Of a stretch of 64,000 bases of DNA, positions 1-64,000 are shown in pieces. The DNA is from Chryseobacterium angstadtii. Lineage in GTDB: Bacteria; Bacteroidota; Bacteroidia; Flavobacteriales; Weeksellaceae. The position numbers and the translations under genes are program-made. Under the pieces are notes generated by a model that was not told where the DNA came from, ran no database searches, and worked only from the letters and a program-made list of their open reading frames with translations. The stretch spans positions 1 through 64,000 of the forward strand of contig NZ_LFND01000008.1 of assembly GCF_001045465.1 (NCBI RefSeq), given 5' to 3'. Within the stretch, counting starts at the first letter, position 1, and each line of letters begins with the position of its first letter.

Positions 1-40
1 ATGAAATAAATTCACTTGTAATTATTAAATTTCGTTGCAG

Positions 41-123
41 TGCCTGCGACTGGACTCGAACCAGCACATCCTTAGGAAACCACCCCCTCAAGATGGCGTG
101 TCTACCAATTTCACCACGCAGGC
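41..123 (-). tRNA. tRNA-Leu (anticodon GAG)
   Basis: On the minus strand an 83-nt cloverleaf can be drawn. The acceptor stem GCCTGCG pairs with CGCAGGC, followed by discriminator A. The anticodon stem CCATC pairs with GGTGG around the loop TTGAGGG, which places GAG as the anticodon. A long variable arm and a GGTTCGAGTCC T-arm are present, as expected of a class II leucine tRNA. It reads CUU/CUC codons. CCA is not encoded. It lies about 40 bp downstream of tRNA-Lys and is probably co-transcribed with it. Confidence 0.95.
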
Positions 124-160
124 TATAAAATTACAAAAATCTAGTAATTTTTTTCGCTTG

Positions 161-233
161 TGACCCGGCTGGGATTCGAACCCAGGACCCATACATTAAA
201 AGTGTATTGCTCTACCAGCTGAGCTACCGAGTC
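161..233 (-). tRNA. tRNA-Lys (anticodon TTT)
   Basis: A 73-nt class I cloverleaf on the minus strand. The acceptor GACTCGG pairs with CCGGGTC (one G-T pair) and the discriminator is A. The D-arm is GCTCAGCTGGTAGAGC, the anticodon loop CTTTTAA gives UUU, and the T-arm is TGGGTTCGAATCCCA. It reads AAA/AAG. It is the first gene after the minus-strand promoter at 287-315 and is followed by tRNA-Leu. Confidence 0.96.
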
Positions 234-286
234 GGTCACTTTTGTCACGATTTACATTTGAATAATGTCCCTCGTTTTCAGTGGTG

Positions 287-315
287 CAAAGATATGAGTT
301 TTTTCGTTATCTCAA
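287..315 (-). promoter_or_regulatory. Promoter for the tRNA-Lys/tRNA-Leu pair
   Basis: Reading the minus strand, TTG (plus 313-315) is followed after 18 nt by TATCTTTG (plus 287-294), a full match to the Bacteroidota -7 element TAnnTTTG. Transcription would start about 45 nt before the tRNA-Lys 5' end. The assignment rests on consensus match and position only. Confidence 0.6.
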
Positions 316-347
316 AACTTTTTTGCAAATTTGTTTAAAAAAAATTC

Positions 348-863
348 ATGGTTATTTCACTCATCGGATACATGGGAAGTGGCAAATCTCACATTTCCAA
401 AATTTTAAGCGACAAAATAAATTTTAAGCTAATTGACCTTGATAAAGAGATTTCCAGGCGAAATAAATTAACGATTCCTGAGATTTTCGAAAAAAAGGGA
501 GAAATTCACTTTAGAAAGCTGGAAAGAGAGGCCCTGGAGGAAATTCTGGCATCGGAAGAAAATGTGGTTTTAAGCCTCGGAGGAGGTACCCCGGTTTACT
601 ATAATAATATGGAAATTATCAACCACGGTTCAAAAAGTGTTTTTTTGAGAGCTTCTGTAGGGACTTTATTTGAAAGAATTTCAAAACAGAAGGAAAAAAG
701 GCCTATTATAGCGAATATCCCGGATGAAGACCTGCCGGAGTTTATCGCCAAGCATTTATTTGAAAGAAATGCATTTTACAGCAAAGCACAGTTCAGTGTG
801 AATACAGATTCCAGAGATCCGGAAGACATTGTACAGGAAATAATAGAAAAGCTCTATCTCTAG
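348..863 (+). CDS. aroK: Shikimate kinase
   Basis: Phosphorylates the 3-hydroxyl of shikimate with ATP, step five of the shikimate route to chorismate and aromatic amino acids, in the cytosol. The 171 aa match the usual family length. The P-loop GYMGSGKS is at residues 7-14. The acidic LIDLDKEI segment around residues 29-34 binds Mg and shikimate, and FRKLE near 55-59 carries a substrate-binding Arg. GGG is at 78-80, and the KRPII segment belongs to the lid region. It stands alone between the tRNA promoter and a convergent S4-domain gene. Its stop codon is embedded in an intrinsic terminator hairpin. Confidence 0.95.
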   Translation: MVISLIGYMGSGKSHISKILSDKINFKLIDLDKEISRRNKLTIPEIFEKKGEIHFRKLEREALEEILASEENVVLSLGGGTPVYYNNMEIINHGSKSVFLRASVGTLFERISKQKEKRPIIANIPDEDLPEFIAKHLFERNAFYSKAQFSVNTDSRDPEDIVQEIIEKLYL

Positions 864-872
864 AGCTTTTCG
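846..872. terminator. Bidirectional terminator overlapping the aroK stop codon
   Basis: The perfect 11-bp arms GAAAAGCTCTA (846-856) and TAGAGCTTTTC (861-871) surround a 4-nt loop. A/T tracts in the arms let it act in both directions between the convergent aroK and S4-domain genes. The aroK stop TAG is part of the stem. Confidence 0.7.
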
Positions 873-875
873 TAT

Positions 876-1316
876 TTAATCTTCATTTTCTTCGGTACCT
901 TCTGCTGTTTCGCCAAAGAAATCATCCCAGTCTGTAAAGTCTGAGGCAATATCATTCCCTACATACTCATCCATCTCTCTCCGGTCTTTTTTAGTAGGTC
1001 TTCCTTCTCCTTTGTTTCTGTAATAATCCTGCGACATTTTACGCAGTTTTAATAATTCATACTGATCTTTATCGGTCACATCCTGGATATGAAGAGGAAC
1101 CAACTTAGCTCCCATCCTGCTTTTGGGGATCTGGGTCACCTTTATTTTATAGTCAATTTGATTTTTGCGGATCTTGATAATATCTCCTTCTTTTACCTCC
1201 TTAGATGACTTTACGGCAGAGGTTCCTATCGAAACTCTGTTCTTTTTAATTTCCTCTGCTGCAATACTTCTCGTCTTATAAAAACGAATGCTCCATAAAA
1301 ATTTATCTATTCTCAT
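876..1316 (-). CDS. S4-domain RNA-binding protein, Hsp15-like
   Basis: A 146-aa protein opening directly with an S4 RNA-binding fold (MRIDKFLWSIRFYKTRS, then KKNRVSIG and EVKEGDIIKIRK) across about residues 1-60. It has a basic middle part (GEGRPTKKDRRE) and an acidic tail (residues 120-146). Hsp15/HslR proteins bind free 50S subunits carrying nascent chains after stalled translation and help recycle them. The start methionine immediately before RIDKFL fits the family, which has almost no extension ahead of the S4 domain. It is convergent with aroK and divergent from the lipoprotein at 1372. The family is secure; the exact Hsp15 role is inferred. Confidence 0.85.
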   Translation of the reverse strand: MRIDKFLWSIRFYKTRSIAAEEIKKNRVSIGTSAVKSSKEVKEGDIIKIRKNQIDYKIKVTQIPKSRMGAKLVPLHIQDVTDKDQYELLKLRKMSQDYYRNKGEGRPTKKDRREMDEYVGNDIASDFTDWDDFFGETAEGTEENED

Positions 1317-1325
1317 AATTTTTTA

Positions 1326-1333
1326 TACTTTTG
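1326..1333 (+). promoter_or_regulatory. Candidate -7 element for the lipoprotein gene
   Basis: TACTTTTG matches the Bacteroidota -7 consensus TAnnTTTG and lies 39 bp before the ATG at 1372, between two divergent genes. No clear TTG -33 box is seen at the expected distance, so this is weaker than other promoters in the window. Confidence 0.35.
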
Positions 1334-1371
1334 CCGTTATATTATTTGTAAAGTAATTAAAGTTTTTTGAA

Positions 1372-2118
1372 ATGAAAAAAATATTTTTATATATCCTGAC
1401 AGGATCTTTATGTTTTTCTGCATGTAAGAAAGATGATGAAGTTGAAACATATAAAGAACCGGAAGATATCACCGTTCAGAATAATTATGACGATCAGGCC
1501 ATTAAAAAGTTTATGTCCGAGAATTATCTGGATGCCCAGGGAAATATAAAAGCCTTCAGTACTACAGATACCAGTGATGATAATGAAAAGAAGCTGATTG
1601 ATATGCCTTATGAAACACTTCCTTCAGGAACAATATACATCATGAGAGAAGGAGCACAGCCAGCTGTAGATGAAGGTCAAACAATCAAACCGCAGGATAT
1701 CCTTACCATGATGATCAAAGCTACCGCTTATCTGGCAGCCAATTCTGATGGAAATGTATCTTTCATTTCGTCTCTTAATATCTCCAATACCATCAACGGT
1801 AGCGCACTTCCACTGATAGATCCTATGTATTACTATGTTAAAAATAGTGTTCTTACCGCTGCTACAACCGGAGTAGCGCAACAGAGAAGCTATTATGAAA
1901 TTGAAGGATTTCAGGAGGCCATACAAAAATTCAAAGCTTTCAATAACCTTCCAAGCGGGGCACCTTATAATCTTCAGGGAGTTATCTTAGTACCATCAAG
2001 AGCTGTTTTTGCAAGAGATCCTCATTATCCATACAATACGCAGTATTCTTTGAGAAATTACTCTATGGTGTTTAATTTCCAGGTGTACGGAAGAGCTGAC
2101 AGACCAGCAGGACAATAA
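1372..2118 (+). CDS. Lipoprotein with a degenerate FKBP-like domain
   Basis: A 248-aa exported lipoprotein. A short hydrophobic signal ends in the lipobox FSAC (Cys18), followed by an acidic, flexible stretch. The C-terminal half has the order of an FKBP peptidyl-prolyl isomerase: a GFQEAIQKFKAFN segment where FKBPs have their 'GW.EAL' helix, an LVPSRAVFARDP segment where FKBPs have 'IPp.layG', and a closing beta strand SMVFNFQVYG. Flavobacteria commonly carry such FKBP-like lipoproteins, some tied to gliding or secretion (GldI). Active-site aromatics are not clearly conserved, so it may be a non-catalytic chaperone-like relative. It is monocistronic, with a strong terminator right after it. 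Confidence 0.6.
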   Translation: MKKIFLYILTGSLCFSACKKDDEVETYKEPEDITVQNNYDDQAIKKFMSENYLDAQGNIKAFSTTDTSDDNEKKLIDMPYETLPSGTIYIMREGAQPAVDEGQTIKPQDILTMMIKATAYLAANSDGNVSFISSLNISNTINGSALPLIDPMYYYVKNSVLTAATTGVAQQRSYYEIEGFQEAIQKFKAFNNLPSGAPYNLQGVILVPSRAVFARDPHYPYNTQYSLRNYSMVFNFQVYGRADRPAGQ

Positions 2119-2140
2119 TTTAAGATTACAATATCGACAT

Positions 2141-2176
2141 AAAAAAACGCCTTCAGACGAAGGCGTTTTTGTTTTT
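2141..2176. terminator. Bidirectional intrinsic terminator
   Basis: ACGCCTTC and GAAGGCGT form an 8-bp stem with a 4-nt loop, flanked by A7 upstream and T5GT5 downstream. It serves the lipoprotein gene (+) and the convergent FMN enzyme gene (-). Confidence 0.85.
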
Positions 2177-2185
2177 ATTTATCTC

Positions 2186-3703
2186 TTATGTTCTGGCTTT
2201 CTGCTTTACATTTCCTAAAATATCCGGGAAATAAAGATCTGCCAGATGATCAAATTCATCACCTCTCATAAACATAGTGGCATCTACTTCTTCATAAGAA
2301 CTTCTTCCTGCCGCTGCAATCAGTTCATTGCAGGTATGCAGCGTGTTTTTATGGAAATGATACACTCTTTCACTTTTATCGGTAACATCAAGCCCTTTAA
2401 TCAGCATTTTATCCTGAGTGGCCACTCCCGTAGGACAGTTATTGCTGTTACATCTCAAAGCCTGAATACATCCTAATGAGAACATAAATCCTCTCGCGTT
2501 ATTACACATATCCGCTCCCATAGCCACAGCTCTGAGAATATCCAAGCTGGTAAGTACTTTCCCGCTGGCAATAACTCTTAATTTGCTTCTTAGGTTATAA
2601 TTATTCAGGGTTCTGTTAACAAAGATCAGAGCCGGTTCCAAAGGCATCCCTACTCCATCTGAAAATTCCGGTGGCGCCGCTCCTGTTCCTCCTTCTGCGC
2701 CGTCTATGGTAATAAAATCCGGATAAATCTTCATAACGTTCATCTGTACGCAGATATCTTCGAATTCTTTGGTATCCCCGATACAAAGCTTAAAACCAAC
2801 CGGCTTCCCTCCTGAAAGCTCTCTCAGTTGCTGTACAAACCTCAACAAGCCTGAAGCATCAGAGAATGAGGTGTGAGACGGCGGAGAAATAACAGTTATT
2901 CCCGGTGTCACGTGACGGATTTTTGCAATCGCCGGTGTATTTTTCACTCCCGGAAGCACCCCTCCATGTCCGGGTTTTGCTCCCTGGGACAATTTGATCT
3001 CAATCATCTTCACGTTCGGAAGGGTAGAATATTTTTCGAATAATTCCGGATTAAATTTACCTTGTTCATCTCTACAGCCAAAATATCCGGTTCCTATCTG
3101 CCAGCAAAGGTCGCCGCCTTCCATATGATAGGGAGAAATGCCTCCTTCTCCTGTATTGTGGTAGAAATTCCCTTTTTTAGCTCCTCTGTTTAACGAAATC
3201 TGTGCCCTGTCACTCAATGCACCAAAGCTCATTGCCGAAATATTGAATAAAGAAGCATGGTAAGGCTGGGTGCACTGCTCTCCTCCTACCCAAACTCTAG
3301 GAAGTTCTTCTGAAGGAGATTTGGCATAGATAGAATGCTTAATTCCTTCATATTTTCTGTGATTAACTTCTAACTGCGTTCCAAAAGCAACGGTATCACT
3401 TAAATTTTTCGCTCTTCTGTATACTGCAGAACGCTGGTTTCTGGGAAATGGCTTCCCATCTGTCTCTCTTTCGATGAAATACTGCTGCATTTCGGGTGAA
3501 ATACTTTCGAAAAAGTACCTGAAGTACCCCAAAACCGGGAAGTTCCTCAAAATGGCGTGTTTTGACTGGTAAGCGTTGTAAACTCCCAATGCATAAATAG
3601 CGGACAGCAGGATGGGTATCCAGTAATGCGCTCTGATCAGTAATGCGACAATCCATGTAGCAGTTACCAATACAATTCCCCAAGATAAAAACTTATCTCT
3701 CAT
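2186..3703 (-). CDS. FMN-binding glutamate synthase family protein
   Basis: A 505-aa stand-alone relative of the glutamate synthase FMN/2-oxoglutarate barrel. One or two hydrophobic helices at the N terminus (residues 8-45) suggest membrane anchoring. The rest is the Glu_synthase TIM barrel, with GALSDRAQISLNRGA, EGGISPYH, KPGHGGVLPG, ISPPSHTSFSD, DGAEGGTGAAPPE and GADMCNNARGFMFSLGCIQALRC. That last segment has the cysteine region that in GltB binds a 3Fe-4S cluster. No glutamine amidotransferase domain is present, so ammonia or another substrate would be needed. True substrate and electron donor are unknown. It is upstream of nothing obvious on its strand, with mtaB 51 bp before it. Confidence 0.88.
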   Translation of the reverse strand: MRDKFLSWGIVLVTATWIVALLIRAHYWIPILLSAIYALGVYNAYQSKHAILRNFPVLGYFRYFFESISPEMQQYFIERETDGKPFPRNQRSAVYRRAKNLSDTVAFGTQLEVNHRKYEGIKHSIYAKSPSEELPRVWVGGEQCTQPYHASLFNISAMSFGALSDRAQISLNRGAKKGNFYHNTGEGGISPYHMEGGDLCWQIGTGYFGCRDEQGKFNPELFEKYSTLPNVKMIEIKLSQGAKPGHGGVLPGVKNTPAIAKIRHVTPGITVISPPSHTSFSDASGLLRFVQQLRELSGGKPVGFKLCIGDTKEFEDICVQMNVMKIYPDFITIDGAEGGTGAAPPEFSDGVGMPLEPALIFVNRTLNNYNLRSKLRVIASGKVLTSLDILRAVAMGADMCNNARGFMFSLGCIQALRCNSNNCPTGVATQDKMLIKGLDVTDKSERVYHFHKNTLHTCNELIAAAGRSSYEEVDATMFMRGDEFDHLADLYFPDILGNVKQKART

Positions 3704-3754
3704 GAATGTAGTATTTAAAGTTAAAATAAATTTAGTAGAAATTTCGCAAAGAGA

Positions 3755-5101
3755 CTATGCTTTTGCTAAAAAACTTTCGAAGGATGATTGCACAGAAACC
3801 GTGCCATCTGACAGGATTTTTTCTAAATTTAGAAATTCAATCTGATTAACGAATGCGGGATCAAAATCTTTCTGGACTCTCACATAGTTTTCTGTGAAGC
3901 CAAACATTTTGCCGTCTTTATTTTCATGCTCCCAAAGAACAGGAAGCGTTTTTCCAAGTTGAGTCTGATAAAATGCCATCTTTTTCTTTTCAGAAAGGAT
4001 TCTCAGCATTTTATTACGTTTTTTTCTTTCAGGAATAGGAACTACTCCATCCATGTCTGCAGCTTCCGTATTTTCTCTTTCAGAATAAGTAAATACGTGA
4101 AGGTAGGTAATAGGAAGTTCATTCAGGAAATTATAGGTTTCCATGAATTTTTCTTCTGTTTCGCCCGGAAATCCTACAATAACATCTACTCCGATAGCGG
4201 CATCCGGCATCACTTCGCGAATCTTATTCACCCTGTTGTTGTACAGTTTGGTAAGATAACGGCGCTTCATTTTCTTCAACAGATCATCGCATCCCGACTG
4301 TAGCGGAATGTGAAAATGGGGAACAAAACTTTTGCTTCGGGAAACCAGCTCGATGCTTTCGTCTTTCAGAAGATTGGGTTCAATGGAGGAAATACGGATT
4401 CTTTCAATGCCTTCTACCTGATCCAGCTCTGAAATTAAGTCGAGGAAAGTATGCTCATGCTTTTTGTTTCCGAATTCACCTTTACCGTAATCACCGATAT
4501 TGACTCCTGTAAGAACAATTTCTTTGATGTCTCTTCCGGCAATTTCTTTGGCATTTTTAAGAACATTCTCGATGGTATCTGAACGGGAAATTCCTCTGGC
4601 CAGCGGAATGGTACAATATGTACATTTGTAATCACATCCGTCCTGTACTTTCAGAAAAGCTCTTGTTCTGTCACCAATTGAGTAGCTTCCGATAAAGAAA
4701 TCGGTTTCTTCAATTTCACATGAATGGACAATTCCTTCATTTTCTCTCTTCTCCAGATCGTCCAGGTAGCTTAAAATATTGAATTTTTCTTTGGCTCCCA
4801 GGACAAGATCTACCCCGTCTATCTGTGAAATTTCTTCAGGTTTCAGCTGTGCATAACATCCTACAATCACAACCAACCCTTCCGGATTAGCCTTCATAGC
4901 ACGTTTTACGTGAAGTTTACATTCCCGGTCTGCATTTTCGGTTACCGAACATGTATTGATTACATAAACGTCTGCTTTCTCATCAAAACTTACTTTATCA
5001 TAACCTGCATCTGTTAATTGACGGGCAATAGTAGATGTTTCCGCAAAATTTAATTTGCAGCCAAGCGTATGAAATGCGGCAGTTCCGTGAAAAGTAGACA
5101 T
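3755..5101 (-). CDS. mtaB: tRNA A37 methylthiotransferase MtaB
   Basis: A radical-SAM methylthiotransferase that converts t6A37 of ANN-decoding tRNAs to ms2t6A. At 448 aa it has the MtaB length. The N-terminal UPF0004 domain supplies three cluster cysteines at about C15 (GCKLN), C51 (NTCSV) and C82 (VGCYAQ). The radical-SAM motif CDYKCTYC puts C156, C160 and C163 around the second 4Fe-4S cluster. The C terminus (from about residue 385) has a short TRAM-like RNA-binding stretch. GCKLN and ARGISRSD fit the MtaB branch better than MiaB or RimO. It may be co-transcribed with the downstream FMN enzyme, although no functional link is evident. Confidence 0.93.
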   Translation of the reverse strand: MSTFHGTAAFHTLGCKLNFAETSTIARQLTDAGYDKVSFDEKADVYVINTCSVTENADRECKLHVKRAMKANPEGLVVIVGCYAQLKPEEISQIDGVDLVLGAKEKFNILSYLDDLEKRENEGIVHSCEIEETDFFIGSYSIGDRTRAFLKVQDGCDYKCTYCTIPLARGISRSDTIENVLKNAKEIAGRDIKEIVLTGVNIGDYGKGEFGNKKHEHTFLDLISELDQVEGIERIRISSIEPNLLKDESIELVSRSKSFVPHFHIPLQSGCDDLLKKMKRRYLTKLYNNRVNKIREVMPDAAIGVDVIVGFPGETEEKFMETYNFLNELPITYLHVFTYSERENTEAADMDGVVPIPERKKRNKMLRILSEKKKMAFYQTQLGKTLPVLWEHENKDGKMFGFTENYVRVQKDFDPAFVNQIEFLNLEKILSDGTVSVQSSFESFLAKA

Positions 5102-5170
5102 TATATACTCCTAAATTTTCTGGGTGCAAAGATAGTAATTTTAATAATAATTCTAAATTGATTCAGTCTA

Positions 5171-5758
5171 TTATTTATATTCATCCCTTACTTCAGGGCT
5201 GTTCTGAAAGCATACGGGAGATGAATTAGAATCTGTATTTTCATTAGAAAACTTATGTTTCATTTCATTATTAAATTCCTGAGACTTGTTTCTTTCAATG
5301 GAAAGGGTTTTCCAGTTCTCATTCTTTGTCATTTTCGCAATGTAAACAACCTGCCCGATATGATACGGATAATGAGCCAGCTGGCGGCAGACTGCATCCA
5401 TAACCGAGTGCGCTTCTCCTCTCAGATAAACCGTCTGATTCCAATTTTCGTCATTAATCGTATCCAGGCCTTCGAAAAGGCATTTCCATCCTGATTCCCA
5501 ACACTCAATAACTTCCTGTCTGGATTTAAATGTATTGATAAACTCATCATCACGGTTACGCCACGGCTTTTCTCCGTCTTCTGTAAGGAAATTAGTCCAT
5601 CTTGAAAGCATATTTCCTGCAATATGCTTAACTATTACTGCAATGGAATTACTTTCATCATTATACTGCCAGAAGATCTGCTCATCAGAAAGCTGTTCAA
5701 ATGATTTGTCTCCAAGAGATTTATAGTATTTAAAACGTTTTATAAAAAGATCTTTCAT
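5171..5758 (-). CDS. DUF1572 protein (DinB/YfiT-like four-helix bundle)
   Basis: A 195-aa cytosolic protein. The start FIKRFKYYKSLGDKSFEQLSDEQIFW and IAVIVKHIAGN match DUF1572, a branch of the DinB/YfiT superfamily of four-helix bundles. These often bind a metal through three histidines and are linked to bacillithiol or mycothiol transfer or stress. Candidate ligands are His44 (KHIAGN) and the pair in AHYPYHIGQ near residues 133-137. The C terminus is polar and probably disordered. It is divergent from the NTF2-like gene with a 57-bp shared upstream region. Biochemical role unknown. Confidence 0.8.
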   Translation of the reverse strand: MKDLFIKRFKYYKSLGDKSFEQLSDEQIFWQYNDESNSIAVIVKHIAGNMLSRWTNFLTEDGEKPWRNRDDEFINTFKSRQEVIECWESGWKCLFEGLDTINDENWNQTVYLRGEAHSVMDAVCRQLAHYPYHIGQVVYIAKMTKNENWKTLSIERNKSQEFNNEMKHKFSNENTDSNSSPVCFQNSPEVRDEYK

Positions 5759-5815
5759 GATTTTAAAATAAAAACCAAGTTAGTTATTTTCCCGTATATA
5801 AAGGTAAACGGCAGT

Positions 5816-6175
5816 ATGGGATGTAAAATAAATGATTTTATGAAGGATCTGAATTCGTTAAAAACGGAACATCTTGAAAAATGGTTCACGGATGATAGCA
5901 CAATCTGGATTCCTCCATCAAAAGAAATTTCCGGCAAGAATAGAATTTTAGCTTTATTCAGAGCCATTTTCAGAAGGTATGAATCCATTGAATGGAAGGT
6001 TTTTGAAATTTTCCCATTGGGAGGTCAAAAATATTTTTACCGGACAACATCTTACGGAAATATGATTAATAAAGGAGCTTACGAGAATAATATATGTACA
6101 GTAGTTCACTTTTCGGAGGAGGGAAAAATCATTTATCTTTCTGATTATTTTAAAGACACGAAAGCTTTTAATTAG
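5816..6175 (+). CDS. SnoaL/NTF2-like small protein
   Basis: A 119-aa protein with the pattern of a nuclear transport factor 2-like cone fold. An N-terminal helix is followed by LEKWFTDDSTIWIPPSKEISGKNRI, where a polar pocket and a 'G..I' turn are typical. The beta strands end in ICTVVHFSEEGKIIYLSDYFKD. NTF2-like proteins act as small isomerases, hydrolases or ligand binders, and nothing here fixes the substrate. The ATG at 5816 is used; a second Met at residue 9 (5840) is possible. It is divergent from the DUF1572 gene and convergent with the T9SS substrate, with a terminator between. Confidence 0.7.
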   Translation: MGCKINDFMKDLNSLKTEHLEKWFTDDSTIWIPPSKEISGKNRILALFRAIFRRYESIEWKVFEIFPLGGQKYFYRTTSYGNMINKGAYENNICTVVHFSEEGKIIYLSDYFKDTKAFN

Positions 6176-6203
6176 AAAGTTGGCTGTTCAGTAAAATCCA
6201 AAT

Positions 6204-6231
6204 AAAAAACCATTCCTTTCGAAATGGTTTT
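6204..6231. terminator. Bidirectional intrinsic terminator
   Basis: AAAACCATT pairs with AATGGTTTT across a short loop, with A and T runs on both sides. It lies between the convergent NTF2-like and T9SS-substrate genes. Confidence 0.75.
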
Positions 6232-6258
6232 ACATAAATAGTTTATTGTTAAAAAAGC

Positions 6259-8358
6259 TTAGTCTCTGTTTTTGACTACAATCCAGCCTGAATATTTGAT
6301 AGGAGTATTCAATCTGTCATTTTCATTCCAGCCTACAGTATACCAGTAGTTTCCGGTAGGTACTTTCACTCCGTTCTTGCTGGTTCCCTCCCATTTGTAT
6401 CCTGTAGATTTATCCACCTGGAAGATCATGTTTCCATACCGGTCGAAAATATTCATCACCAGATTTTTCTTGTTCGCCAATGCGGAATAATCAATCACAT
6501 CGTTATAGCCGTCTCCGTTTGGTGTGATTACATTCACAAGATTTGGAACTACAATGCTGATATCAATAGGATCACAGTCGTAAGAATCTTTTACAAATAT
6601 GTTGGCATCGCCTCTTTTCACATTATTGAATATATTGGAATCCTGCCATATGATATTATCCATAGAGTATTTGTAAGGTGGTGTTCCTCCTATTACAGAC
6701 ACAGTAACTGTTGTATTTGAAATATCAATATTGGAAACAACAGGCTGTTCTGAAGGATATACTTTCACGTTTTGTGTAACAGTACAATCTCCCGTTCTAA
6801 GCTTCACCCAATAGGTACCTACCCCTACATTATTAATGACTTGGGTAAGAGCTCCTGTACTCCACTCATATCCATTGAATCCCGGTCCGGCATCCAAAGT
6901 GGTTCTGTCTTCTACACAGATAATTTTATCTTTAAGAACATCAGAATATACCGGCGGTATAACGACTAATGTAATTTTAGCGATATTAAAGCAGCCCTGT
7001 GCATTAGAAACCCTTACATAGGCAACACCGCTGGGAGCAACATGTGTTGCTGGTGTTAAAATTTCATTGGTCAGATTCACTGCATCTGTTACAGAACGGA
7101 AATACCTTCTGACAGCTCCGGCCTGTACAGTTACGATAGCTCCCGTAAGATTGAAAGATGCTGTAGCCGGGGCGCTTTCTATAGAACAGGATCTTAATGT
7201 AGCATCATTAACTACGACTACAGGATGGAACCTCAACGTAATCTGCGCAATAGCAGTACATCCGAATGTAGAAGTCACTTTAACATGGATCGTTGCTTCC
7301 GCGGAAGTAAATGCCATAGGGTTAGTAATTTCATTGATGCCTGCATTGAGATCAGCAAGACTATTGTAATACTTCTTGGTTACAGTAGGATCTGCAATAA
7401 TATTGGCTGCCGTAAGGTCATATACGGCGGTTCCTGCATTATTGTTGTTACATTGAGTCAGAGTCACATTATTGACAGCAATACCGCGGTCTCTGAACTT
7501 AAATGTTCCAATCTGTTTACATTTATTGAGCGGGCTGTTCGGATCACCCGGAGCGGTATAGCTTATGCTGTAAAAATAAGTAGGAGTCGGATTCACCATC
7601 ATTGGTGCCGTGATAGGATTAGCCCCTGTTAAAGCATCATTCTGCGTTGTATGATAACTTACACTAAAATTAGGATTTCCGTTGATAATTCCGGCGGATA
7701 GTGTAGAAAAATCAAACATCACCGGATTGCCGCATATAGTCACTTCTCTTGGATCTGCCGGATTAGCAGCAGGCACTCCCGGCGGATTGAACGGGAATGG
7801 CTGTGTAGCAGGATCTGTAAAAGGAGATGCCAATGTAGCCGTTCCTCCCCAGGTTAAAGAAAATGGAGCTACGGTAGGATTCGCATTATCAACCCAGTTA
7901 TCAAGGTATAAATAATAGGTTTGTCCCGCTATTACATCCAAAAACCGGCAATATGGCGTGAATGACCCTCCGGGAGCATTGGTAATAGTGCTTACCATAT
8001 TCAATCCTGTTGCTGCTCCTACCAACTGAATGGTTGCCGCGTTACAGCGTATAGGCGCTCCTAAATTTCCACAGGTGGTATTGGGGCCATAGATTGCCCA
8101 GTCGTAATCTGCATCCGGATCATTGGGTACCAGATTAAAAGTAAGCGTTCCACTGGTAGCAATGGTTATCTTATACCAGATTGAATTGTGCTCTCCTGTA
8201 GCCAGACACCCACCTAATGCTTCATTAACATTTCCGATGCCAACCGGATTATAGGTAATGTTTGAATTTCCGCAAACCGCGAGCGCCGTAGCACAGTCTG
8301 CCTGGGCAAATAATACCCGCGAAATTCCGAAAAGAAAAAGAAGTAAAAGTTTTTTCAT
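6259..8358 (-). CDS. Secreted T9SS substrate with type B sorting domain
   Basis: A 699-aa exported protein. A signal peptide (KKLLLLFLFGISRVLFAQ, cut after about residue 19) precedes Cys-containing PPC-like beta domains (HNSIWYKITIATSGTLTF, YYLYLDNW). Several Ig-like repeats follow, each with C..A.ITL or CFNIAKITLVV strands. The C-terminal about 85 residues are a type B (CHU_C, gliding-motility-associated) sorting domain: NVITPNGDGYND, then IFDRYGNMIFQ, YKWEGTSKNGVKVPTGNYWYTV and a terminal KYSGWIVVKNRD. These signals direct export through PorSS/T9SS to the surface or medium. It is probably an adhesin. It has a convincing own promoter at 8426-8456. Confidence 0.92.
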   Translation of the reverse strand: MKKLLLLFLFGISRVLFAQADCATALAVCGNSNITYNPVGIGNVNEALGGCLATGEHNSIWYKITIATSGTLTFNLVPNDPDADYDWAIYGPNTTCGNLGAPIRCNAATIQLVGAATGLNMVSTITNAPGGSFTPYCRFLDVIAGQTYYLYLDNWVDNANPTVAPFSLTWGGTATLASPFTDPATQPFPFNPPGVPAANPADPREVTICGNPVMFDFSTLSAGIINGNPNFSVSYHTTQNDALTGANPITAPMMVNPTPTYFYSISYTAPGDPNSPLNKCKQIGTFKFRDRGIAVNNVTLTQCNNNNAGTAVYDLTAANIIADPTVTKKYYNSLADLNAGINEITNPMAFTSAEATIHVKVTSTFGCTAIAQITLRFHPVVVVNDATLRSCSIESAPATASFNLTGAIVTVQAGAVRRYFRSVTDAVNLTNEILTPATHVAPSGVAYVRVSNAQGCFNIAKITLVVIPPVYSDVLKDKIICVEDRTTLDAGPGFNGYEWSTGALTQVINNVGVGTYWVKLRTGDCTVTQNVKVYPSEQPVVSNIDISNTTVTVSVIGGTPPYKYSMDNIIWQDSNIFNNVKRGDANIFVKDSYDCDPIDISIVVPNLVNVITPNGDGYNDVIDYSALANKKNLVMNIFDRYGNMIFQVDKSTGYKWEGTSKNGVKVPTGNYWYTVGWNENDRLNTPIKYSGWIVVKNRD

Positions 8359-8425
8359 AGATATATTATTTTTAATGGTTTCGATTTATAAAATCATGTA
8401 ATATGACTGATTTTCATATACCTAC

Positions 8426-8456
8426 CAAATATACCTATAATTTAATTACAAACAAA
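8426..8456 (-). promoter_or_regulatory. Promoter of the T9SS substrate gene
   Basis: On the minus strand TTG (plus 8454-8456), 20 nt, then TATATTTG (plus 8426-8433) forms a full -33/-7 pair. The start point would be about 60 nt before the ATG. Confidence 0.6.
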
Positions 8457-8528
8457 TATTTTTTAAAAAGTTTGAATTATTTTAATAAAAACTGTTAAAA
8501 ACTTACGATATACAACAATAAACAGCCA

Positions 8529-9326
8529 CTATTTTATACTTGTAATATTTCCACAAAGGTTTTCAAGATGAAAAATTTTATGAAAAGGGCTCTTTACTTC
8601 CTTCAAATGTTCTTTGTCCTGAATAAATGTATATCTGGAGGCTATGGAATTCATATCGGAAACAATTACCAGCCAGCATTCATCCACAGAAGTGTCGTAG
8701 TAAGGAAATTTTTCATTCTTCTTATCAATGAGTTCGAGAATTTTCTCGGAGCAGAGTTCATCAAAAAGATTCATACTGTATTCATGGGTAATAAAAACAT
8801 TTCTGCGGTGAAAGGATTTCCGCATACTTTTGACGCAGCCTATAGGTTTGTTTTTCTTTATACTCCTGTAAATGCTGATGATATTTTCTTCCTGCTCTTC
8901 TATATGATCAAACCTTATATTGGGATGGAATTCTAAAAAATAAACACCACGATATTTCGCGGTGTCTTCCTGTTCTAATAGTATTTCGGCCTGACGGAAC
9001 ATCTTATTCAAGGTGCTTTCTACCTTTTTCATTTCCAGATGATTGATCACTTCGGTAAGTTCTATTCCGATCTTTTTGTCGTTGAGTTTTGCAATAAAGT
9101 CGGGACTTTCGCAGGTAAGATCTTCAAATTTTACTTCGGGGAAATGATGCATAAAAGAATTAAGCAGCAGAATCTCGGATTTCTTTCTGTATTTTTCACG
9201 GTCATGGAGCAGAGATTCGTCTATTTTACGGTGATACTTTTCTATCGGCTTTTTCTTTAAATGCCGGTTCATGTAATATAGGCTCAGATTCTTTATTAAA
9301 TCTTCATCAGAAAATGTCTTTTTCAT
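8529..9326 (-). CDS. Uncharacterised protein with PD-(D/E)XK-like motif
   Basis: A 265-aa soluble, highly charged protein from the ATG at 9324-9326. A GTG ten codons upstream is possible but less likely. The only recognisable element is ESPDFIAK followed by KKIGIELTEVI (PD at 75-76, Glu at 89). This has the spacing of the PD...ExK core of restriction-endonuclease-like folds, with Thr91 where the catalytic Lys often sits. The rest is alpha/beta with several Lys-rich helices at the N terminus (residues 10-50). Neighbours (a T9SS substrate, a glucan phosphorylase homologue) give no functional clue. It could be a degenerate nuclease or another member of that fold. I do not recognise a named family. 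Confidence 0.5.
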   Translation of the reverse strand: MKKTFSDEDLIKNLSLYYMNRHLKKKPIEKYHRKIDESLLHDREKYRKKSEILLLNSFMHHFPEVKFEDLTCESPDFIAKLNDKKIGIELTEVINHLEMKKVESTLNKMFRQAEILLEQEDTAKYRGVYFLEFHPNIRFDHIEEQEENIISIYRSIKKNKPIGCVKSMRKSFHRRNVFITHEYSMNLFDELCSEKILELIDKKNEKFPYYDTSVDECWLVIVSDMNSIASRYTFIQDKEHLKEVKSPFHKIFHLENLCGNITSIK

Positions 9327-9528
9327 AGGTGATTTTTTTATGTGACCAAAGAACACATGCCATATTGGCTTCCACCGTTAGAAGCTTTTGATTTTCAAAA
9401 ATTTACATAATAAAGGTAAGTAAAAAAACTATTCATAAGATACTTTTAAATTAATTTATCAAATAATTAATGTAAAGTTTATTTTCATAATCAATACCTT
9501 TAGCCCTCAAAATACAAAACTGTGATTT

Positions 9529-11196
9529 ATGGATTTTAAAAATTTTAAAATACCTTACGACATCCACCCTCAATATTCTAAAAAAGTGGCCTATTTTTCA
9601 ATGGAATTTGCCATTGAACAGGTTTTAAAAATCTATTCGGGAGGTTTGGGATTTCTGGCTGGGTCTCATATGAGAAGTGCTTATAATCTGAAACAGGATC
9701 TCATCGGGATCGGAATCTTATGGAAATTCGGATATTATGATCAGGCAAGAAATCATGATCAGACGCTCCAACCAGTATGGACAAAAAAAATGTACAGCTT
9801 TCTTGAAGATACGGGAATAAAATTTCAGATCGAAATTCACAGTGCTCCGGTATGGGTAAAAGTCTGGTACCTTGATCCTGAGATTTTCAATACCGCTCCA
9901 ATGTTCTTCCTTTCCACAGATGTTCCGGAAAACGACCACGTTTCCAAAACCATCTGTCATAAACTATATGATGCCAACGAATCTACCAAACTGGCCCAAT
10001 ACATTCTGCTGGGAAAAGGGGGCGCCAAGCTTCTGGATGAAATCAATGCCGAAAGAGAAGTATATCATCTGAATGAAGCTCACGGACTTCCCGCTGCTTT
10101 TTATCTGCTGAGAAAATACAACGGCGACCTGAACAAGGTAAAAGAAAAGCTGGTTTTCACCACTCACACACCGGAAGAGGCCGGAAATGAAAAACATAAC
10201 CTGAAACTGTGCTATGATATGTCTTATTTTTCAGGTTTCAGCATGCAGGATATAAAAAGTATTGAAGGATCCGATGATGACCGTTTCAATCATTCTTTAT
10301 GTGCTTTAAAAATGGCAAGAATAGCCAATGGGGTTTCTCAGCTGCATGGCGTGGTTTCCAGAGCGATGTGGAGTAAATATCCGGGAATCTGCGAAATAAC
10401 ATCCATTACCAATGCACAGGAGTTCAAATATTGGTCAGACAAGCCTCTTTATAACGCCAAAGATGAAAATGATGCCACTGTTTTCGATTACCGCAAAAAG
10501 CATTTAAAGAAAAGATTATTCACCATTGTTGCAGACCAGACAGGAAATCTTTTCAATCCCAATATTTTCACCATAGCATGGGCAAGAAGGTTTGCAGGCT
10601 ACAAACGTGCAGATCTGCTGCTTCACGATAAAGAAAGATTCTACAGATTATTGAACAACCCGAAATATCCGGTACAGATTATCTGGTCAGGAAAACCCTA
10701 TCCGATGGATTATTCTGCAATTTCTACTTTCAATACTTTAGTAGAGGAAAGCAAAAATCATAAAAACATGGCCGTTCTTACCGGATATGAACTGTCTTTA
10801 AGTAAATCCATGAAACAGGGTTCTGATTTGTGGCTCAATAACCCAAGAGTACCAAGAGAAGCTTCCGGAACTTCAGGAATGACGGCTGCAATGAACGCTT
10901 CCGTGAATCTTTCTACCGATGATGGCTGGATCCCTGAATTTGCAAAACCGGGAGAAAACTCATTTGTGGTTCCCAAAGCAGATTATGTAAACATGAGCAT
11001 CTATGAACAGGATACTTACGACCTCAATGCCCTGTATGAAATTCTTGAAAATGAAATTCTCCCTACCTATTACGATAATCCGGACCGATGGAGAAAAATT
11101 CAGTATAACGCGATGGATGATGTCAAAGAACACTTCAACAGCGACAGGATGGCGGATGAATATTACAGGATTCTGTATAATGGGGTAAAGAGCTAA
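9529..11196 (+). CDS. glgP: Alpha-glucan phosphorylase family protein lacking the PLP lysine
   Basis: A 555-aa GT35-type protein of the short (TIGR02094-like) group, with YFSMEFAIEQVLKIYSGGLG near residue 22, HLNEAHGLPAA, TTHTPEEAGNE (carrying an active-site His), and WARRFAGYKRADLLL. Phosphorylases release glucose-1-phosphate from glycogen or maltodextrin using pyridoxal phosphate. The region that holds the PLP Schiff-base lysine in canonical enzymes (EASGTxxMK) reads EASGTSGMT here. The codon at the Lys position is ACG (10882-10884), so the cofactor lysine is absent. The protein may be catalytically different or a glucan-binding regulator. It is monocistronic, followed by a strong terminator. 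Confidence 0.85.
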   Translation: MDFKNFKIPYDIHPQYSKKVAYFSMEFAIEQVLKIYSGGLGFLAGSHMRSAYNLKQDLIGIGILWKFGYYDQARNHDQTLQPVWTKKMYSFLEDTGIKFQIEIHSAPVWVKVWYLDPEIFNTAPMFFLSTDVPENDHVSKTICHKLYDANESTKLAQYILLGKGGAKLLDEINAEREVYHLNEAHGLPAAFYLLRKYNGDLNKVKEKLVFTTHTPEEAGNEKHNLKLCYDMSYFSGFSMQDIKSIEGSDDDRFNHSLCALKMARIANGVSQLHGVVSRAMWSKYPGICEITSITNAQEFKYWSDKPLYNAKDENDATVFDYRKKHLKKRLFTIVADQTGNLFNPNIFTIAWARRFAGYKRADLLLHDKERFYRLLNNPKYPVQIIWSGKPYPMDYSAISTFNTLVEESKNHKNMAVLTGYELSLSKSMKQGSDLWLNNPRVPREASGTSGMTAAMNASVNLSTDDGWIPEFAKPGENSFVVPKADYVNMSIYEQDTYDLNALYEILENEILPTYYDNPDRWRKIQYNAMDDVKEHFNSDRMADEYYRILYNGVKS

Positions 11197-11269
11197 GAAA
11201 GCGAATAAGCTGATAAGCCCATTTAGCTGTTTTTCGACTGTAGCTATTTGCCTTCTTTGCTTTTTAGCT

Positions 11270-11318
11270 TTCCAAAAAAAAATGGCGGGAACCGGAGGTT
11301 CCCGCCATTTTTTTTTGG
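11270..11318. terminator. Strong bidirectional terminator
   Basis: A near-perfect inverted repeat of more than 20 bp per arm: a TCCA9 tract, TGGCGGGAACC, a tiny loop, GGTTCCCGCCA, then T9GGA. It separates the convergent glgP-like and DUF6496 genes. Confidence 0.9.
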
Positions 11319-11321
11319 AAA

Positions 11322-11501
11322 TTATTTCTTTTTCGGCACTTTCAAGCCTTCTTCCCTGGCTTCAGAAATCCCTATGGCTATAGCCTGTTTTCTGTCTGTC
11401 ACTTTTTTGCCGGAAGAAGACTTCAGTTTTCCTTCCTTGAATTCGTGCATGACTTCTCCAATTTTGTCCTGAGCTTTTTCTGAATATTTGGTCTTGCTCA
11501 T
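11322..11501 (-). CDS. DUF6496 small basic protein
   Basis: A 59-aa ORF (start MSKTKYSEKAQDKIGEVM, end LKVPKKK). It matches the small DUF6496 family of many Gram-negative bacteria, in which a KVMHEFKxGKLKSxSGKKVTxRKQAIAIxxSEA core recurs. Here the core is EVMHEFKEGKLKSSSGKK followed by VTDRKQAIAIGISEAREEG. It is Lys-rich (about one quarter), and its function is unknown. It lies 11 bp downstream of the gene at 11513-11986, so the two are an operon. Confidence 0.85.
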   Translation of the reverse strand: MSKTKYSEKAQDKIGEVMHEFKEGKLKSSSGKKVTDRKQAIAIGISEAREEGLKVPKKK

Positions 11502-11512
11502 ATGATGTGTTT

Positions 11513-11986
11513 TTAAGATTTTGGCAGGGATACCCCTAATTCATAAACTTCGGCGTGCTTCAAATACTTTGAGCGTTCTCTGGAAGTTACCGATTCAAAA
11601 TGATCATTTTTGATCACAATGATTGGGTCTTCTATATTTTCGATTTCAAAACTGGCAAAATACCTTTCGTCCGGACTGGTTTTATCTTTGCTGGCTTTTA
11701 TTTTCTGCAGCTCGTCCGCGTATTTTCTAAAACCGGGATCTGAGGAATGAATAAATTTATATTCCTCACCGGCATTAACGTAATAATGCAGCTTTTTTTC
11801 AATCAGACCAGCTTCATCTGTAATCTGCGGATTATCATTTCCGTCTTTAAAACCAACTTCAACCAAAGTTCCTCCTTTTTTGTCTGCACATTCCTGAGCA
11901 TCTTTAAAGCTTGAAAATCCGGTATAAACAATCTGATCGCTTAAGACATAGCGATTCAGTTTCTGATTGTATGCATTCGTTTCCAT
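11513..11986 (-). CDS. Hypothetical protein, operonic with DUF6496
   Basis: A 157-aa soluble protein without signal peptide or membrane segment. The first half looks like small alpha/beta elements (YNQKLNRYVLSDQIVYTGFSSFKDAQECADKKGG). It contains two DxxN-rich turns and a central YYVNAGEEYKFIHSSDPGFRKYADELQKIK helix-rich segment. I do not recognise a family. The close spacing to the DUF6496 gene and a shared promoter side suggest co-expression. The upstream 115 bp is AT-rich and divergent from the bacteriocin-like peptide. Confidence 0.6.
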   Translation of the reverse strand: METNAYNQKLNRYVLSDQIVYTGFSSFKDAQECADKKGGTLVEVGFKDGNDNPQITDEAGLIEKKLHYYVNAGEEYKFIHSSDPGFRKYADELQKIKASKDKTSPDERYFASFEIENIEDPIIVIKNDHFESVTSRERSKYLKHAEVYELGVSLPKS

Positions 11987-12115
11987 AATTATTATTTGAT
12001 TTGATTATGAAATAATATATTCAATTTTTCTGCCAAATTGTTAATTTCAAAAAAATCACTGATGAATGATTTTTTTTACTAGTTTAGGTCCTTCAACCAA
12101 AAAAATATGACAATC

Positions 12116-12307
12116 ATGAAAAATCTTAAAAAGATCTCAAGAGTACAGTTAAGGGAATTACAGGGTGGAGGCCTGCCAGGAATGAAAAGATGTTCAGATC
12201 CGGTTACCTGCCAAACCATGATGTGGTATGCTGTTCCACCCATGCAAAACTCATGTAATCCCACGCTTCCGGTTTGCTTAACAGAACTAAACCCTCCTAT
12301 TGAGTAA
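12116..12307 (+). CDS. Bacteriocin-like peptide with double-glycine leader
   Basis: A 63-aa peptide from the ATG at 12116; an ATG three codons upstream at 12107 is also in frame. The leader MKNLKKISRVQLRELQGG is the Chryseobacterium-type 'MKNLKKLSRxxLKxIxGG' leader with a Gly-Gly cleavage site at residues 17-18. The core of about 45 residues has four cysteines (26, 32, 47, 54), a Met/Trp/Tyr cluster and several prolines. Such leaders are processed by C39-peptidase ABC transporters, none of which is encoded nearby. No modification enzyme is adjacent either. Role as toxin, signal or structural peptide is unknown. Confidence 0.75.
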   Translation: MKNLKKISRVQLRELQGGGLPGMKRCSDPVTCQTMMWYAVPPMQNSCNPTLPVCLTELNPPIE

Positions 12308-12388
12308 GAAAAATTTATAAAAATAATAACAAAAAGCAGGATCTTAGGGTTCTGTTTTCTTTTATATGGTTATCTGACTAAGAATTAT

Positions 12389-12396
12389 TAAATTTG
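12389..12396 (+). promoter_or_regulatory. -7 element for the DPP-IV peptidase gene
   Basis: TAAATTTG is an exact TAnnTTTG match, 18 bp before the ATG at 12415. It overlaps an in-frame TTG (12394) that could otherwise be mistaken for a start codon, which favours the ATG. The -33 box is poor. Confidence 0.5.
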
Positions 12397-12414
12397 GAAT
12401 CATTAAAATTAGAA

Positions 12415-14544
12415 ATGAAAAAAATACTCTTAACTCTTACTGTAGCGGTGGCATTCCATAATGCATCTGCTCAGGAAATCACTTTAGATAAAATATATTC
12501 CGGGTATTACCGTGGAAAAGGCATCGCAGGTATCGCTTCCATGAAAAATGGTGAGAACTATCTGGTGATTGAACCGACAGGAATTGCCAAGTATTCTTAT
12601 AAAACTTCACAAAAAGAAGGAAATATTGTAGACGGTAAGTTTGATAGCTATGAATTTTCTGATGATGAATCTAAAATTCTTCTTTTAAAAGAAAGCCAGC
12701 CTATTTACAGACATTCTTTTTTGGGCAAGTTTGATGTAAAAGATTTGAAATCAGGAAAGACAATCAGTCTGAATGACGGGAAAACGGTTCAGGAACCACG
12801 ATTTTCGCCCGATGCCACTAAGGTAGCATTTATAGCGGAAAACAATTTATTTTATCAGGATCTGAGTTCAGGAAAAATTACTCAAATTACCAACGACGGT
12901 AAGAAAAATTCAATCATTAACGGATTGGCAGACTGGGTATACGAAGAGGAATTCGGGCATGCAAGACAGTACGAATGGACTAAGAATTCGGATGCAATTG
13001 TATTTGTAAAGTCGGATGAAAGCCAGGTTCCGGAGATTTATATTCCGATTTACGGAAAAAAACTTTATCCGGATGAAATGCGTTACAAATATCCTAAAGC
13101 GGGAGAAAAAAACTCTGTTGTTTCTGCCCAGCTTTACCGTATTGACAGTGGAAAAACAACTCCTCTGAATTTAAGTTCTTTCAAAAATTACTATATCCCG
13201 AACGTTATTCAGACCGCAAAACCTGATGAGATGGTTCTGATCACTTCAGAAAGAATTCAGAATGCCTCTGATATTTTAAAAGTAAATACTAAAACGGGAG
13301 CTGTTCAGAAATTGTTTACGGAAACAGACGAGAAATGGATTGATACGGACAGCCCTACTATGGAATTCCTTGAGGATGATTCTTTCCTGTGGTCCTCCGA
13401 AAGAGATGGAAACCGTCATTTATATTGGTATGACAAAGACGGAAAACTGAAAAAACAGGTAACAAAAGGAAACTGGGAAGTAACCGATTACTACGGATTC
13501 AATCCGAAGTCTAAAGAAATTTATGTTCAAACCACTGAAAAAGGAAGCATCAACAAGGTGGTTTCCAAAGTGAATATTGAAAACGGAAAATCTCAGCTTA
13601 TTTCTAATGCTGAAGGAAACAATTCTGCTAATTTCAGCAAAAACTACAACTATTTCATTGAAACGTCTTCCACTGCTTCAAAACCTTATGCTTTTGTTTT
13701 AAAAGACGGAAATGGCAAAGCTGTAAAGGAGCTTCAAAATAATAATGACCAGCTTCAGAAATTAAAGGCAGATAACTTTGTAGATAAGGAATTCATTACG
13801 ATTCCAAATGACGCAGGTGATCAGATGAATGCCTGGATTATGAAGCCTAAAAACTTTGATCCGAATAAAAAATATCCTCTGTTTATGTTCCAGTATTCCG
13901 GACCGGGATCACAGCAGGTAGCGAATTCGTGGGATGCAGGTAATGCTTTATGGTTCAATCATCTGGTACAGAAAGGATATATTGTTGCCTGTGTAGATGG
14001 ACGTGGAACAGGCTATAAAGGAACTAAATTCAAGAAAGTAACTTACATGAATTTAGGAAAATACGAAATTGAAGATCAGATCTCGGCTGCGAAATGGCTT
14101 GGAAACCAGCCCTATATCGACAAAACAAGAATCGGAATGTTCGGATGGAGCTTTGGTGGCTATATGACCAGTTTAGCAATGACTAAAGGAGCCGATGTTT
14201 TCAAGGTAGGAATTGCCGTAGCGCCGGTTACCAACTGGAGATATTATGATTCTGTATATACGGAAAGATTTATGAGGACTCCTCAGGAAAATCCGGACGG
14301 ATACGATAAAAACTCGCCTACAGAATATGCAAAATTGCTAAAAGGTAAATTATTACTGATCCACGGAACAGCTGATGACAATGTACATTTCCAAAATTCT
14401 ATGGAATTCTCAGAAGCTTTGATTCAAAACAAAAAACAGTTTGATTTCATGGCTTATCCAGATAAAAACCACGGAATTTATGGCGGACAGACAAGACCAC
14501 AGCTGTACCAGAAAATGACGGATTTTATTTTGAATAATCTATAA
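12415..14544 (+). CDS. DPP-IV-type prolyl peptidase (S9B)
   Basis: A 709-aa exported serine peptidase that would cut X-Pro/X-Ala dipeptides from peptide N termini in the periplasm. A signal peptide (MKKILLTLTVAVAFHNASAQ) leads into a WD-like beta-propeller (DPPIV_N). The double-Glu motif WVYEEEFGH that anchors the substrate amino terminus is present. The C-terminal alpha/beta hydrolase has Ser579 in GWSFGGY, Asp654 in GTADDNVHF and His686 in KNHGIYGG, so the triad is complete. The next genes downstream are POT di/tripeptide importers, a natural partnership: cleave outside, import the dipeptides. Confidence 0.95.
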   Translation: MKKILLTLTVAVAFHNASAQEITLDKIYSGYYRGKGIAGIASMKNGENYLVIEPTGIAKYSYKTSQKEGNIVDGKFDSYEFSDDESKILLLKESQPIYRHSFLGKFDVKDLKSGKTISLNDGKTVQEPRFSPDATKVAFIAENNLFYQDLSSGKITQITNDGKKNSIINGLADWVYEEEFGHARQYEWTKNSDAIVFVKSDESQVPEIYIPIYGKKLYPDEMRYKYPKAGEKNSVVSAQLYRIDSGKTTPLNLSSFKNYYIPNVIQTAKPDEMVLITSERIQNASDILKVNTKTGAVQKLFTETDEKWIDTDSPTMEFLEDDSFLWSSERDGNRHLYWYDKDGKLKKQVTKGNWEVTDYYGFNPKSKEIYVQTTEKGSINKVVSKVNIENGKSQLISNAEGNNSANFSKNYNYFIETSSTASKPYAFVLKDGNGKAVKELQNNNDQLQKLKADNFVDKEFITIPNDAGDQMNAWIMKPKNFDPNKKYPLFMFQYSGPGSQQVANSWDAGNALWFNHLVQKGYIVACVDGRGTGYKGTKFKKVTYMNLGKYEIEDQISAAKWLGNQPYIDKTRIGMFGWSFGGYMTSLAMTKGADVFKVGIAVAPVTNWRYYDSVYTERFMRTPQENPDGYDKNSPTEYAKLLKGKLLLIHGTADDNVHFQNSMEFSEALIQNKKQFDFMAYPDKNHGIYGGQTRPQLYQKMTDFILNNL

Positions 14545-14564
14545 TATTCTTATAATATACAATC

Positions 14565-14596
14565 AAAACCTCTCAATTTGAATTGAGAGGTTTTTT
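14565..14596 (+). terminator. Intrinsic terminator after the DPP-IV gene
   Basis: AAAACCTCTCAA pairs with TTGAGAGGTTTT around a 4-nt loop, followed by TT. A 12-bp perfect stem. Confidence 0.85.
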
Positions 14597-14657
14597 ATTC
14601 ATTTCATTAATCATTTCCACAACATATTATTTATTTTATCAATTAAAATTAAAAACC

Positions 14658-14665
14658 TATTTTTG
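14658..14665 (+). promoter_or_regulatory. -7 element for the first POT transporter
   Basis: TATTTTTG matches TAnnTTTG and overlaps an in-frame TTG at 14663. The true start is therefore the ATG at 14687, leaving a leader of about 15 nt. No good -33 box is visible. Confidence 0.45.
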
Positions 14666-14686
14666 GGAAATTTGAAAATTGAATAT

Positions 14687-16342
14687 ATGAAGACTAAACA
14701 TCCTAAAGGCCTGCCCTTCCTCTTTTTCACAGAAATGTGGGAGCGCTTCGGGTACTATCTGATTCTCGGAATCTTTGTACTTTATGTTATTGAGCCTACC
14801 GGAATGAAAGGCGGACTTGGACTTCCGGACAAAACTGCTGATGATATTTTCGGAACCTACATTGCTTTGACTTATCTAACGCCTTTTCTTGGAGGATTTT
14901 TGGCCGATAGAGTTTTGGGTTACATTAAATCCATCTACTTAGGAGGTATTCTGATGGCCGCCGGATATATCGGAATGGGTGTTTTCAAAGAACTTCCTCT
15001 TTTTTACGGTTCATTAGCGTTGATCATTATTGGAAACGGTTTTTTTAAGCCTACCATTTCTACATTATTAGGAAACCTTTATTCCGAGGAGCCTTACAAA
15101 GCCAATAAAGACTCCGGATACAATATTTTCTACATGGGAATCAATATCGGAGCTTTTATCTGTAATATTATTGCAGCCTTCATGCGTAATAAATTCGGAT
15201 GGGGTGAAGCCTTCATTACTGCAGGAGTAGGAATGCTGGTTGGTCTTATCATTTTTACCATAGGAAGAAAACACTATATCCATGCAGCACAGATGAAGCC
15301 TGTAGAGGAAGGAGATACCAAACTTTCGGAAATTTTAATTAAGGTTTTCGTTCCTGCCATTGCCGTAGGAGCTATAGGATGGTTTATTCCGGGAAATATC
15401 TTCGGAAGCGACAGTACCGATGCGTTTATTTTTGCCTGTGTTCCGGTTATTTATTTCTATGCCTCACTTTATTTCAAGGCCAAACCGGAAGAGAAACCTT
15501 CAATTGGAGCCCTGCTTTCCGTATTTCTGATCAGTATGTTCTTCTGGGCCGTTTTTAAACAGAACGGTACCGCACTTACAAGATGGGCCAATTATTATAC
15601 AGACCGAAGTGTTCCCGCTTCTTTGGAAAAACCTCTTGAAAATATCTACATGGTGGATGGAAAAAGCTACGAAAGCAAAGAAGTTCCCGTATATGACAAT
15701 CAGTTTCAGTCTAAGAAAGACAAAGATGGAAACACCATTAAAGAAACCGGAAAGGATGTTTATTTCAAAAATATTTCGCCTGAGCAGCGTGAGGCTTTGG
15801 AAAAAAATCCTGAAACTAAGGTCTATTTATACAATACAGAATTATTCCAGTCCATCAATCCGTTTTGGGTAATCGCGCTTACCCCTGTCATCGTAGGATT
15901 CTGGGCTTTACTGAGAAGAAAAGGAAAAGAACCTTTAACGCCTACAAAAATTGTTCTGGGACTGTTTATTTCCGGATTATCGTGTTTGGTGATGGTTCTT
16001 GCCGTAATGGCCGGAGACAACGGAGCTGTAAAAGTATCTCCTCTGTGGCTGGTAGCCAGCTATGGTGTAATTACCATAGGAGAACTTTGCCTTTCACCAA
16101 TGGGACTTTCCTTCGTATCCAAACTTTCCCCGGCAAGAATTACCGCCTTGATGATGGGAGGATTTTTCTTGGCCAACTCAGTTGGAAACAAGCTTTCCGG
16201 AATTCTGGCCAGTACCTGGTACAGCTATGACAATAAGATGAATTATTTCCTTGTTAATTTCGCTTTGTTAATATTTGCGACACTTTTAGGTCTGTCTATG
16301 TTAAAAAGATTAAATAAGATTATGAAAGAAAAAGGACACTAA
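14687..16342 (+). CDS. POT/PTR family peptide:H+ symporter (copy 1)
   Basis: A 551-aa major-facilitator transporter importing di/tripeptides with protons. The POT signature EMWERFGYY is in the first helix, with about 12-14 hydrophobic helices overall and GNGFFKPTIS in the middle of the N-terminal bundle. GELCLSPMGLSFVSKLSP is the second PTR signature. Between the two bundles an extra hydrophilic loop of about 85 residues (DRSVPASLEKP to ELFQSINPF) is not shared with copies 2 and 3 in this window. It is probably extracytoplasmic. The ATG is chosen because an upstream TTG lies inside the -7 promoter element. Confidence 0.93.
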   Translation: MKTKHPKGLPFLFFTEMWERFGYYLILGIFVLYVIEPTGMKGGLGLPDKTADDIFGTYIALTYLTPFLGGFLADRVLGYIKSIYLGGILMAAGYIGMGVFKELPLFYGSLALIIIGNGFFKPTISTLLGNLYSEEPYKANKDSGYNIFYMGINIGAFICNIIAAFMRNKFGWGEAFITAGVGMLVGLIIFTIGRKHYIHAAQMKPVEEGDTKLSEILIKVFVPAIAVGAIGWFIPGNIFGSDSTDAFIFACVPVIYFYASLYFKAKPEEKPSIGALLSVFLISMFFWAVFKQNGTALTRWANYYTDRSVPASLEKPLENIYMVDGKSYESKEVPVYDNQFQSKKDKDGNTIKETGKDVYFKNISPEQREALEKNPETKVYLYNTELFQSINPFWVIALTPVIVGFWALLRRKGKEPLTPTKIVLGLFISGLSCLVMVLAVMAGDNGAVKVSPLWLVASYGVITIGELCLSPMGLSFVSKLSPARITALMMGGFFLANSVGNKLSGILASTWYSYDNKMNYFLVNFALLIFATLLGLSMLKRLNKIMKEKGH

Positions 16343-16365
16343 TCCCTAATTATTATAAAGAATAT

Positions 16366-16396
16366 TAAGCTGCAGAATCACTCTGCAGCTTTTTTA
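16366..16396 (+). terminator. Intrinsic terminator between POT copies 1 and 2
   Basis: AAGCTGCAGA and TCTGCAGCTT pair as a 10-bp stem followed by T6. Each transporter therefore seems to be a separate transcription unit. Confidence 0.85.
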
Positions 16397-16417
16397 TTTA
16401 AATATAAAATTAAAACC

Positions 16418-16447
16418 TTGTTAAAAACTCAAAAAAAACTATATTTG
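16418..16447 (+). promoter_or_regulatory. Promoter of POT copy 2
   Basis: TTG (16418-16420), 19 nt, then TATATTTG (16440-16447) forms a complete -33/-7 pair. The ATG used is at 16475. The TTG itself is in frame with the gene but is the -33 box, not a start codon. Confidence 0.65.
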
Positions 16448-16474
16448 TCAGTCTTAACAAAAATTAACAATAGA

Positions 16475-18229
16475 ATGGATAATATTGAAGCATTAAGTCC
16501 GAAACCGGATGAACTTGTAGAGAATAAGAATTCAAGGCATCCAAAAGGATTGTGGGTTCTTTTCGGAACGGAAATGTGGGAGCGTTTCAACTTTTATGGG
16601 ATGAGAGCACTTTTAACGCTCTTTATGGTAAATTCCTTATTAATAAAAGAAGCGGATGCGGCAATCATCTACGGTGGATTTTTAGCTTTATGTTATTTAA
16701 CACCTCTTTTGGGAGGTTTCATTGCAGATAAATATATCGGAAACAGAAATGCCATCTTAATAGGTGGATCTCTAATGGCTATCGGTCAGTTTCTACTATT
16801 TATCAGTGCTTCAACTTTCTCTGCCGATCTGGGCAGTTCAAAAATGATCATGTGGCTGGCGTTATTCGTTATCATCTTCGGTAATGGATTCTTCAAGCCG
16901 AACATTTCCTCAATGGTAGGAAGCCTTTATCCTAAGCAGGAAAAATCTAAACTTGACTCTGCTTTTACCATTTTCTATATGGGGATCAACATCGGAGCAT
17001 TCCTCGGACAGTTTATCTGCCCGTACGTAGGAGATGTGAAAGATGCAACAACGGGAGTAAGAGATATCTTCGCATTCAAATGGGGATTCCTTGCCGCTTC
17101 TATTGCTATGGTTATTGGAACCGTAACTTTCTTTATCCTTAAAAATAAATACGTAGTAACACCGGAAGGAAGACCTATCGGTGGATTACCAAAACACAAT
17201 ACAAGTGCAGACTTTGAAGAAGGAGAAACCCAAACGGCTAAGTTCTCAGGAATGTCTTTAGGGATCACCGGAGTTATATTTGTGGTTTTATTCTTCGCGT
17301 TCCGATACTTATTGGTAGGAGAATTCGGATTTAAAGCTGTAGAAATGGGGCAGTTAATTAAAGGAATTATCTATCCTTTCATTTATGCAGCCGGAATTTC
17401 ATTGGCCTTCCTTATCATGAGTTCTGCAGAAAACAAAGTTGAAAGACAAAGAATCTGGGTAATTTATATCGTTTCTTTCTTTATTATTTTCTTCTGGGCA
17501 GCGTTCGAGCAGGCAGGATCTTCATTAACCTTTATTGCAGATAACCAGACCGACAGAAATATCTTCGGATGGAATATGCCTCCTTCAATGGTTCAGATCT
17601 TCAACGGAATTTTCGTTGTTCTTTTAGCCGTTCCATTCAGTTTAACATGGGATAAATTAAGAGCAAACGGAAAAGAGCCGGTATCTCCTTTCAAACAGGC
17701 AATGGGATTAGCATTAATCGCTCTTTCTTACTTCATTATCGCACACAACGTAAAAGATCTTGGAAACTCAGGTTTATTAGCTATCAAATGGTTAATGCTT
17801 CTTTATTTCATCCAGACTTGTGGTGAACTTTGTTTATCGCCAATCGGTTTATCATTGGTAGGTAAATTGGCTCCAAAGAGATTTGCATCATTATTATACG
17901 GAGTATTCTTTATTTCCAATGCAGCTGGTTATGCTTTAGCCGGTTCTTTAGGAGCACTTATTCCTGCTACAGGTGATAAATTTAAAAAAGCTCAGGAAAT
18001 AGGAGTCAATCTTCAGGATGTTCTGGATAAAAAAGTAACATTGACTGCTGAGCAGGCTGCGGCATTTGAAAAAGCTCAACTTCCTTTGCACAACCCTACA
18101 TTTGTAGGATTTGAGATCCACAACTTATTCGAATTCTTTATGGTATTCGTAGTACTTTGTGGTATTGCATCTGTTATTTTGGGTCTCATCTCTCCAATCT
18201 TAAAGAAAATGATGCACGGTGTAAAATAA
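16475..18229 (+). CDS. POT/PTR family peptide:H+ symporter (copy 2)
   Basis: A 584-aa proton-coupled di/tripeptide importer. GTEMWERFNFYGMRALL carries the ExxERFxxY proton-coupling motif, GNGFFKPNISSMVGSLYP follows in helix 4-5, and CGELCLSPIGLSLVGKLAP is the late PTR signature. The N terminus is a short hydrophilic tail. An insert of about 50 residues after helix 11 (TGDKFKKAQEIGVNLQD onward) precedes the last helix pair. It is closer in signature to copy 3 than to copy 1. It has its own promoter and terminator. Confidence 0.93.
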   Translation: MDNIEALSPKPDELVENKNSRHPKGLWVLFGTEMWERFNFYGMRALLTLFMVNSLLIKEADAAIIYGGFLALCYLTPLLGGFIADKYIGNRNAILIGGSLMAIGQFLLFISASTFSADLGSSKMIMWLALFVIIFGNGFFKPNISSMVGSLYPKQEKSKLDSAFTIFYMGINIGAFLGQFICPYVGDVKDATTGVRDIFAFKWGFLAASIAMVIGTVTFFILKNKYVVTPEGRPIGGLPKHNTSADFEEGETQTAKFSGMSLGITGVIFVVLFFAFRYLLVGEFGFKAVEMGQLIKGIIYPFIYAAGISLAFLIMSSAENKVERQRIWVIYIVSFFIIFFWAAFEQAGSSLTFIADNQTDRNIFGWNMPPSMVQIFNGIFVVLLAVPFSLTWDKLRANGKEPVSPFKQAMGLALIALSYFIIAHNVKDLGNSGLLAIKWLMLLYFIQTCGELCLSPIGLSLVGKLAPKRFASLLYGVFFISNAAGYALAGSLGALIPATGDKFKKAQEIGVNLQDVLDKKVTLTAEQAAAFEKAQLPLHNPTFVGFEIHNLFEFFMVFVVLCGIASVILGLISPILKKMMHGVK

Positions 18230-18249
18230 CCGCATCAATAAAATACAAC

Positions 18250-18279
18250 AAAACCTCTGCTAAGTCAGAGGTTTTTTTT
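18250..18279 (+). terminator. Intrinsic terminator after POT copy 2
   Basis: AAAACCTCTG and CAGAGGTTTT form a 10-bp stem with a 6-nt loop (CTAAGT), followed by a T tract. It ends only 9 bp before the DUF1016 start. Confidence 0.85.
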
Positions 18280-18287
18280 ATTTTCGT

Positions 18288-19283
18288 ATGATGGAAATTT
18301 CCGAAAATTCTTTGTTTCAGTCCGTAAAGGAAATAATCAGGCAGTCGCGCGAAAAAGTATTTCGGATAGCGAATTCTACACTACTGCTTACCTACTGGCA
18401 AATCGGAAAACTGATTGTAGAAGATGAGCAGCAGGGAAAAGAACGCGCTGAATACGGAAAACATACTCTAAAAAAGCTTTCCCAGAAGCTTACGCTGGAA
18501 TTTGGAAAAGGATTTGATGAGAGCAATTTGAGAAATATGCGGTCTTTTTATCATACTTTTCCAATTTGTGACGCACTGCGTCACGAATTGAGCTGGACCC
18601 ATTATAGATTGATTATAAGGCTTGATCACATTGATAAAATGAACTATTACATCAATGAAGCCATTCAAAATAACTGGAATTACCGCGATTTGAAAAGACA
18701 GATCAATTCCCTTGCCTACGAAAGAGTTCTGGAACATAAAAAATCATCGGCAGAAAATATCCACAGTCTTTTAAAAGATCCTTATATTTTTGAATTTCTA
18801 GGTTTAACACCGGATCAGAAGACCTCCGAAAAAGAAATTGAAACTGCTATTATAGACCATATTCAGAAATTTCTTCTCGAATTCGGAAAAGGATTTGCTT
18901 TTGTGGCAAGGCAACAACATATTTCTACGGATACTTCTGACTTTTACATCGACCTTGTGTTTTACAATTATATTCTGAAATGCTTTGTTATTATTGATCT
19001 TAAAACCGGAGAACTTTCTCATCAGGATATCGGGCAGATTGATATGTATGTAAGAATGTATGATGATCTAAAACGTGGCGAAGGTGATAACCCGACTATT
19101 GGCATTCTGCTTTGTTCAGAAAAAGATGAAACCATTGTAAAATACTCTGTCTTAAATGACAAAAACAACCTGTTTGCCAGCAAATACCTCCTTTACCTTC
19201 CAAAAGAAGAAGAATTAAAAGAAATTATAGACCAGGACAGAATCCGTTTTGAACTGGATCAAAACAATAATAAACAACCCTAA
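18288..19283 (+). CDS. DUF1016 / YhcG-family PD-(D/E)XK nuclease-like protein
   Basis: A 331-aa protein of the YhcG family. The N-terminal helical, winged-helix-like DUF1016_N domain spans about 10-150 (LLTYWQIGKLIVEDEQQG, FDESNLRNMRSFY, LRHELSWTHYRLI). The C-terminal PDDEXK domain reads DFYIDLVFYN, then FVIIDLKTGELSHQDIGQIDMYV and NPTIGILLCSEKDE. The Asp and the D-L-K pair with downstream Gln match the nuclease core. Family members are linked to Holliday-junction-like enzymes and often travel near restriction systems. Here it sits alone between two peptide transporters, a likely insertion. A 29-bp palindrome lies in the coding sequence at 18562-18590. The start could be either of two adjacent Met codons. 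Confidence 0.88.
   Translation: MMEISENSLFQSVKEIIRQSREKVFRIANSTLLLTYWQIGKLIVEDEQQGKERAEYGKHTLKKLSQKLTLEFGKGFDESNLRNMRSFYHTFPICDALRHELSWTHYRLIIRLDHIDKMNYYINEAIQNNWNYRDLKRQINSLAYERVLEHKKSSAENIHSLLKDPYIFEFLGLTPDQKTSEKEIETAIIDHIQKFLLEFGKGFAFVARQQHISTDTSDFYIDLVFYNYILKCFVIIDLKTGELSHQDIGQIDMYVRMYDDLKRGEGDNPTIGILLCSEKDETIVKYSVLNDKNNLFASKYLLYLPKEEELKEIIDQDRIRFELDQNNNKQP
18562..18590. repeat. 29-bp near-perfect palindrome inside the DUF1016 gene
   Basis: Two 14-bp arms around one central C differ at a single position. The inner GTGACGCA/TGCGTCAC is perfect. It codes for the CDALRHEL segment, so it is under protein constraint as well. It could form a cruciform or hairpin in mRNA. Confidence 0.85.
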
Positions 19284-19303
19284 TACAATTATCATATACT
19301 ATT

Positions 19304-20815
19304 ATGAGCTTAACTTTAGATGAAATACAAAATTTCAAAGGAAAATATCCCAGACAGATCTGGAGCCTGTTTTTCTCTGAAATGTGGGAACGTTTCTGTT
19401 TCTACGGAATGCGCGGAATGCTGGTTTTCTTTATGATCTCACAGCTTAACTTCCACGAAAAAGAAGCCAATCTTCAATACGGCGCTACCCAGGCATTCGT
19501 ATATGCCTTCACCTTTGTAGGCGGACTTTTTGCCGATAAAATCCTCGGATTCAGAAAATCCCTTTTTTGGGGTGGCCTTCTGATGATTGTAGGAAGTTTA
19601 ATCCTCGCAGCTGATCCGCACCAATTCTTTTTCCTGGGAATTGCATTTACTGTGGTAGGAACAGGTTTCTTCAAACCTAATATTTCATCCATGGTAGGAC
19701 AGCTTTATAAGCCTAATGATTCAAGAGCAGATGCAGGTTTCTCCTTATTTTATGCGGGAATAAACCTGGGAGCTTTATTAGGAGGTTATTTATGTATTGC
19801 TATCGGTAAAGGAGAAATCTTTGGTACTATCATTCCGGAAGCCATGAGATGGAATATTGCTTTCGGGCTGGCTTCGGTAGTTATGGTTATAAGCCTTATT
19901 AATTTTATTTTCACCCAAAGAACATTGGGAACAATAGGTCTTCAGCCGGGTCATCCTTTGGCGGAAGTAAAATCTGTCCCTATTTCAAAATGGAAAGAAT
20001 ATGGAGTATATGTCCTGTCGCTTATTTTTGTTCCTATCATTATGACGATGGTCGCTAAAACGGAATACACAGATTATTTTATGTGGACCATCGGGCCATT
20101 GACTCTTATCTATCTGTTTTATGAAATGTCAAAAGTAACCGCTTCTGAGCGTAAAAAACTTTGGGCAGCTTTGGTTTTCATCATTTTCTCCATCATATTC
20201 TGGGGGATTTATGAGCAAAGTGGAGGTTCTCTAAGTATTTTTGCAGCAAAAAACCTTAATAAAGACCTGCTTGGATTAGACCCGAATGGTGTTAATAACT
20301 CCGGAGGTGCTTTCTTCATTATTTTCCTGGCTCCACTGATCGGACTTCTTTGGATTTGGCTGAACAAAAGAAAAATAGAACCCAATACCATCGTTAAATT
20401 CGGATTAGGATTTATTTTCCTGGGAATCGGGTATTACGTTTTATTTGCTACGAGACTTTTTGCAGATCTTCAGGGAATCACCTCTCTGAACTTTTTCACA
20501 TTGGCATTATTAATTATTACGCTTGGGGAGCTGTGTCTGTCACCAATCGGATTATCTATCATGACGAAGCTATCCACTAAAAACCTTCAGGGGATGATGA
20601 TGGGAATGTGGTTTCTGGCTTCTGCTTACGGGCAGTATGTGGCCGGGATTATAGGTGCGGGGCTTGCCACTGCAAAAAAAGGAGCTACCAACTATGATGT
20701 TTTAATCACTTATACTGATGGATATAAACAATTGGGTTTATATGCAGTTATTGCCGGTGTGGTATTAATTTTGATATCTCCGTTCGTGAAAAAATTAATG
20801 CAGGACGTAAAATAA
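19304..20815 (+). CDS. POT/PTR family peptide:H+ symporter (copy 3)
   Basis: A 503-aa transporter, the shortest of the three copies, with the standard POT plan. FFSEMWERFCFYGMRGML contains the ExxERF motif, GTGFFKPNISSMVGQLY follows, and LGELCLSPIGLSIMTKLS is the second signature. GIYEQSGGSLSIFA corresponds to the central substrate-pocket helix. It starts 20 bp after the DUF1016 stop and may share its transcript. The thioredoxin-like gene follows after 41 bp. Three adjacent paralogues suggest local duplication with divergence of substrate range. Confidence 0.92.
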   Translation: MSLTLDEIQNFKGKYPRQIWSLFFSEMWERFCFYGMRGMLVFFMISQLNFHEKEANLQYGATQAFVYAFTFVGGLFADKILGFRKSLFWGGLLMIVGSLILAADPHQFFFLGIAFTVVGTGFFKPNISSMVGQLYKPNDSRADAGFSLFYAGINLGALLGGYLCIAIGKGEIFGTIIPEAMRWNIAFGLASVVMVISLINFIFTQRTLGTIGLQPGHPLAEVKSVPISKWKEYGVYVLSLIFVPIIMTMVAKTEYTDYFMWTIGPLTLIYLFYEMSKVTASERKKLWAALVFIIFSIIFWGIYEQSGGSLSIFAAKNLNKDLLGLDPNGVNNSGGAFFIIFLAPLIGLLWIWLNKRKIEPNTIVKFGLGFIFLGIGYYVLFATRLFADLQGITSLNFFTLALLIITLGELCLSPIGLSIMTKLSTKNLQGMMMGMWFLASAYGQYVAGIIGAGLATAKKGATNYDVLITYTDGYKQLGLYAVIAGVVLILISPFVKKLMQDVK

Positions 20816-20856
20816 AGTAAGCAATATTATGCTTATTTTTACTTAAATATCAAATT

Positions 20857-21390
20857 ATGAAGAAATTTATAAGCATAATACTTCTACTTATAGTAAATTT
20901 TAGTTTCGCTCAGGTGAAATGGATGACTATTGAAGAAGCTTTACAAGCCCAAAAAGAAAATCCCAAAAAAATCCTGATCGACTTTTATGCAGACTGGTGC
21001 GGACCATGCAAGACCATGGACAAAAAAACATATGGTCACGCCGTGATTGCCCAGTTTTTAAATGAAAATTACTACCCTGTAAAATTTAATGCTGAAGAAA
21101 AAAAATCTATTGACGTTTTCGGAAGAACATTTTCCAATGATAATGCAGAACATAAAAAAGGAAAAAGCTCTTTGCATGAATTTACACAATACATGAATGT
21201 AGGCGCTGTTCCCAGTACCGTATTTCTGGATGAAAAAGGAGGTCCCATTACCATTCTTCAGGGAGAACTTTCCGCCAAAGAGCTGGAACCTTATCTGGAG
21301 TTTATTTCAAAAGATCTCTTCAAAAAAATCCGTTCCAGAGAACAATGGGAAGATTATCAGAAAAAATTCAAATCTAAAATCAAAGATTAA
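20857..21390 (+). CDS. Exported thioredoxin-fold protein (WCGPC)
   Basis: A 177-aa protein with a signal peptide (KKFISIILLLIVNFSFAQ) and a thioredoxin fold of the DUF255/thiol-disulfide type. FYADWCGPCKTMDKKTY carries the redox CGPC near residues 50-53, and the cis-Pro loop is VGAVPSTVFLDEKG. A 25-residue charged insert (NDNAEHKKGKSSLHE) sits ahead of the cis-Pro strand. It would act as a periplasmic disulfide reductase or oxidase. It is followed by an intrinsic terminator. Partner unknown. Confidence 0.9.
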   Translation: MKKFISIILLLIVNFSFAQVKWMTIEEALQAQKENPKKILIDFYADWCGPCKTMDKKTYGHAVIAQFLNENYYPVKFNAEEKKSIDVFGRTFSNDNAEHKKGKSSLHEFTQYMNVGAVPSTVFLDEKGGPITILQGELSAKELEPYLEFISKDLFKKIRSREQWEDYQKKFKSKIKD

Positions 21391-21398
21391 AAGAATAC

Positions 21399-21431
21399 AG
21401 CGGCTTTCAAAAATTGGAAGCCGCTTTTTTT
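21399..21431 (+). terminator. Intrinsic terminator
   Basis: AGCGGCTTTC and GGAAGCCGCT pair (one mismatch) around a 7-nt loop, followed by T7. It ends the peptide-transport/thioredoxin unit before recG. Confidence 0.85.
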
Positions 21432-21507
21432 GGCTTCAAGTTTCAATATTTTTACGGAAAAATTTTAATTTCACACCTATTTTACCGAAATTAGGCCTCA
21501 TTTTTAA

Positions 21508-23592
21508 ATGACTTTAGAAACCTCCATAGAGTACGTAAAAGGAATAGGTCCCGAAAGAGCCAAACTCATCAAAAATGTGTTGGGCTTATCTACCGTGGAC
21601 GATCTTCTGAATTTCTACCCTATCCGCTATCTGGATAAAAGCAAAGTGTTTAAAGTTTCTCAACTCGAGGAGAGCAGCATTGAAATTCAGCTTAAAGGAA
21701 GAATTACCCATGTACAGGAGGTTCAGACCGGGAAAACCAAAAGACTTTCAGCAAAATTCAATGATGATACCGGAACAATGGATCTGGTATGGTTTCAGTA
21801 TTCCAAATGGCTGAAAGAGCAGATTCCCGTCAACCGGGAGGTTTATATTTTCGGGAAGATCAATGTTTTTAACCGGCAGTTTTCCATGCCGCATCCTGAA
21901 ATAGAAGCGGAGGAGAAAAAAGAGGGTGAAAACCGTTTAAAGCCCATCTACCCCAGTTCGGAAAAGCTGACTAAAAGAGGTTTGAACCAGAGATTTTTCC
22001 AGGTAGTTTTAAGGAATATCTGTAAAGAAATCCCGAACCTTATTGAAGAAAATTTCCCTGATTATCTGATAAAAGCATTTAAGTTTTTATCAAGACAGCA
22101 CACTTTTTTAAACATCCATTTCCCAAAAGATATGGAGCATTTTGAAAAGGCTGATAACAGGCTGAAGTTTGAAGAATCCTTCTTTTTTCAACTGGGTTAT
22201 GCCCTGAAAAAACTTCATCACAAAACCCATTCTCCGGGAAACCCTTTCCCGATTGTGGGTGATCATTTTAATAATTTTTACAATCATCATATTCCTTTTG
22301 ATCTTACCAATGCACAGAAACGGGTTTTAAAAGAAATCCGTATTGATATGAAAAGGCCGATTCAGATGAACAGGCTTCTCCAGGGTGATGTAGGATCCGG
22401 AAAAACCATGGTGGCTTTACTGACGATGCTGATTGCTATGGATAATGGCTTTCAGAGCTGTATGATGGCGCCTACTGAAATTCTGGCGCAGCAGCATTAT
22501 AACGGAATCAAAGATCTTTTAGCCGGAACAGACGTCAATGTGCGTCTTCTGACAGGTTCCTCCAAAACTTCGGAGAGAAAAATCATTCATGAAGAACTGG
22601 AAAACGGAACTCTTTCTATTTTGGTGGGAACGCATGCCGTATTGGAAGATAAAGTAAAATTTAAGAATCTGGGTTTAGCTATTATTGATGAGCAGCATCG
22701 TTTTGGTGTGGCACAGAGGGCTAAATTATGGGCGAAAAATAAAATTCCGCCACATATTCTGGTGATGACTGCAACGCCTATTCCCAGAACCCTAGCAATG
22801 AGCTTTTATTCTGATCTGGATGTGTCCGTCATTGATGAAATGCCTGTGGGAAGAAAACCAATTATCACAGCTCACAGACGTGAAAAAAACAGAGATTATG
22901 TGTATAATTTCTGCAGAGATGAGATCAAGAAAGGAAGACAGGTTTATTTCGTGTATCCATTAATCGAAGAATCTGAAACATTGGATTATAAAAATCTGAT
23001 GGAAGGTCTGGACCATGTAATGACTGCATTCTCTGATTACAATACGACCATGCTTCACGGGAAAATGAAACCGGCCGAAAAAGATGCTGCTATGAATTAT
23101 TTCGCATCAGGAAAGGCAGAAATCATGGTAGCTACAACTGTAATAGAAGTAGGTGTTAATGTACCCAATGCTTCTGTAATGGTGATTGAAAGTTCGGAAA
23201 GATTCGGGCTTTCACAGCTTCATCAGCTGCGGGGCCGCGTAGGAAGAGGAGCCGAACAGAGCTACTGTATCCTGATGACTTCCGATAAATTATCAAAGGA
23301 AAGCAGAACCCGCATCAAAACGATGACGGAAACCAATGACGGGTTTAAAATTTCTGAGGTGGATATGCAGCTCAGAGGTCCGGGAGATATTTTGGGAACG
23401 CAGCAGAGCGGTGTAGTAGATTTTAAAAGACTGGATCTTGTGAATGATTCTGCCATCATCAAAACCACAAAAAATACGGTGGATAAAATTCTGGAAGCAG
23501 ATCCTCATCTGGCCAACCCGGACAATCTCATCATTAAAAACTACTATCTGAGGTACTACAAAGGGAAAAATAAATGGAGTAAAATTTCATAA
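21508..23592 (+). CDS. recG: ATP-dependent DNA helicase RecG
   Basis: A 694-aa branched-DNA helicase that regresses stalled forks and processes Holliday and R-loop junctions. Helix-hairpin and OB wedge domain lie in the first about 180 residues (VKGIGPERAKLI; RLSAKFNDDTGTMDLVWF). Helicase motifs follow: GDVGSGKT (I), MAPTEILAQQHY (Ia), DEQHRFG (II), MTATPIPRT (III), then the second RecA lobe with VATTVIEVGVNVPNASVMVIE and QLHQLRGRVGRG (V-VI). The TRG-like C-terminal part reads EVDMQLRGPGDILGTQQSG. Length and motif set are normal. Confidence 0.96.
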   Translation: MTLETSIEYVKGIGPERAKLIKNVLGLSTVDDLLNFYPIRYLDKSKVFKVSQLEESSIEIQLKGRITHVQEVQTGKTKRLSAKFNDDTGTMDLVWFQYSKWLKEQIPVNREVYIFGKINVFNRQFSMPHPEIEAEEKKEGENRLKPIYPSSEKLTKRGLNQRFFQVVLRNICKEIPNLIEENFPDYLIKAFKFLSRQHTFLNIHFPKDMEHFEKADNRLKFEESFFFQLGYALKKLHHKTHSPGNPFPIVGDHFNNFYNHHIPFDLTNAQKRVLKEIRIDMKRPIQMNRLLQGDVGSGKTMVALLTMLIAMDNGFQSCMMAPTEILAQQHYNGIKDLLAGTDVNVRLLTGSSKTSERKIIHEELENGTLSILVGTHAVLEDKVKFKNLGLAIIDEQHRFGVAQRAKLWAKNKIPPHILVMTATPIPRTLAMSFYSDLDVSVIDEMPVGRKPIITAHRREKNRDYVYNFCRDEIKKGRQVYFVYPLIEESETLDYKNLMEGLDHVMTAFSDYNTTMLHGKMKPAEKDAAMNYFASGKAEIMVATTVIEVGVNVPNASVMVIESSERFGLSQLHQLRGRVGRGAEQSYCILMTSDKLSKESRTRIKTMTETNDGFKISEVDMQLRGPGDILGTQQSGVVDFKRLDLVNDSAIIKTTKNTVDKILEADPHLANPDNLIIKNYYLRYYKGKNKWSKIS

Positions 23593-24195
23593 AAAAACCG
23601 CGAAAAAATTACTTTTCCGCGGCCCCCTTATAAAACTGTTATTTAGAAGAAATTACTTTTGGTCTGTTTAAAAAAAATTTATTTTAATAGCAAGAACTAA
23701 TATCTTGTGATTGGGTGTGAAAATATTTATATAGTATTTGACTTTCAGTCTTAACTATTAAAATAAATTATAAAAAAACAAAATGAATTATTTTTCCAAC
23801 TTGCTTATTATAAAAACTAACTGTTCGAGTTGAAGGAAGTGGGAATGAAACGAATAAATACCCTTCAACTTTTTTAAGTTTTCATGATTGTACCGTTTTG
23901 TTTAAAGATCTTCTATGCTTTATAGTTGGAAATAAACATAATCCATTTTGTTAAAACTAACATTGTGATTTATATTTTGGATTTCTAATGAAATAATCTA
24001 TTCTCTACCATCCATTGCTTTTTTATATAGCTAATTTGTGTTGCAATGTTTACGTTTACAAAATTGATGATATTGTGCGAATCCCGCCTTATATTATTTC
24101 AATTATTAGTTATACAATTTTCACCTTTATGTGAATAGTATGCTTTAAATACAAAATCCTCTCTATGGAATACAAATCCAAAAAGCCTTTATTCA
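23593..24195. other. Intergenic region after recG, no protein gene seen
   Basis: About 600 AT-rich bases. Just after recG, CCGCGAAAA and TTTTCCGCGG (23599-23625) form a bulged hairpin that may end recG transcription. A 16-codon ATG ORF (23783-23833) runs into a hairpin-plus-T-tract at 23828-23875. No other coding or known RNA is recognisable. Confidence 0.5.
23828..23875 (+). terminator. Isolated terminator-like hairpin
   Basis: AGTTGAAGG and CCTTCAACT pair over a 25-nt loop and are followed by T6. No plus-strand gene ends nearby, so it may mark the 3' end of a small unannotated transcript. Confidence 0.45.
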
Positions 24196-24642
24196 TCATA
24201 CTTTCATGACGAAATTATCTTTATTAAGCCCGGAAGTATGATACTGCCAGTTGATTGTTATAATTTCAGTAAGCGCCTTTTTCAGGCCTTCATAGGTTTC
24301 CGGTTTCTTCATAAAAACATGAGCCCCGTTTACAAATATTTCCTCTATTTCGTTTTCCGAAATCTGGTCTGCATAAATCGCAATGACTATATTACTGAAT
24401 CTGGGTTCTTTTTTAATTTCTTCAAGACATTCCATTCCGTTTTTCCCGGGAATATCGTACCTGATAAAAATAATCTCCGGTATAATGGCTCCGCAGCTGT
24501 ACAGATATTTAATAAGATCTTCACCGTTTGAAAAACACTGGGACTTCACTCCCATTTTTAAACCTTTGAAAATATTTTTAAAGAATATGATATTACCCTC
24601 GTCATTATCTGCTGCTATTACATTTAGATATTCTTTATTCAT
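24196..24642 (-). CDS. Receiver-domain protein with degenerate phosphorylation site
   Basis: A 148-aa single CheY-like receiver domain without output domain. The acidic pocket is AADNDEGN, the beta3 region is EIIFIRYDIPGKNGMECL, beta4 is IVIAIYADQ and beta5 is AHVFMKKP with the conserved Lys. In receivers the phosphorylated Asp lies four residues before the Pro of the xPGxxG turn. Here that residue is Arg (codon AGG), and the Thr/Ser of beta4 is Ala. Phosphotransfer is therefore unlikely, which makes it a pseudo-receiver. Its start overlaps the stop of the upstream AraC gene by 8 nt, implying translational coupling. Confidence 0.85.
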   Translation of the reverse strand: MNKEYLNVIAADNDEGNIIFFKNIFKGLKMGVKSQCFSNGEDLIKYLYSCGAIIPEIIFIRYDIPGKNGMECLEEIKKEPRFSNIVIAIYADQISENEIEEIFVNGAHVFMKKPETYEGLKKALTEIITINWQYHTSGLNKDNFVMKV

Positions 24643-25216
24643 AGGTTGTTTTGGAGTTTACAGCCATGCTTTGCGTCTTTCGCCTCTTGGTAATGATTTT
24701 CTGGAACTGGGAAGGCGTAATCCCGGTTGTATTTTTGAACTGGGTACTGAGATGCGCCACACTGGAGTAATTCAGTTTATGAGCAATTTCCGTAAGGCTC
24801 TGCTTATTATTTAAGATAAGCTCCTTCGCATACTCAATTTTCTGAAGAATAATAAAGTTTTCTATTGAAGTATAAGCAACCTCTGAAAAAAGATTGGAAA
24901 GATATCCGTAGCTGTGATTCAGTTTTTCAGCGATATAAATAGATGCTTTTACAGGGACTGCATCTTCAGAAAAAACAAGTTCTACAATGGTATCCTTGAT
25001 TTTCTGTACCAAAGCCGTTTTCTGGCTTTCAATAATCTCTATGCCGTAATCTTTAAGGTTTTTCTTAAAAAGATTATGCTGCTCCTGGGTAATGGGTTCG
25101 TAAAACTCCACTTCACCGAAGTTCAGCAGGCGGTATTTCAGCCCGTGCTCTTTTAGCTTTTCGTCCAACACTTTCTTGCAGAGAGCATTGAAGTCAAATT
25201 TCACATACATTTTCAT
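24635..25216 (-). CDS. AraC-family transcriptional regulator
   Basis: A 193-aa regulator. The N-terminal about 70 residues (YVKFDFNALCKKVLDEKLKEH and GEVEFYEPITQEQ) form a small alpha/beta domain seen in many Bacteroidota AraC proteins. The two HTH motifs follow: IYIAEKLNHSYGYLSNLFSEV and SLTEIAHKLNYSSVAHLSTQF, with TGITPSQFQKI. No ligand-binding cupin is present. It shares an operon with the pseudo-receiver gene (8-nt overlap), suggesting the two proteins act together. An inverted repeat at 25259-25280 lies about 45 bp upstream and may be its operator. Confidence 0.9.
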   Translation of the reverse strand: MKMYVKFDFNALCKKVLDEKLKEHGLKYRLLNFGEVEFYEPITQEQHNLFKKNLKDYGIEIIESQKTALVQKIKDTIVELVFSEDAVPVKASIYIAEKLNHSYGYLSNLFSEVAYTSIENFIILQKIEYAKELILNNKQSLTEIAHKLNYSSVAHLSTQFKNTTGITPSQFQKIITKRRKTQSMAVNSKTTYE

Positions 25217-25258
25217 CCTGATATAGTGTCTTGAATTTTAAAGTAAATATATATAATT

Positions 25259-25280
25259 TATTTCATTTAAAAGTGAAATA
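25259..25280. promoter_or_regulatory. Possible operator upstream of the AraC gene
   Basis: TATTTCA and TGAAATA flank an 8-nt AT spacer as a 7+7 inverted repeat, 43 bp before the AraC start codon. It is an AT-rich setting, so chance is possible. Confidence 0.3.
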
Positions 25281-25510
25281 GAAATGAATATTTTTAACAT
25301 AATATCTAAAAACAAAAAACTCCTGCATATTGAATACAGGAATTTAAACACTAAGGATGAAAAAAATATACTGATAAAAAGCTACTGTAGCTCAAAACCA
25401 AGCATATGAATGTATTATTGAAAGTGATTTGGTTCTGATACAAAGATGATCCAAAAAGAAACATCACATGTTATAGAATTAAAATTAAATGTTACAGAAT
25501 TTTAAGTCAT

Positions 25511-26014
25511 CTATTTGTGAATTAAGAATTCCATAAGATAATCATCCATCACAAAACCGTTCCCAATATCAAATACTCCATCCCCATAAACACTGTATCC
25601 CTGGGATTCGTAGAAATTTTTGGCGGCATTAAATTTATTCACATTTAAGATAATTCTGCTGTCTCCATTCTCAGAAACCTGGTGATTCAGAAACTGCAAG
25701 GCTTCCTTTCCAAATCCTTTTCCTTTGCTTTCCGGAACCAGATAAATGCGGTGCAGCTTCGTTGTTCCTTCTTCATAATGATGCTGGTATCCTATAAAAC
25801 CTTCATAAGAACCGCTATTTTCGTCCTGAATCATGTAATAATGGTAATCCGGATGTTCCAAATGGCTCCCGATTTCAGCTTCGGAATACATTTCTTCCAG
25901 CATATATTCCATCTGATCTGTTGAAAGAATCTCTGCATAAGCATTTTCCCAGGATCTTCTTGCCAGGTCCTGGATAAGGGGAATGTCTTTTTTCTCTGCT
26001 TGTATTAGTTTCAT
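25511..26014 (-). CDS. GNAT family N-acetyltransferase
   Basis: A 167-aa acetyl-CoA-dependent acetyltransferase. IRLIYLVPESKGKGFGKEAL-type motif A (here HRIYLVPESKGKGFGKEAL) gives the pyrophosphate-binding loop. Motif B is ILNVNKFNAAKNFYESQGY with the typical N-x-x-A..FYE..GF pattern. The N terminus (QAEKKDIPLIQDLARRSW) is the usual alpha1-alpha2 acceptor region. The substrate cannot be told. It is a single gene following the dapA terminator on the same strand. Confidence 0.92.
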   Translation of the reverse strand: MKLIQAEKKDIPLIQDLARRSWENAYAEILSTDQMEYMLEEMYSEAEIGSHLEHPDYHYYMIQDENSGSYEGFIGYQHHYEEGTTKLHRIYLVPESKGKGFGKEALQFLNHQVSENGDSRIILNVNKFNAAKNFYESQGYSVYGDGVFDIGNGFVMDDYLMEFLIHK

Positions 26015-26025
26015 AATTTTTTGTA

Positions 26026-26055
26026 TTAAAAAAGTGAAAAGCCGGAACTTTTCAC
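26026..26055 (-). terminator. Intrinsic terminator on the minus strand
   Basis: On the minus strand GTGAAAAG and CTTTTCAC pair around a 6-nt loop and are followed by T6. It lies about 115 bp after the dapA stop and just before the GNAT gene. Confidence 0.65.
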
Positions 26056-26073
26056 CTTATTATTTTATTTCAA

Positions 26074-26100
26074 TGGTCAATTTTGCTTCGCAAGTGAATG
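26074..26100 (-). repeat. Dispersed intergenic repeat, family C (copy 1)
   Basis: The plus strand reads GTCAATTTTGCTTCGCAAG then TGAATGG. It is the reverse complement of the two copies at 40001-40023 and 40102-40124 (TTCACTTGCGAAGCAAAATT). The centre TTGC-GAA-GCAA can fold as a mini hairpin. Confidence 0.75.
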
Positions 26101-26125
26101 GCCAATGTTTTCCATACTTTGAAAA

Positions 26126-26163
26126 ATTCACTATTCACTATTCACTATTCACTATTCACTATT
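26126..26163. repeat. Short tandem repeat (ATTCACT)5
   Basis: Five exact 7-bp units ATTCACT plus a partial ATT lie directly before the dapA stop codon. The unit resembles the CATTCAC/GTGAATG words of family C repeats, so it probably arose by slippage within one. Confidence 0.95.
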
Positions 26164-26171
26164 GACATTTC

Positions 26172-27044
26172 TTAGATTTTCGCCATCTCAGCTTTGATCT
26201 TCGCATACAGCCCTTCAGAAGCCTGAACAAGAGGAAGTCTGAGATAGTTCTTAATGATTCCTTTTTCTGTCAGAATCACTTTAATTCCGCAAGGGTTTCC
26301 TTCTGCGAAAATAAGTCTTGTGATCTCTACCAGCTTATTGTGAATCGCGTAAGCTTCATTCACTTTTCCTTCAAAAGCGAGCTGAACCATTGTAGAAAAC
26401 TCTTTTGGATATCCCTGTCCGATTACGGAGATCACCCCGTCTCCACCGGCAAGCGTTACAGGAAGTGTGTACTCATCATCTCCTGAAACCAATGAAAATC
26501 CTTCCGGCTTCTTTCTTAAAATATCAAAATACTGAAGAATGTTTGGTGCCGCTTCTTTAATCATAAACAGATTAGGAAACTCATTCGCCAAACGGATCGT
26601 TGTATCAGCTTCAACATTCTGTCCCGTTCTTGACGGAACATTGTAAATGATAATATTCTTACCTGTGGAAGCCAATGCTTTATAATGCTGATAAAGCCCT
26701 TCCTGATTCGGTTTGTTGTAGTATGGAGATACGGAAAGTACGGCTTCAAATTCAGAAAGATCCGCATCTTCTATCTGTTTCTTTACGTCAAGAGTATTAT
26801 TTCCGCCAATTCCTAAAACCAAAGGAAGACGTTTATTATTAACCTTAATGATATGCTCAATCACCTGTTTCTTCTCCTCTTCAGAAAGCGTTGCAGCTTC
26901 TGCTGTAGTTCCCAAAACAACTAAATAATTGGTTCCGTTTTCGATATTATAGTCAACCAGTTTGGTTAAACTTTCGAAATCTACGGATAAATCTTCATTA
27001 AAGGGCGTCACCAAAGCAACACCTACTCCTTTTAAAATGCTCAT
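26172..27044 (-). CDS. dapA: 4-hydroxy-tetrahydrodipicolinate synthase
   Basis: Condenses pyruvate with aspartate semialdehyde, the first committed step to meso-diaminopimelate and lysine. A 290-aa TIM-barrel of class I aldolase type. GTTAEAATLSEEE lies near residues 45-57 and VLSVSPYYNKP near 103-113. The catalytic Tyr is in YNVPSRTG, and the Schiff-base Lys is in MIKEAA. GGDGVISVIGQGYP and FAEGNPCGIK complete the family set. It is monocistronic with its own -7 box at 27064-27071. Confidence 0.96.
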   Translation of the reverse strand: MSILKGVGVALVTPFNEDLSVDFESLTKLVDYNIENGTNYLVVLGTTAEAATLSEEEKKQVIEHIIKVNNKRLPLVLGIGGNNTLDVKKQIEDADLSEFEAVLSVSPYYNKPNQEGLYQHYKALASTGKNIIIYNVPSRTGQNVEADTTIRLANEFPNLFMIKEAAPNILQYFDILRKKPEGFSLVSGDDEYTLPVTLAGGDGVISVIGQGYPKEFSTMVQLAFEGKVNEAYAIHNKLVEITRLIFAEGNPCGIKVILTEKGIIKNYLRLPLVQASEGLYAKIKAEMAKI

Positions 27045-27063
27045 CTGTTAGAATTATTTTTGT

Positions 27064-27071
27064 CAAATTTA
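27064..27071 (-). promoter_or_regulatory. -7 element for dapA
   Basis: TAAATTTG on the minus strand, 19 bp before the ATG, is an exact TAnnTTTG match. No TTG -33 box is seen. Confidence 0.45.
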
Positions 27072-27124
27072 ATAATTTACGATAAGAATTTGTATAAATA
27101 ATAATGTTTTATTCTACATATAAT

Positions 27125-27132
27125 TATATTTG
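27125..27132 (+). promoter_or_regulatory. -7 element for the nucleotidase-porZ-recO operon
   Basis: TATATTTG exactly matches TAnnTTTG about 100 bp before the first gene of a four-gene run with overlapping or nearly overlapping ends. The -33 box is imperfect. Confidence 0.45.
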
Positions 27133-27232
27133 CATATATTAAAAGATAGTATGCCATCGCTATGAACTAAGTTATTATAAAAGTACATAAGGACTTGCGA
27201 TTGTATATGGCCTAAAAAATAATTTACAGCAT

Positions 27233-27991
27233 ATGAAAAATAAATTCTTGTTACTAGGAATTGCTCTGGCTTCCCTTACTGCCTGCAAGACAGCTTCCAC
27301 GCTGCAGCTGGCGGATGTAAAGCCACAGAAAAATATTTCTATTAATAATGAGCTGAAGAATGATGAGGAGTTTGTAAAAGTGATAGAACCCTACAAGCAA
27401 AAACTGGACAAGGAAATGAATCAGAAAATTTCCCACACCAGCTTAGACCTTACCAAACAGGGAGACAACAGCAATCTGGGTAATCTTTTAGCCGACTATA
27501 CCTTTGAAGGAGCTGATGCATGGACAAAAAAGAACCTGCAGAAAAATGTAGATGGCGCCCTTATCAATATCGGAGGAATCCGTACAACCATTGGAAAAGG
27601 AGATATCTTTCTGAAAAACATTTTTGAGGTAATGCCTTTCGAAAATGAACTGATTATTGTAAAAATGAAAGGATCAGACCTTCAGGGACTTTTTGAATAT
27701 TATGCAAAAACTCAGGTGAACAATCCTGTTTCTCATTTATATATTGAAACCAACAACGGACAGCTTAGCCAATATAAAGTGAATGGGCAATCTGTAGATC
27801 CTTCCAAAGATTACTACATTGCCACTTCCGATTATCTGGCACTCGGCGGAGATAATATGAAATTCTTTTCCAAAGGAGAAGCTATTTCTACCGGAATCAG
27901 ACTGAGAGATCTTTTCATTGAATATTTCAAGAAAAATCCTGAAGTAGTTCCAAACACAGATGTACGTTTAAATTTTATCGGTAAGAAATAA
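27233..27991 (+). CDS. 5'-nucleotidase C-terminal-domain lipoprotein
   Basis: A 252-aa lipoprotein (lipobox LTAC, Cys18) made up only of the 5'-nucleotidase C-terminal, substrate-binding domain. GNLLADYTFEGADAW, then ALINIGGIRTTIGKGDI, IFEVMPFENELIIVKMKG and LALGGDNMKFF are its hallmarks. In typical UshA-like enzymes this domain is fused behind the metallophosphatase. Here the catalytic part is the next gene, joined by a TAATG stop-start overlap, in reversed order. The two products very likely assemble in the periplasm to hydrolyse nucleotides. Confidence 0.9.
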   Translation: MKNKFLLLGIALASLTACKTASTLQLADVKPQKNISINNELKNDEEFVKVIEPYKQKLDKEMNQKISHTSLDLTKQGDNSNLGNLLADYTFEGADAWTKKNLQKNVDGALINIGGIRTTIGKGDIFLKNIFEVMPFENELIIVKMKGSDLQGLFEYYAKTQVNNPVSHLYIETNNGQLSQYKVNGQSVDPSKDYYIATSDYLALGGDNMKFFSKGEAISTGIRLRDLFIEYFKKNPEVVPNTDVRLNFIGKK

Positions 27992-28941
27992 TGGATAGAA
28001 AAAGTTTTTTAAAAGTAATAGGTAGCGGATCTTTAGCAGCAGCTTTAGCTCCCAATATGATGATGGCGGAAGAATTGAAACTCAATCCATTTACGTCTGC
28101 CAATAAACTGACCATACTTCATACCAACGACCAGCACAGCCGGATAGAACCTTTTGATTCAAGCTATACAAGAAACCCCAATCAGGGAGGTTTTGCGAGA
28201 AGAGCAAGTCTTATACAGCAGATCAGAAGCCAGGAAAATAATATTCTTCTGCTGGATTCCGGTGATATTTTTCAGGGAACTCCCTATTTTAATTTCTTCG
28301 GTGGTGAACTGGAATTTAAACTGATGTCTATGATGAAATATGATGCCTCCACCATGGGAAATCATGATTTCGACAACAGTCTGGACGGATTTTTAAAGGT
28401 GCTTCCCAACGCGAAGTTTCCATTCATCTGCTCCAACTATGATTTTAAAAACACGATTCTGGACGGAAAAACTTCACCTTATAAAATTTTTAATAAGAAT
28501 GGAATAAAGGTAGGAATCTTCGGAGTGGGTATCCAGCTGGACGGCCTTGTGGGCAAAAAGCAGTATGGCGAAACCGTGTATTCAGATCCTGTAGAAGTAG
28601 CACAGCATTATTCCAACTTCCTGAAAAACGAACAAAAATGTGATCTTGTGATCTGCCTTTCACATATCGGCTACGATTACAGAGACGAACCCAATAAAAT
28701 CAGTGATAAAATCCTTGCCGCAAAAACGGAAAACATAGACCTTATCCTGGGTGGGCATACCCATACTTTTTTACCGGAACCGCAGACATTCACCAACAGA
28801 CAGGGTAAAAATGTTCTGGTCAATCAGGTAGGATGGGCAGGTCTTCTTCTCGGCAGAATAGATTTTTATTTTGACGCTAATAAAAACGTAAAGCATATTT
28901 CCTGGAACAACCAGGCCATAGACAGCAGCATAACCGTATAA
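27991..28941 (+). CDS. 5'-nucleotidase metallophosphatase subunit
   Basis: A 316-aa calcineurin-like phosphatase. All metal-binding blocks are present: ILHTNDQHSR, LLDSGDIFQGTPYF, TMGNHDFDNS, VICLSHIGYDY and LILGGHTHTFL. The N terminus MDRKSFLKVIGSGSLAAALAP resembles a Tat-type signal, with Arg-Lys in place of Arg-Arg. It overlaps the preceding gene, which encodes the matching C-terminal domain, by 1 nt. Together they should form a periplasmic 5'-nucleotidase/UDP-sugar hydrolase-like enzyme. Confidence 0.92.
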   Translation: MDRKSFLKVIGSGSLAAALAPNMMMAEELKLNPFTSANKLTILHTNDQHSRIEPFDSSYTRNPNQGGFARRASLIQQIRSQENNILLLDSGDIFQGTPYFNFFGGELEFKLMSMMKYDASTMGNHDFDNSLDGFLKVLPNAKFPFICSNYDFKNTILDGKTSPYKIFNKNGIKVGIFGVGIQLDGLVGKKQYGETVYSDPVEVAQHYSNFLKNEQKCDLVICLSHIGYDYRDEPNKISDKILAAKTENIDLILGGHTHTFLPEPQTFTNRQGKNVLVNQVGWAGLLLGRIDFYFDANKNVKHISWNNQAIDSSITV

Positions 28942-28942
28942 T

Positions 28943-31195
28943 ATGAAAAAACTCTCTTTAATCTCTCTTGGTATTTTAACCTCCCTGCAGTTCTTTAATG
29001 CGCAGGTCATTTCATCAAAAAAATGGACGGATCTTTTTTCCTACAACAATGTCTTGGCCATGAAAGAAGACAATGGGAAGATAATTGCCGCGACGGAAAA
29101 CGGGATATTTTATTATACCATCTCAACAGGAGAGGTTACCAAGCTGTCAAAAGCCAGCGGACTGCATGATGTAGGGATAACTGCATTCGATTACAATTCG
29201 CAGACTAAGGTAGGCGTGATAGGCTATGCAAACGGATCCCTGGATATTATTACCCCTCAGGAAATTAAGTATGTAGTGGATATTCCTATTGCTGCAGGTT
29301 ACAGCGGAAGCAAAAGCATTAATCATGTTTCCATTACGGGAGATCAGGCTGTGATTTCTGTAGGCTACGGGATTTCTATCTTTAATCTTAAAAAACTGGA
29401 ATTCGGAGATTCTTCATTCTTTATGACCGGCGGCGGTGTATACGAAGCCAGTAATGAAGCTACCATCTTTGGAAATAAGGTATATTCTGCAACCAACAGC
29501 GGCCTGAAAAGCCATGAAATGAATATCACGCTTCCGGTATTCACAACCTGGACCACAGAAGTTCCGGGAACATTTAAACAAATTGATTCGGAGTCTTCAC
29601 TCCTTATTTTCTCTTCAGCAACATCCGCATTTATCTATAACAACGGAGCTCCCACTCCGCTTCCGGCAGCTTTTACAAATATCAAGGACATTGTTATAAG
29701 CTCAAATAATATTGTTGTAACAGATGGCAGAATATATACTTTCGGATTGAACGGAGTATCTCTCAACGCTGTAAGTTTAGGAGAAGACTGTAATACGGCC
29801 ATTACAACCACCACCGGAAAAATATACGGAGGAACCATCCTATCCGGAATAAAAGACGAGGGCAATAATACGTATAAACCATCAGGTCCTTATTCAAACT
29901 CATCATACAAAGTCAATCTGTATGATAACAATCAGATGCTGGTTTCATCCGGATCAAGGATAAACAGATACAATCAGGGCGCATCCAATCCAAAAAAACC
30001 TGGATTCTATTATTTTAACGGATCAGAATGGATTTACCCATCCTATTTCATTGGTAATACAGGTGCTGTTAATGTACTGGATGCTGTAATAAACCCTACG
30101 GACAACAGTGAGGTTTTCTTCACCAACTATACAAATAATACTGATCGGGGAGTTTTCAGAATGAAATATAATCCTACCAGTAAAGATTTTGATTTCATGA
30201 AATACTACCCGGGAGATTTCCGACCTTCAGGATTTGCAACAGACAATCAGAACAACCTCTTTGTATCGATAGGATTTAATGCGGGAAGCCCTGCCGTATG
30301 GATATATGACAAAGCTGCGGACAATTTCCTTTTGAAAAAAATCGGATTGTCGAGTGATGGTGCGCAGAAGCCTGTTGTTTATGAAAATATGTTGTGGATG
30401 CCTCTTCCAAGAACCAACAACTTCCTTGTATACGATTATAAAAATGCTGCCAATCTTTCTGATGATACAGAATATATATTAAAAGATACCAACGGATTTG
30501 CAGGAAACTCGAAAGGAACTTTATCTGTTGCCTTCGATAAATCCGGAGACGCCTGGATAGGTACAGACAGCGGATTGAGAATATTAGCCAATGCCGCAGC
30601 TGAAATAAAGAATCCGGATCCTAAAGTGGAACCTATCATCATTGAGCAAAGCGGACTTGGTGAAGAACTTTTCAGAGATTCCCAGATTCTTCAGGTGGAA
30701 GTAGATGCCGGAAATTACAAATGGATCTCTGTAGATGGCGGCGGTGTCTATTATCTTTCTGCAGACGGGCAGCAGACGATTAAGCATTTCACCAAAGAAA
30801 ATTCTCCTCTGCCTACCAATTCCGTTACCGATATCAAGGTAGACCGAAAGACTGGAAAGGTATATTTTGTAACATTTAACGGTATTGTAGCTTATCAGGG
30901 AGATGTGGCAGATGTAACGGCTAATTTCGGAAATGTAGTGGTTTATCCTAATCCTGTAGTGTATTCTAACTTCAAAGGAAAAGTAACCATCAAAGGACTT
31001 GCAGAAAAAACCAATATCAGAATTGCAGATGCAGCAGGAAATGTTATTCATTCTGCAGTCGCAAGAGGAGGCTATTACGAATGGGATCTTACCAACCAGA
31101 AAGGCACCAGAGTAGCTTCAGGTATTTATTTTGTATTGATGACCAATGAAGACGGATCTGATAAAGCTACTGCAAAAATAGCTGTGGTGAATTAA
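28943..31195 (+). CDS. porZ: T9SS component PorZ (beta-propeller protein)
   Basis: A 750-aa exported protein with signal peptide (KKLSLISLGILTSLQFFNAQ). Two seven-bladed-propeller regions follow, recognisable from ISSKKWTDLFSYNNVLAM, ENGIFYYTISTGEVTKLSKASGL and the blade repeats AWIGTDSGLRIL and KWISVDGGGVYYLS. The C-terminal type A sorting domain reads VVYPNPVVYSNFKGKVTI, then IRIADAAGNVI, YEWDLTNQKGTRVASGIYFVLM and KIAVVN. In Porphyromonas PorZ is part of the cell-surface attachment complex that, with PorU, processes T9SS cargo. It is one base after the nucleotidase gene, and its stop overlaps the recO start. Confidence 0.88.
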   Translation: MKKLSLISLGILTSLQFFNAQVISSKKWTDLFSYNNVLAMKEDNGKIIAATENGIFYYTISTGEVTKLSKASGLHDVGITAFDYNSQTKVGVIGYANGSLDIITPQEIKYVVDIPIAAGYSGSKSINHVSITGDQAVISVGYGISIFNLKKLEFGDSSFFMTGGGVYEASNEATIFGNKVYSATNSGLKSHEMNITLPVFTTWTTEVPGTFKQIDSESSLLIFSSATSAFIYNNGAPTPLPAAFTNIKDIVISSNNIVVTDGRIYTFGLNGVSLNAVSLGEDCNTAITTTTGKIYGGTILSGIKDEGNNTYKPSGPYSNSSYKVNLYDNNQMLVSSGSRINRYNQGASNPKKPGFYYFNGSEWIYPSYFIGNTGAVNVLDAVINPTDNSEVFFTNYTNNTDRGVFRMKYNPTSKDFDFMKYYPGDFRPSGFATDNQNNLFVSIGFNAGSPAVWIYDKAADNFLLKKIGLSSDGAQKPVVYENMLWMPLPRTNNFLVYDYKNAANLSDDTEYILKDTNGFAGNSKGTLSVAFDKSGDAWIGTDSGLRILANAAAEIKNPDPKVEPIIIEQSGLGEELFRDSQILQVEVDAGNYKWISVDGGGVYYLSADGQQTIKHFTKENSPLPTNSVTDIKVDRKTGKVYFVTFNGIVAYQGDVADVTANFGNVVVYPNPVVYSNFKGKVTIKGLAEKTNIRIADAAGNVIHSAVARGGYYEWDLTNQKGTRVASGIYFVLMTNEDGSDKATAKIAVVN

Positions 31196-31881
31196 TGAAC
31201 TTACAAAACGGATTTCTATTATCCTATATAAAATATGGCGAAAATGATGCAGTTCTGCATTGTTTTACAGAAGAAGACGGCTTTCAGACCTATTTTGTAA
31301 AAGGAATTTATTCCAAAAGAAATAAAAAGAAGGCCCTGCTTCAGCCATTGAGCATGCTCAGTTTTACCATTAATCCGGCACGAGGCAACGGTATCCCTTC
31401 TGTTTCAGGGTTTGAACTGGTAAAAGGCCATGACTTATACATGGACATTAAAGCCAATACGGTGATATTTTTCATTTCAGATTTCCTGAATCAGATTTTG
31501 AGACATGAAAACAAAAATCCAGGTCTCTTTTTCAGTATTGATGAATTTGTCAATGAACTGGCTTGTAAAAATTACCAGTGTCATCTGTTGTTCCTTATTA
31601 CCTTATTAAAAATTCAGGGAGTTGCTCCTCTGATCAATGACGGCATTTATCTGGATCCTGAAACCGGGACATTCTCCGATAGAGCTTCCCACCAGTTGTT
31701 CGGTGAGGAAATATCATCCATCTGGAAAACAGCACTCTTCGCAGAAAATCTCTATACCACAAAGGTTCCCAACTCTTTAAGAAAGGATTTTCTGGATAGT
31801 CTTCTTGTATACTATCATTATCACATTACGGATTTTAAAATTCCGGCATCACTGGAAGTCATCCAGCAGATTTTTGAATAA
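31195..31881 (+). CDS. recO: DNA repair protein RecO
   Basis: A 228-aa RecFOR-pathway protein that loads RecA on SSB-coated DNA. The N-terminal OB fold is GFLLSYIKYGENDAVLHCFTEEDGFQTYFVKG, and the C-terminal part is the all-helical RecO domain. Zinc-finger cysteines of some RecO proteins are not evident, as is usual in Flavobacteriia. It overlaps porZ by 1 nt (TAATG). The porZ-recO order is a recurrent Flavobacteriia arrangement. Confidence 0.9.
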   Translation: MNLQNGFLLSYIKYGENDAVLHCFTEEDGFQTYFVKGIYSKRNKKKALLQPLSMLSFTINPARGNGIPSVSGFELVKGHDLYMDIKANTVIFFISDFLNQILRHENKNPGLFFSIDEFVNELACKNYQCHLLFLITLLKIQGVAPLINDGIYLDPETGTFSDRASHQLFGEEISSIWKTALFAENLYTTKVPNSLRKDFLDSLLVYYHYHITDFKIPASLEVIQQIFE

Positions 31882-31893
31882 AATAGATGAAAA

Positions 31894-31960
31894 ACTTTGG
31901 CTAAAGCCTTTGTAATGTGTATATCCTGTAAGCGGGCTGAAGCCCGCCCCTATTGAATAT
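31894..31960 (+). repeat. REP-like intergenic element, family B (copy 1)
   Basis: ACTTTGGCTAAAGCCT, an AT spacer, AGCGGGCTGAAGCCCGC and CCCTATTGAATAT. Two hairpins (GGC-TAAA-GCC and GCGGGC-TGAA-GCCCGC) are followed by a fixed TATTGAATAT end. A diverged copy lies at 54509-54577. Confidence 0.75.
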
Positions 31961-31996
31961 ACAGAAAGTTACCCTGAAACGTCTATCAGCTATAAG

Positions 31997-32042
31997 CCTT
32001 CTCAGCCTCCTTCGCCTCTTTGCCTTCTCAGCTTCCTTCGCC
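31997..32042. repeat. Two imperfect 20-bp direct repeats
   Basis: The 20-mers at 31997-32016 and 32023-32042 differ at one base, and a partial third copy (CCTTCTCA) starts at 32049. They lie just before the stop codon of the glucosidase gene. Confidence 0.8.
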
Positions 32043-32054
32043 CTTTTTACCTTC

Positions 32055-34670
32055 TCAACATTTTTTAGAAAACCTCGGTTGCAGGATTTTTGCAATAAGG
32101 CCCGTCCATCCTGTCTGATGGGATGCTCCTACACCTCTTCCGCTGTCGCCATGAAAATATTCGTAAAATAGAATATAGTCTTTAAAATCAGGATCGGTCT
32201 GGAATCTTTCGTACTGCCCGTTCACCGGACGTTTTCCGTTTTCATCTTTTAAAAATATTTTAGAAAGTCTTTTACTCAGCGAATCTGCTATCTCATCCAG
32301 ATTTGAGTAATTTCCGCTTCCGGTAGGATATTCCACCATAAAATCCGGGCTGTAATAGAAAAAGAATCTCTGGAGACTTTCGATAATCAGGAAATTAATA
32401 GGAAACCAGATCGGTCCGCGCCAGTTGCTGTTTCCTCCGAAAAGGCCGCTGTCACTTTCAGCAGGCGTATATTTCACACAATAATCTGTTCCGTTTAAAT
32501 TTAAGGTATACGGGGTCTGCTCATACTCTTTGGATAAAGCCCGGACTCCATAATCGCTTAAAAACTCTGCCGGATTAAGCATTCTTTTCAGTAGTCTCTT
32601 TAAACGGTGCCCGCGGAGCAGTGAAAGAAGGTGCTTGGAATCCTGCCCTTTCTCTTCCCATCTTGACACCAGCGAGGCCAGCTCCGGTTTGTTTTCAAGA
32701 ACCCATTTCATTCTTTTTTTGAAATTGGGAAGTTTTTCAATCATTTCATCATCTATTACCTCAACGGCAAACATCGGAATAAGCCCTACAACAGTTCTCA
32801 TTTTCAAATACATATGAGTCCCATCACTGGAAGCAATGGCATCATAGAAAAATTCATCTTCCTGATCCCAGAGACTGAACTCTTCATCCCCCATATTATC
32901 CAGGGAATTGGCAATGGAAAGGAAATGTTCGAAAAACTTCATCGCCATTTCTTCATATACATTGTTGTACAAAGCCAGTTCTAGTGCTATTCTCATCATA
33001 TTCAGGGCAAACATCGCCATCCAGCTTGTTCCGTCCGACTGTTCCAGCTGCTCACCATTCGGAAGCGTGGTATTGCGGTCGAAAACACCAATATTATCAA
33101 GGCCTAAAAAGCCGCCTTCAAAAATATTATTGCCGTTGCTGTCTTTTTTATTCACCCACCATGTAAAATTCATGAGCAGCTTTTGGAAAGAACTTTCCAG
33201 AAATTCCAGATCCGGTTTTCCTTTGATGTATTCATCTATTTTAAAGACTCTGAAAACGGCCCACGCATGAACCGGAGGATTCACATCACTTAAATCCCAT
33301 TCATAAGCGGGAAGCTGCCCATTGGGATGCATATACCATTCGAACAGGAAAAGTTTGAGCTGATGTTTTGCAAAATCCGGGTCTATCAACGAAAAACTGA
33401 TGGTATGAAAAGCAAGATCCCATGTGGCATACCATGGATATTCCCACTTATCGGGCATGGAAATAATATGTTCATTATTGAGGTGCTTCCACTCGAAATT
33501 CCGGATCTTTTCACGGGACTTAGGAGGTGGTATTTCTGCAGGATCTCCTTTCAGCCACTTTTCCACGTTATAATGATAAAACATTTTGTTCCATAACATT
33601 CCGGCAAAAGCCTGTCTTTGAACCAGTTTTTCATCTTCCGATGGTATGTCTTCCTGAATTTTTGCATAAAACTCATCTGCTTCTTTTTTCCTCAGATCGA
33701 AAATTTCGTCAAACGCATCAAAAGGTTTCTCCGGTTCTTTATCTGTTATTCTGAATTCAAAAATTTTGGATTCTCCGCCTTTCAAAGTTTCATCAATAAA
33801 AAAAGAAGCTTTCGTTCCCGTCCCTTTTGGATTGACAGCCTGCGAATTTCCATTGATGACAAAATCATTGATTCCGTCTTTGCTGTACTTTGATTCATTC
33901 GCAGACTGATAAAGTCTTTCATTATTGGTTTCATTGTTACAGAACAGCGTTTTTAAAGACTGCTTTGCATACACATTTTTAATATCCAGATCCTGATGAT
34001 GAACCGCAATTCGATCCGCCTCTTCACTTTCCAGTTGGGGTTTTTCATCATCATATCCCCATTTCCAGGTGTTCCTGAACCATAAGGAAGGCAGTATAAT
34101 AATTGGTGCTTCTTTTTCAGATTTATTGATGATGGTAAGTTTAACCAAAATATCCTGCTCACTTTCTTTAGCATACTCTATGAAAATATCAAAATATTCA
34201 TTCTGATCAAAAATTCCTGTATCTATAAGCTCATATTCAGGTTCTTCTTTGCTTCTTTCTGCATTGGTTTTTAAAAGATCTTCATAGGGAAAGGCATTTT
34301 GAGGATACTTATACAGCATCTTCATATAGGAATGCGTAGGGGTAGAATCCAAATAATAAAAGTATTCCTTAACATCTTCGCCGTGGTTTCCCTGCCCGTT
34401 GGTAAGCCCGAAAAAACGTTCTTTTACCATTTTATCTTTTTTGTTCCAGAATCCTATGGAAAAAACCAGTTTCTGGAGATCATCGCAGATTCCGCAAATT
34501 CCTTCTTCACCCCAGCGGTAGGTTTTGGCTTCCGCAGTATCATGGTTGGTATAATTCCATGCGTCTCCGTTTGCGCTGTAATCTTCGCGCACAAGCCCCC
34601 ATTCGCGGTTACTGACGTAGGGTCCCCATTTTTTCCATGAAATTTCTGAAAGTCTTTCTTTTTCGGTCAT
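32055..34670 (-). CDS. GH63-type glucosidase (MGH1-like)
   Basis: An 871-aa cytosolic inverting glycoside hydrolase of the MGH1/GH63 glucosidase type, which removes terminal glucose from oligosaccharides. The N-terminal half is a beta-rich domain (WGPYVSNREWGLVREDYS, YRWGEEGICGICDD, RFFGLTNGQGNHGEDVKEYF). The C-terminal half is an (alpha/alpha)6 barrel with WEYPWYATWDLAFHTISFSL, GQLPAYEWDLSDVNPP, LGLDNIGVFDR, EQSDGTSWMAMFALNM and FGGNSNWRGPIWFPINFL. Acidic residues in the TWD, EWD and Q-SDG segments are candidate catalysts. No signal peptide is present. It is downstream of an SDR of the glucose-dehydrogenase type, suggesting a glucose-related unit. Confidence 0.88.
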   Translation of the reverse strand: MTEKERLSEISWKKWGPYVSNREWGLVREDYSANGDAWNYTNHDTAEAKTYRWGEEGICGICDDLQKLVFSIGFWNKKDKMVKERFFGLTNGQGNHGEDVKEYFYYLDSTPTHSYMKMLYKYPQNAFPYEDLLKTNAERSKEEPEYELIDTGIFDQNEYFDIFIEYAKESEQDILVKLTIINKSEKEAPIIILPSLWFRNTWKWGYDDEKPQLESEEADRIAVHHQDLDIKNVYAKQSLKTLFCNNETNNERLYQSANESKYSKDGINDFVINGNSQAVNPKGTGTKASFFIDETLKGGESKIFEFRITDKEPEKPFDAFDEIFDLRKKEADEFYAKIQEDIPSEDEKLVQRQAFAGMLWNKMFYHYNVEKWLKGDPAEIPPPKSREKIRNFEWKHLNNEHIISMPDKWEYPWYATWDLAFHTISFSLIDPDFAKHQLKLFLFEWYMHPNGQLPAYEWDLSDVNPPVHAWAVFRVFKIDEYIKGKPDLEFLESSFQKLLMNFTWWVNKKDSNGNNIFEGGFLGLDNIGVFDRNTTLPNGEQLEQSDGTSWMAMFALNMMRIALELALYNNVYEEMAMKFFEHFLSIANSLDNMGDEEFSLWDQEDEFFYDAIASSDGTHMYLKMRTVVGLIPMFAVEVIDDEMIEKLPNFKKRMKWVLENKPELASLVSRWEEKGQDSKHLLSLLRGHRLKRLLKRMLNPAEFLSDYGVRALSKEYEQTPYTLNLNGTDYCVKYTPAESDSGLFGGNSNWRGPIWFPINFLIIESLQRFFFYYSPDFMVEYPTGSGNYSNLDEIADSLSKRLSKIFLKDENGKRPVNGQYERFQTDPDFKDYILFYEYFHGDSGRGVGASHQTGWTGLIAKILQPRFSKKC

Positions 34671-34750
34671 ATGCTTTTTGATGTATAGTGTAAAAATGTA
34701 TTAATGTACGATGTATTAATGATGAATGTAGGTTTCAGATAGGTGATGCA

Positions 34751-34785
34751 TTTCTGGTGGCTTCGAGAGCCTCAGCCACCAGAAA
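34751..34785. repeat. Hairpin repeat, family A (copy 1)
   Basis: Perfect 12-bp arms TTTCTGGTGGCT and AGCCACCAGAAA enclose the 11-nt loop TCGAGAGCCTC. A second copy at 47682-47706 keeps the loop and pairs with a compensatory T-A to G-C change in the stem. Confidence 0.8.
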
Positions 34786-34917
34786 TGGGTCGTTTATTCA
34801 ATATTCCCAATGTTCAGGCCCTCCTCCTGATCTAAAACTCACCAACCTTACGACACTCCAACTCGCAACTCGCATCCCGTACCTCGAAATTCGTATCCCG
34901 AACCCCGAACACACGCT

Positions 34918-35727
34918 CTACCCTCCCGTAGAAAAGCTTTCAAAAGTGGTCATTCCGCCATCTACGAAGATGCTGGTTCCCGTGATGTAATCTGCCAGGT
35001 CGCTTGCCAGAAAAGCAGCCAGATTTCCAATATCCTGCGGCTGTCCGATTCTGTTGTACGGAATTAAATTAAGTAGTGAATTCAATGCTTCCGGAGTACT
35101 CCATGCATCTTTATTGATAGGGGTTTGAATGGCGCCGGGACAGATGGAATTGATCCGGATCTTATCTGCTCCATATTCCTGTGCGAGAGTCTGCATCAGC
35201 ATTCTTATTGCTCCTTTACTGGATGCATAATTCGCATGACCGGCCCAGGGAATAATCTCGTGAACGGAACTGATATGAATGATTTTTCCGCAGGCAATGG
35301 AGCGGGACGGATCTATGCCTCTACGAAGAAATTCTTTGATGGCTTCGCGTGCACAGAGAAACTGCCCCGTAAGATTCACTCCGATGACGGCATTCCATTG
35401 GTCTATCGTCATTTCAGTAAATTGAGCGTCTTTCTGAATTCCTGCATTATTCACCAGAATATCTACAGTTCCGAATTCTGCAACACTATCCTGAAACATT
35501 TTAATCACCTGATCTTCTTTGGAAACATCGCATTGGTAAGTGATTCCTTTTCCGCCAGCGTCTGTAATTTCTTTTAAAACAGCCTGTGCTTCATCGGTAG
35601 ACCTTTCTGAGGAATGATTGACGATAACCGTTGCCCCTGCAGAAGCCAGAGATTTTGCAATGCCAGAACCTATTCCACTGGATGCTCCTGTAACAACAGC
35701 GACCTGATTACGAAGTGATATTTCCAT
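34918..35727 (-). CDS. SDR oxidoreductase (glucose 1-dehydrogenase-like)
   Basis: A 269-aa classical short-chain dehydrogenase. The cofactor loop is TGASSGIGSGIA near residues 13-24, with CDVSKEDQV and LVNNAGIQ. The catalytic Ser/Tyr/Lys are in HISSVHE and NYASSKGAI. ICPGAIQTPIN and a C-terminal ITGTSIFVDGGMT complete the family set. It resembles glucose 1-dehydrogenase/3-oxoacyl-type SDRs. The ATG at 35727 is preferred because the in-frame TTG eight codons upstream lies in the -7 element. It is on the same strand and upstream of the GH63 gene, separated by a 190-bp spacer with a hairpin repeat. Confidence 0.9.
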   Translation of the reverse strand: MEISLRNQVAVVTGASSGIGSGIAKSLASAGATVIVNHSSERSTDEAQAVLKEITDAGGKGITYQCDVSKEDQVIKMFQDSVAEFGTVDILVNNAGIQKDAQFTEMTIDQWNAVIGVNLTGQFLCAREAIKEFLRRGIDPSRSIACGKIIHISSVHEIIPWAGHANYASSKGAIRMLMQTLAQEYGADKIRINSICPGAIQTPINKDAWSTPEALNSLLNLIPYNRIGQPQDIGNLAAFLASDLADYITGTSIFVDGGMTTFESFSTGG

Positions 35728-35748
35728 ATTTTTTGATTTGATATTACT

Positions 35749-35756
35749 CAAAGTTA
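35749..35756 (-). promoter_or_regulatory. -7 element for the SDR gene
   Basis: TAACTTTG on the minus strand matches TAnnTTTG. CTG, near the TTG -33 box, lies 19 nt upstream. The element sits 22 bp before the ATG. Confidence 0.5.
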
Positions 35757-35800
35757 TGGAAAGAATTCAGCAGGACAGGATTTTTAAATTTAAAATTTTC

Positions 35801-36274
35801 TTAAATTTTCTTAGACATCAGATACTGCGGACCGCTTCTCCCGATTCTGGTTTTACCATCGTAGAGATAACCTGTTTTAAGATAAATATGATAAGCTGGA
35901 ACATTTCTCTGATTAACGGCAAGAACAATTTCATCACAGTCTGTGAAATTTTGTCTCACAAATTCATCAACAATCTGCATGGCAGCTTTTCCTATCCCTT
36001 TGCCCTGAAAATCCGGGTTGATGGACAGAGACCTCAGCAAAACCGAGCTTTCATTATCCGTAAGATCCAGTTTATCATTCCCAAAATCCAGTACGAAAAA
36101 ACCTGCGGGTTCTTGATTTTCAAAAACAGTGACCGGAAATTCCTTCAGATCGCTTCTGTCCTTAATTCTCTGCAAAGCCTTTTCTACCGTTGAAGTATAC
36201 TGGAGCTGGTCTTCATCCAAAGCATAATTAAGCTTAATGAAATCTTCCTGTTTAAAAAGTTCTAAGTAAATCAT
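35801..36274 (-). CDS. GNAT family N-acetyltransferase
   Basis: A 157-aa acetyltransferase. The pyrophosphate loop is INPDFQGKGIGKAAM, and the motif B region is VLAVNQRNVPAYHIYLKTGYLYDG. The N terminus is a short polar helix (LELFKQEDFIKL). The substrate is unknown. It is 4 bp downstream of the DUF1684 gene, so the two form an operon. Confidence 0.92.
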   Translation of the reverse strand: MIYLELFKQEDFIKLNYALDEDQLQYTSTVEKALQRIKDRSDLKEFPVTVFENQEPAGFFVLDFGNDKLDLTDNESSVLLRSLSINPDFQGKGIGKAAMQIVDEFVRQNFTDCDEIVLAVNQRNVPAYHIYLKTGYLYDGKTRIGRSGPQYLMSKKI

Positions 36275-36278
36275 ATGT

Positions 36279-36896
36279 TTAATGATGATAGATATCCTGA
36301 TACATTACGCCTGCGCGAATCTCTACCGGAAGCTTATTTTCTTCGGGAACAACAGGACAGTTGTAATCGTAGGCATTATAGGCGCAGTACGGCTGATAAG
36401 ACTGGTTGAAATCCAGAACCATGGTATTTCCTTTCGGGATTTTCAGATCCATATATTTTCCGCCGCCGTAGGTTTCTTTCTCGTTGGTTGCATCGCGGAA
36501 AGGAAGAAACAGGTAGTCTTTATACTTTTCCAGTTTTATCAGATCAAGACTTTGATATAAAGTGAGGGTATAAGGCTTTCCATCAAGTTCAAAAGTGACT
36601 TTTCCATATTCCTGATAAGGTTTTGTTTTACCGGAAGAAGTGGGAAGTTCAAAAGGCTGAGCATTTTTTGTCCTGGTGAATTTCGCAGTGACTCTGTATT
36701 TTAAATCAACCGGAAAAAACGGATGTTCTTTGAAATTGGTAAAATTATCTCCCCGTAAAGGTGTTTCCTTAGGATTAAGATATTCTGCATTAAGGTCTTT
36801 CTGAAATTTTTTGATTTCAATAAGTTCTTTTGAAGCTTTTTTCTGAGAAAAAATGAAGAGCGGGAACAGCAGAAGTATGATTAAATATTTTTTCAT
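36279..36896 (-). CDS. DUF1684 exported protein
   Basis: A 205-aa protein with a signal peptide (KKYLIILLLFPLFIFSQ). The DUF1684 core includes TPLRGDNFTNFKEHPFFPVD, LTLYQSLDLIKLEKYKDYLF, TYGGGKYMDLKIP and the invariant VLDFNQSYQPYCAYN followed by YNCPVVPEENKLPVEIRAG. The Cys pair and Asn/His-rich C terminus suggest ligand or metal binding, but no activity is established for the family. It is co-transcribed with the GNAT gene. Confidence 0.88.
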   Translation of the reverse strand: MKKYLIILLLFPLFIFSQKKASKELIEIKKFQKDLNAEYLNPKETPLRGDNFTNFKEHPFFPVDLKYRVTAKFTRTKNAQPFELPTSSGKTKPYQEYGKVTFELDGKPYTLTLYQSLDLIKLEKYKDYLFLPFRDATNEKETYGGGKYMDLKIPKGNTMVLDFNQSYQPYCAYNAYDYNCPVVPEENKLPVEIRAGVMYQDIYHH

Positions 36897-37032
36897 GAAT
36901 ACTTTTAATTATAGGTAAAACTATGAATTTTTCAGGGGATGAAAAGTTAAAATTGTAATAAAAAAGCACAATCTGTTTTAAATAAACTACATTCTATTTT
37001 CTTTAGCATATTTTTTGACCCGAAAAGTCTAT

Positions 37033-38616
37033 ATGGACAGAAAGAAATTCATTAAAACAGGCATTCTTGCCGTATCAGGCTTTTATTTTCTCAATTCCAA
37101 TCTGTTTCAGGCCATGCAGCCTCAAACCGGCAGGAAAGACATTACGACGAGAGAAACTCCGATCATCATTATCGGAAGCGGCTACGGAGGTGCTGTTTCT
37201 GCCCTGCGTCTGTGTGAGGTCGGAAAAAAAGTAGTGATGCTTGAAATGGGTCTCAACTGGGAGAAATCGGGAATTCCTTTTTCCAGTATGCTGAAACCCG
37301 GGAAAAGTTCGGCATGGCTCAAAAAGAAAACGATTGCCCCGTTTATGAATATTTTTTCTTTAACTCCTTTTACCGGAGCATTGGACAGGATGAATTTCGA
37401 GCATATCAATATCTGGGTAGGCAGAGGCGTGGGTGGAGGTTCCCTGGTGAACGGCGGAATGGCGGTTACCCCAAAACAGAGCTATTTTAAAGAGGTTTTT
37501 CCTGATCTGGATGCTGAAAAATTTTACACGACTTATTTTCCCTTAGTTCATCAGGAACTGAAAGTGAATGTCATCGGTGAACAGTTTCTAAAAGAATGTC
37601 CTTATTATCAGTTTACAAGAGTTGGTGAAGAGGAAGCCCATAAAGCAGGTTTTAAAACAATAAGGGTTCCGAATGTCTACGATTTTCAGTACATGGAAAA
37701 GGAATACAGAAATGAAGTTCCCCGCTCTGCTCTTAATATGGAAGTGATCTACGGAAACAATCACGGCAAGAACAGTCTGGATAAAACCTATCTCAAAAAA
37801 GCTTTGGAAACAGGGAATCTTGAAATTCTGGACCTTCACCGTGTTGAAGACATTCAGCTGAATCATGATAAAACCTATACTTTAAATGTCCGGGAAACGG
37901 ATACTTCAGGAGCTGTAATTTCGGATAAGGTATTTCAATGTAAAAAACTGATCCTTGCCGCAGGAACTATGGGAACTCTGAAGCTGCTCCTGCATTCCAA
38001 TGCTGTTAATCAATTTCCGGTTCATGAACAGATCGGGAAAAACTGGGGCAATAACGGAAATTTTATGACAGGAAGAAACTGGGTAAAACCTCTTTCCGGC
38101 GGAACCGGATCCAAACAGTCCACTATTCCTGTTGGCGGTATAGATAACTGGGATGATGCAGAACATCCTTTTTTCACGGAAATCGCTCCTCTTCCGATGG
38201 GAATGGATGTGGCAACAGCGCTCTATCTGCTGATCAACAGAGTAGACAAAAAAGGTGAAGTTTCGTATCATGTCGGGACTCAAGATCTCCACCTGGACTG
38301 GACTCCCGAAAACACAGTCAAAATGAAGCAAAACGCCGATTATTTCGTCAAAAAAATGAATAAGGCAAATGGTGGAACGAGGAGCCATTTCTTATTCCAT
38401 AACGGCTTTGGGGCCGATGTGTGTTATCATCCACTGGGAGGCTGTGTATTGGGAAAAGCAACCAACGAATTCGGGAAATTAAGAGATCATGAAAATCTGT
38501 ATGTTTTAGACGGTTCTCTGATTCCGGGAACAATTGGCGTTAATCCTTTTATGACCATTACCGCCATTGCGGAATACTGTATTGAAAACTTAATCAGACA
38601 GAATGAGTTTGCCTAA
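37033..38616 (+). CDS. GMC-family FAD oxidoreductase (cholesterol-oxidase-like)
   Basis: A 527-aa flavoenzyme. The Rossmann FAD motif IIIIGSGYGGAVSALRL lies near residues 44-60. FEHINIWVGRGVGGGSLVNGGMAVTP is the flavin-attachment segment, and KKLILAAGTMGTLKLLL and VLDGSLIPGTIGVNPFMTITAIAEY are C-terminal FAD signatures. HPLGGCVLGKATN holds the active-site His region. The N terminus MDRKKFIKTGILAVSGFYFL resembles a Tat-type signal with Arg-Lys-Lys, so export is likely. An upstream in-frame TTG (37015) is rejected as start. Its 3' end overlaps the convergent ANT(6)-like gene by 4 bp. Confidence 0.9.
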   Translation: MDRKKFIKTGILAVSGFYFLNSNLFQAMQPQTGRKDITTRETPIIIIGSGYGGAVSALRLCEVGKKVVMLEMGLNWEKSGIPFSSMLKPGKSSAWLKKKTIAPFMNIFSLTPFTGALDRMNFEHINIWVGRGVGGGSLVNGGMAVTPKQSYFKEVFPDLDAEKFYTTYFPLVHQELKVNVIGEQFLKECPYYQFTRVGEEEAHKAGFKTIRVPNVYDFQYMEKEYRNEVPRSALNMEVIYGNNHGKNSLDKTYLKKALETGNLEILDLHRVEDIQLNHDKTYTLNVRETDTSGAVISDKVFQCKKLILAAGTMGTLKLLLHSNAVNQFPVHEQIGKNWGNNGNFMTGRNWVKPLSGGTGSKQSTIPVGGIDNWDDAEHPFFTEIAPLPMGMDVATALYLLINRVDKKGEVSYHVGTQDLHLDWTPENTVKMKQNADYFVKKMNKANGGTRSHFLFHNGFGADVCYHPLGGCVLGKATNEFGKLRDHENLYVLDGSLIPGTIGVNPFMTITAIAEYCIENLIRQNEFA

Positions 38617-39485
38617 GCCTGAGGCATCGATTTCACCTCATCTAAGTAGATCCTTATATCATCTTCCAGTTTTTGGGGATATTCGAAGCTGAGTTTTCCG
38701 GCCAAAGCTGTCCCAAGCTCATGCACAAGATCCGCAAACGCAAACAGAGCACGCCAGTTATCTTCTATCTCGCTTCCTGGGAAGGTAGCTTCTACTTTTA
38801 CCCAGAGTTCTGCGGGCAGATATTTTTTGAAAAGCCGTCCGTGTTTATTGGTGGTTATATTTTTCCAGCCATGAAGACCGGCAATATACCATTCGATGAG
38901 AGGAACCAGATAATCTGTCCTGATTACATTTTCGGACATGAATTTAGCATAAAACAAATCGCCGCGTTTAAGGCATTTTGCCACGTAAGTAGTATCCCAC
39001 CAGAAATCATTCATCAATTGCCTGAACTTCTGCTCCGTCGGCTGATGAATCATGATGGACTGATAGGTTGGCGGTTTTAAATCTTTAGTCAGATTATCTT
39101 TATCAACCAGAACTTTATATCCAACATCCCAGTCTTCAGGAAGGGTTTCCTCCTGAATTTCTTTGATAAATGCTGATTTATGATAGAGTTTAAAATCAAC
39201 CTTTACATGATCGGTATACAGTACCATTTTCATGGCGTTTACTCCTTCAAAACAGGTATCATCTTCCTCTACCATAGAAATCACCTCACCAAAAAGGTAG
39301 ATCCATTCTTTACCGGTCTCATACTTTTCTTTATTTTCAAATACCAGCTCTACATCAAGGTCGCTGAAATCATCTACCGGCGCATAAGGATTAACGAGTG
39401 AACTGGTTAACAGCACGGCACGAACATCGGGATTATTTTCTGCCCAATTGATGATCTGTTCCAGTTTTTCCCTGCGCGCTTTCAT
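38613..39485 (-). CDS. ANT(6)/AadK-like nucleotidyltransferase
   Basis: A 290-aa protein of the aminoglycoside 6-adenylyltransferase family, with the nucleotidyltransferase core LLTSSLVNPYAPVDDFSDLDVELVF near residues 20-45. Later come YTDHVKVDFKLY with the third acidic residue, FRQLMNDFWWDTTYVAKCLKRGDL and YIAGLHGWKNITTNKHGRLFKKYLP. Relatives adenylate streptomycin, but chromosomal copies in environmental Flavobacteriia are common and may have other substrates. It is 2 bp downstream of a small unknown gene and convergent with the GMC gene. Confidence 0.88.
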   Translation of the reverse strand: MKARREKLEQIINWAENNPDVRAVLLTSSLVNPYAPVDDFSDLDVELVFENKEKYETGKEWIYLFGEVISMVEEDDTCFEGVNAMKMVLYTDHVKVDFKLYHKSAFIKEIQEETLPEDWDVGYKVLVDKDNLTKDLKPPTYQSIMIHQPTEQKFRQLMNDFWWDTTYVAKCLKRGDLFYAKFMSENVIRTDYLVPLIEWYIAGLHGWKNITTNKHGRLFKKYLPAELWVKVEATFPGSEIEDNWRALFAFADLVHELGTALAGKLSFEYPQKLEDDIRIYLDEVKSMPQA

Positions 39486-39487
39486 GA

Positions 39488-39895
39488 CTAATATGATTCT
39501 GAGATTTTTACGCGATAAACATCCAGAGAATTTCTTTTGATGGACTCTACAAAGAAACCGCCTTCTTCAGGAATGACTTCTTTCAAATCAAAACTTTTAC
39601 AATCTCTCGGCAGACCGGAAAAGACTAAAGTGAACCAGAAATCCTGCATAAACGGAACAGCTGTCCAATTGGGATAAATTGTAATATTCTCTGCATGAAT
39701 CAGCTTACTTTTGTGTTCAGACTGATTATCCAGCAGATATGTAGAATTCCAGATCCTGATCAGATTTCCCAAAAATGGTGATGCAGGAAAACAACAGTGT
39801 ACAATAACCTGTTTTTCCTCTTCTATTTTGGTCTGAAGAGATTCCAGAAGCTCTTTGGCGATAATGGGTTTTACGAGTATTTCTTCTACCTCCAT
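39488..39895 (-). CDS. Hypothetical protein, operonic with the ANT(6)-like gene
   Basis: A 135-aa soluble protein with no signal. Visible features are VIVHCCFPASPFLGNLIRIW (two adjacent cysteines), an IYPNWTAVPFMQDFWFTLVF hydrophobic segment and an acidic end. I recognise no family. The 2-bp gap to the ANT(6)-like gene means coupled translation, so it may assist it or share its trigger. Confidence 0.6.
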   Translation of the reverse strand: MEVEEILVKPIIAKELLESLQTKIEEEKQVIVHCCFPASPFLGNLIRIWNSTYLLDNQSEHKSKLIHAENITIYPNWTAVPFMQDFWFTLVFSGLPRDCKSFDLKEVIPEEGGFFVESIKRNSLDVYRVKISESY

Positions 39896-40124
39896 GAATG
39901 ATGAGTAATGGGTGATGAATGATGAGTAATGGTGGGTGTGGGTAGTGAACAGTGAATTGTCAATGGTGAATTTTTAATTTTGGCTCTGATAATTCATTTT
40001 TTCACTTGCGAAGCAAAATTGACAATTCACCATTGACTTATTAATTTTGAGTCAAAAATCTCAAAAGTCTGATATCTAAGATCTGAAGTCTAAACTCCCT
40101 ATTCACTTGCGAAGCAAAATTCAC
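39895..40124. repeat. Repeat-rich intergenic spacer with family C copies 2 and 3
   Basis: TGAATGATGAGTAATGG occurs twice (39895-39911 and 39916-39932). TTCACTTGCGAAGCAAAATT occurs at 40001-40020 and 40102-40121 in the same orientation, each followed by GAC or CAC. The spacer also holds many TGAATGGTGAAT words in both orientations. No gene is visible in it. Confidence 0.75.
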
Positions 40125-40142
40125 AACTCACCATTCACTCTT

Positions 40143-41648
40143 TTAATATTCCAATTCCAGTTTTTCCTTAGTATAATTTCTAAGCTTTTCTGTAAGTTCC
40201 GGATTATGGGTCAATTTTTGTCCGTAAGAAGGAACCATTTCCAGCAACTTCTCTCTCCACTCGCCCTGCAGTTTTTCTGGAAAACACTTTTCGAGAACGT
40301 TCAGCATGGCATACACCGCTGTGGAAGCACCGGGAGAAGCTCCCAGCAATGATGCGATGGTGCCGCTTTTGTTGACAACCACTTCGGTTCCGAATTCCAG
40401 CTTACCCCCATCTTTTTCGTCTTTTTTAATGATCTGTACTCTTTGTCCGGCTACTTTCAGTTCCCAATCTTCCTCATTGGCATCTTTGATAAATTCTCTG
40501 AGGTGCTGCATTCTTTGGGATTTCGTCATCGCCACCTGCTGAATTAAATATTTGGTAAGAGGAAGATTATGCCACCAGGCTCCGAATAGTGATTTTAAAT
40601 TTTTTGTATTGACACTTTCAGGCAGATCAAGATAGCTTCCTTCTTTCAGGAATTTTGTGGAAAACCCTGCAAAAGGGCCGAAAAGAAGAGCTTTCTTCCC
40701 ATCAATGATTCTAAGATCCAGATGCGGAACAGACATGGGCGGTGCATCTACCGTAGCCTGAGTATATACTTTCGCATGGTGCTTCTCTACCAGCTCCTGA
40801 TTATGACTTACCAGCCACTGCCCTGAAACAGGGAAACCTCCATAGCCCTCGCTTTCTTTAATATCTGAACTGTCTAAAAGCGGAAGCGCATAACCTCCGG
40901 CACCGATAAACACGAAATCTGCAACAACTTCCTGTTTGTGATTGTGGATCCTGTCTTTTATTTTCATCTCCCATTTTCCATCTTCTCTTGGGTCTATATC
41001 TTTTACCTCGTGGTATAAAAACACTTCTACATTGGAATCTTCAAGTAAATGTCTTCCCATCTTCCGGGTCAGGGTCCCGAAGTTCACGTCTGTCCCCATA
41101 TCCATTTTGGTAGCGGCCATTACTTCGGACGGGTTCCTTTTGCTCATCACCAAAGGAATCCATTCTTTAAGTTTCTCGTGGTCGGTAGAATATTCCATCC
41201 CGGAGAATAAAACGGATGCTGACATTTTCTGGTGACGTTTTCTAAGATATTCCGCTTCTTTATCTCCGAATACCAGACTCATATGCGGGCATGAATTGAT
41301 AAAGTCTTTAGGATCTTTTACGTATCCTTTTGTAATGAGATAGGCCCAAAACTGTTTTGAGATTTCAAATTGTTCTGCAATGGTTTCCGCTTTGCTGATA
41401 TCTACGGTTCCGTCCGGATTCTCATGGGTATAATTAAGTTCACAAAAGGCAGAATGTCCTGTTCCGGCATTGTTCCAAGCTGCGGTACTTTCCTTTGCAA
41501 ACCTGCCAAGCCTTTCAAATATGGCGATTTCCAGATTGGGATCAAATTCGTGCAGCAGTGTTGCTAAAGTGGCGCTCATGATTCCGCCGCCTATCAGTAC
41601 AACGTCATATTTTGGTTTCGGTGTTCTGCTTGTAAGCGATTGTGACAT
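40143..41648 (-). CDS. mqo: Malate:quinone oxidoreductase
   Basis: A 501-aa FAD enzyme that oxidises malate to oxaloacetate and feeds electrons to the quinone pool at the membrane, standing in for NAD-malate dehydrogenase. DVVLIGGGIMSATLATLLHEF near residues 15-35 is the FAD motif. IFERLGRFAKESTAAWNNAGTGHSAFCELNYT is the MQO-specific block (split here by residues 44-75). FVFIGAGGYALPLL, GFPVSGQWLV and the C-terminal LLGASPGASTAVYAMLNVLEKC follow. Length is normal for the family. It is monocistronic. Confidence 0.95.
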   Translation of the reverse strand: MSQSLTSRTPKPKYDVVLIGGGIMSATLATLLHEFDPNLEIAIFERLGRFAKESTAAWNNAGTGHSAFCELNYTHENPDGTVDISKAETIAEQFEISKQFWAYLITKGYVKDPKDFINSCPHMSLVFGDKEAEYLRKRHQKMSASVLFSGMEYSTDHEKLKEWIPLVMSKRNPSEVMAATKMDMGTDVNFGTLTRKMGRHLLEDSNVEVFLYHEVKDIDPREDGKWEMKIKDRIHNHKQEVVADFVFIGAGGYALPLLDSSDIKESEGYGGFPVSGQWLVSHNQELVEKHHAKVYTQATVDAPPMSVPHLDLRIIDGKKALLFGPFAGFSTKFLKEGSYLDLPESVNTKNLKSLFGAWWHNLPLTKYLIQQVAMTKSQRMQHLREFIKDANEEDWELKVAGQRVQIIKKDEKDGGKLEFGTEVVVNKSGTIASLLGASPGASTAVYAMLNVLEKCFPEKLQGEWREKLLEMVPSYGQKLTHNPELTEKLRNYTKEKLELEY

Positions 41649-42271
41649 AATTCAAAATTTTACTTCAAATTTCGGTAAAAAGTTTTATAAATAAGGATGC
41701 GTTTAGTGATTTTAACATGATAATTTTTAGGGTGAAAAGAATGCGCAATACGCCTGAGGTTTAATCATTCTCATTATTTTTTCTTTCTTTTTGACTCCAT
41801 TTTAAAATCTAACATGAAATGAAAAAAATTTACCCATAAAGGATAATTAACGAAACTTATTTTTAATCATCAATTGATACAAAAAATAAAGCTAAAGCAA
41901 AATATACTCTATTTTATATCTTTCAATCCGATATAATCCAGTATTTCTTTGATTTATTTAATAATACATATTAATATTTAATAATTCCAATTATAGTGAT
42001 TTAATTTTTAGGAAATTATAAGTTCAGATAAGTATGTTATATAAAATCCCTCTACAACAATTATTTAGTGCATAGTATTTTTTCAACAAGCAGTGAGAAA
42101 GTACAAATAATTAATATAAAATTCATATTAAATTAAAAAACCAAGCAATATTTAACATAATTAATGATAGAAAAATAAATAAACACATTATTTTTTTCTG
42201 TAATTTAGTGTGAAATTAATGTTTTCCCCAATTGCATTTAATTTAAATTATTCCGTTAAAACATATTACAG
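41649..42271. other. AT-rich intergenic region upstream of the secreted paralogue cluster
   Basis: About 620 bases of very high A+T between divergent mqo and the gene at 42272. No ORF, RNA or clear -33/-7 pair was found. It is long enough to hold distal regulatory sites for the following three-gene operon. Confidence 0.5.
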
Positions 42272-43378
42272 ATGAAAATTATCAACTTTATTGGTGTATT
42301 TTTCGCGACAACGGCCATAGCCCAAAGCGGAAATGTAGGGATTAATACGTCCACACCTGATCCCAGCGCAATTTTGCATATTGAAAATTTCACAGGAACA
42401 CCGGCTGTTGCTACAGCTACAGTATCAGGAGGTGCTGTCACGGGTGTTACCTTAACAAACGGAGGAAGTGGCTATACTTCCCCTCCCACCGTTAACTTCT
42501 ACGCAGGAGGCTCTATTGTGAACGGAGGAACAAAAGCCAGAGCCACCGCAACAGTTTCAGGAGGCGTCGTCACCGGAATTACAATTAATAACGGAGGAAC
42601 CGGCTATACCAGCGCTCCCACTGTTACTGTATCCGGAGGAAACAAAGGTCTTCTTTTTCCGAATCTCAATATCGCTAACCTGAGCAGTACTACTTCACCC
42701 GTAGCCTCCCCTGCCAATGGGCTTATAGGCTATAATGGAGGAAGCAATACCAATAATAAAACCCTGCATTTTTTCAATGGAACCACCAGCCAGTGGCAAA
42801 GTACCATAGATGCTGAAGACACTCCAAAAGTAGCCTATCTGGATTTTACGGGCAGCCTATCTCTGCTGGATAACGTTTCTGCGGGTGGCAGTTCTTTGTT
42901 AATTGTAAACCCTCCTGCTATTTCCGGGGTTTCAAACATCAATGGTTTTAAAATAATGCTGAATACATTATCAGGTGGCTATTCTTTGATTCTTCCTCAG
43001 GGAAATTATCTGGTAGAAGTGAACCTCAACCTGAATTCACCACCGGAGAGTCCTGCCGGACAGGGAGGTACAGCACCACTTACGGGCAGTAGTTATTATT
43101 TGATGGGGTATTTTATAGATTTTTATAATGATGGCTATAACAATTCTACCAATACTTTTACGCCTGTGATTAATTCCAGGAAGGAAGTTCCAATTGTTTC
43201 CATGCTCAATACCAATCACCTTGCTACCTGGTCATATTACTACAGTGTACCTGCCAATGCCGATGCCAGCATCATCGGAGGCCTGAGAATGATGCTGGGA
43301 AGAATGCAGAACAGCACATTCTACGATCTGGTGAATGTAATGCCGACAGGGTCTTATATTAAAATTTCTAAGCTTTAA
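42272..43378 (+). CDS. Secreted protein, 'GINTxTP' family, with internal repeat
   Basis: A 368-aa protein with a signal peptide (KIINFIGVFFATTAIAQ). It shares with the next two genes the motif NVGINTSTPDPSAILHI, a GLLFPNLNIANLSSTTSPVA block and ANGLIGYN. Uniquely it carries two copies of a Gly-rich unit (residues 46-75 and 89-118; VSGGxVTGxTxxNGGxGYTSxPTV), a pattern seen in surface fibres and phage-tail-like proteins. The C-terminal part has LPQGNYLVEVNLNLNSP strands like a jelly roll. It probably lies on the cell surface; function unknown. Confidence 0.65.
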   Translation: MKIINFIGVFFATTAIAQSGNVGINTSTPDPSAILHIENFTGTPAVATATVSGGAVTGVTLTNGGSGYTSPPTVNFYAGGSIVNGGTKARATATVSGGVVTGITINNGGTGYTSAPTVTVSGGNKGLLFPNLNIANLSSTTSPVASPANGLIGYNGGSNTNNKTLHFFNGTTSQWQSTIDAEDTPKVAYLDFTGSLSLLDNVSAGGSSLLIVNPPAISGVSNINGFKIMLNTLSGGYSLILPQGNYLVEVNLNLNSPPESPAGQGGTAPLTGSSYYLMGYFIDFYNDGYNNSTNTFTPVINSRKEVPIVSMLNTNHLATWSYYYSVPANADASIIGGLRMMLGRMQNSTFYDLVNVMPTGSYIKISKL

Positions 43379-43390
43379 AAAACACACTTT

Positions 43391-44212
43391 ATGAAAAGAA
43401 GTTTCATCCTGCTATTCTTATCAATAGCTCACATTATATATGCACAAGTTGCTATAGGCAAAACTACAGTCAATAGTTCCGCAGTTTTAGAAGTCTCCGA
43501 GTCTAACAACAAAGGGGTTTTGCTACCAAGAGTGGATATTGTAGATGTACTGAGCAGTACAAGCCCCATCAACAATCCTACAGACGGACTTTTAGTATAC
43601 AACAAGGGAAACTCCATCAGCCCGGGTCTCTATTTATGGAAGAACGACCGCTGGAATCAGATTTCAGACACGTACAACCTGGTAAGCTATATGATCCTGC
43701 AGAGAAATCTGGATTATACGATTTTGGGAGGTTTTGCCAACGGAACTTTTAAAAACTTCAATGATGCTGCATTTACCGTTATTTCCAACGACATCGGAGC
43801 TTCTTACAATACTGTTTCAGGGGTTATTACCCTTCCCGGAAATAGTGGTTATCTGGTGAATGTATGCCTTAATATCAGAACTGCACTTGAAAGTACAACA
43901 TTGGGAATCGGCGGTACACCTGTGCATCTGCATCAGTATCTGATAAAACTCATAGATCCGGTAAGCGGAACACAGTATGGAAAAACGATCAGCTTAAATG
44001 CACAGTCGATAGCGAGTAACAAAACCCATACGCTTAATCTGAGCTTTTCTTTTGTAACGACTTCCACTACCCCTATTACCCTTCTGCCCTCTATTGCTCA
44101 TGATGCGGGAGGAACCTACCAGTCAGGATCAGGTGGTACCGCTCCGAATAATGGAGAAATCATCATTACGAATGCAAAGGTTGATATTCAACGATCTGCA
44201 CTTAACCAATAA
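43391..44212 (+). CDS. Secreted protein, 'GINTxTP' family, second paralogue
   Basis: A 273-aa protein with a signal peptide (KRSFILLFLSIAHIIYAQ). The shared head reads VAIGKTTVNSSAVLEV, then NKGVLLPRVDIVDVLSSTSPI and NPTDGLLVYNKGN followed by LYLWKNDRWNQI. The C-terminal domain contains LPGNSGYLVNVCLNIRTALE and ends in ITNAKVDIQRS. It lacks the Gly-rich repeat. It is 12 bp after the first paralogue and 10 bp before the third, so one operon. Confidence 0.65.
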   Translation: MKRSFILLFLSIAHIIYAQVAIGKTTVNSSAVLEVSESNNKGVLLPRVDIVDVLSSTSPINNPTDGLLVYNKGNSISPGLYLWKNDRWNQISDTYNLVSYMILQRNLDYTILGGFANGTFKNFNDAAFTVISNDIGASYNTVSGVITLPGNSGYLVNVCLNIRTALESTTLGIGGTPVHLHQYLIKLIDPVSGTQYGKTISLNAQSIASNKTHTLNLSFSFVTTSTTPITLLPSIAHDAGGTYQSGSGGTAPNNGEIIITNAKVDIQRSALNQ

Positions 44213-44222
44213 CACGAAAAAA

Positions 44223-44999
44223 ATGAAAAAATTTATTTATATATTCTGTATGGCTGCTTTTTTATTAAGCATGTCTGTAAAATCACAAGTTGGTATCAAT
44301 ACTAACACACCTAATGCAAGCAGTGTTCTGCAAATTAATGCTTCGGATAAAGGGGTTCTTTTCCCACAGTATGACCTTACCGTATTGAACAGTACTTCTA
44401 CTCCTATCGCTAATCCGGCAGACGGATTGATGATCTTTAATAAAGGAGGAGTCTCTATTTATCCGAGAGGGTATTATGTATGGATCAGAAATCAGTGGCA
44501 GAGGGTAATTCTTGCAGGTTCTGAACCTCAGACCATGTCCCTGCTTATCAGTCCTTCGGCATTAATTCCGGCTAACAGTACCAATAATACGCTTACAGGA
44601 TTCGCGGTAGCCGCCAATAAAATTACAGGCGCCTCGCTGGGCTCTGATACTTCTACTATCACGCTGCCTGCCGGAACCTATATCGTGCGGTATTCTGTAG
44701 ATACGAGTAATGCGGGAAATAATTCAGGTCCTGCCAATACACAGTACTTATCCCAGAACTTCACCTGTACGCGTTCTTATCTGATCAATTCCATAACCAG
44801 TACAACCATCACGGAAGTCAACAGAATGTGCCAGCTGTCCAGTTCTTTTACTTTTTTCCAGGGAACTTATTTTTTAGTACTGGCTGTTCCCACAACGATA
44901 AGACAGAAGTTTGAATTTGATACGGGCAACGGATTTACGGCCAGTAATCTGAATGTAAGGTCTTCCTTTACCCTTGTGATTACGAAAATGAGTCAATAA
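44223..44999 (+). CDS. Secreted protein, 'GINTxTP' family, third paralogue
   Basis: A 258-aa protein from the ATG at 44223, which starts a clear signal peptide (MKKFIYIFCMAAFLLSMSVKSQ). A longer reading frame upstream would run into the previous gene. The head repeats VGINTNTPNASSVLQI, DKGVLFPQYDLTVLNSTSTPIA and PADGLMIFNKGG with YVWIRNQWQRV. The C-terminal domain includes LPAGTYIVRYSVDTSNAG and closes with RSSFTLVITKM, consistent with a C1q/TNF-like jelly roll. This is an inference from strand patterns only. Confidence 0.65.
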   Translation: MKKFIYIFCMAAFLLSMSVKSQVGINTNTPNASSVLQINASDKGVLFPQYDLTVLNSTSTPIANPADGLMIFNKGGVSIYPRGYYVWIRNQWQRVILAGSEPQTMSLLISPSALIPANSTNNTLTGFAVAANKITGASLGSDTSTITLPAGTYIVRYSVDTSNAGNNSGPANTQYLSQNFTCTRSYLINSITSTTITEVNRMCQLSSSFTFFQGTYFLVLAVPTTIRQKFEFDTGNGFTASNLNVRSSFTLVITKMSQ

Positions 45000-45033
45000 A
45001 AAAACTTAAACCTTTTCAGATCTAAGTTTTTAT
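45000..45033 (+). terminator. Terminator after the paralogue operon
   Basis: AAAAACTTA and TAAGTTTTT pair over a 14-nt loop, directly after the last stop codon. Confidence 0.6.
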
Positions 45034-45045
45034 TATTTTTTATAC

Positions 45046-45078
45046 AACAAGGTTTTAACATGTAAAGCCTTGTTTTTT
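45046..45078. terminator. Bidirectional terminator before gpsA end
   Basis: AACAAGG pairs with CCTTGTT in a stem that continues over TTTTAACATGTAAAG and is followed by a T tract. It serves convergent transcription from both sides. Confidence 0.65.
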
Positions 45079-46119
45079 TTAATTCAGCTTTGCCGTTAAT
45101 TTTTTAAACTGTTTCTCTGCATTTTTTCCTTCATAAAGAATAGCGTAGACCGTATCGATGATGGGAAGTTTAAGTTGCTTTTGCTTAGCCGTTTTGTAGA
45201 TAGAATCTGCGGCATAATATCCTTCCGCCACCATGTTCATAGACTGGATCGCAGATTTTACGGTATAGCCTTTCCCGATAAGGTTTCCTAAGCTCCGGTT
45301 TCTTGAGAAAAGAGAGTAAGCCGTCACCAGAAGGTCACCCAGATAAGCACTTTCATTTACATCTCTCGGTGCTTCATATACGGCTTCAAGGAAGGTCTCC
45401 ATTTCGCGGATCGCATTGGAAACAAAAACGGCCGTGAAGTTGTCACCATATCCAAGCCCGCTGGCAATCCCTGCACCAATCGCGAAAATGTTTTTAAGAA
45501 TGGCACTGTACTCATTTCCTAAAATATCTTTGCTGGAATGTACTTTGATAAAATCTGAACTGAAAATTTCTTCCAGTTTTTCAGAGGTTTCGTCTTCCAC
45601 TGTGGCAATTGTAAGATAGGAAAGTCTTTCCATCGCTACTTCTTCGGCATGACAAGGCCCTGCAATAACTGCCTGATTTCTGAAGCCAATTTTAAATTCG
45701 TCTCTAAGATAATGAGCTACCACATCATTCACTTTAGGAATAATTCCCTTAATTGCAGAAACAAATATTTTATCTCCGTATTCGCAGGTCATTTTATCCA
45801 TGGTATCGGACAGATAAATGGAAGGTGTAGCCAGAACAATGACATCGCAGGCGGAAACCAGTTCATTAATATCGGTTGTCAGTTTCAGACTTTTAAGATT
45901 AAAGGTCGCTGCTGTAAGGTAAGATGGATTGTGCCCGCGAAGCTCTATCGCTCCTTTTACAAATTCACTTCTTACACACCAGTGCACTACTTTACAGTTT
46001 TCAACCAGCATTTTTACGATAGCAGTCGCAAAACTTCCGCTCCCTACTACCCCTACAGAAATATCCTTTTTATTCTTTTTTGGATTCGAAGATTCTGAAA
46101 TTATTTTCTTTTTAGCCAT
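45079..46119 (-). CDS. gpsA: Glycerol-3-phosphate dehydrogenase [NAD(P)+]
   Basis: Reduces dihydroxyacetone phosphate to sn-glycerol-3-phosphate for phospholipid synthesis. 346 aa from the ATG at 46119. SVGVVGSGSFATAIVKML near residue 22-38 is the NAD loop, with DVIVLATPS and SAIKGIIP. AGPCHAEEVAMERLSYLTIA replaces the classical GPSxAxE motif. Catalytic Lys is in NEYSAILKNIFAIGAGIASGL. A longer frame to 46191 would start upstream of the -7 promoter element at 46137-46144, so it is rejected. The Lys-rich N-terminal tail (residues 2-18) is unusual for the family. Confidence 0.93.
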   Translation of the reverse strand: MAKKKIISESSNPKKNKKDISVGVVGSGSFATAIVKMLVENCKVVHWCVRSEFVKGAIELRGHNPSYLTAATFNLKSLKLTTDINELVSACDVIVLATPSIYLSDTMDKMTCEYGDKIFVSAIKGIIPKVNDVVAHYLRDEFKIGFRNQAVIAGPCHAEEVAMERLSYLTIATVEDETSEKLEEIFSSDFIKVHSSKDILGNEYSAILKNIFAIGAGIASGLGYGDNFTAVFVSNAIREMETFLEAVYEAPRDVNESAYLGDLLVTAYSLFSRNRSLGNLIGKGYTVKSAIQSMNMVAEGYYAADSIYKTAKQKQLKLPIIDTVYAILYEGKNAEKQFKKLTAKLN

Positions 46120-46136
46120 AATTGGAATGTGAACTG

Positions 46137-46144
46137 CAAATATA
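46137..46144 (-). promoter_or_regulatory. -7 element for gpsA
   Basis: TATATTTG on the minus strand, an exact TAnnTTTG match 17 bp before the chosen ATG. The -33 box is weak. Confidence 0.45.
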
Positions 46145-46275
46145 TTAAAACAAAGACGGAACAGAGACTCCGGGGCTATGATTAAACCCACTTTCTGAAA
46201 AAATTAACACATGAACACAATTAAATATCTAATTAGACGTTAAATACAGAAATAAGTAAGTTTTATTTAAAAATA

Positions 46276-46305
46276 TTCGTCAAAGCTTATTTTTAATTAA
46301 ATTTG
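46276..46305 (+). promoter_or_regulatory. Promoter of the M23 peptidase gene
   Basis: TTCG (46276-46279), 18 nt, then TAAATTTG (46298-46305). The -7 box is exact and the -33 box differs by one base from TTTG. The ATG follows 40 bp later. Confidence 0.5.
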
Positions 46306-46345
46306 CAGGCTTGAAACCGTTTTGTAATATACTAAGAAAAGAAAT

Positions 46346-47377
46346 ATGAAGAAATTTCTAAACAGCAAGAAGAACGTAAATATTCTCCTGGGAGGACTTT
46401 TGCTAGTAGTTTTTGCCCAAGCTGTCTTAATCGCCAGATTATTTTCTGAAAAGGACGACAAGTTGTACGAAGTAAACCTTGTGAAAATAAACACCGAAAA
46501 AGACAGTGTAGATTATTTAAAAATGAAAACAGATCTTACTTTGGTGGATCAGAGTGTAGCTCAGCTTAATTCATTCCTGAGATCCAAAGACATCACCAAC
46601 GAAAAGCTGATGATCCTCAGCAAAGACAGTATCTCCAATTCTATTTATCTCGCCAAACAAGCCAACCGCTACAGCCAGTACCTGATGAATCTTCAGAAAA
46701 AACTGATGGAAGTTCCTCTGGGAATGCCTACCGACGGCTATATCTCCTCTAATTTTGGCATCAGAAAAAATCCAATTCCTTTTAAAACCGTATTTGCTTC
46801 TGTAAAACCAAGTGCCGCCGCAGAATCTAAACCAGTCGCTGCCGCCGCCCCAAAACCCGAAGTAAAGGCTGAGCCTGTTGAAAAGATCATTGAATTGACA
46901 GACAGCTACGGAAATAAAAGAGAGGTTAAAGTAATGGTAACTCCTAAAGCTGCTCCGGCCGCTCCGGCACCCTCTCCTGCTGCCACTTCAACGAAGTCTG
47001 TTGCTGGCAATACAGCTACTAAAGTACCTATGGAAAAGAACAATCCGCCTGCTGAAGCTGACCAGATGCAGTTTCATAAAGGGCTGGACATTGCTGTAGC
47101 CTATGGTTCCGATGTGAGAGCTGCTGCTGCAGGAACTGTAATATTCTCCGGCCAGAAAGGAGGTTATGGAAACTGTGTCATCGTTTCTCACGGAAACGGA
47201 CTTGCTACACTTTACGGACATTTATCTCAATTGGTTTCTAAAGTGAATGATAAGGTAAAAGTAGGGCAGGTTATTGCCAAGTCCGGAAATTCCGGGCGTT
47301 CTACAGGGCCGCATCTGCATTACGAAGTACACAAAAACAATACTCCGGTGAACCCGAAACTGTTTATGAATTTATAA
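46346..47377 (+). CDS. Membrane-anchored M23 metallopeptidase with interrupted LytM domain
   Basis: A 343-aa protein with a cytosolic basic tail, one transmembrane helix (about 13-30), a helical segment (35-120) and a peptidoglycan DD-endopeptidase (M23) domain. The domain begins at PTDGYISSNFGIRKNPIP (128-144). It is then interrupted by about 95 residues rich in Ala, Pro and Lys (150-242) and resumes at FHKGLDIA, with Zn ligands His244 and Asp248. The rest, with SHGNG, YGHLS and the ligand GPHLHYE (His323/His325), is complete. It would cut or remodel peptidoglycan cross-links. A terminator follows immediately. Confidence 0.9.
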   Translation: MKKFLNSKKNVNILLGGLLLVVFAQAVLIARLFSEKDDKLYEVNLVKINTEKDSVDYLKMKTDLTLVDQSVAQLNSFLRSKDITNEKLMILSKDSISNSIYLAKQANRYSQYLMNLQKKLMEVPLGMPTDGYISSNFGIRKNPIPFKTVFASVKPSAAAESKPVAAAAPKPEVKAEPVEKIIELTDSYGNKREVKVMVTPKAAPAAPAPSPAATSTKSVAGNTATKVPMEKNNPPAEADQMQFHKGLDIAVAYGSDVRAAAAGTVIFSGQKGGYGNCVIVSHGNGLATLYGHLSQLVSKVNDKVKVGQVIAKSGNSGRSTGPHLHYEVHKNNTPVNPKLFMNL

Positions 47378-47380
47378 TAC

Positions 47381-47413
47381 AAAATGGCTGTCTATCTGAG
47401 ACGGCCATTTTTT
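47381..47413 (+). terminator. Intrinsic terminator after the M23 gene
   Basis: AAAATGGCTGTC and GACGGCCATTTT pair (one mismatch) around a 7-nt loop, followed by TT. Confidence 0.85.
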
Positions 47414-47462
47414 ATGTAAGAATATCTATGTATTCTTAGAAAACTGCGGGAAACGAAAAACA

Positions 47463-47667
47463 TCAACCACAAAAGTCACAAAAGTTTTTAACACACATGT
47501 TATTTTTTAAGTTAAATATATTAAACCTATAAAGTGCACTAAAGTTTTATGAAAATCTTTGATTTTCTGCTTATGTGATCTTATTATTTTTCAGGATGAT
47601 AAAACTTTTGAAACTAAAGTTATCTAAAGTATTTAAAACAATAAGCTTGTGTAACTTTTGTGGTTGA
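47463..47667. mobile_element. Candidate MITE-like element with terminal inverted repeats
   Basis: TCAACCACAAAAGTCACAAA (from 47463) and the reverse complement of the sequence ending at 47667 (TCAACCACAAAAGTTACACA) match at the first 14 bases. Over 27 bases there are about four differences, enclosing about 150 bp of non-coding AT-rich DNA. No transposase is present. Flanking target duplications are not evident, so this may be an old, decayed copy or a chance pairing of repeats. Confidence 0.4.
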
Positions 47668-47681
47668 AATAATTTAAGAGC

Positions 47682-47706
47682 GGGGGCTTCGAGAACCTCA
47701 GCCCCC
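47682..47706. repeat. Hairpin repeat, family A (copy 2)
   Basis: GGGGGCT and AGCCCCC enclose the 11-nt loop TCGAGAACCTC, one base different from the copy at 34751-34785. One stem base pair has changed compensatorily. Confidence 0.75.
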
Positions 47707-47760
47707 AGAAATTTTTGTCATCAATGATCTTGTTATCGGAAAATCCCCTGTATTATTAAT

Positions 47761-47793
47761 AAAAAAACTGCTATCTAATAACAGCAGTTTTTT
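47761..47793 (-). terminator. Terminator of the rrf2-NAD(P)-MBL operon
   Basis: AAAACTGCT and AGCAGTTTT arms with A/T tracts lie 3 bp from the stop of the MBL gene. Confidence 0.75.
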
Positions 47794-47795
47794 AT

Positions 47796-48971
47796 TTATT
47801 TCAGAATCTTTAGAGTTCCTTTCAGGTGAGTGAACGATCCGTTAGGTTCTGCAATATTGGTATAAATGATATTTTTGTTATAATCCTGAACATGGGTAAC
47901 ATTGGAACCCAGCTTAGGTTCATGCCAGTACACCATAAAAATATTCTTTGCGATTTCCACCGCTGTATACTGCACTGTGTCTGTATTTCCTTTTACATTT
48001 CCGGAAATTCCGGTGAAAGACATCTCTTTATTGTCTTTGAAATTCAGAAGGAATTTAAATGTTCCGAAATCAACTTCCACTTTATTTCCGATAGCCAGAT
48101 AAGATGATTTCAGATCCCAGTTCATTTCTCCAAAGAAAACTTTAGCTCCCATTTCCAGTTCATTTTTTCCGGGAAGATCAGGATATTTTTTCACCATAAA
48201 ATCTACTACAGCGGAAGATGTTTTATTGTCGGTAACCGCTTTTTTATAGTTTTCCAGATAGTTTTTAACGAAATCAAGAGACTGAGGCGATAACGTCTGC
48301 CTTGCAAAATGCGAAGGAACTACCTGCTCCGGATGTAAAGCTTTCATTGCATCAATCTGCCCGATCCATTGATCAATTGCTTTTACATTCTGTGTATCTG
48401 CCATCCAGATATGAGAATCCACGGAAACGGAAATACCGCCTGCCACAGTTTTCAGAGAAGGGATCCATACAAAACTGTGAGCAGGATCTTCAGCATTCTG
48501 CTTAATTTCAATTTTGTTACCTTCAAGATCAGGAATTACGGATACCGCTTCCGGAATAATAATCTCTGAAGGCGCATCTTCTTTCAGCTGAGGCTTCCAT
48601 ACCGCCATTTTATCGTCTTTGGAGGCCGAAATAAGATAAGCTGTCTGCGCCGTTGAAATAATTTTTGCCTGAGGAAATGCTTTTCTGATCACATCCAGCC
48701 CGAAATAAAAATCAGGATCGCTGTGGGAAATAAAAACGGTTTTCAGATTTTTTCCTGTTGCTTTGATCTCTTTTACCAGCTGTTCTGCATATTGTTTCTG
48801 GAACTACGCATCAATAAGAATCGCGTCTTTATCTCCATAAATAATGGTAGAAGTAATGGGAAAAATAGCTTTTGGACCCGGGTTGTAGACTTTAATTTTT
48901 AAGTTTCCTGCGAACAGGATACTCACCAACCCAAGCAACATCATCAGGGATAATAATTTCTTTTTTAACAT
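47796..48971 (-). pseudogene. MBL-fold metallo-hydrolase interrupted by one amber codon
   Basis: A continuous frame of 391 codons from the ATG at 48971 is broken once, by TAG at 48804-48806. Before it come a signal peptide (LLSLMMLLGLVSILFAG) and STIIYGDKDAILIDA. After it FQKQYAEQLVKEIKATGK runs on in the same frame to the metal motif SHSDPDFYFGLDVI. Everything downstream to residue 391 (including ISVSVDSHIW and VVPSHFA) is intact. The codon is probably a CAG (Gln) to TAG change. An internal Met (48692) could give a 298-aa product, but without signal peptide or metal motif. It is third in an operon behind an NAD(P)-binding gene. Confidence 0.85.
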
Positions 48972-48989
48972 TTTTTCTTTTTTAGTGAA

Positions 48990-49643
48990 TTAGTAAGCGG
49001 CTGTAAAGCGTTCGCGGATATGGTTATTCTGTTCCAGTTCGTCTACCAGTACAGCGGCTACATCTTCTACAGAAAGGCGGCTTCTTCCGTTTTCGTCAAA
49101 AACAGGAGTTTCCAGGGAAGTTCTGTATTTCCCGGTTCTTTCTCCTACATTGGCCTGATTCATTTCGATGGCAGGGCTGAAGAAAGTCCAGTCAAGGGTT
49201 TTGTTTTCTTTAATTTTGTTTAAATAATCTCTTGCTGCCGTTGCTCCCGGCTTATACGCTTCAGGGAAATCCGGAGTATCCACAATCTGTACGTTGTCCG
49301 GAGTATAAAGACTTCCAGCCCCTCCTACTACGATCAGTCTTTTCACCCCTGACTGTTCTACTGCTTTTTCAATATTAATGGAACCGTTCAGGAAATCATT
49401 ATAAAGATTAGGATTCGTCCATCCCGCATTGAAGGCACTGATTACGGCATCACTTCCTTTCAGAGCCGCTGCCAGCTCGTCTGTATTGTTTACATCAACG
49501 CTTTTTGCCGTGATATTTTCTTTTGATTCCACTTTAGAAGCATCTCTTACCAAAGCTTCTACCGCATAACCTCTTTGTGCCAATTCGTTTACTACCTGTG
49601 TTCCTACAAAACCGGTTGCACCGATTACTGATACTTTTTTCAT
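48990..49643 (-). CDS. NAD(P)H-binding SDR-like protein
   Basis: A 217-aa atypical SDR with the Rossmann loop VSVIGATGFVGTQVVNELAQRG at the N terminus. SDAVISAFNAGW and LIVVGGAGSLYTPD follow, and the end reads RLSVEDVAAVLVDELE. The TGxxGxxG pattern and lack of a YxxxK motif place it with NmrA/YwnB-like proteins. It may sense the NAD(P)H state or reduce quinones. The Rrf2 gene lies just upstream, and a TGTAA-N9-TTACA palindrome sits in its promoter region. The same pairing (Rrf2 regulator plus NAD(P)-binding protein) is known from Bacillus ywnA/ywnB. Confidence 0.88.
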   Translation of the reverse strand: MKKVSVIGATGFVGTQVVNELAQRGYAVEALVRDASKVESKENITAKSVDVNNTDELAAALKGSDAVISAFNAGWTNPNLYNDFLNGSINIEKAVEQSGVKRLIVVGGAGSLYTPDNVQIVDTPDFPEAYKPGATAARDYLNKIKENKTLDWTFFSPAIEMNQANVGERTGKYRTSLETPVFDENGRSRLSVEDVAAVLVDELEQNNHIRERFTAAY

Positions 49644-49666
49644 AATATTTTATTTTAAAATTAAAT

Positions 49667-49685
49667 TGTAATAAATTTTGTTACA
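49667..49685. promoter_or_regulatory. Putative Rrf2 operator, site 1
   Basis: TGTAATAAATTTTGTTACA is a TGTAA-N9-TTACA palindrome, 24 bp upstream of the NAD(P)-binding gene and in the rrf2-NAD(P) gap. The same arms and spacing recur at site 2. Confidence 0.65.
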
Positions 49686-49703
49686 CTTATAGATAAAAAA
49701 ATT

Positions 49704-50114
49704 TTATCCAAACTGATCGCTGAATTCCTGTAATGATTTAACACCTAAAAACTGAATTACCAGCTGATCTGTTTCTTCAAATAATGTATTTAAATGAACA
49801 TTCACCTCTTTTCCAACGCTACATGCCGGATTGGGATTCAAATTTTTCTTCCCTAAAACATCGGTATTCTTAACGGATCTGTAAATTTCCGAAATACTGA
49901 TCTGATCTGCATTTTTTGAAAGCTGTGTTCCACCCTCTTTTCCCTGTCTGCTTACAATAAGACCAGCTTCTCTCAATACGCTTAATTCTTTCCGGACAAT
50001 TACAGGATTTACATTGATGCTACCCGCAATCCATTCAGAAGTGAGCCACTCCTGAGGACTTTTCGCCAATAAGGTCATAATATGTATTGCCGTAGCAAAT
50101 CTTGTATTGTTCAT
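49704..50114 (-). CDS. Rrf2-family transcriptional regulator
   Basis: A 136-aa winged-helix repressor. FATAIHIMTLLAKSPQEWLTSEWIAGSINVN (split around residues 6-36) and PVIVRKELSVLREAGLIVSRQGKEGG form the HTH and wing. The dimerisation helix follows at the end. A single Cys lies in NPACSVGKEV at about residue 97; the three-Cys Fe-S cluster of IscR is absent. It therefore resembles thiol- or disulfide-sensing Rrf2 members of the YwnA type. It most likely represses itself and the two genes downstream through the palindromes at 49667 and 50150. Confidence 0.9.
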   Translation of the reverse strand: MNNTRFATAIHIMTLLAKSPQEWLTSEWIAGSINVNPVIVRKELSVLREAGLIVSRQGKEGGTQLSKNADQISISEIYRSVKNTDVLGKKNLNPNPACSVGKEVNVHLNTLFEETDQLVIQFLGVKSLQEFSDQFG

Positions 50115-50127
50115 TATAATTACACTG

Positions 50128-50157
50128 CAAAGATAAATTAATTTTTTAATGTAACAA
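50128..50157 (-). promoter_or_regulatory. Promoter of rrf2
   Basis: On the minus strand TTG (plus 50155-50157), 19 nt, then TATCTTTG (plus 50128-50135) is a perfect -33/-7 pair. The -33 box lies inside the operator palindrome of site 2. Confidence 0.7.
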
Positions 50158-50168
50158 TTTTTATTACA
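50150..50168. promoter_or_regulatory. Putative Rrf2 operator, site 2
   Basis: TGTAACAATTTTTATTACA, the same TGTAA-N9-TTACA as site 1. It covers the -33 box of the rrf2 promoter, so binding would block sigma-factor contact. This is the arrangement expected of autorepression. Confidence 0.65.
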
Positions 50169-50179
50169 GTTAAATTTTC

Positions 50180-51130
50180 TTAAAGGATCAATTTATCTAA
50201 ATCCAACAGCAGATAATTGATATTCTGATTGATAGTTCGAGTCGCGGATTGCATCTGGTTGAGCATTGCGGCACGGTTATGCAGATCATCAGCTCTGTAG
50301 AAACCTCCGTCACTGAAAATCACAGACTGGTCCGCATCTGCTTTTATATCATCAAACTGGTAATGAAGCCATCGTTCCCTCATGCTACTGATGATGGAAT
50401 GCTGCTCTTTATTGGAAAACTTTTTCTCGGTGTACATATACCAGATAAACGGCGGAAAATTCGGGGATTCCAGTTTTTCTCTCCAAATGTCTCTCAAAAG
50501 ATTTCGCTGATGAATAAATTCTACCTTCTTCCCTTTCGGATTGAGTGTGGCAAGTCCGAAACCTGCTCCCAAAACCCCTCCGCTGATATCAACGGCATTG
50601 CTCCAGCCTCCATCTTTTATAATCCCGCCTGCAATGGATGCCGCAGCCCCGGTTACAATAGAAAGCAGAATCAGTTTATTATTTTTGGAGTCATTGAGAT
50701 TATCTACATAATTCCCGATCTGTGCTACTCTTTCGCCTTCACAGTCAAATTCTGCAGCTACGGCATCCAGCTCGGTAAGTGCAATCGTGATTTTACTGTT
50801 GATTTTACCTTTAAGCTGTAATACTTTCACCTGTGATGCAATAGAAGAGTCTTTTTTAAGATCTACAATTTTGTGGACTTCATCAAGATTATCAAGGGCA
50901 TTGAGAATCAAAATACTCTGATCCGAAAACATGCCCCTCAGCTCCTGATTCGCTGCCAAAATAGAATCTGAGTTGTAAGACGGAATTCTGTTGCTGTAAT
51001 TATATTTAAACGGAGCTTTACAGTAGCTGTCTTTAAGGGTAAGAATATTCTGCTTGATAGCCTGGTTCTTTTTGGAAACACACGAGGCCAGCAGGATGGA
51101 TACTGCAAAAAAGTAAAAGAGTTTTTTCAT
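50180..51130 (-). CDS. Hypothetical lipoprotein with a Gly-rich hydrophobic segment
   Basis: A 316-aa protein with lipobox LASC (Cys17). It has a helical charged part (30-145) and a Gly/Ala-rich hydrophobic stretch (ILLSIVTGAAASIAGGI, then ISGGVLGAGFGLATL, about 155-195) that could insert into a membrane. The C-terminal domain starts IHQRNLLRDIWREKLE, contains FPPFIWYMYTEKKF and ends in helical QSATRTINQNINYLLLDLDKL. I do not recognise a family. It is monocistronic, upstream of rrf2 with its own stop 12 bp from operator site 2. Confidence 0.6.
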   Translation of the reverse strand: MKKLFYFFAVSILLASCVSKKNQAIKQNILTLKDSYCKAPFKYNYSNRIPSYNSDSILAANQELRGMFSDQSILILNALDNLDEVHKIVDLKKDSSIASQVKVLQLKGKINSKITIALTELDAVAAEFDCEGERVAQIGNYVDNLNDSKNNKLILLSIVTGAAASIAGGIIKDGGWSNAVDISGGVLGAGFGLATLNPKGKKVEFIHQRNLLRDIWREKLESPNFPPFIWYMYTEKKFSNKEQHSIISSMRERWLHYQFDDIKADADQSVIFSDGGFYRADDLHNRAAMLNQMQSATRTINQNINYLLLDLDKLIL

Positions 51131-51274
51131 TCAGTTTATATTTTTGCTTTGGGTAATATTTTTGGTCATCGTAAAGGCTACAGCTTTGCAGAAAACCTTA
51201 GATTATTCGATTAAAAAAGATTCAAATCATTTTTACCCTTTGTAATTAATCCACACGAATATAGTACAAATAAA

Positions 51275-51303
51275 AAAAATTACCCGGATTCGGGTAATTT
51301 TTT
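51275..51303. terminator. Intrinsic terminator
   Basis: AAAATTACCCG and CGGGTAATTTT pair perfectly around a 4-nt loop, with A and T tracts on both sides. It ends the FKBP gene transcript. Confidence 0.88.
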
Positions 51304-51322
51304 AAGCTATTTTTAATCAGGA

Positions 51323-51757
51323 TTATTTTATACCTAACAATTCAACCTCAAAAACGAGTGTAGAGTTAGGTCCTATTTCCTTACTGATCTGCTGATCTCC
51401 ATAGGCCAAATGTGGTGGAAGAATCAATCTCCACTTGCTTCCTACAGGCATTAGCTGAAGCGCTTCAGTCCATCCTTTAATTACTTTGTTCAAAGGAAAA
51501 GATGCCGGAGTTCCTCTTTTTACTGAACTGTCGAACACTTTACCGGAAATCGTAGTTCCGTGGTAATGGCATTTCACAGTGGATTTCGGTCCCGGCTTTT
51601 CTCCGTCTCCTTCGGTAATGATTTCGTACTGCAGTCCGCTTGGCAACTGTACCACACTTTCTCTCTTACCGTATTCTTCCATATATTCCTTACCATCGTT
51701 AAGGTTCTTTTCAGCCAGTTCTTTTTTCTTTTTAAATAACATATCTGCTACTCCCAT
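51323..51757 (-). CDS. FKBP-type peptidyl-prolyl isomerase
   Basis: A 144-aa cytosolic FKBP from the ATG at 51757. A Lys/Glu helix (FKKKKELAEKNLNDGKEYMEE) precedes the FKBP domain, which has VVQLPSGLQYEIITEG, KCHYHGTTISGKVFDSSVKR, IKGWTEALQLMPVGSKWRL, LPPHLAYGDQ and NSTLVFEVELL. All hallmark aromatics (Tyr, Phe, Trp, Tyr) are present, so the enzyme should be active. A longer frame to 51889 has no signal and crosses the -7 box at 51772, so it is rejected. It resembles FklB/FkpA-type proteins. Confidence 0.92.
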   Translation of the reverse strand: MGVADMLFKKKKELAEKNLNDGKEYMEEYGKRESVVQLPSGLQYEIITEGDGEKPGPKSTVKCHYHGTTISGKVFDSSVKRGTPASFPLNKVIKGWTEALQLMPVGSKWRLILPPHLAYGDQQISKEIGPNSTLVFEVELLGIK

Positions 51758-51771
51758 GTTGATATTTTTTA

Positions 51772-51779
51772 CAAAGATA
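51772..51779 (-). promoter_or_regulatory. -7 element for the FKBP gene
   Basis: TATCTTTG on the minus strand, an exact TAnnTTTG match 14 bp before the ATG. Confidence 0.5.
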
Positions 51780-52098
51780 GGTGTTTTTGAGAAGATGGAA
51801 GTGGGAAGCCAGAAGATGGGAGGTATGGAGTATGAGATACGAGATACGGGATGCGAGGTATAATGCTTAATTAAAAAATAAGAAATCAATTTATAAACCT
51901 TTCAATTAAGGGGTAAATCAGGAATTCTTCCTTCTTCAGACTCTCCTCTTCCATTCTTTACGGTAAAACACAGACTAACAGCGACTTTAGGTTTCAAATA
52001 TCCCTCTACCCCCTTCTATCACTCAAAATTCAAATAACATTAATACTGCGTTAACGTGGATTCAGAAACTTGGCGTTATAATTGAATTTAAAAACTAA
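51780..52098. other. Intergenic spacer with decayed low-complexity repeats
   Basis: Contains ATGAGATACGAGATACGGGA and GATGCGAGGTAT (51830-51861). These resemble, in reverse complement, the run at 34860-34915 (CAACTCGCATCCCG, CGTATCCCGAACCCCG). A further 200 bp is AT-rich with no gene. The catalase-like gene begins at 52099. Confidence 0.5.
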
Positions 52099-53112
52099 AT
52101 GCCACAACCACTAAAATATAATAAGAAATTTGATGAGCTTCATGAAGAGGAAAAAAAACTTCTTGAAATCAACAAAAAATCAATTGCGGATTTCGTTGAA
52201 CAATCATCTTCCATAAGCGATGTCAATTATGCTACGAGAAATGCTCATGCAAAAACATATGCTGTAACGGAGGGGACATTTTTTACCGATAAAAATATTC
52301 CTGAAGAGCTTCTGCCTTTTTTTGACCGCGAAAAGTTTGATCTTACCATAAGGCTTTCCAATGCTCAGCTGAAAATTAAGAATAGTCAAAGGGATATTCC
52401 CGCCTATGGATTTGCCGTGAAAATAAAGGATGAAAAAGGCGGATTGATTGCTAATTTCCCTCTCGTGAATTTCCCTTTATTTCCTACGAATTCAGTCTCT
52501 CATTTCCTGAAACTGTTTACTGCTTTAAACTTGTTTTATATGAATAAATGGAGCAGTTTCTTTTCACTGGCCATCCAGGCGATGAAAGTGATTCCTAATA
52601 TCTGTACCCTTTCTTTTATCCGGAATATTGTCAGACTTATAAAAAAAAGAAATGATTTTATACTGTCTTTTGATTATCATTCCGTAGGTGCGTACCGTCT
52701 CGGAGATTATATGATGAAAATAAAACTGGTTCCTCATTCTGTAGATAAAAAACCGGGCAGAAAATTAAAGATGAAAGCAGCTTTGAAAAGTTATTTCCAG
52801 AATCACGATTATACTGCCGATGTCTTCATACAGCTTTGTTATGATCTGAAAAATCAGCCCATCAATAAATTGAATGTAGAATGGAAAGATTCACCATTTA
52901 TCCGGATCGGGGAAGTGAAAATTAATAAGGGAGCGTTGCCTGATGCCAATACCTGTCACAATGAATTATTATCATTCAATCCGTTTGAAAGTAAGATTTT
53001 TTTCCAGCCTGTGGGGAAGATCCAGAAGCTTCGTGATGAGGCTTACAAGGTTTCTGTACAGACGAGGAGAAAGATTAATAAGCTGCTGCACGGGAAGAGT
53101 ATTGAGTTGTAA
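52099..53112 (+). CDS. Catalase-like heme protein
   Basis: A 337-aa member of the small catalase-like (SrpA-type) family. HAKTYAVTEGTFF aligns with the distal-His segment of catalases (HAK). DIPAYGFAVKIKDEKGG matches the RD.RGFAVKF turn, and FDYHSVGAYRLGDYMMKIKLVP fits the conserved 'PYRFG..VaKYrLVP'. LLSFNPFESKIFFQPVGKI leads to LRDEAYKVS, where R-x3-Y gives the proximal heme Tyr. It lacks the catalase NADPH and flavodoxin-like domains. Likely a peroxide-handling or lipid-hydroperoxide-acting enzyme; no signal peptide. Confidence 0.78.
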   Translation: MPQPLKYNKKFDELHEEEKKLLEINKKSIADFVEQSSSISDVNYATRNAHAKTYAVTEGTFFTDKNIPEELLPFFDREKFDLTIRLSNAQLKIKNSQRDIPAYGFAVKIKDEKGGLIANFPLVNFPLFPTNSVSHFLKLFTALNLFYMNKWSSFFSLAIQAMKVIPNICTLSFIRNIVRLIKKRNDFILSFDYHSVGAYRLGDYMMKIKLVPHSVDKKPGRKLKMKAALKSYFQNHDYTADVFIQLCYDLKNQPINKLNVEWKDSPFIRIGEVKINKGALPDANTCHNELLSFNPFESKIFFQPVGKIQKLRDEAYKVSVQTRRKINKLLHGKSIEL

Positions 53113-53312
53113 GTTACTGTTTAGAATAATGATTATCCATTCGCTTCTAACTGTATTGATTTGATCTTTAAATTTCTTTTATTTATCGCAAAGAGAGACA
53201 AAGATTTTTTATTTTTAGGGATGCTTTTAAAGATAAACAAAGCCACTTCGTTTATTAAAGTAATACAAAGTGTATTTGAGATAAACCAAGAAAATCATTT
53301 AAATAAAATACA

Positions 53313-53347
53313 AAAAAGCTCCTGAAAGTTATATTTCAGGAGCTTAT
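53313..53347. terminator. Intrinsic terminator between catalase-like gene and terC
   Basis: AAAGCTCCTGAAA and TTTCAGGAGCTTA pair around a 6-nt loop, with A and AT tracts. It serves the convergent transcripts. Confidence 0.75.
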
Positions 53348-53368
53348 ATTTCAATAGATGATTTTTGA

Positions 53369-54409
53369 TTATTCTTCTAATTTCTCTTTTTCCTCTTCTT
53401 CTTTTTCAGGGAAAATAATGGAAATAAGAACAGAAAGTACCAATACCCCTCCTACAATTCCTAATGAAACCGGGGACGGAATATGAATCCATGGTGCAAT
53501 AAGCATTTTAACCCCAATAAAGGAAAGGATAATCGCCAATCCGTACGGAAGTTTGCTGAACATATGGATAAAATTCGCCAACAGGAAATATAAAGATCTT
53601 AATCCTAAGATCGCAAAAATGTTTGATGTATAAAGGATAAATGGATCATTAGAGATCGCAAAAATTGCAGGAATAGAGTCTACCGCGAAAAGTACGTCGG
53701 TAAATTCAATTACTCCAACTACAACCAAAAGCGGTGTAGCCATTTTGATTCCGTTCTGTACCGTGAAGAATTTATCCCCGTCATAATTATCGGAAACTTT
53801 CCAGAAGCTTTTAATCAATCTGGCTCCGGCGGTGTTGCTGTAGTCTTCATCGTCATCATCTCCTCCGTCACCCCAGGATTTAATTCCGGCATAGACAAGG
53901 AACAGACCGAATAGGGTCATTACCACGTTGATTTTTACAGCTTCTCCGAAGATATTCATTTCAGGAAGATAGGTCAGGTTGATCAACCCTACCCCCGCAA
54001 AGATAAATATCGCTCTGAAGATCAGTGCTCCGATAATTCCCCAGAAGAGAACTTTGTGATGAAGATATTTCGGAACTTTAAAGAACCCGAAAACAAGGAT
54101 GAATACGAATAAGTTATCCACAGAGAGGGCCTTTTCGATCCAGTAGGCTGCTTGATATTGTGTAAATTTCTCTACCGCTACAGCATGGCTTTCCGGACTT
54201 CCGTCTGTATTGAAAACCCAATACACGACTCCTGAAAATACCATGGATAATGAAATCCATACGATAGACCAGATGGTAGCCTCTTTGGAAGATACTTCAT
54301 GGCTTTTTTTGTTGAATACTCCCAAATCCAGGAGCAGCATGATAACTACCGTTACCGCAAATCCCCAGACCAGGCCCGGGTGTAATTCTAAAATACTTTG
54401 ATGTTCCAC
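53369..54409 (-). CDS. terC: TerC/Alx family integral membrane protein
   Basis: A 346-aa inner-membrane protein with about nine helices. LHPGLVWGFAVTVVIMLLLDLGVF starts it. ALSVDNLFVFILVFGFFKVP and FTDVLFAVDSIPAIFAIS are the two conserved acidic TerC signatures, which may bind metal ions. A Asp-rich cytosolic loop (GGDDDDEDYSN) and a Glu/Lys-rich tail are notable. TerC is the membrane partner of the Ter stress complex and a Mn/metal-export relative (Alx). It ends the Ter operon 175 bp after the second TerD, with a repeat element between. Confidence 0.93.
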   Translation of the reverse strand: MEHQSILELHPGLVWGFAVTVVIMLLLDLGVFNKKSHEVSSKEATIWSIVWISLSMVFSGVVYWVFNTDGSPESHAVAVEKFTQYQAAYWIEKALSVDNLFVFILVFGFFKVPKYLHHKVLFWGIIGALIFRAIFIFAGVGLINLTYLPEMNIFGEAVKINVVMTLFGLFLVYAGIKSWGDGGDDDDEDYSNTAGARLIKSFWKVSDNYDGDKFFTVQNGIKMATPLLVVVGVIEFTDVLFAVDSIPAIFAISNDPFILYTSNIFAILGLRSLYFLLANFIHMFSKLPYGLAIILSFIGVKMLIAPWIHIPSPVSLGIVGGVLVLSVLISIIFPEKEEEEKEKLEE

Positions 54410-54508
54410 TTCAGTTTATGTTATTATATGATAAAAGCAATAGATGTACGGCGTGTACAAATATTGCTAATTTTTAATGTTTTTATTTGATATCAATTTT
54501 TTATAAAT

Positions 54509-54577
54509 AAGTTTTGGCTAAAGCCTGTAAAATTATTCATTTTTTTTGAATGAACCTAAGCCATTCTCATTGAATAT
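54509..54577 (+). repeat. REP-like intergenic element, family B (copy 2, diverged)
   Basis: AGTTTTGGCTAAAGCCT, an AT spacer, a weak GAATG/CATTC hairpin and TCATTGAATAT. It shares the first hairpin and the terminal TTGAATAT with the copy at 31894-31960, but the GC-rich second stem is lost. It lies in the gap between terD and terC. Confidence 0.6.
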
Positions 54578-54584
54578 CTATTGA

Positions 54585-55193
54585 TTACAAATAATTGGCC
54601 TGAACAGTCTGTACCGTCTGCTCCAATTTTCTGTCTGAAGTAGGATCTCCGATGGCGTTGAACTTCCATTCACCGTTTCTCTTGTAGAAAACTCCCATTA
54701 CCATAGCCACGTGACCTTTGAAAGAAGCGTCATTCGCGATATCATATTTAGCGAAAACCTCTCTTACATTGGTAGGGGTTCCTTCATAAATACGGATAGA
54801 AGCAAAAGGAATGGTTCCGAAATCCTGGCCCTGGTAGCTGTTCAGTACCAATGCAACGTGTTCTACATTGGGTTCCAGCTGGCTGAAATCTACTGTGATC
54901 ACTTCATTGTCCAATCCGTCATCTCCATTAACGTCTCCTGTAAGATCGTCTCCGCTATGTTTTACAGAACCGTTTCTTGATTTCAGGTTTCCGAAATAGA
55001 TTACTTCCGTAACGTTTTTGTTTGAGTCATATAAAATACAGCTTCCATCTAAGTCCACTGCTTCTTTCTTAGTTCCGAAAAGTCCTTTTTTCTCGATTGC
55101 TCCCCAGTTGATTCCTACACAGGCTTGTGTAAGTTCCGTACCGTTTTCCTTTTTCAGGTTAATTCTTTGACCTTTTTGTAAGTTAATAGCCAT
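54585..55193 (-). CDS. terD: TerD-family protein (second copy)
   Basis: A 202-aa TerD. MAINLQKGQRINLKKENG opens the fold, followed by ACVGINWGAIEKK, AVDLDGSCILYD, SVKHSGDDLTGDVNGDDGLDNEVITVDFSQLEP and MVMGVFYKRNGEWKFNAIGD. The two Asp-rich loops bind Ca2+ in TerD structures. Compared with the copy at 57445 it carries an extra loop around residues 30-45 and an insert in the second Asp loop. Its first 23 bases (reading ATGGCTATTAACTTACAAAA) are identical to those of the other copy. It is separated from the upstream unknown gene by 112 bp, so it may have its own start of transcription. Confidence 0.93.
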   Translation of the reverse strand: MAINLQKGQRINLKKENGTELTQACVGINWGAIEKKGLFGTKKEAVDLDGSCILYDSNKNVTEVIYFGNLKSRNGSVKHSGDDLTGDVNGDDGLDNEVITVDFSQLEPNVEHVALVLNSYQGQDFGTIPFASIRIYEGTPTNVREVFAKYDIANDASFKGHVAMVMGVFYKRNGEWKFNAIGDPTSDRKLEQTVQTVQANYL

Positions 55194-55305
55194 CTTTTTA
55201 TGTTTAGTATTGTTGGTTGTTATTTTTTTAAAGGCGAAGAAGGCAAAGGAAGCAGGTAAGTTTATAAAAATCTTAGTCTTCTTTTGCTTTACAAGCTTTC
55301 AGCCT

Positions 55306-56253
55306 TTAATTATTGTTCAAATTCAAATTAAGCATTGCACGCAGAATATTTGTTTCTTCATCGAAATCGAATATTTTGCTCATAATATCTATATTTTCGA
55401 GATTTTTGAGATAATCCTTCAGTACGTTTTCCACTTCGGCAGGAATACTTCGTTTCCTTTCATTCATGGAATTTTCCAGCAGCTCATTTTTAATTTTCAG
55501 CTGATTGATAATGGAAGTCTGATTGGACTGGTTCTCTGAAATATCCAGTTTTTCAAGATCACCGTCAAACAGATAGAGTTTTTTGTCATCGATGCCAAAA
55601 ATAAAATAGTCATCAGACTGAAATATCTTGAAAAGCTCATATTCATAGGTCCCTATGAGATAACCGCAGACAAACCGTACTTTAAAACTCTGAATATTCA
55701 GCCGCCCCAGAAGTTTCCTTTCTATAGTATAATCTCTATACTGATAGGCTGGAAAAGGTTTGGGTTTAAGCTGTTCTTCATCTGCATTGGTCCTGTAGAA
55801 TTCCTGTCCGTATTTTTTGTGGAAATACAGAACATTATTCCAGTCTGCCGTAAAAATATCTTCCGTAAGATCTTTGTAGAGCTTTTTCAGATGTTGGGAA
55901 AATATACCGCTGTACATCTTCCGGTCGGTCTCAAAACTGTCTACCCGTCTTTCCTCAAAACCTTCAATATATTTAGTATTGACGTCAATTTCATTAATCA
56001 CAGCCAGCATATCGTTTTCCTTCTGCCGTTTTATTTTGGTAAGAAGTTCTACGAGGCTGTCGGTATACTGCAGGTGGAAAAGTTCCAGCTTATTGTAGTC
56101 CAGCGCCTTATTTTCCTGAAATAAATTATGGATAATATCTGTTTTGATGTAAATAGATATGATATCAATATGTTCAAAAAAATTAGCAAGAAGTTTAAGC
56201 TTGGTTAATCTTCTTTTGCTCTGAGATAATATGGTTGCTGCGTCATCCCCCAC
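55306..56253 (-). CDS. Uncharacterised Ter-operon protein
   Basis: A 315-aa soluble protein, mostly alpha-helical with many Asp/Glu/Lys and no signal. It probably starts with GTG at 56253, since no in-frame ATG occurs before residue 80. Helical segments (RRLTKLKLLANFFEHIDIIS, SLVELLTKIKRQKENDM) flank a beta-rich middle (QSFKVRFVCGYLIGTYEYELF; YFIFGIDDKKLYLFDGDLEK). The C terminus has two predicted coiled helices. No named family is recognised. It lies 16 bp after telA and belongs to the operon. Confidence 0.7.
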   Translation of the reverse strand: MGDDAATILSQSKRRLTKLKLLANFFEHIDIISIYIKTDIIHNLFQENKALDYNKLELFHLQYTDSLVELLTKIKRQKENDMLAVINEIDVNTKYIEGFEERRVDSFETDRKMYSGIFSQHLKKLYKDLTEDIFTADWNNVLYFHKKYGQEFYRTNADEEQLKPKPFPAYQYRDYTIERKLLGRLNIQSFKVRFVCGYLIGTYEYELFKIFQSDDYFIFGIDDKKLYLFDGDLEKLDISENQSNQTSIINQLKIKNELLENSMNERKRSIPAEVENVLKDYLKNLENIDIMSKIFDFDEETNILRAMLNLNLNNN

Positions 56254-56269
56254 CTTGGTATTCTGTTAA

Positions 56270-57442
56270 TTAACCTCTGACGTTTGCTTTTAATTCGTGC
56301 TCCAATGTCTGAAGATCCTGATCCAGTTTTCTTCTGTTTTCTGCTCCCTGTTTCTGGATCTGTTTCACTTCATTCAATGTGTTGATCAGCATTGAAGTTG
56401 TTTCTCTCAAGGTTTCTACAGATACGATAGTCTGCTCGTTCGCTCTCGCTACATTTACGGAATTCTGACCCAGACGTTCTGCATTTTTCTTCAGAATAGC
56501 TTCCGTAGTGGAAGATACTTTCTGCTGAATTTCAATATTCTGCTGCTGTCTGTACATCGCTACGGCCAGTGAAAGCTGATTTTTCCAAACCGGAAGTGTT
56601 GTGGTAAGGATGGTCTGTGCTTTTTCAGCGATAGAAACGTTGTTATTCTGTACCAGTCTGATCTGCGGAAGTGACTGCATCATGATGATACGCACCACTT
56701 TAAGATCAGCCATTCTTCTGTCTAATCTGGCGATAAAATCTCTCTTATCTGCGATCTGATAATCCTGATAAGTCTGCGGATCAGCTTCCATTTGGGCTAA
56801 TTCTCCGGCAGCTCTTTCCATTCTTACATTTCCTGCGATGACCAATTCTTCAATAGCTTTGATGGAATTCACATTGCTTTCGAAAATAGTCTGAAGAACC
56901 GCATTATCTTTCGTAGAAGTAATGATTCCCGCGTTTACTTTATAAGCAATCTGCTCGATATTGTTGATGATCTTGTCGTATTTAGCAAACAGATTTTCCA
57001 CCTGCGTCATGATCTTTTTCATGAACGGAAGCTTGCTGAAGAAACTTTTTACTTTATTGCTGTTCAGTTCTTCAACGTCTACGTAATTAAGCTCTACCAA
57101 AAGATCATTGATAAGTACTCCAACTTCTCCGGAGTTCGACCTTCTTACGTTTCCTAAAAAGCTGTCACTCTGATTGGATAAAGTTTTCTGAAGTTCTGCT
57201 CCATAATTTACGATAGAACCCGGATTGGTCTCATCTATGGAATTGGCAAGAAGCTCATATTTCTTACGCTCCTCAGTCTGTAACTGAGTAAGATTTACAT
57301 TTCCTTCTCTGTCTACAAGAACCGCCGGTGCTGTATTTTGTACAGGCTGGCCCGGTGGCGGAGCCATAGGAGTAGGTTCGAATGTTTTCAGAGGTTCAAT
57401 GGACCCCATTGGATCTATTGGTTGATTTTCCTGATTATCCAT
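56270..57442 (-). CDS. telA: TelA/KlaA-type toxic-anion resistance protein
   Basis: A 390-aa cytosolic helical protein of the TelA family. A Pro-rich acidic N-terminal tail (residues 1-45) is followed by LTQLQTEERKKYELLANSIDE, SFFSKLPFMKKIMTQVENLF, LPQIRLVQNNNVSIAEKAQTILTTTLPVWKNQL and the family block VSSTTEAILKKNAERLGQNSVNVA. This is a long coiled coil. TelA works with TerC/TerD in resistance to tellurite and other stresses, and may organise the Ter complex at the membrane. It lies 2 bp after the upstream TerD gene. Confidence 0.92.
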   Translation of the reverse strand: MDNQENQPIDPMGSIEPLKTFEPTPMAPPPGQPVQNTAPAVLVDREGNVNLTQLQTEERKKYELLANSIDETNPGSIVNYGAELQKTLSNQSDSFLGNVRRSNSGEVGVLINDLLVELNYVDVEELNSNKVKSFFSKLPFMKKIMTQVENLFAKYDKIINNIEQIAYKVNAGIITSTKDNAVLQTIFESNVNSIKAIEELVIAGNVRMERAAGELAQMEADPQTYQDYQIADKRDFIARLDRRMADLKVVRIIMMQSLPQIRLVQNNNVSIAEKAQTILTTTLPVWKNQLSLAVAMYRQQQNIEIQQKVSSTTEAILKKNAERLGQNSVNVARANEQTIVSVETLRETTSMLINTLNEVKQIQKQGAENRRKLDQDLQTLEHELKANVRG

Positions 57443-57444
57443 AA

Positions 57445-58002
57445 TTATTTTTGATAAATTGATACGAATTTGTCAAGGCCGTCTCTCTGTCCTGCCCCAA
57501 CAGCTTCAAATTTCCATTCTCCGTTTCTGTTGTAGATTCTTCCGAATTCTACAGCCGTTTCAATAGAGAAATCTTCGTCTAATTCATATTTCAGAATTTC
57601 TTCGTTGGTATCTGAATTAAAAATTCTGATGAAAGAATTTCTTACCTGTCCGAAGTTCTGTTTTCTTGCGTCAGCATCGTGGATGGTTACCACAACTGTA
57701 ATTTCCTGGATGGCAGAATCAATTTTTGTAAGATCTATTTTGATCTGCTCATCATCTCCTGAACCTTCTCCTGTAAGGTTATCTCCTGTGTGAATCACCG
57801 ATTTGTCCGGAGATTCTAAATTATTATAGAAAATAAAATGATTGTCTGATACTAATTTCTTGTCATCACCCAGCAAAAACAAAGATGCGTCAAGGTCAAA
57901 AGCGGTACCTGTAGAAGTATTATTGATGTCCCATCCTAAACCTACAGTAAATTTAGGTGCGTTAATGTTTTCTCTCTGTCCTTTTTGTAAGTTAATAGCC
58001 AT
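57445..58002 (-). CDS. terD: TerD-family protein (first copy)
   Basis: A 185-aa TerD with the standard order: MAINLQKGQRENINAPKFTV, LGWDINNTSTGTAFDLDASL, HFIFYNNLESPDKSVIHTGDNLTGEGSGDDEQIKIDLTKI (split around residue 60-100), and RIYNRNGEWKFEAVGAG. The GDNLTGxGxGDDE loop is the conserved Ca2+-binding signature of the family. Its start overlaps the end of the PRTase gene by 11 nt, so the two are translationally coupled. It is followed after 2 bp by telA. Confidence 0.95.
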   Translation of the reverse strand: MAINLQKGQRENINAPKFTVGLGWDINNTSTGTAFDLDASLFLLGDDKKLVSDNHFIFYNNLESPDKSVIHTGDNLTGEGSGDDEQIKIDLTKIDSAIQEITVVVTIHDADARKQNFGQVRNSFIRIFNSDTNEEILKYELDEDFSIETAVEFGRIYNRNGEWKFEAVGAGQRDGLDKFVSIYQK

Positions 58003-58816
58003 AATATAATTCCGTTTGTGTTAAAGTATTGATGTTATTTTCGTATTCTTTTATTAAATGATAATTGTTGCTGATTGCCAGCTCGAGAAGCAGATCCATC
58101 TGCTCCTTTTTTACTTTAGACGTAAGATAATCAAAATTACCTGAATCCAGGCCTAAAATATATTTTACAATCCTTGTATTAAATTCAAAACTAGCCTTTC
58201 CCATTACTTCCGCGATATGGTGAATATTTTTCACTGCATAATAATTGAAGAAATTTTCAATCTTCGGATCAAGATCAAAGTTCATCAGTTCTGCATAATA
58301 CAGGAACATAAAGTCGGCTTCCACATTATATTCGTTCAAAATCCGGTTCACGGTATATTCGTGGCTGCCTGTGATTTTTATATCGTCTATAAAAATACAA
58401 AGTTTTCCGCGTAAAAAGTCCTTATCAATGTAATAAGTATCATTGGCGATGAGATTTTTGCGGTCTTCGAAATTGAGGTTGCCATAATCCGTGATATAGG
58501 TATGGTTACGGTTGATCTTGGATAAAATACTGGATCTCATTCCTTTCTGAAATAAATACATATCCAAATGCTTTTTAAAGAAAAAACATAGAAAATTAGA
58601 AGCTGTAGGAATAGCCATATAAGGGCTTGGCAGAACTACAATCTCCTGTTCTGTATTGAAAAGCTCTGCATGTTTTGCAATGAAGCCGTCGAATAATTCT
58701 TTTGCAAATTTTTCAGCATACGACTTATCGCCATACTTAAAATAGCTGTATTCCGCGGGCGAAAAAGTGAATTCATCCGCCGAATGAATGTGGTGTAAGC
58801 TGTATCTTTTATTCAT
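57992..58816 (-). CDS. PRTase-like protein of the Ter operon
   Basis: A 274-aa protein. The key motif is LCIFIDDIKITGSHEYTV near residues 138-155, which is the PRPP loop of type I phosphoribosyltransferases (hhhhDDh.hTGst). EQEIVVLPSPYMAIPTASN carries the preceding pyrophosphate loop region. Ter clusters in many phyla carry PRTase genes next to HAD enzymes, and comparative genomics has proposed that they make a nucleoside-like metabolite. The C-terminal third is helical and unique. It overlaps TerD by 11 nt and follows the HAD gene by 6 bp. Confidence 0.82.
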   Translation of the reverse strand: MNKRYSLHHIHSADEFTFSPAEYSYFKYGDKSYAEKFAKELFDGFIAKHAELFNTEQEIVVLPSPYMAIPTASNFLCFFFKKHLDMYLFQKGMRSSILSKINRNHTYITDYGNLNFEDRKNLIANDTYYIDKDFLRGKLCIFIDDIKITGSHEYTVNRILNEYNVEADFMFLYYAELMNFDLDPKIENFFNYYAVKNIHHIAEVMGKASFEFNTRIVKYILGLDSGNFDYLTSKVKKEQMDLLLELAISNNYHLIKEYENNINTLTQTELYYGY

Positions 58817-58822
58817 ATCCGT

Positions 58823-59491
58823 TTAATGTTTAAGTAGGTGTGCGCTGAAACCAAAATCTTTTGCTCCTTTATAATCTGCCACCGGATTGTCTCCAATATG
58901 AAGAACCCGGTGCATGGGAAGCTCCTGATCTCTGAGGTTATTTTTTACTTCCTGGAAAATAAGAGGATTGGGTTTGGAGATATTCACTTCATCTGAATAA
59001 ATATGAAAATCTATATATTGGTCCAGCTCTTCTTCAATCAGAAATTTCCTCATGGTTCGTCCTTTAATAAATCCTGTATTACTCAGAATATTAACGGTCT
59101 TTCCCTGATTTTTGATCTGATCTAAAAAGTCTTTTATATTTTCGAAAATCACAACAGGCTTGTATTCTAAAAACAGTTCTTCGCTTTTCAGATAAAACCG
59201 TTCTAATTTTCCCTTATCTAATTGTTTTACATCTACATTCAATGCACCCAGAATAAGCAGGTACATTTCAAAAGTATCTATATTCCCTCCTGTAACCTCA
59301 TTAATCGTATTGCATAAATCATCGTAATATTTTACAGTTTTCGCAACTTCTTCAATCGGTTTATCAATATCAAAAAACGAGGAGAACAGCCCCACTCTTT
59401 TTGCTTTAAATTCAGGATGAGATTTGATTAGGGTAAGCCACAAGTCAAAAGAAAAATGACAGTGGTTGTGAATGTCGATATCTGTTTTCAA
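58823..59491 (-). CDS. HAD-superfamily hydrolase of the Ter operon, acid/base Asp replaced
   Basis: A 222-aa HAD with cap helix bundle. Motif I is FSFDLWLTLI near residues 14-23: the nucleophile Asp is present, but the residue two positions later (usually Asp, the general acid/base) is Trp. Motif II is NILSNTGF, motif III is ISKPNP and motif IV is LHIGDNPVADYKGA, all intact. The HIDIHNHCHF N terminus is a His-rich flag. The Asp+2 to Trp swap is known in a few HAD subgroups and suggests phosphotransfer, a non-phosphate substrate or altered rate. It is first in the Ter operon. Confidence 0.85.
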   Translation of the reverse strand: MKTDIDIHNHCHFSFDLWLTLIKSHPEFKAKRVGLFSSFFDIDKPIEEVAKTVKYYDDLCNTINEVTGGNIDTFEMYLLILGALNVDVKQLDKGKLERFYLKSEELFLEYKPVVIFENIKDFLDQIKNQGKTVNILSNTGFIKGRTMRKFLIEEELDQYIDFHIYSDEVNISKPNPLIFQEVKNNLRDQELPMHRVLHIGDNPVADYKGAKDFGFSAHLLKH

Positions 59492-59580
59492 TAGTTTTAA
59501 GTTAAAAGTTTTATTTAGCTTTCTTGAAAAAGATTTAAAATTATTTAATCATCAACAAGTGTTTAACTGGGTATTCTTCC

Positions 59581-59588
59581 CAAAGATA
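59581..59588 (-). promoter_or_regulatory. -7 element for the Ter operon
   Basis: TATCTTTG on the minus strand exactly matches TAnnTTTG, 90 bp before the HAD start. No TTG -33 box is evident. It is back-to-back with the leader promoter of the EF-G paralogue. Confidence 0.4.
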
Positions 59589-59725
59589 AAATTTTTCTCA
59601 GAAATGCATTACGTACTTCTCTGTTTTAAGAAATTTTTATGAATTTTCACCGCTTTTTTCTGCCGCGTTGCCCTCAGCTTAACAATTTGTTTAAATTCAT
59701 GAGTCAAAAAATTATTTGAAAAAAA

Positions 59726-59756
59726 TTGGGAGAATTAAAAAAAATATTTAATTTCG
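59726..59756 (+). promoter_or_regulatory. Promoter of the EF-G paralogue leader
   Basis: TTG (59726-59728), 20 nt, then TAATTTCG (59749-59756) matches the -33/-7 plan with one change (TTCG for TTTG). Transcription would start near 59762, giving a leader of about 240 nt before the EF-G start. Confidence 0.55.
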
Positions 59757-59776
59757 CAACCGATTAAAAATCAGCA

Positions 59777-59863
59777 ATGTCAACAAAAATGATAAATATA
59801 ATAACTTTAAGTAACCCTGTGAGAGCTGTGTACTCTGGCAGCACTAAATATTTATCTGAATAG
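59777..59863 (+). CDS. 28-residue leader peptide upstream of the EF-G paralogue
   Basis: An uninterrupted ATG-TAG frame that encodes MSTKMINIITLSNPVRAVYS and GSTKYLSE. It is the only ATG-started ORF between the promoter and the terminator. A second ATG at 59789 would give 24 residues. No similarity to a known leader is claimed. Its last ten bases (59854-59863, ATCTGAATAG) are the exact reverse complement of 59906-59915 in the terminator, which argues that it is translated and regulatory. Confidence 0.6.
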   Translation: MSTKMINIITLSNPVRAVYSGSTKYLSE

Positions 59864-59926
59864 TTCCTTAGATCTTTTATTACTCAAAATATATTGAAGA
59901 CCTATCTATTCAGATGGGTCTTTTTT
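59854..59926 (+). promoter_or_regulatory. Transcription attenuator (terminator/antiterminator pair)
   Basis: Terminator: AAGACCTATCT (59897-59907) pairs with AGATGGGTCTT (59912-59922), an 11-bp stem with one G-U and a 4-nt loop AUUC, followed by T6. Antiterminator: ATCTGAATAG (59854-59863) can pair perfectly with CTATTCAGAT (59906-59915), which takes away the loop, the start of the 3' arm and part of the 5' arm. The two folds exclude each other. A ribosome at the leader stop would cover 59854-59863 and favour the terminator. Stalling earlier would free it and allow read-through into the EF-G gene. Confidence 0.7.
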
Positions 59927-59955
59927 GCTGCCTTATTTTCAGATTTCAAATAAAG

Positions 59956-59978
59956 GAGAACACTTTCAAAGTGCTCTC
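59956..59978 (+). other. Leader hairpin between attenuator and EF-G paralogue
   Basis: GAGAACACTTT and AAAGTGCTCTC pair with one mismatch around a 1-nt loop, 27 bp before the start codon. There is no T tract. It may stabilise the mRNA or influence translation. Confidence 0.45.
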
Positions 59979-60004
59979 AAAATCAACAATTTAAATTCAG
60001 CAAA

Positions 60005-62071
60005 ATGAAATATAACACAAGAAATATAGGAATTATAGCCCATGTAGATGCAGGAAAAACCACGTTAACAGAAAGACTTCTCTATTACACAGGTCTCATT
60101 CATAAAATCGGAAATGTAGATGACGGAAATACCACCATGGATAAAGACATCCAGGAGAAAAACAGAGGTATTACCATTTCATCCGCCGCGGTTTCCACCC
60201 AATGGAAGAAGAATGGAAATGCCTATAACATCAATATCATTGATACGCCCGGACACATCGATTTCGCTGTAGAAGTAGAACGCTCCCTGAGAGTTCTGGA
60301 CAGTGTAGTTGCCGTTTTCTGTGCTTCTTCAGGGGTTCAGCCGCAAACCGAAAATGTTTGGTTCCAGGCAGAAAAACACGGAATTTCAAAGATCTGTTTT
60401 ATCAATAAAATGGACAGAATAGGAGCTGATTTCTATGCTGTTCTCAAGGAAATCGAAATGAAACTGAATGTGGTTCCCATAGCACTTCAAATCCCTGTCG
60501 GAGCTGAACACCAATTTGAAGGTGTGATTGATTTAATCAGACAAAAAGCTTTATACTGGACGGATGAAAACGGAGAAACCATTATTGAAAAGGAAATTCC
60601 CGGGGATCACAAAGCTGATGCCGATGAATACAGAACCCGATTAATGGAAACCCTCGCGGAATATGATGAATTATTCTTTGACATTTTCATGAATTCTGAA
60701 AACAAGGTCTCCGAGGAAATGATTAATGAAGCTTTACAACGGGCCTCCGGATCAGGAGCTGTTGTTCCGGTTCTTTGCGGCTCTGCTTTTAAGAACAAAG
60801 GAGTACAGCCTCTTCTCGACGCTATTGTTACTTATTTTCCTGCTCCGGATCAGCTGCCTGCTGTTCAGGGGAAAGATCCGGATACGGAAGAAACTGTGGA
60901 ACTTGCCCGAAATGAAACGGAATCTTTTTCAGGGCTTGTTTTCAAAGTGACTATAGATAAACATATGGGCAGACTGGCGATGCTTCGTGTATATTCCGGT
61001 AAGATCAGGTCCGGTGATATGGTTCTGAATGTAAGAACGGGTGAAAGTTTCAGAATATCGAGAATCCTGAAGATGCAGTCGGACAAGACTCTATCTGTGG
61101 AGGAAGGAAAAGCAGGTGATATTGTTGCTTTAACGGGAATAAAGGATGCTAAAACCGGAGATTCATTATCCGCAGTTGAAAAACCTGTCCTTCTGGAAGC
61201 GATTACCATTCCTGCTCCTGTGATCAGGGTTTCCATAGAACCTAAAACGAACAGTGATGAGAAATCTTTCGGTTTGGTTCTGGCTAAAATACAGGAAGAA
61301 GATCCGTCTTTGGTGGTGGAAAGGGACAGACAAACCGGTGAAACGTTGTTAAGCGGTCTTGGAGAGCTTCATCTTGAGGTCACTCTGGAAAAGATCCGTC
61401 TGAATCACGGGATAGAAGTCAATCAGGGAAAACCTAAAGTGTCTTACCGTGAGATTTTAACGGAAACCAGAATCCACCGTGAAAAGCTTTCGAAACAGAA
61501 TGGCGGTAGCGGCCAGTTTGCCGATATCACTTTTGAAATCGGTCCCAGAGAAAATAATGAACCCGGATTGGAATTCATTAATCTGATCAAAGGAGGGGTA
61601 ATCCCTGGCGAATTCATCCCTTCTGTAGAAAAAGGTTTCAGGGAAGCCATGGAAAACGGACCTTTGAAAGGTTATCCTCTGGAAAGCATGAGAATAAGCC
61701 TTCTGGACGGTTCTTTCCATGCTCAGGATTCTGCAGCATTTGATTTTGAAAATGCAGCAAGAGACGGATTCAGGACAGCGGCTTTATCGTGCAGGCCTCA
61801 ACTTCTGGAACCGATTATGAAGGTTGAGATCCAGAGTATTGAAGAGTACACAGGCGCTGTAACAGCCGATATCAACAGAAGAAGAGGAATTATTTCTTCT
61901 ATTGATGAAAGATTGGGAAGAAAAATTTTCACGGCAGAAGTTCCGCTAGCTTCAACGTTCGGATATATTTCCGACCTTAGAACATTAACCAGCGGAAGAG
62001 CTTCCATCAGCATGAAATTATCGCACTATGCTTTGGTGCCTGATTTTATTGCCAATACATTAATAACCTAA
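60005..62071 (+). CDS. EF-G paralogue / translational GTPase
   Basis: A 688-aa elongation-factor-G-like GTPase. The G motifs are intact: AHVDAGKT (12-19), RGITIS (54-59), DTPGH (80-84), NKMD (134-137) and GSAF. Domain II (FKVTIDKHMGRLAMLRVYSG), the EF-G VSIEPKT and LSGLGELHLEV blocks, and domain IV (GKPKVSYREI, GGSGQFADITFEI, VIPGEFIPSVEKGF) are all present. Domain V (EPIMKVEIQSIEEYTGAVTADINRRRG) ends it. It is shorter than housekeeping EF-G (about 700 aa) and stands away from the str operon, so it is a second EF-G. It could be a stress or fusidic-acid/ribosome-rescue type or a relative of Tet ribosome-protection proteins; the motifs fit EF-G better. It is controlled by the leader described above. 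Confidence 0.9.
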   Translation: MKYNTRNIGIIAHVDAGKTTLTERLLYYTGLIHKIGNVDDGNTTMDKDIQEKNRGITISSAAVSTQWKKNGNAYNINIIDTPGHIDFAVEVERSLRVLDSVVAVFCASSGVQPQTENVWFQAEKHGISKICFINKMDRIGADFYAVLKEIEMKLNVVPIALQIPVGAEHQFEGVIDLIRQKALYWTDENGETIIEKEIPGDHKADADEYRTRLMETLAEYDELFFDIFMNSENKVSEEMINEALQRASGSGAVVPVLCGSAFKNKGVQPLLDAIVTYFPAPDQLPAVQGKDPDTEETVELARNETESFSGLVFKVTIDKHMGRLAMLRVYSGKIRSGDMVLNVRTGESFRISRILKMQSDKTLSVEEGKAGDIVALTGIKDAKTGDSLSAVEKPVLLEAITIPAPVIRVSIEPKTNSDEKSFGLVLAKIQEEDPSLVVERDRQTGETLLSGLGELHLEVTLEKIRLNHGIEVNQGKPKVSYREILTETRIHREKLSKQNGGSGQFADITFEIGPRENNEPGLEFINLIKGGVIPGEFIPSVEKGFREAMENGPLKGYPLESMRISLLDGSFHAQDSAAFDFENAARDGFRTAALSCRPQLLEPIMKVEIQSIEEYTGAVTADINRRRGIISSIDERLGRKIFTAEVPLASTFGYISDLRTLTSGRASISMKLSHYALVPDFIANTLIT

Positions 62072-62075
62072 AAGA

Positions 62076-62109
62076 CGAGGGCTGTAAAGTGATTTACAGT
62101 CCTTGTTTG
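62076..62109 (+). terminator. Intrinsic terminator after the EF-G paralogue
   Basis: AGGGCTGTAAA and TTTACAGTCCT pair (one G-T) around GTGA, followed by TGTTTGGTT. Confidence 0.8.
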
Positions 62110-62506
62110 GTTATTGTAGATGGAATGTGAATGATGAATGAAGAGTGAAAAATGATGAATTGTGAATGGTGAATTTTTTTGCGGATTATTTAACTACGGA
62201 TTTCACAGATGTGCACAGATTTTTAAATTTTGGGATTCTTGTTTGATCATTTTTAATTTCGCGCTGATTGAGCGGATAGTGCAGATTTTTAATTTGAAAC
62301 ATTAAGAAGATTCAAGGGATTAAGGTTCATTAAGAAAAATCAAACAGATTTTTAAAGTAGGATTACTTAAAGCGTAGCTCATCTTCATATTCTTAAAAAC
62401 TTAATATGATCTTAATGGTTCAATCATAAGGTTTTCAATTTTTTTAAATTTTCTTTTATTACCCTTCCGTTTTTTCTCACTTCCAATCAGTTTCGTTTTA
62501 TTTTTT
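62110..62506. repeat. Intergenic spacer with decayed repeats
   Basis: Begins with TGAATGATGAATG- and TGAATGGTGAAT-type words (62126-62173), as in the spacer at 39895. Then come two related words, ACGGATTTCACAGATGTGCA followed by CAGATTTTTAA (62193-62224), and GCGGATAGTGCAGATTTTTA (62272-62291). AAACTTAAT and GATTAAGGTTCATTAAG-like words follow. No gene is visible. Confidence 0.6.
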
Positions 62507-62514
62507 TACCTTTG
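62507..62514 (+). promoter_or_regulatory. -7 element upstream of the SulP gene
   Basis: TACCTTTG exactly matches TAnnTTTG. It lies 10 bp before the short ORF at 62524 and about 180 bp before the SulP start codon. Confidence 0.5.
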
Positions 62515-62523
62515 CGATCTGTT

Positions 62524-62568
62524 ATGAAAATATTTACAGTAACATCTTCGCCAATTACACCGCCTTAA
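62524..62568 (+). CDS. Possible 14-residue leader ORF before SulP
   Basis: ATG to TAA, encoding MKIFTVTSSPITPP. It starts 10 bp after an exact -7 box and ends in Pro-Pro-stop, a known slow-termination context. Whether it is translated is unknown. It is followed by 128 bp of leader with weak hairpins (TATCC/GGATA) before the SulP ATG. Confidence 0.35.
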   Translation: MKIFTVTSSPITPP

Positions 62569-62696
62569 ATATCAGGGTGATTTATTCTTTTGGTATCCGG
62601 AATTCATTTTTGGATAAAATTTCTTTTATATATCAATCAATTTTAATCATTACACCTTATTTACTGATGGGTGTTCTATAATAATCTTAATAGTTT

Positions 62697-64000
62697 ATGG
62701 AAAACATAGTATCTGGTTTTCAATCATTGCGTAATATCAATTTTAAAAGTGAAATTCTGGCAGGTTTAACGGTTGCCATGACCATGATCCCGGAATCTCT
62801 TTCATTTGCAATTCTGGCCGGATTGTCTCCTCTAACCGGTTTATATGCCGCATTTTTAATGGGAATTGTAACCGCTGTTTTTGGAGGCAGGCCGGGAATG
62901 GTTTCGGGAGGTGCGGGAGCAACGGTTGTGGTTTTAATTGCCCTGGCTTCATCTCATGGGGTGCAATATCTTTTCGGAGCGGTTATATTAGCCGGAATTA
63001 TTCAGATATTGGTAGGGACTTTCAAACTTGGAAAATTTGTACGCCTTATTCCTCAGCCTGTTATGTATGGTTTTTTAAACGGTCTTGCCGTTATTATTTT
63101 CATGGCTCAGGTCACTCAGTTTAAAATCGTAAAGAACGGTGTCAGTACCTGGATGGAGGGTCCGGCTTTGTTTATTATGGCAGGTTTAACCGCTCTTACT
63201 ATTCTTATCGTTATATTTTCCCCAAAGATCACTAAGGCTGTGCCTTCGTCATTAGTGGCTATCATTATTGTTTTTGCCCTGGTTTATTTCTTTAATATTG
63301 ACACAAAAAAAGTTATCGATATTGCTTCTGTAAGCGGTTCTCTTCCTTCTTTTCATATCCCTGAAATTCCTTTCAGCATGGAAACGCTAAAAATTATTTT
63401 TCCTTATTCTCTAGTTATGGCAGGTGTAGGATTGATAGAATCTTTACTGACTCTGAACATGGTGGATGAAATTACGAATACAAAAGGAAAATCTGATCAG
63501 GAAGCAGTGGCACAGGGAATGGCCAATATCACCAACGGGTTTTTCGGAGGAATGGGCGGTTGTGCTATGGTAGCACAGACTTTGGTCAATATCGGAGCAG
63601 GCGCAAAAACGAAAATTTCTGCTATTGTAGGGGCCTTAACGATTCTGACTATCATCCTTTTCGGAGGCCCCGTCATTGAACGGATACCTATGGCAGCTTT
63701 GGTAGGCGTTATGATGATGGTAGCTATTACCACTTTTGAATGGGCTTCATTCCGCATCATAACAAAAATGCCCAAATCGGATATATTTGTAGGAATGCTA
63801 GTCGCTATTATTACAGTTGTTCTTCACAACCTTGCTTTAGCCGTATTAATAGGAGTTATTATTTCCGCGCTGGTATTTTCCTGGGACAGTGCAAAAAGAA
63901 TCAGGGCCAGAAAATCCATTGATGAATCGGGAAATAAAGTATATGAAATCTATGGTCCTTTATTCTTCGGCAGCACTACAACATTTGCCTATAAATTTGA
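62697..64000 (+). CDS. SulP family inorganic anion transporter (3' end outside window)
   Basis: 434 codons are visible from the ATG at 62697. A SLC26/SulP transporter: FKSEILAGLTVAMTMIPESLSFAILAGLSP is the conserved first-helix block (residues 18-47). LTGLYAAFLMGIVTAVFGG, GSGGAGATVVVLIAL-like VSGGAGATVVVL, QPVMYGFLNGLAV and MAGVGLIESLLTLNMVDE follow, then NGFFGGMGGCAMVAQTLVNI. About 12 membrane helices are present. It would import sulfate, bicarbonate or another anion. The C-terminal STAS domain is just beginning (GNKVYEIYGPLFFGS) when the window ends, so the protein is cut here. Confidence 0.93.
   Translation, partial: MENIVSGFQSLRNINFKSEILAGLTVAMTMIPESLSFAILAGLSPLTGLYAAFLMGIVTAVFGGRPGMVSGGAGATVVVLIALASSHGVQYLFGAVILAGIIQILVGTFKLGKFVRLIPQPVMYGFLNGLAVIIFMAQVTQFKIVKNGVSTWMEGPALFIMAGLTALTILIVIFSPKITKAVPSSLVAIIIVFALVYFFNIDTKKVIDIASVSGSLPSFHIPEIPFSMETLKIIFPYSLVMAGVGLIESLLTLNMVDEITNTKGKSDQEAVAQGMANITNGFFGGMGGCAMVAQTLVNIGAGAKTKISAIVGALTILTIILFGGPVIERIPMAALVGVMMMVAITTFEWASFRIITKMPKSDIFVGMLVAIITVVLHNLALAVLIGVIISALVFSWDSAKRIRARKSIDESGNKVYEIYGPLFFGSTTTFAYKF

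Follow-up and report, generated by a model that had tools for sequence, protein, structure and literature searches.

The window analyzed here is a 64,000-nucleotide stretch of DNA from Chryseobacterium angstadtii. On its minus strand, a gene encoding an Rrf2-family regulator is followed by a ywnB-like gene and by the frame of an MBL-fold hydrolase, and two palindromes, O1 and O2, precede the first two of these genes (Table 1). As the initial annotation reported, both palindromes are exact 19-bp instances of TGTAA-N9-TTACA. They are the only exact matches to this core in the window; allowing up to one mismatch yields 7 matches, against 3.17 expected from shuffling. The likeness of O1 and O2 exceeds the five-base arms: the reverse complement of O1 differs from O2 at two central bases. 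The window also contains a short AT-rich inverted repeat, GATAAAA/TTTTATC (49692-49708), which lies across the rrf2 stop codon directly before O2, in an A/T stretch that is partly kept in relatives.

Table 1. Features of the rrf2-ywnB locus, in window coordinates.
Feature	Position	Strand	Description
Putative operator O1	50150..50168	-	TGTAATAAAAATTGTTACA on the - strand (TGTAACAATTTTTATTACA on the forward strand); upstream of rrf2; its TTG is also the -33 element
-7 box of the rrf2 promoter	50128..50135	-	TATCTTTG; 19 bases past the TTG at 50155-50157
rrf2	49704..50114	-	136-aa Rrf2 regulator; single cysteine, Cys98, in PNPAC
Putative operator O2	49667..49685	-	TGTAACAAAATTTATTACA on the - strand (TGTAATAAATTTTGTTACA on the forward strand); past rrf2 and ahead of the ywnB-like gene
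ywnB-like gene	48990..49643	-	NAD(P)H-binding protein, 217 aa; Pfam NAD_binding_10, 3.1e-33
Vmh-like MBL-fold hydrolase frame	47796..48971	-	191 bits vs. model cut-off of 430

The palindrome core is not in itself informative. It was initially argued that two such sites would have a low probability of arising, yet the 5,202,773-base genome contains 25 copies of TGTAA-N9-TTACA, against 16 of the reversed control motif. In a genome this rich in A and T, these counts mean that rarity of the core proves nothing, and we rejected it as evidence; position and conservation carry the argument. The palindrome is not frequent in unrelated intergenic DNA, a result that agrees with the initial annotation. 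Only three of the 25 core sites lie outside open reading frames (ORFs): O1, O2 and one upstream of a gene for a DsbA-like protein elsewhere in the genome. The other 22 all fall within ORFs of at least 80 codons, as judged with a mechanical ORF caller and from their surroundings; nine of these were viewed by translation, and one ORF (92 codons, L204) is doubtful as a gene. An extended pattern, TGTAAYAAANTTTRTTACA, matched with at most one mismatch, recovers just the three intergenic sites. Looser matching returns noise (39 sites with up to three mismatches versus 53 for the control). Of the 39, 36 depart from the pattern at two or three positions, and the surroundings of 17 of these were read; two are exact core sites in ORFs, and the other 15 comprise 11 in ORFs and four that are intergenic.

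Conservation was assessed in the best 80 of 122 related loci, nearly all from genomes named Chryseobacterium, or 81 loci with the window included. O1 is exact in 78 of the 80 relatives and carries one mismatch in the remaining two, while O2 is exact in all 80, counts to be read with the understanding that the loci come from related species and are not independent. The reversed control motif is exact at neither place in any of the 81 loci. Columns in the operator arms reach 1.9-2.0 bits and much of the flanking sequence falls below 1 bit; some A/T columns adjoining both operators are likewise conserved. In a distant sample of 11 Bacteroidia loci (rrf2 identity of about 40-53%), an exact site stands just upstream of rrf2 in nine and just past the rrf2 stop codon in eight, and 10 have at least one. 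The ywnB-like neighbor is present in 80/80 relatives and in 10 of the 11 distant loci. That AT-rich DNA simply yields TGTAA-N9-TTACA often, and yielded it here by chance, agrees with the genome-wide counts, but the placement of the sites and the conservation of their arms over 80 related loci make this account of O1 and O2 vanishingly improbable.

In Bacteroidetes promoters, TTG serves as the -33 element and TAnnTTTG as the -7 element. The rrf2 promoter reads TTG-N19-TATCTTTG with its TTG supplied by O1, so the palindrome indeed covers the -33 box of a -33/-7 promoter, as had been proposed; 35 bases lie between O1 and the rrf2 ATG. An operator-borne TTG-N18-20-TAnnTTTG precedes rrf2 in 76 of the 81 loci, the window among them (77 if the TTG may lie outside the operator). 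The description of both palindromes as lying in promoter gaps stands for O1 and fails for O2, which is intercistronic: TTG-N17-21-TAnnTTTG is absent around O2 in 81/81 loci, and no -33/-7 promoter can be recognized there. O2 begins 17-20 bases past the rrf2 stop codon in every one of the 81 loci, and its asymmetric bases are mostly reversed in orientation relative to those of O1. Helical phasing between the two sites was considered and set aside. Start-to-start distances are 478-485 bases (481-483 in 68/81 loci), and they are uninformative for looping because rrf2, whose length is fixed, largely determines them. At the distant loci the upstream operator is placed differently. In six of 11 (L168-L173), TAnnTTTG begins 11 bases before the operator, which thus sits immediately past the -7 box; L176 and L177 have box and operator overlapping; and no TAnnTTTG box was seen at the operator in the other three, for one of which (L175) an incorrect ATG had been taken as the start. 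What is kept across loci is the operator, not its position in the promoter.

The third intergenic site was missed in the initial annotation. It lies on another contig (C5:325545), where its plus-strand sequence is identical to that of the site at 49667, and begins 80 bases before the DsbA-like gene (Pfam DSBA, 1.8e-38). The promoter of this gene again uses the TTG of the operator as its -33 element, with TAATTTTG as the -7 element. The DsbA-like protein has a match in 56 of 59 genomes of a genus sample, and the best 30 loci, including that of C. angstadtii itself, were read. An exact site is found within 350 bases of the gene in 25 of the 30 and within 200 bases in 22 (control, 0/30), a rate that the choice of only the closest loci may overstate; five of the 30 have no exact site within 350 bases. 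Among the 25 with a site, 20 have the whole promoter pattern and all 25 have the -7 box. In one genome whose DsbA-like gene lacks the site (G027), an exact intergenic site (L231, 1192-1210) precedes a small gene. Its product looks secreted by eye, and the gene is a possible further regulon member. Genes for an alpha/beta hydrolase and an MFS transporter lie directly before the third operator (L005, 430-2540).

The regulator matches the Pfam Rrf2 family (PF02082) with an E-value of 5.5e-28 and 98.2 bits against a cut-off of 30, and it belongs to this family. Its best match among solved structures is Bacillus subtilis YwnA (1xd7, 4.3e-23), and NPNPAC of the window protein aligns with NPNPKC of YwnA, sensing cysteine included. 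The iron-sulfur Rrf2 regulators IscR, NsrR and RirA can be rejected as counterparts: they require several cysteine ligands where this protein has one cysteine, and the corresponding NCBIfam models score far below their cut-offs. The genome holds three other Rrf2 genes, and no exact core site occurs within 20 kb of any of them.

These features recall SifR of Streptococcus pneumoniae, a quinone-sensing Rrf2 repressor that has one conserved cysteine and controls ywnB (PMC9218516). The SifR operator, TGTAA-N9-TTACA, was found by way of the HypR motif and is bound tightly at catE and ywnB; quinones release the protein from DNA through C102 (PMC9218516). Proteins of the SifR group are marked by a single conserved cysteine, located where helix alpha-5 has its N-cap and within HxxPNPxC, and the group is placed there in Firmicutes and a few Actinobacteria (PMC9218516). 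The same paper notes a ywnAB operon in B. subtilis and calls the function of YwnA unknown (PMC9218516). Excerpts of two further papers, PMC6798810 and PMC4344238, have no bearing on this site. The Chryseobacterium system shares with SifR the Rrf2 family, the PNPxC cysteine, the TGTAA-N9-TTACA motif and an operator at the gene of a YwnB-type NAD(P)H enzyme; with B. subtilis YwnA/YwnB (1XD7) it shares gene order, in addition to the structural match noted above. It differs from SifR in its host, a member of the Bacteroidota, in having the regulator gene adjoin ywnB, in having an operator before the regulator gene as well, and in its DsbA-like third target; the term dsbA is absent from the main text of the SifR paper (PMC9218516). 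The protein has PNPxC, but the His of HxxPNPxC is Asn in all 81 loci. As for the SifR targets catE, yhdA and fre, no intergenic core site is left over for them in this genome, a comparison made at the level of operator sites. The published SifR/HypR motif and the SifR system did not figure in the initial annotation, which did suggest that the single cysteine could be the sensor. Cys98 is present in 80/80 relatives, 11 of which have one or two additional, non-conserved cysteines elsewhere, and its alignment with the quinone-sensing position of SifR and YwnA makes it the likely sensor.

The identity of the signal deserves separate consideration. Staphylococcus aureus HypR, which carries two sensing cysteines, C33 and C99, binds the same TGTAA-N9-TTACA core (PMC9218516). 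The protein described here could bind the same operators and respond to oxidants (hypochlorite, disulfide stress) in the manner of HypR rather than to quinones. The shared core, the fact that the window protein receives a score in the NCBIfam HypR model, and a third target that encodes a DsbA-like thiol oxidoreductase all fit such a response, and a Cys98-Cys98 disulfide within the dimer, or one with a small thiol, is conceivable. The HypR switch, however, uses both C33 and C99 and the protein here has a single cysteine; moreover, its HypR score, 57.4 bits, is far under the cut-off of 180. We therefore regard oxidant sensing as unlikely, and quinones or similar electrophiles as the better candidates.

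Regulator and motif can also be followed together across genomes. Within a genus sample, the regulator finds a match at E 0.001 in 98 of 98 genomes; in one of these (G033) it is only a weak paralogue match, and in another (G062) the copy has internal stops. Among 295 Bacteroidia genomes, a stricter pattern is present in 12 of the 14 that have a close ortholog (E-value of at most 3.5e-29) and also in 68 of the 281 without one, a contrast that is real but leaky; the motif alone thus does not predict the regulator. In one of the 12 (G368), the sole stricter-pattern site is within an ORF. Nine extra sites in other genomes were read, and five are intergenic and four in ORFs. G033 has no stricter-pattern site anywhere in its genome, and its DsbA-like gene has the core arms upstream with a center that is off-consensus. 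This retention of the arms where no Rrf2 ortholog was found would suit a scheme in which the palindromes serve another regulator and merely flank rrf2, and our assignment of Rrf2 as the binding protein is drawn by analogy. Against such a scheme, both sites stand beside rrf2 with at most one mismatch in all 80 relatives, at least one exact site does so in 10 of the 11 distant loci, and a related Rrf2 protein, SifR, binds the motif; we consider it very improbable. Position and conservation instead favor the initial proposal that the sites are operators of the adjacent Rrf2 protein and that the protein probably regulates its own gene.

The ywnB-like protein matches 25 distinct solved sequences, of which 3dhn is the best and 4r01 the third (1.2e-33). 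4R01 is pneumococcal YwnB, a quinone reductase (PMC9218516), and the Chryseobacterium protein is probably a quinone/flavin reductase as well. An operator stands before this 4r01-matching gene, and from its presence we read control of a YwnB-type enzyme. The MBL-fold frame begins 18 bases behind ywnB. The initial annotation included it in the response, a proposal that fares poorly: codon 56 of the frame is an in-frame stop, and a homologue was not found behind ywnB in 24 of the 80 relatives' loci (21 of 77 counting only loci long enough, as the sequences of L123, L129 and L134 stop no more than about 200 bases from ywnB, too soon to reveal the gene). The homologue is present in the other 56, with no stop in any matched stretch. 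The MBL gene is a passenger here and not a demonstrated member of the circuit, though it may belong to the operon in other relatives; the stop reflects either a recent pseudogene or an assembly error.

Taken together, our data make it highly probable that this Chryseobacterium carries a one-cysteine Rrf2 repressor circuit of the SifR/YwnA type. The sites, their conservation, the gene order, the promoter overlap and the alignment position of the cysteine are observed directly, and from SifR we infer DNA binding by Rrf2, its dimeric state, repression, quinone sensing and the activity of the enzyme. An Rrf2 homodimer would bind TGTAAYAAANTTTRTTACA. At O1 it would cover the -33 element of the rrf2 promoter and repress its own gene by steric block; at O2 it would hinder transcription into the ywnB-like gene; and at the third site it would cover the -33 element of the DsbA-like oxidoreductase gene. 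Cys98, located close to where the dimerization helix begins, would then react with a quinone or similar electrophile, and the modified protein would leave the DNA, allowing the quinone/flavin reductase and the thiol-disulfide oxidoreductase to be made.

The least certain part of this explanation is the mode of action of O2. Either a ywnB promoter of a kind we do not recognize overlaps O2, or O2 halts transcription reading through from the promoter of rrf2. It is a bolder possibility, if a doubtful one, that O2 acts as a repressor roadblock, or as one end of a loop with O1 about 480 bp away, and in this way uncouples the reductase gene from the regulator gene. The constant place of O2 in the 81 loci, and its similar place in eight of the 11 distant ones, is consistent with such a role, while O1 covers the -33 element in Chryseobacterium and follows directly on the -7 box in six of the 11.

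We found no published account of this system for Chryseobacterium, Bacteroidetes or Flavobacterium in open-licence PMC full text. In kind the system is known: it is a Bacteroidota case of the circuit already published for SifR. Its significance is that it would carry a quinone-sensing circuit, operator included, into the Bacteroidota. The regulon would comprise three sites, one of them at a DsbA-like gene and another a conserved operator between two cistrons.
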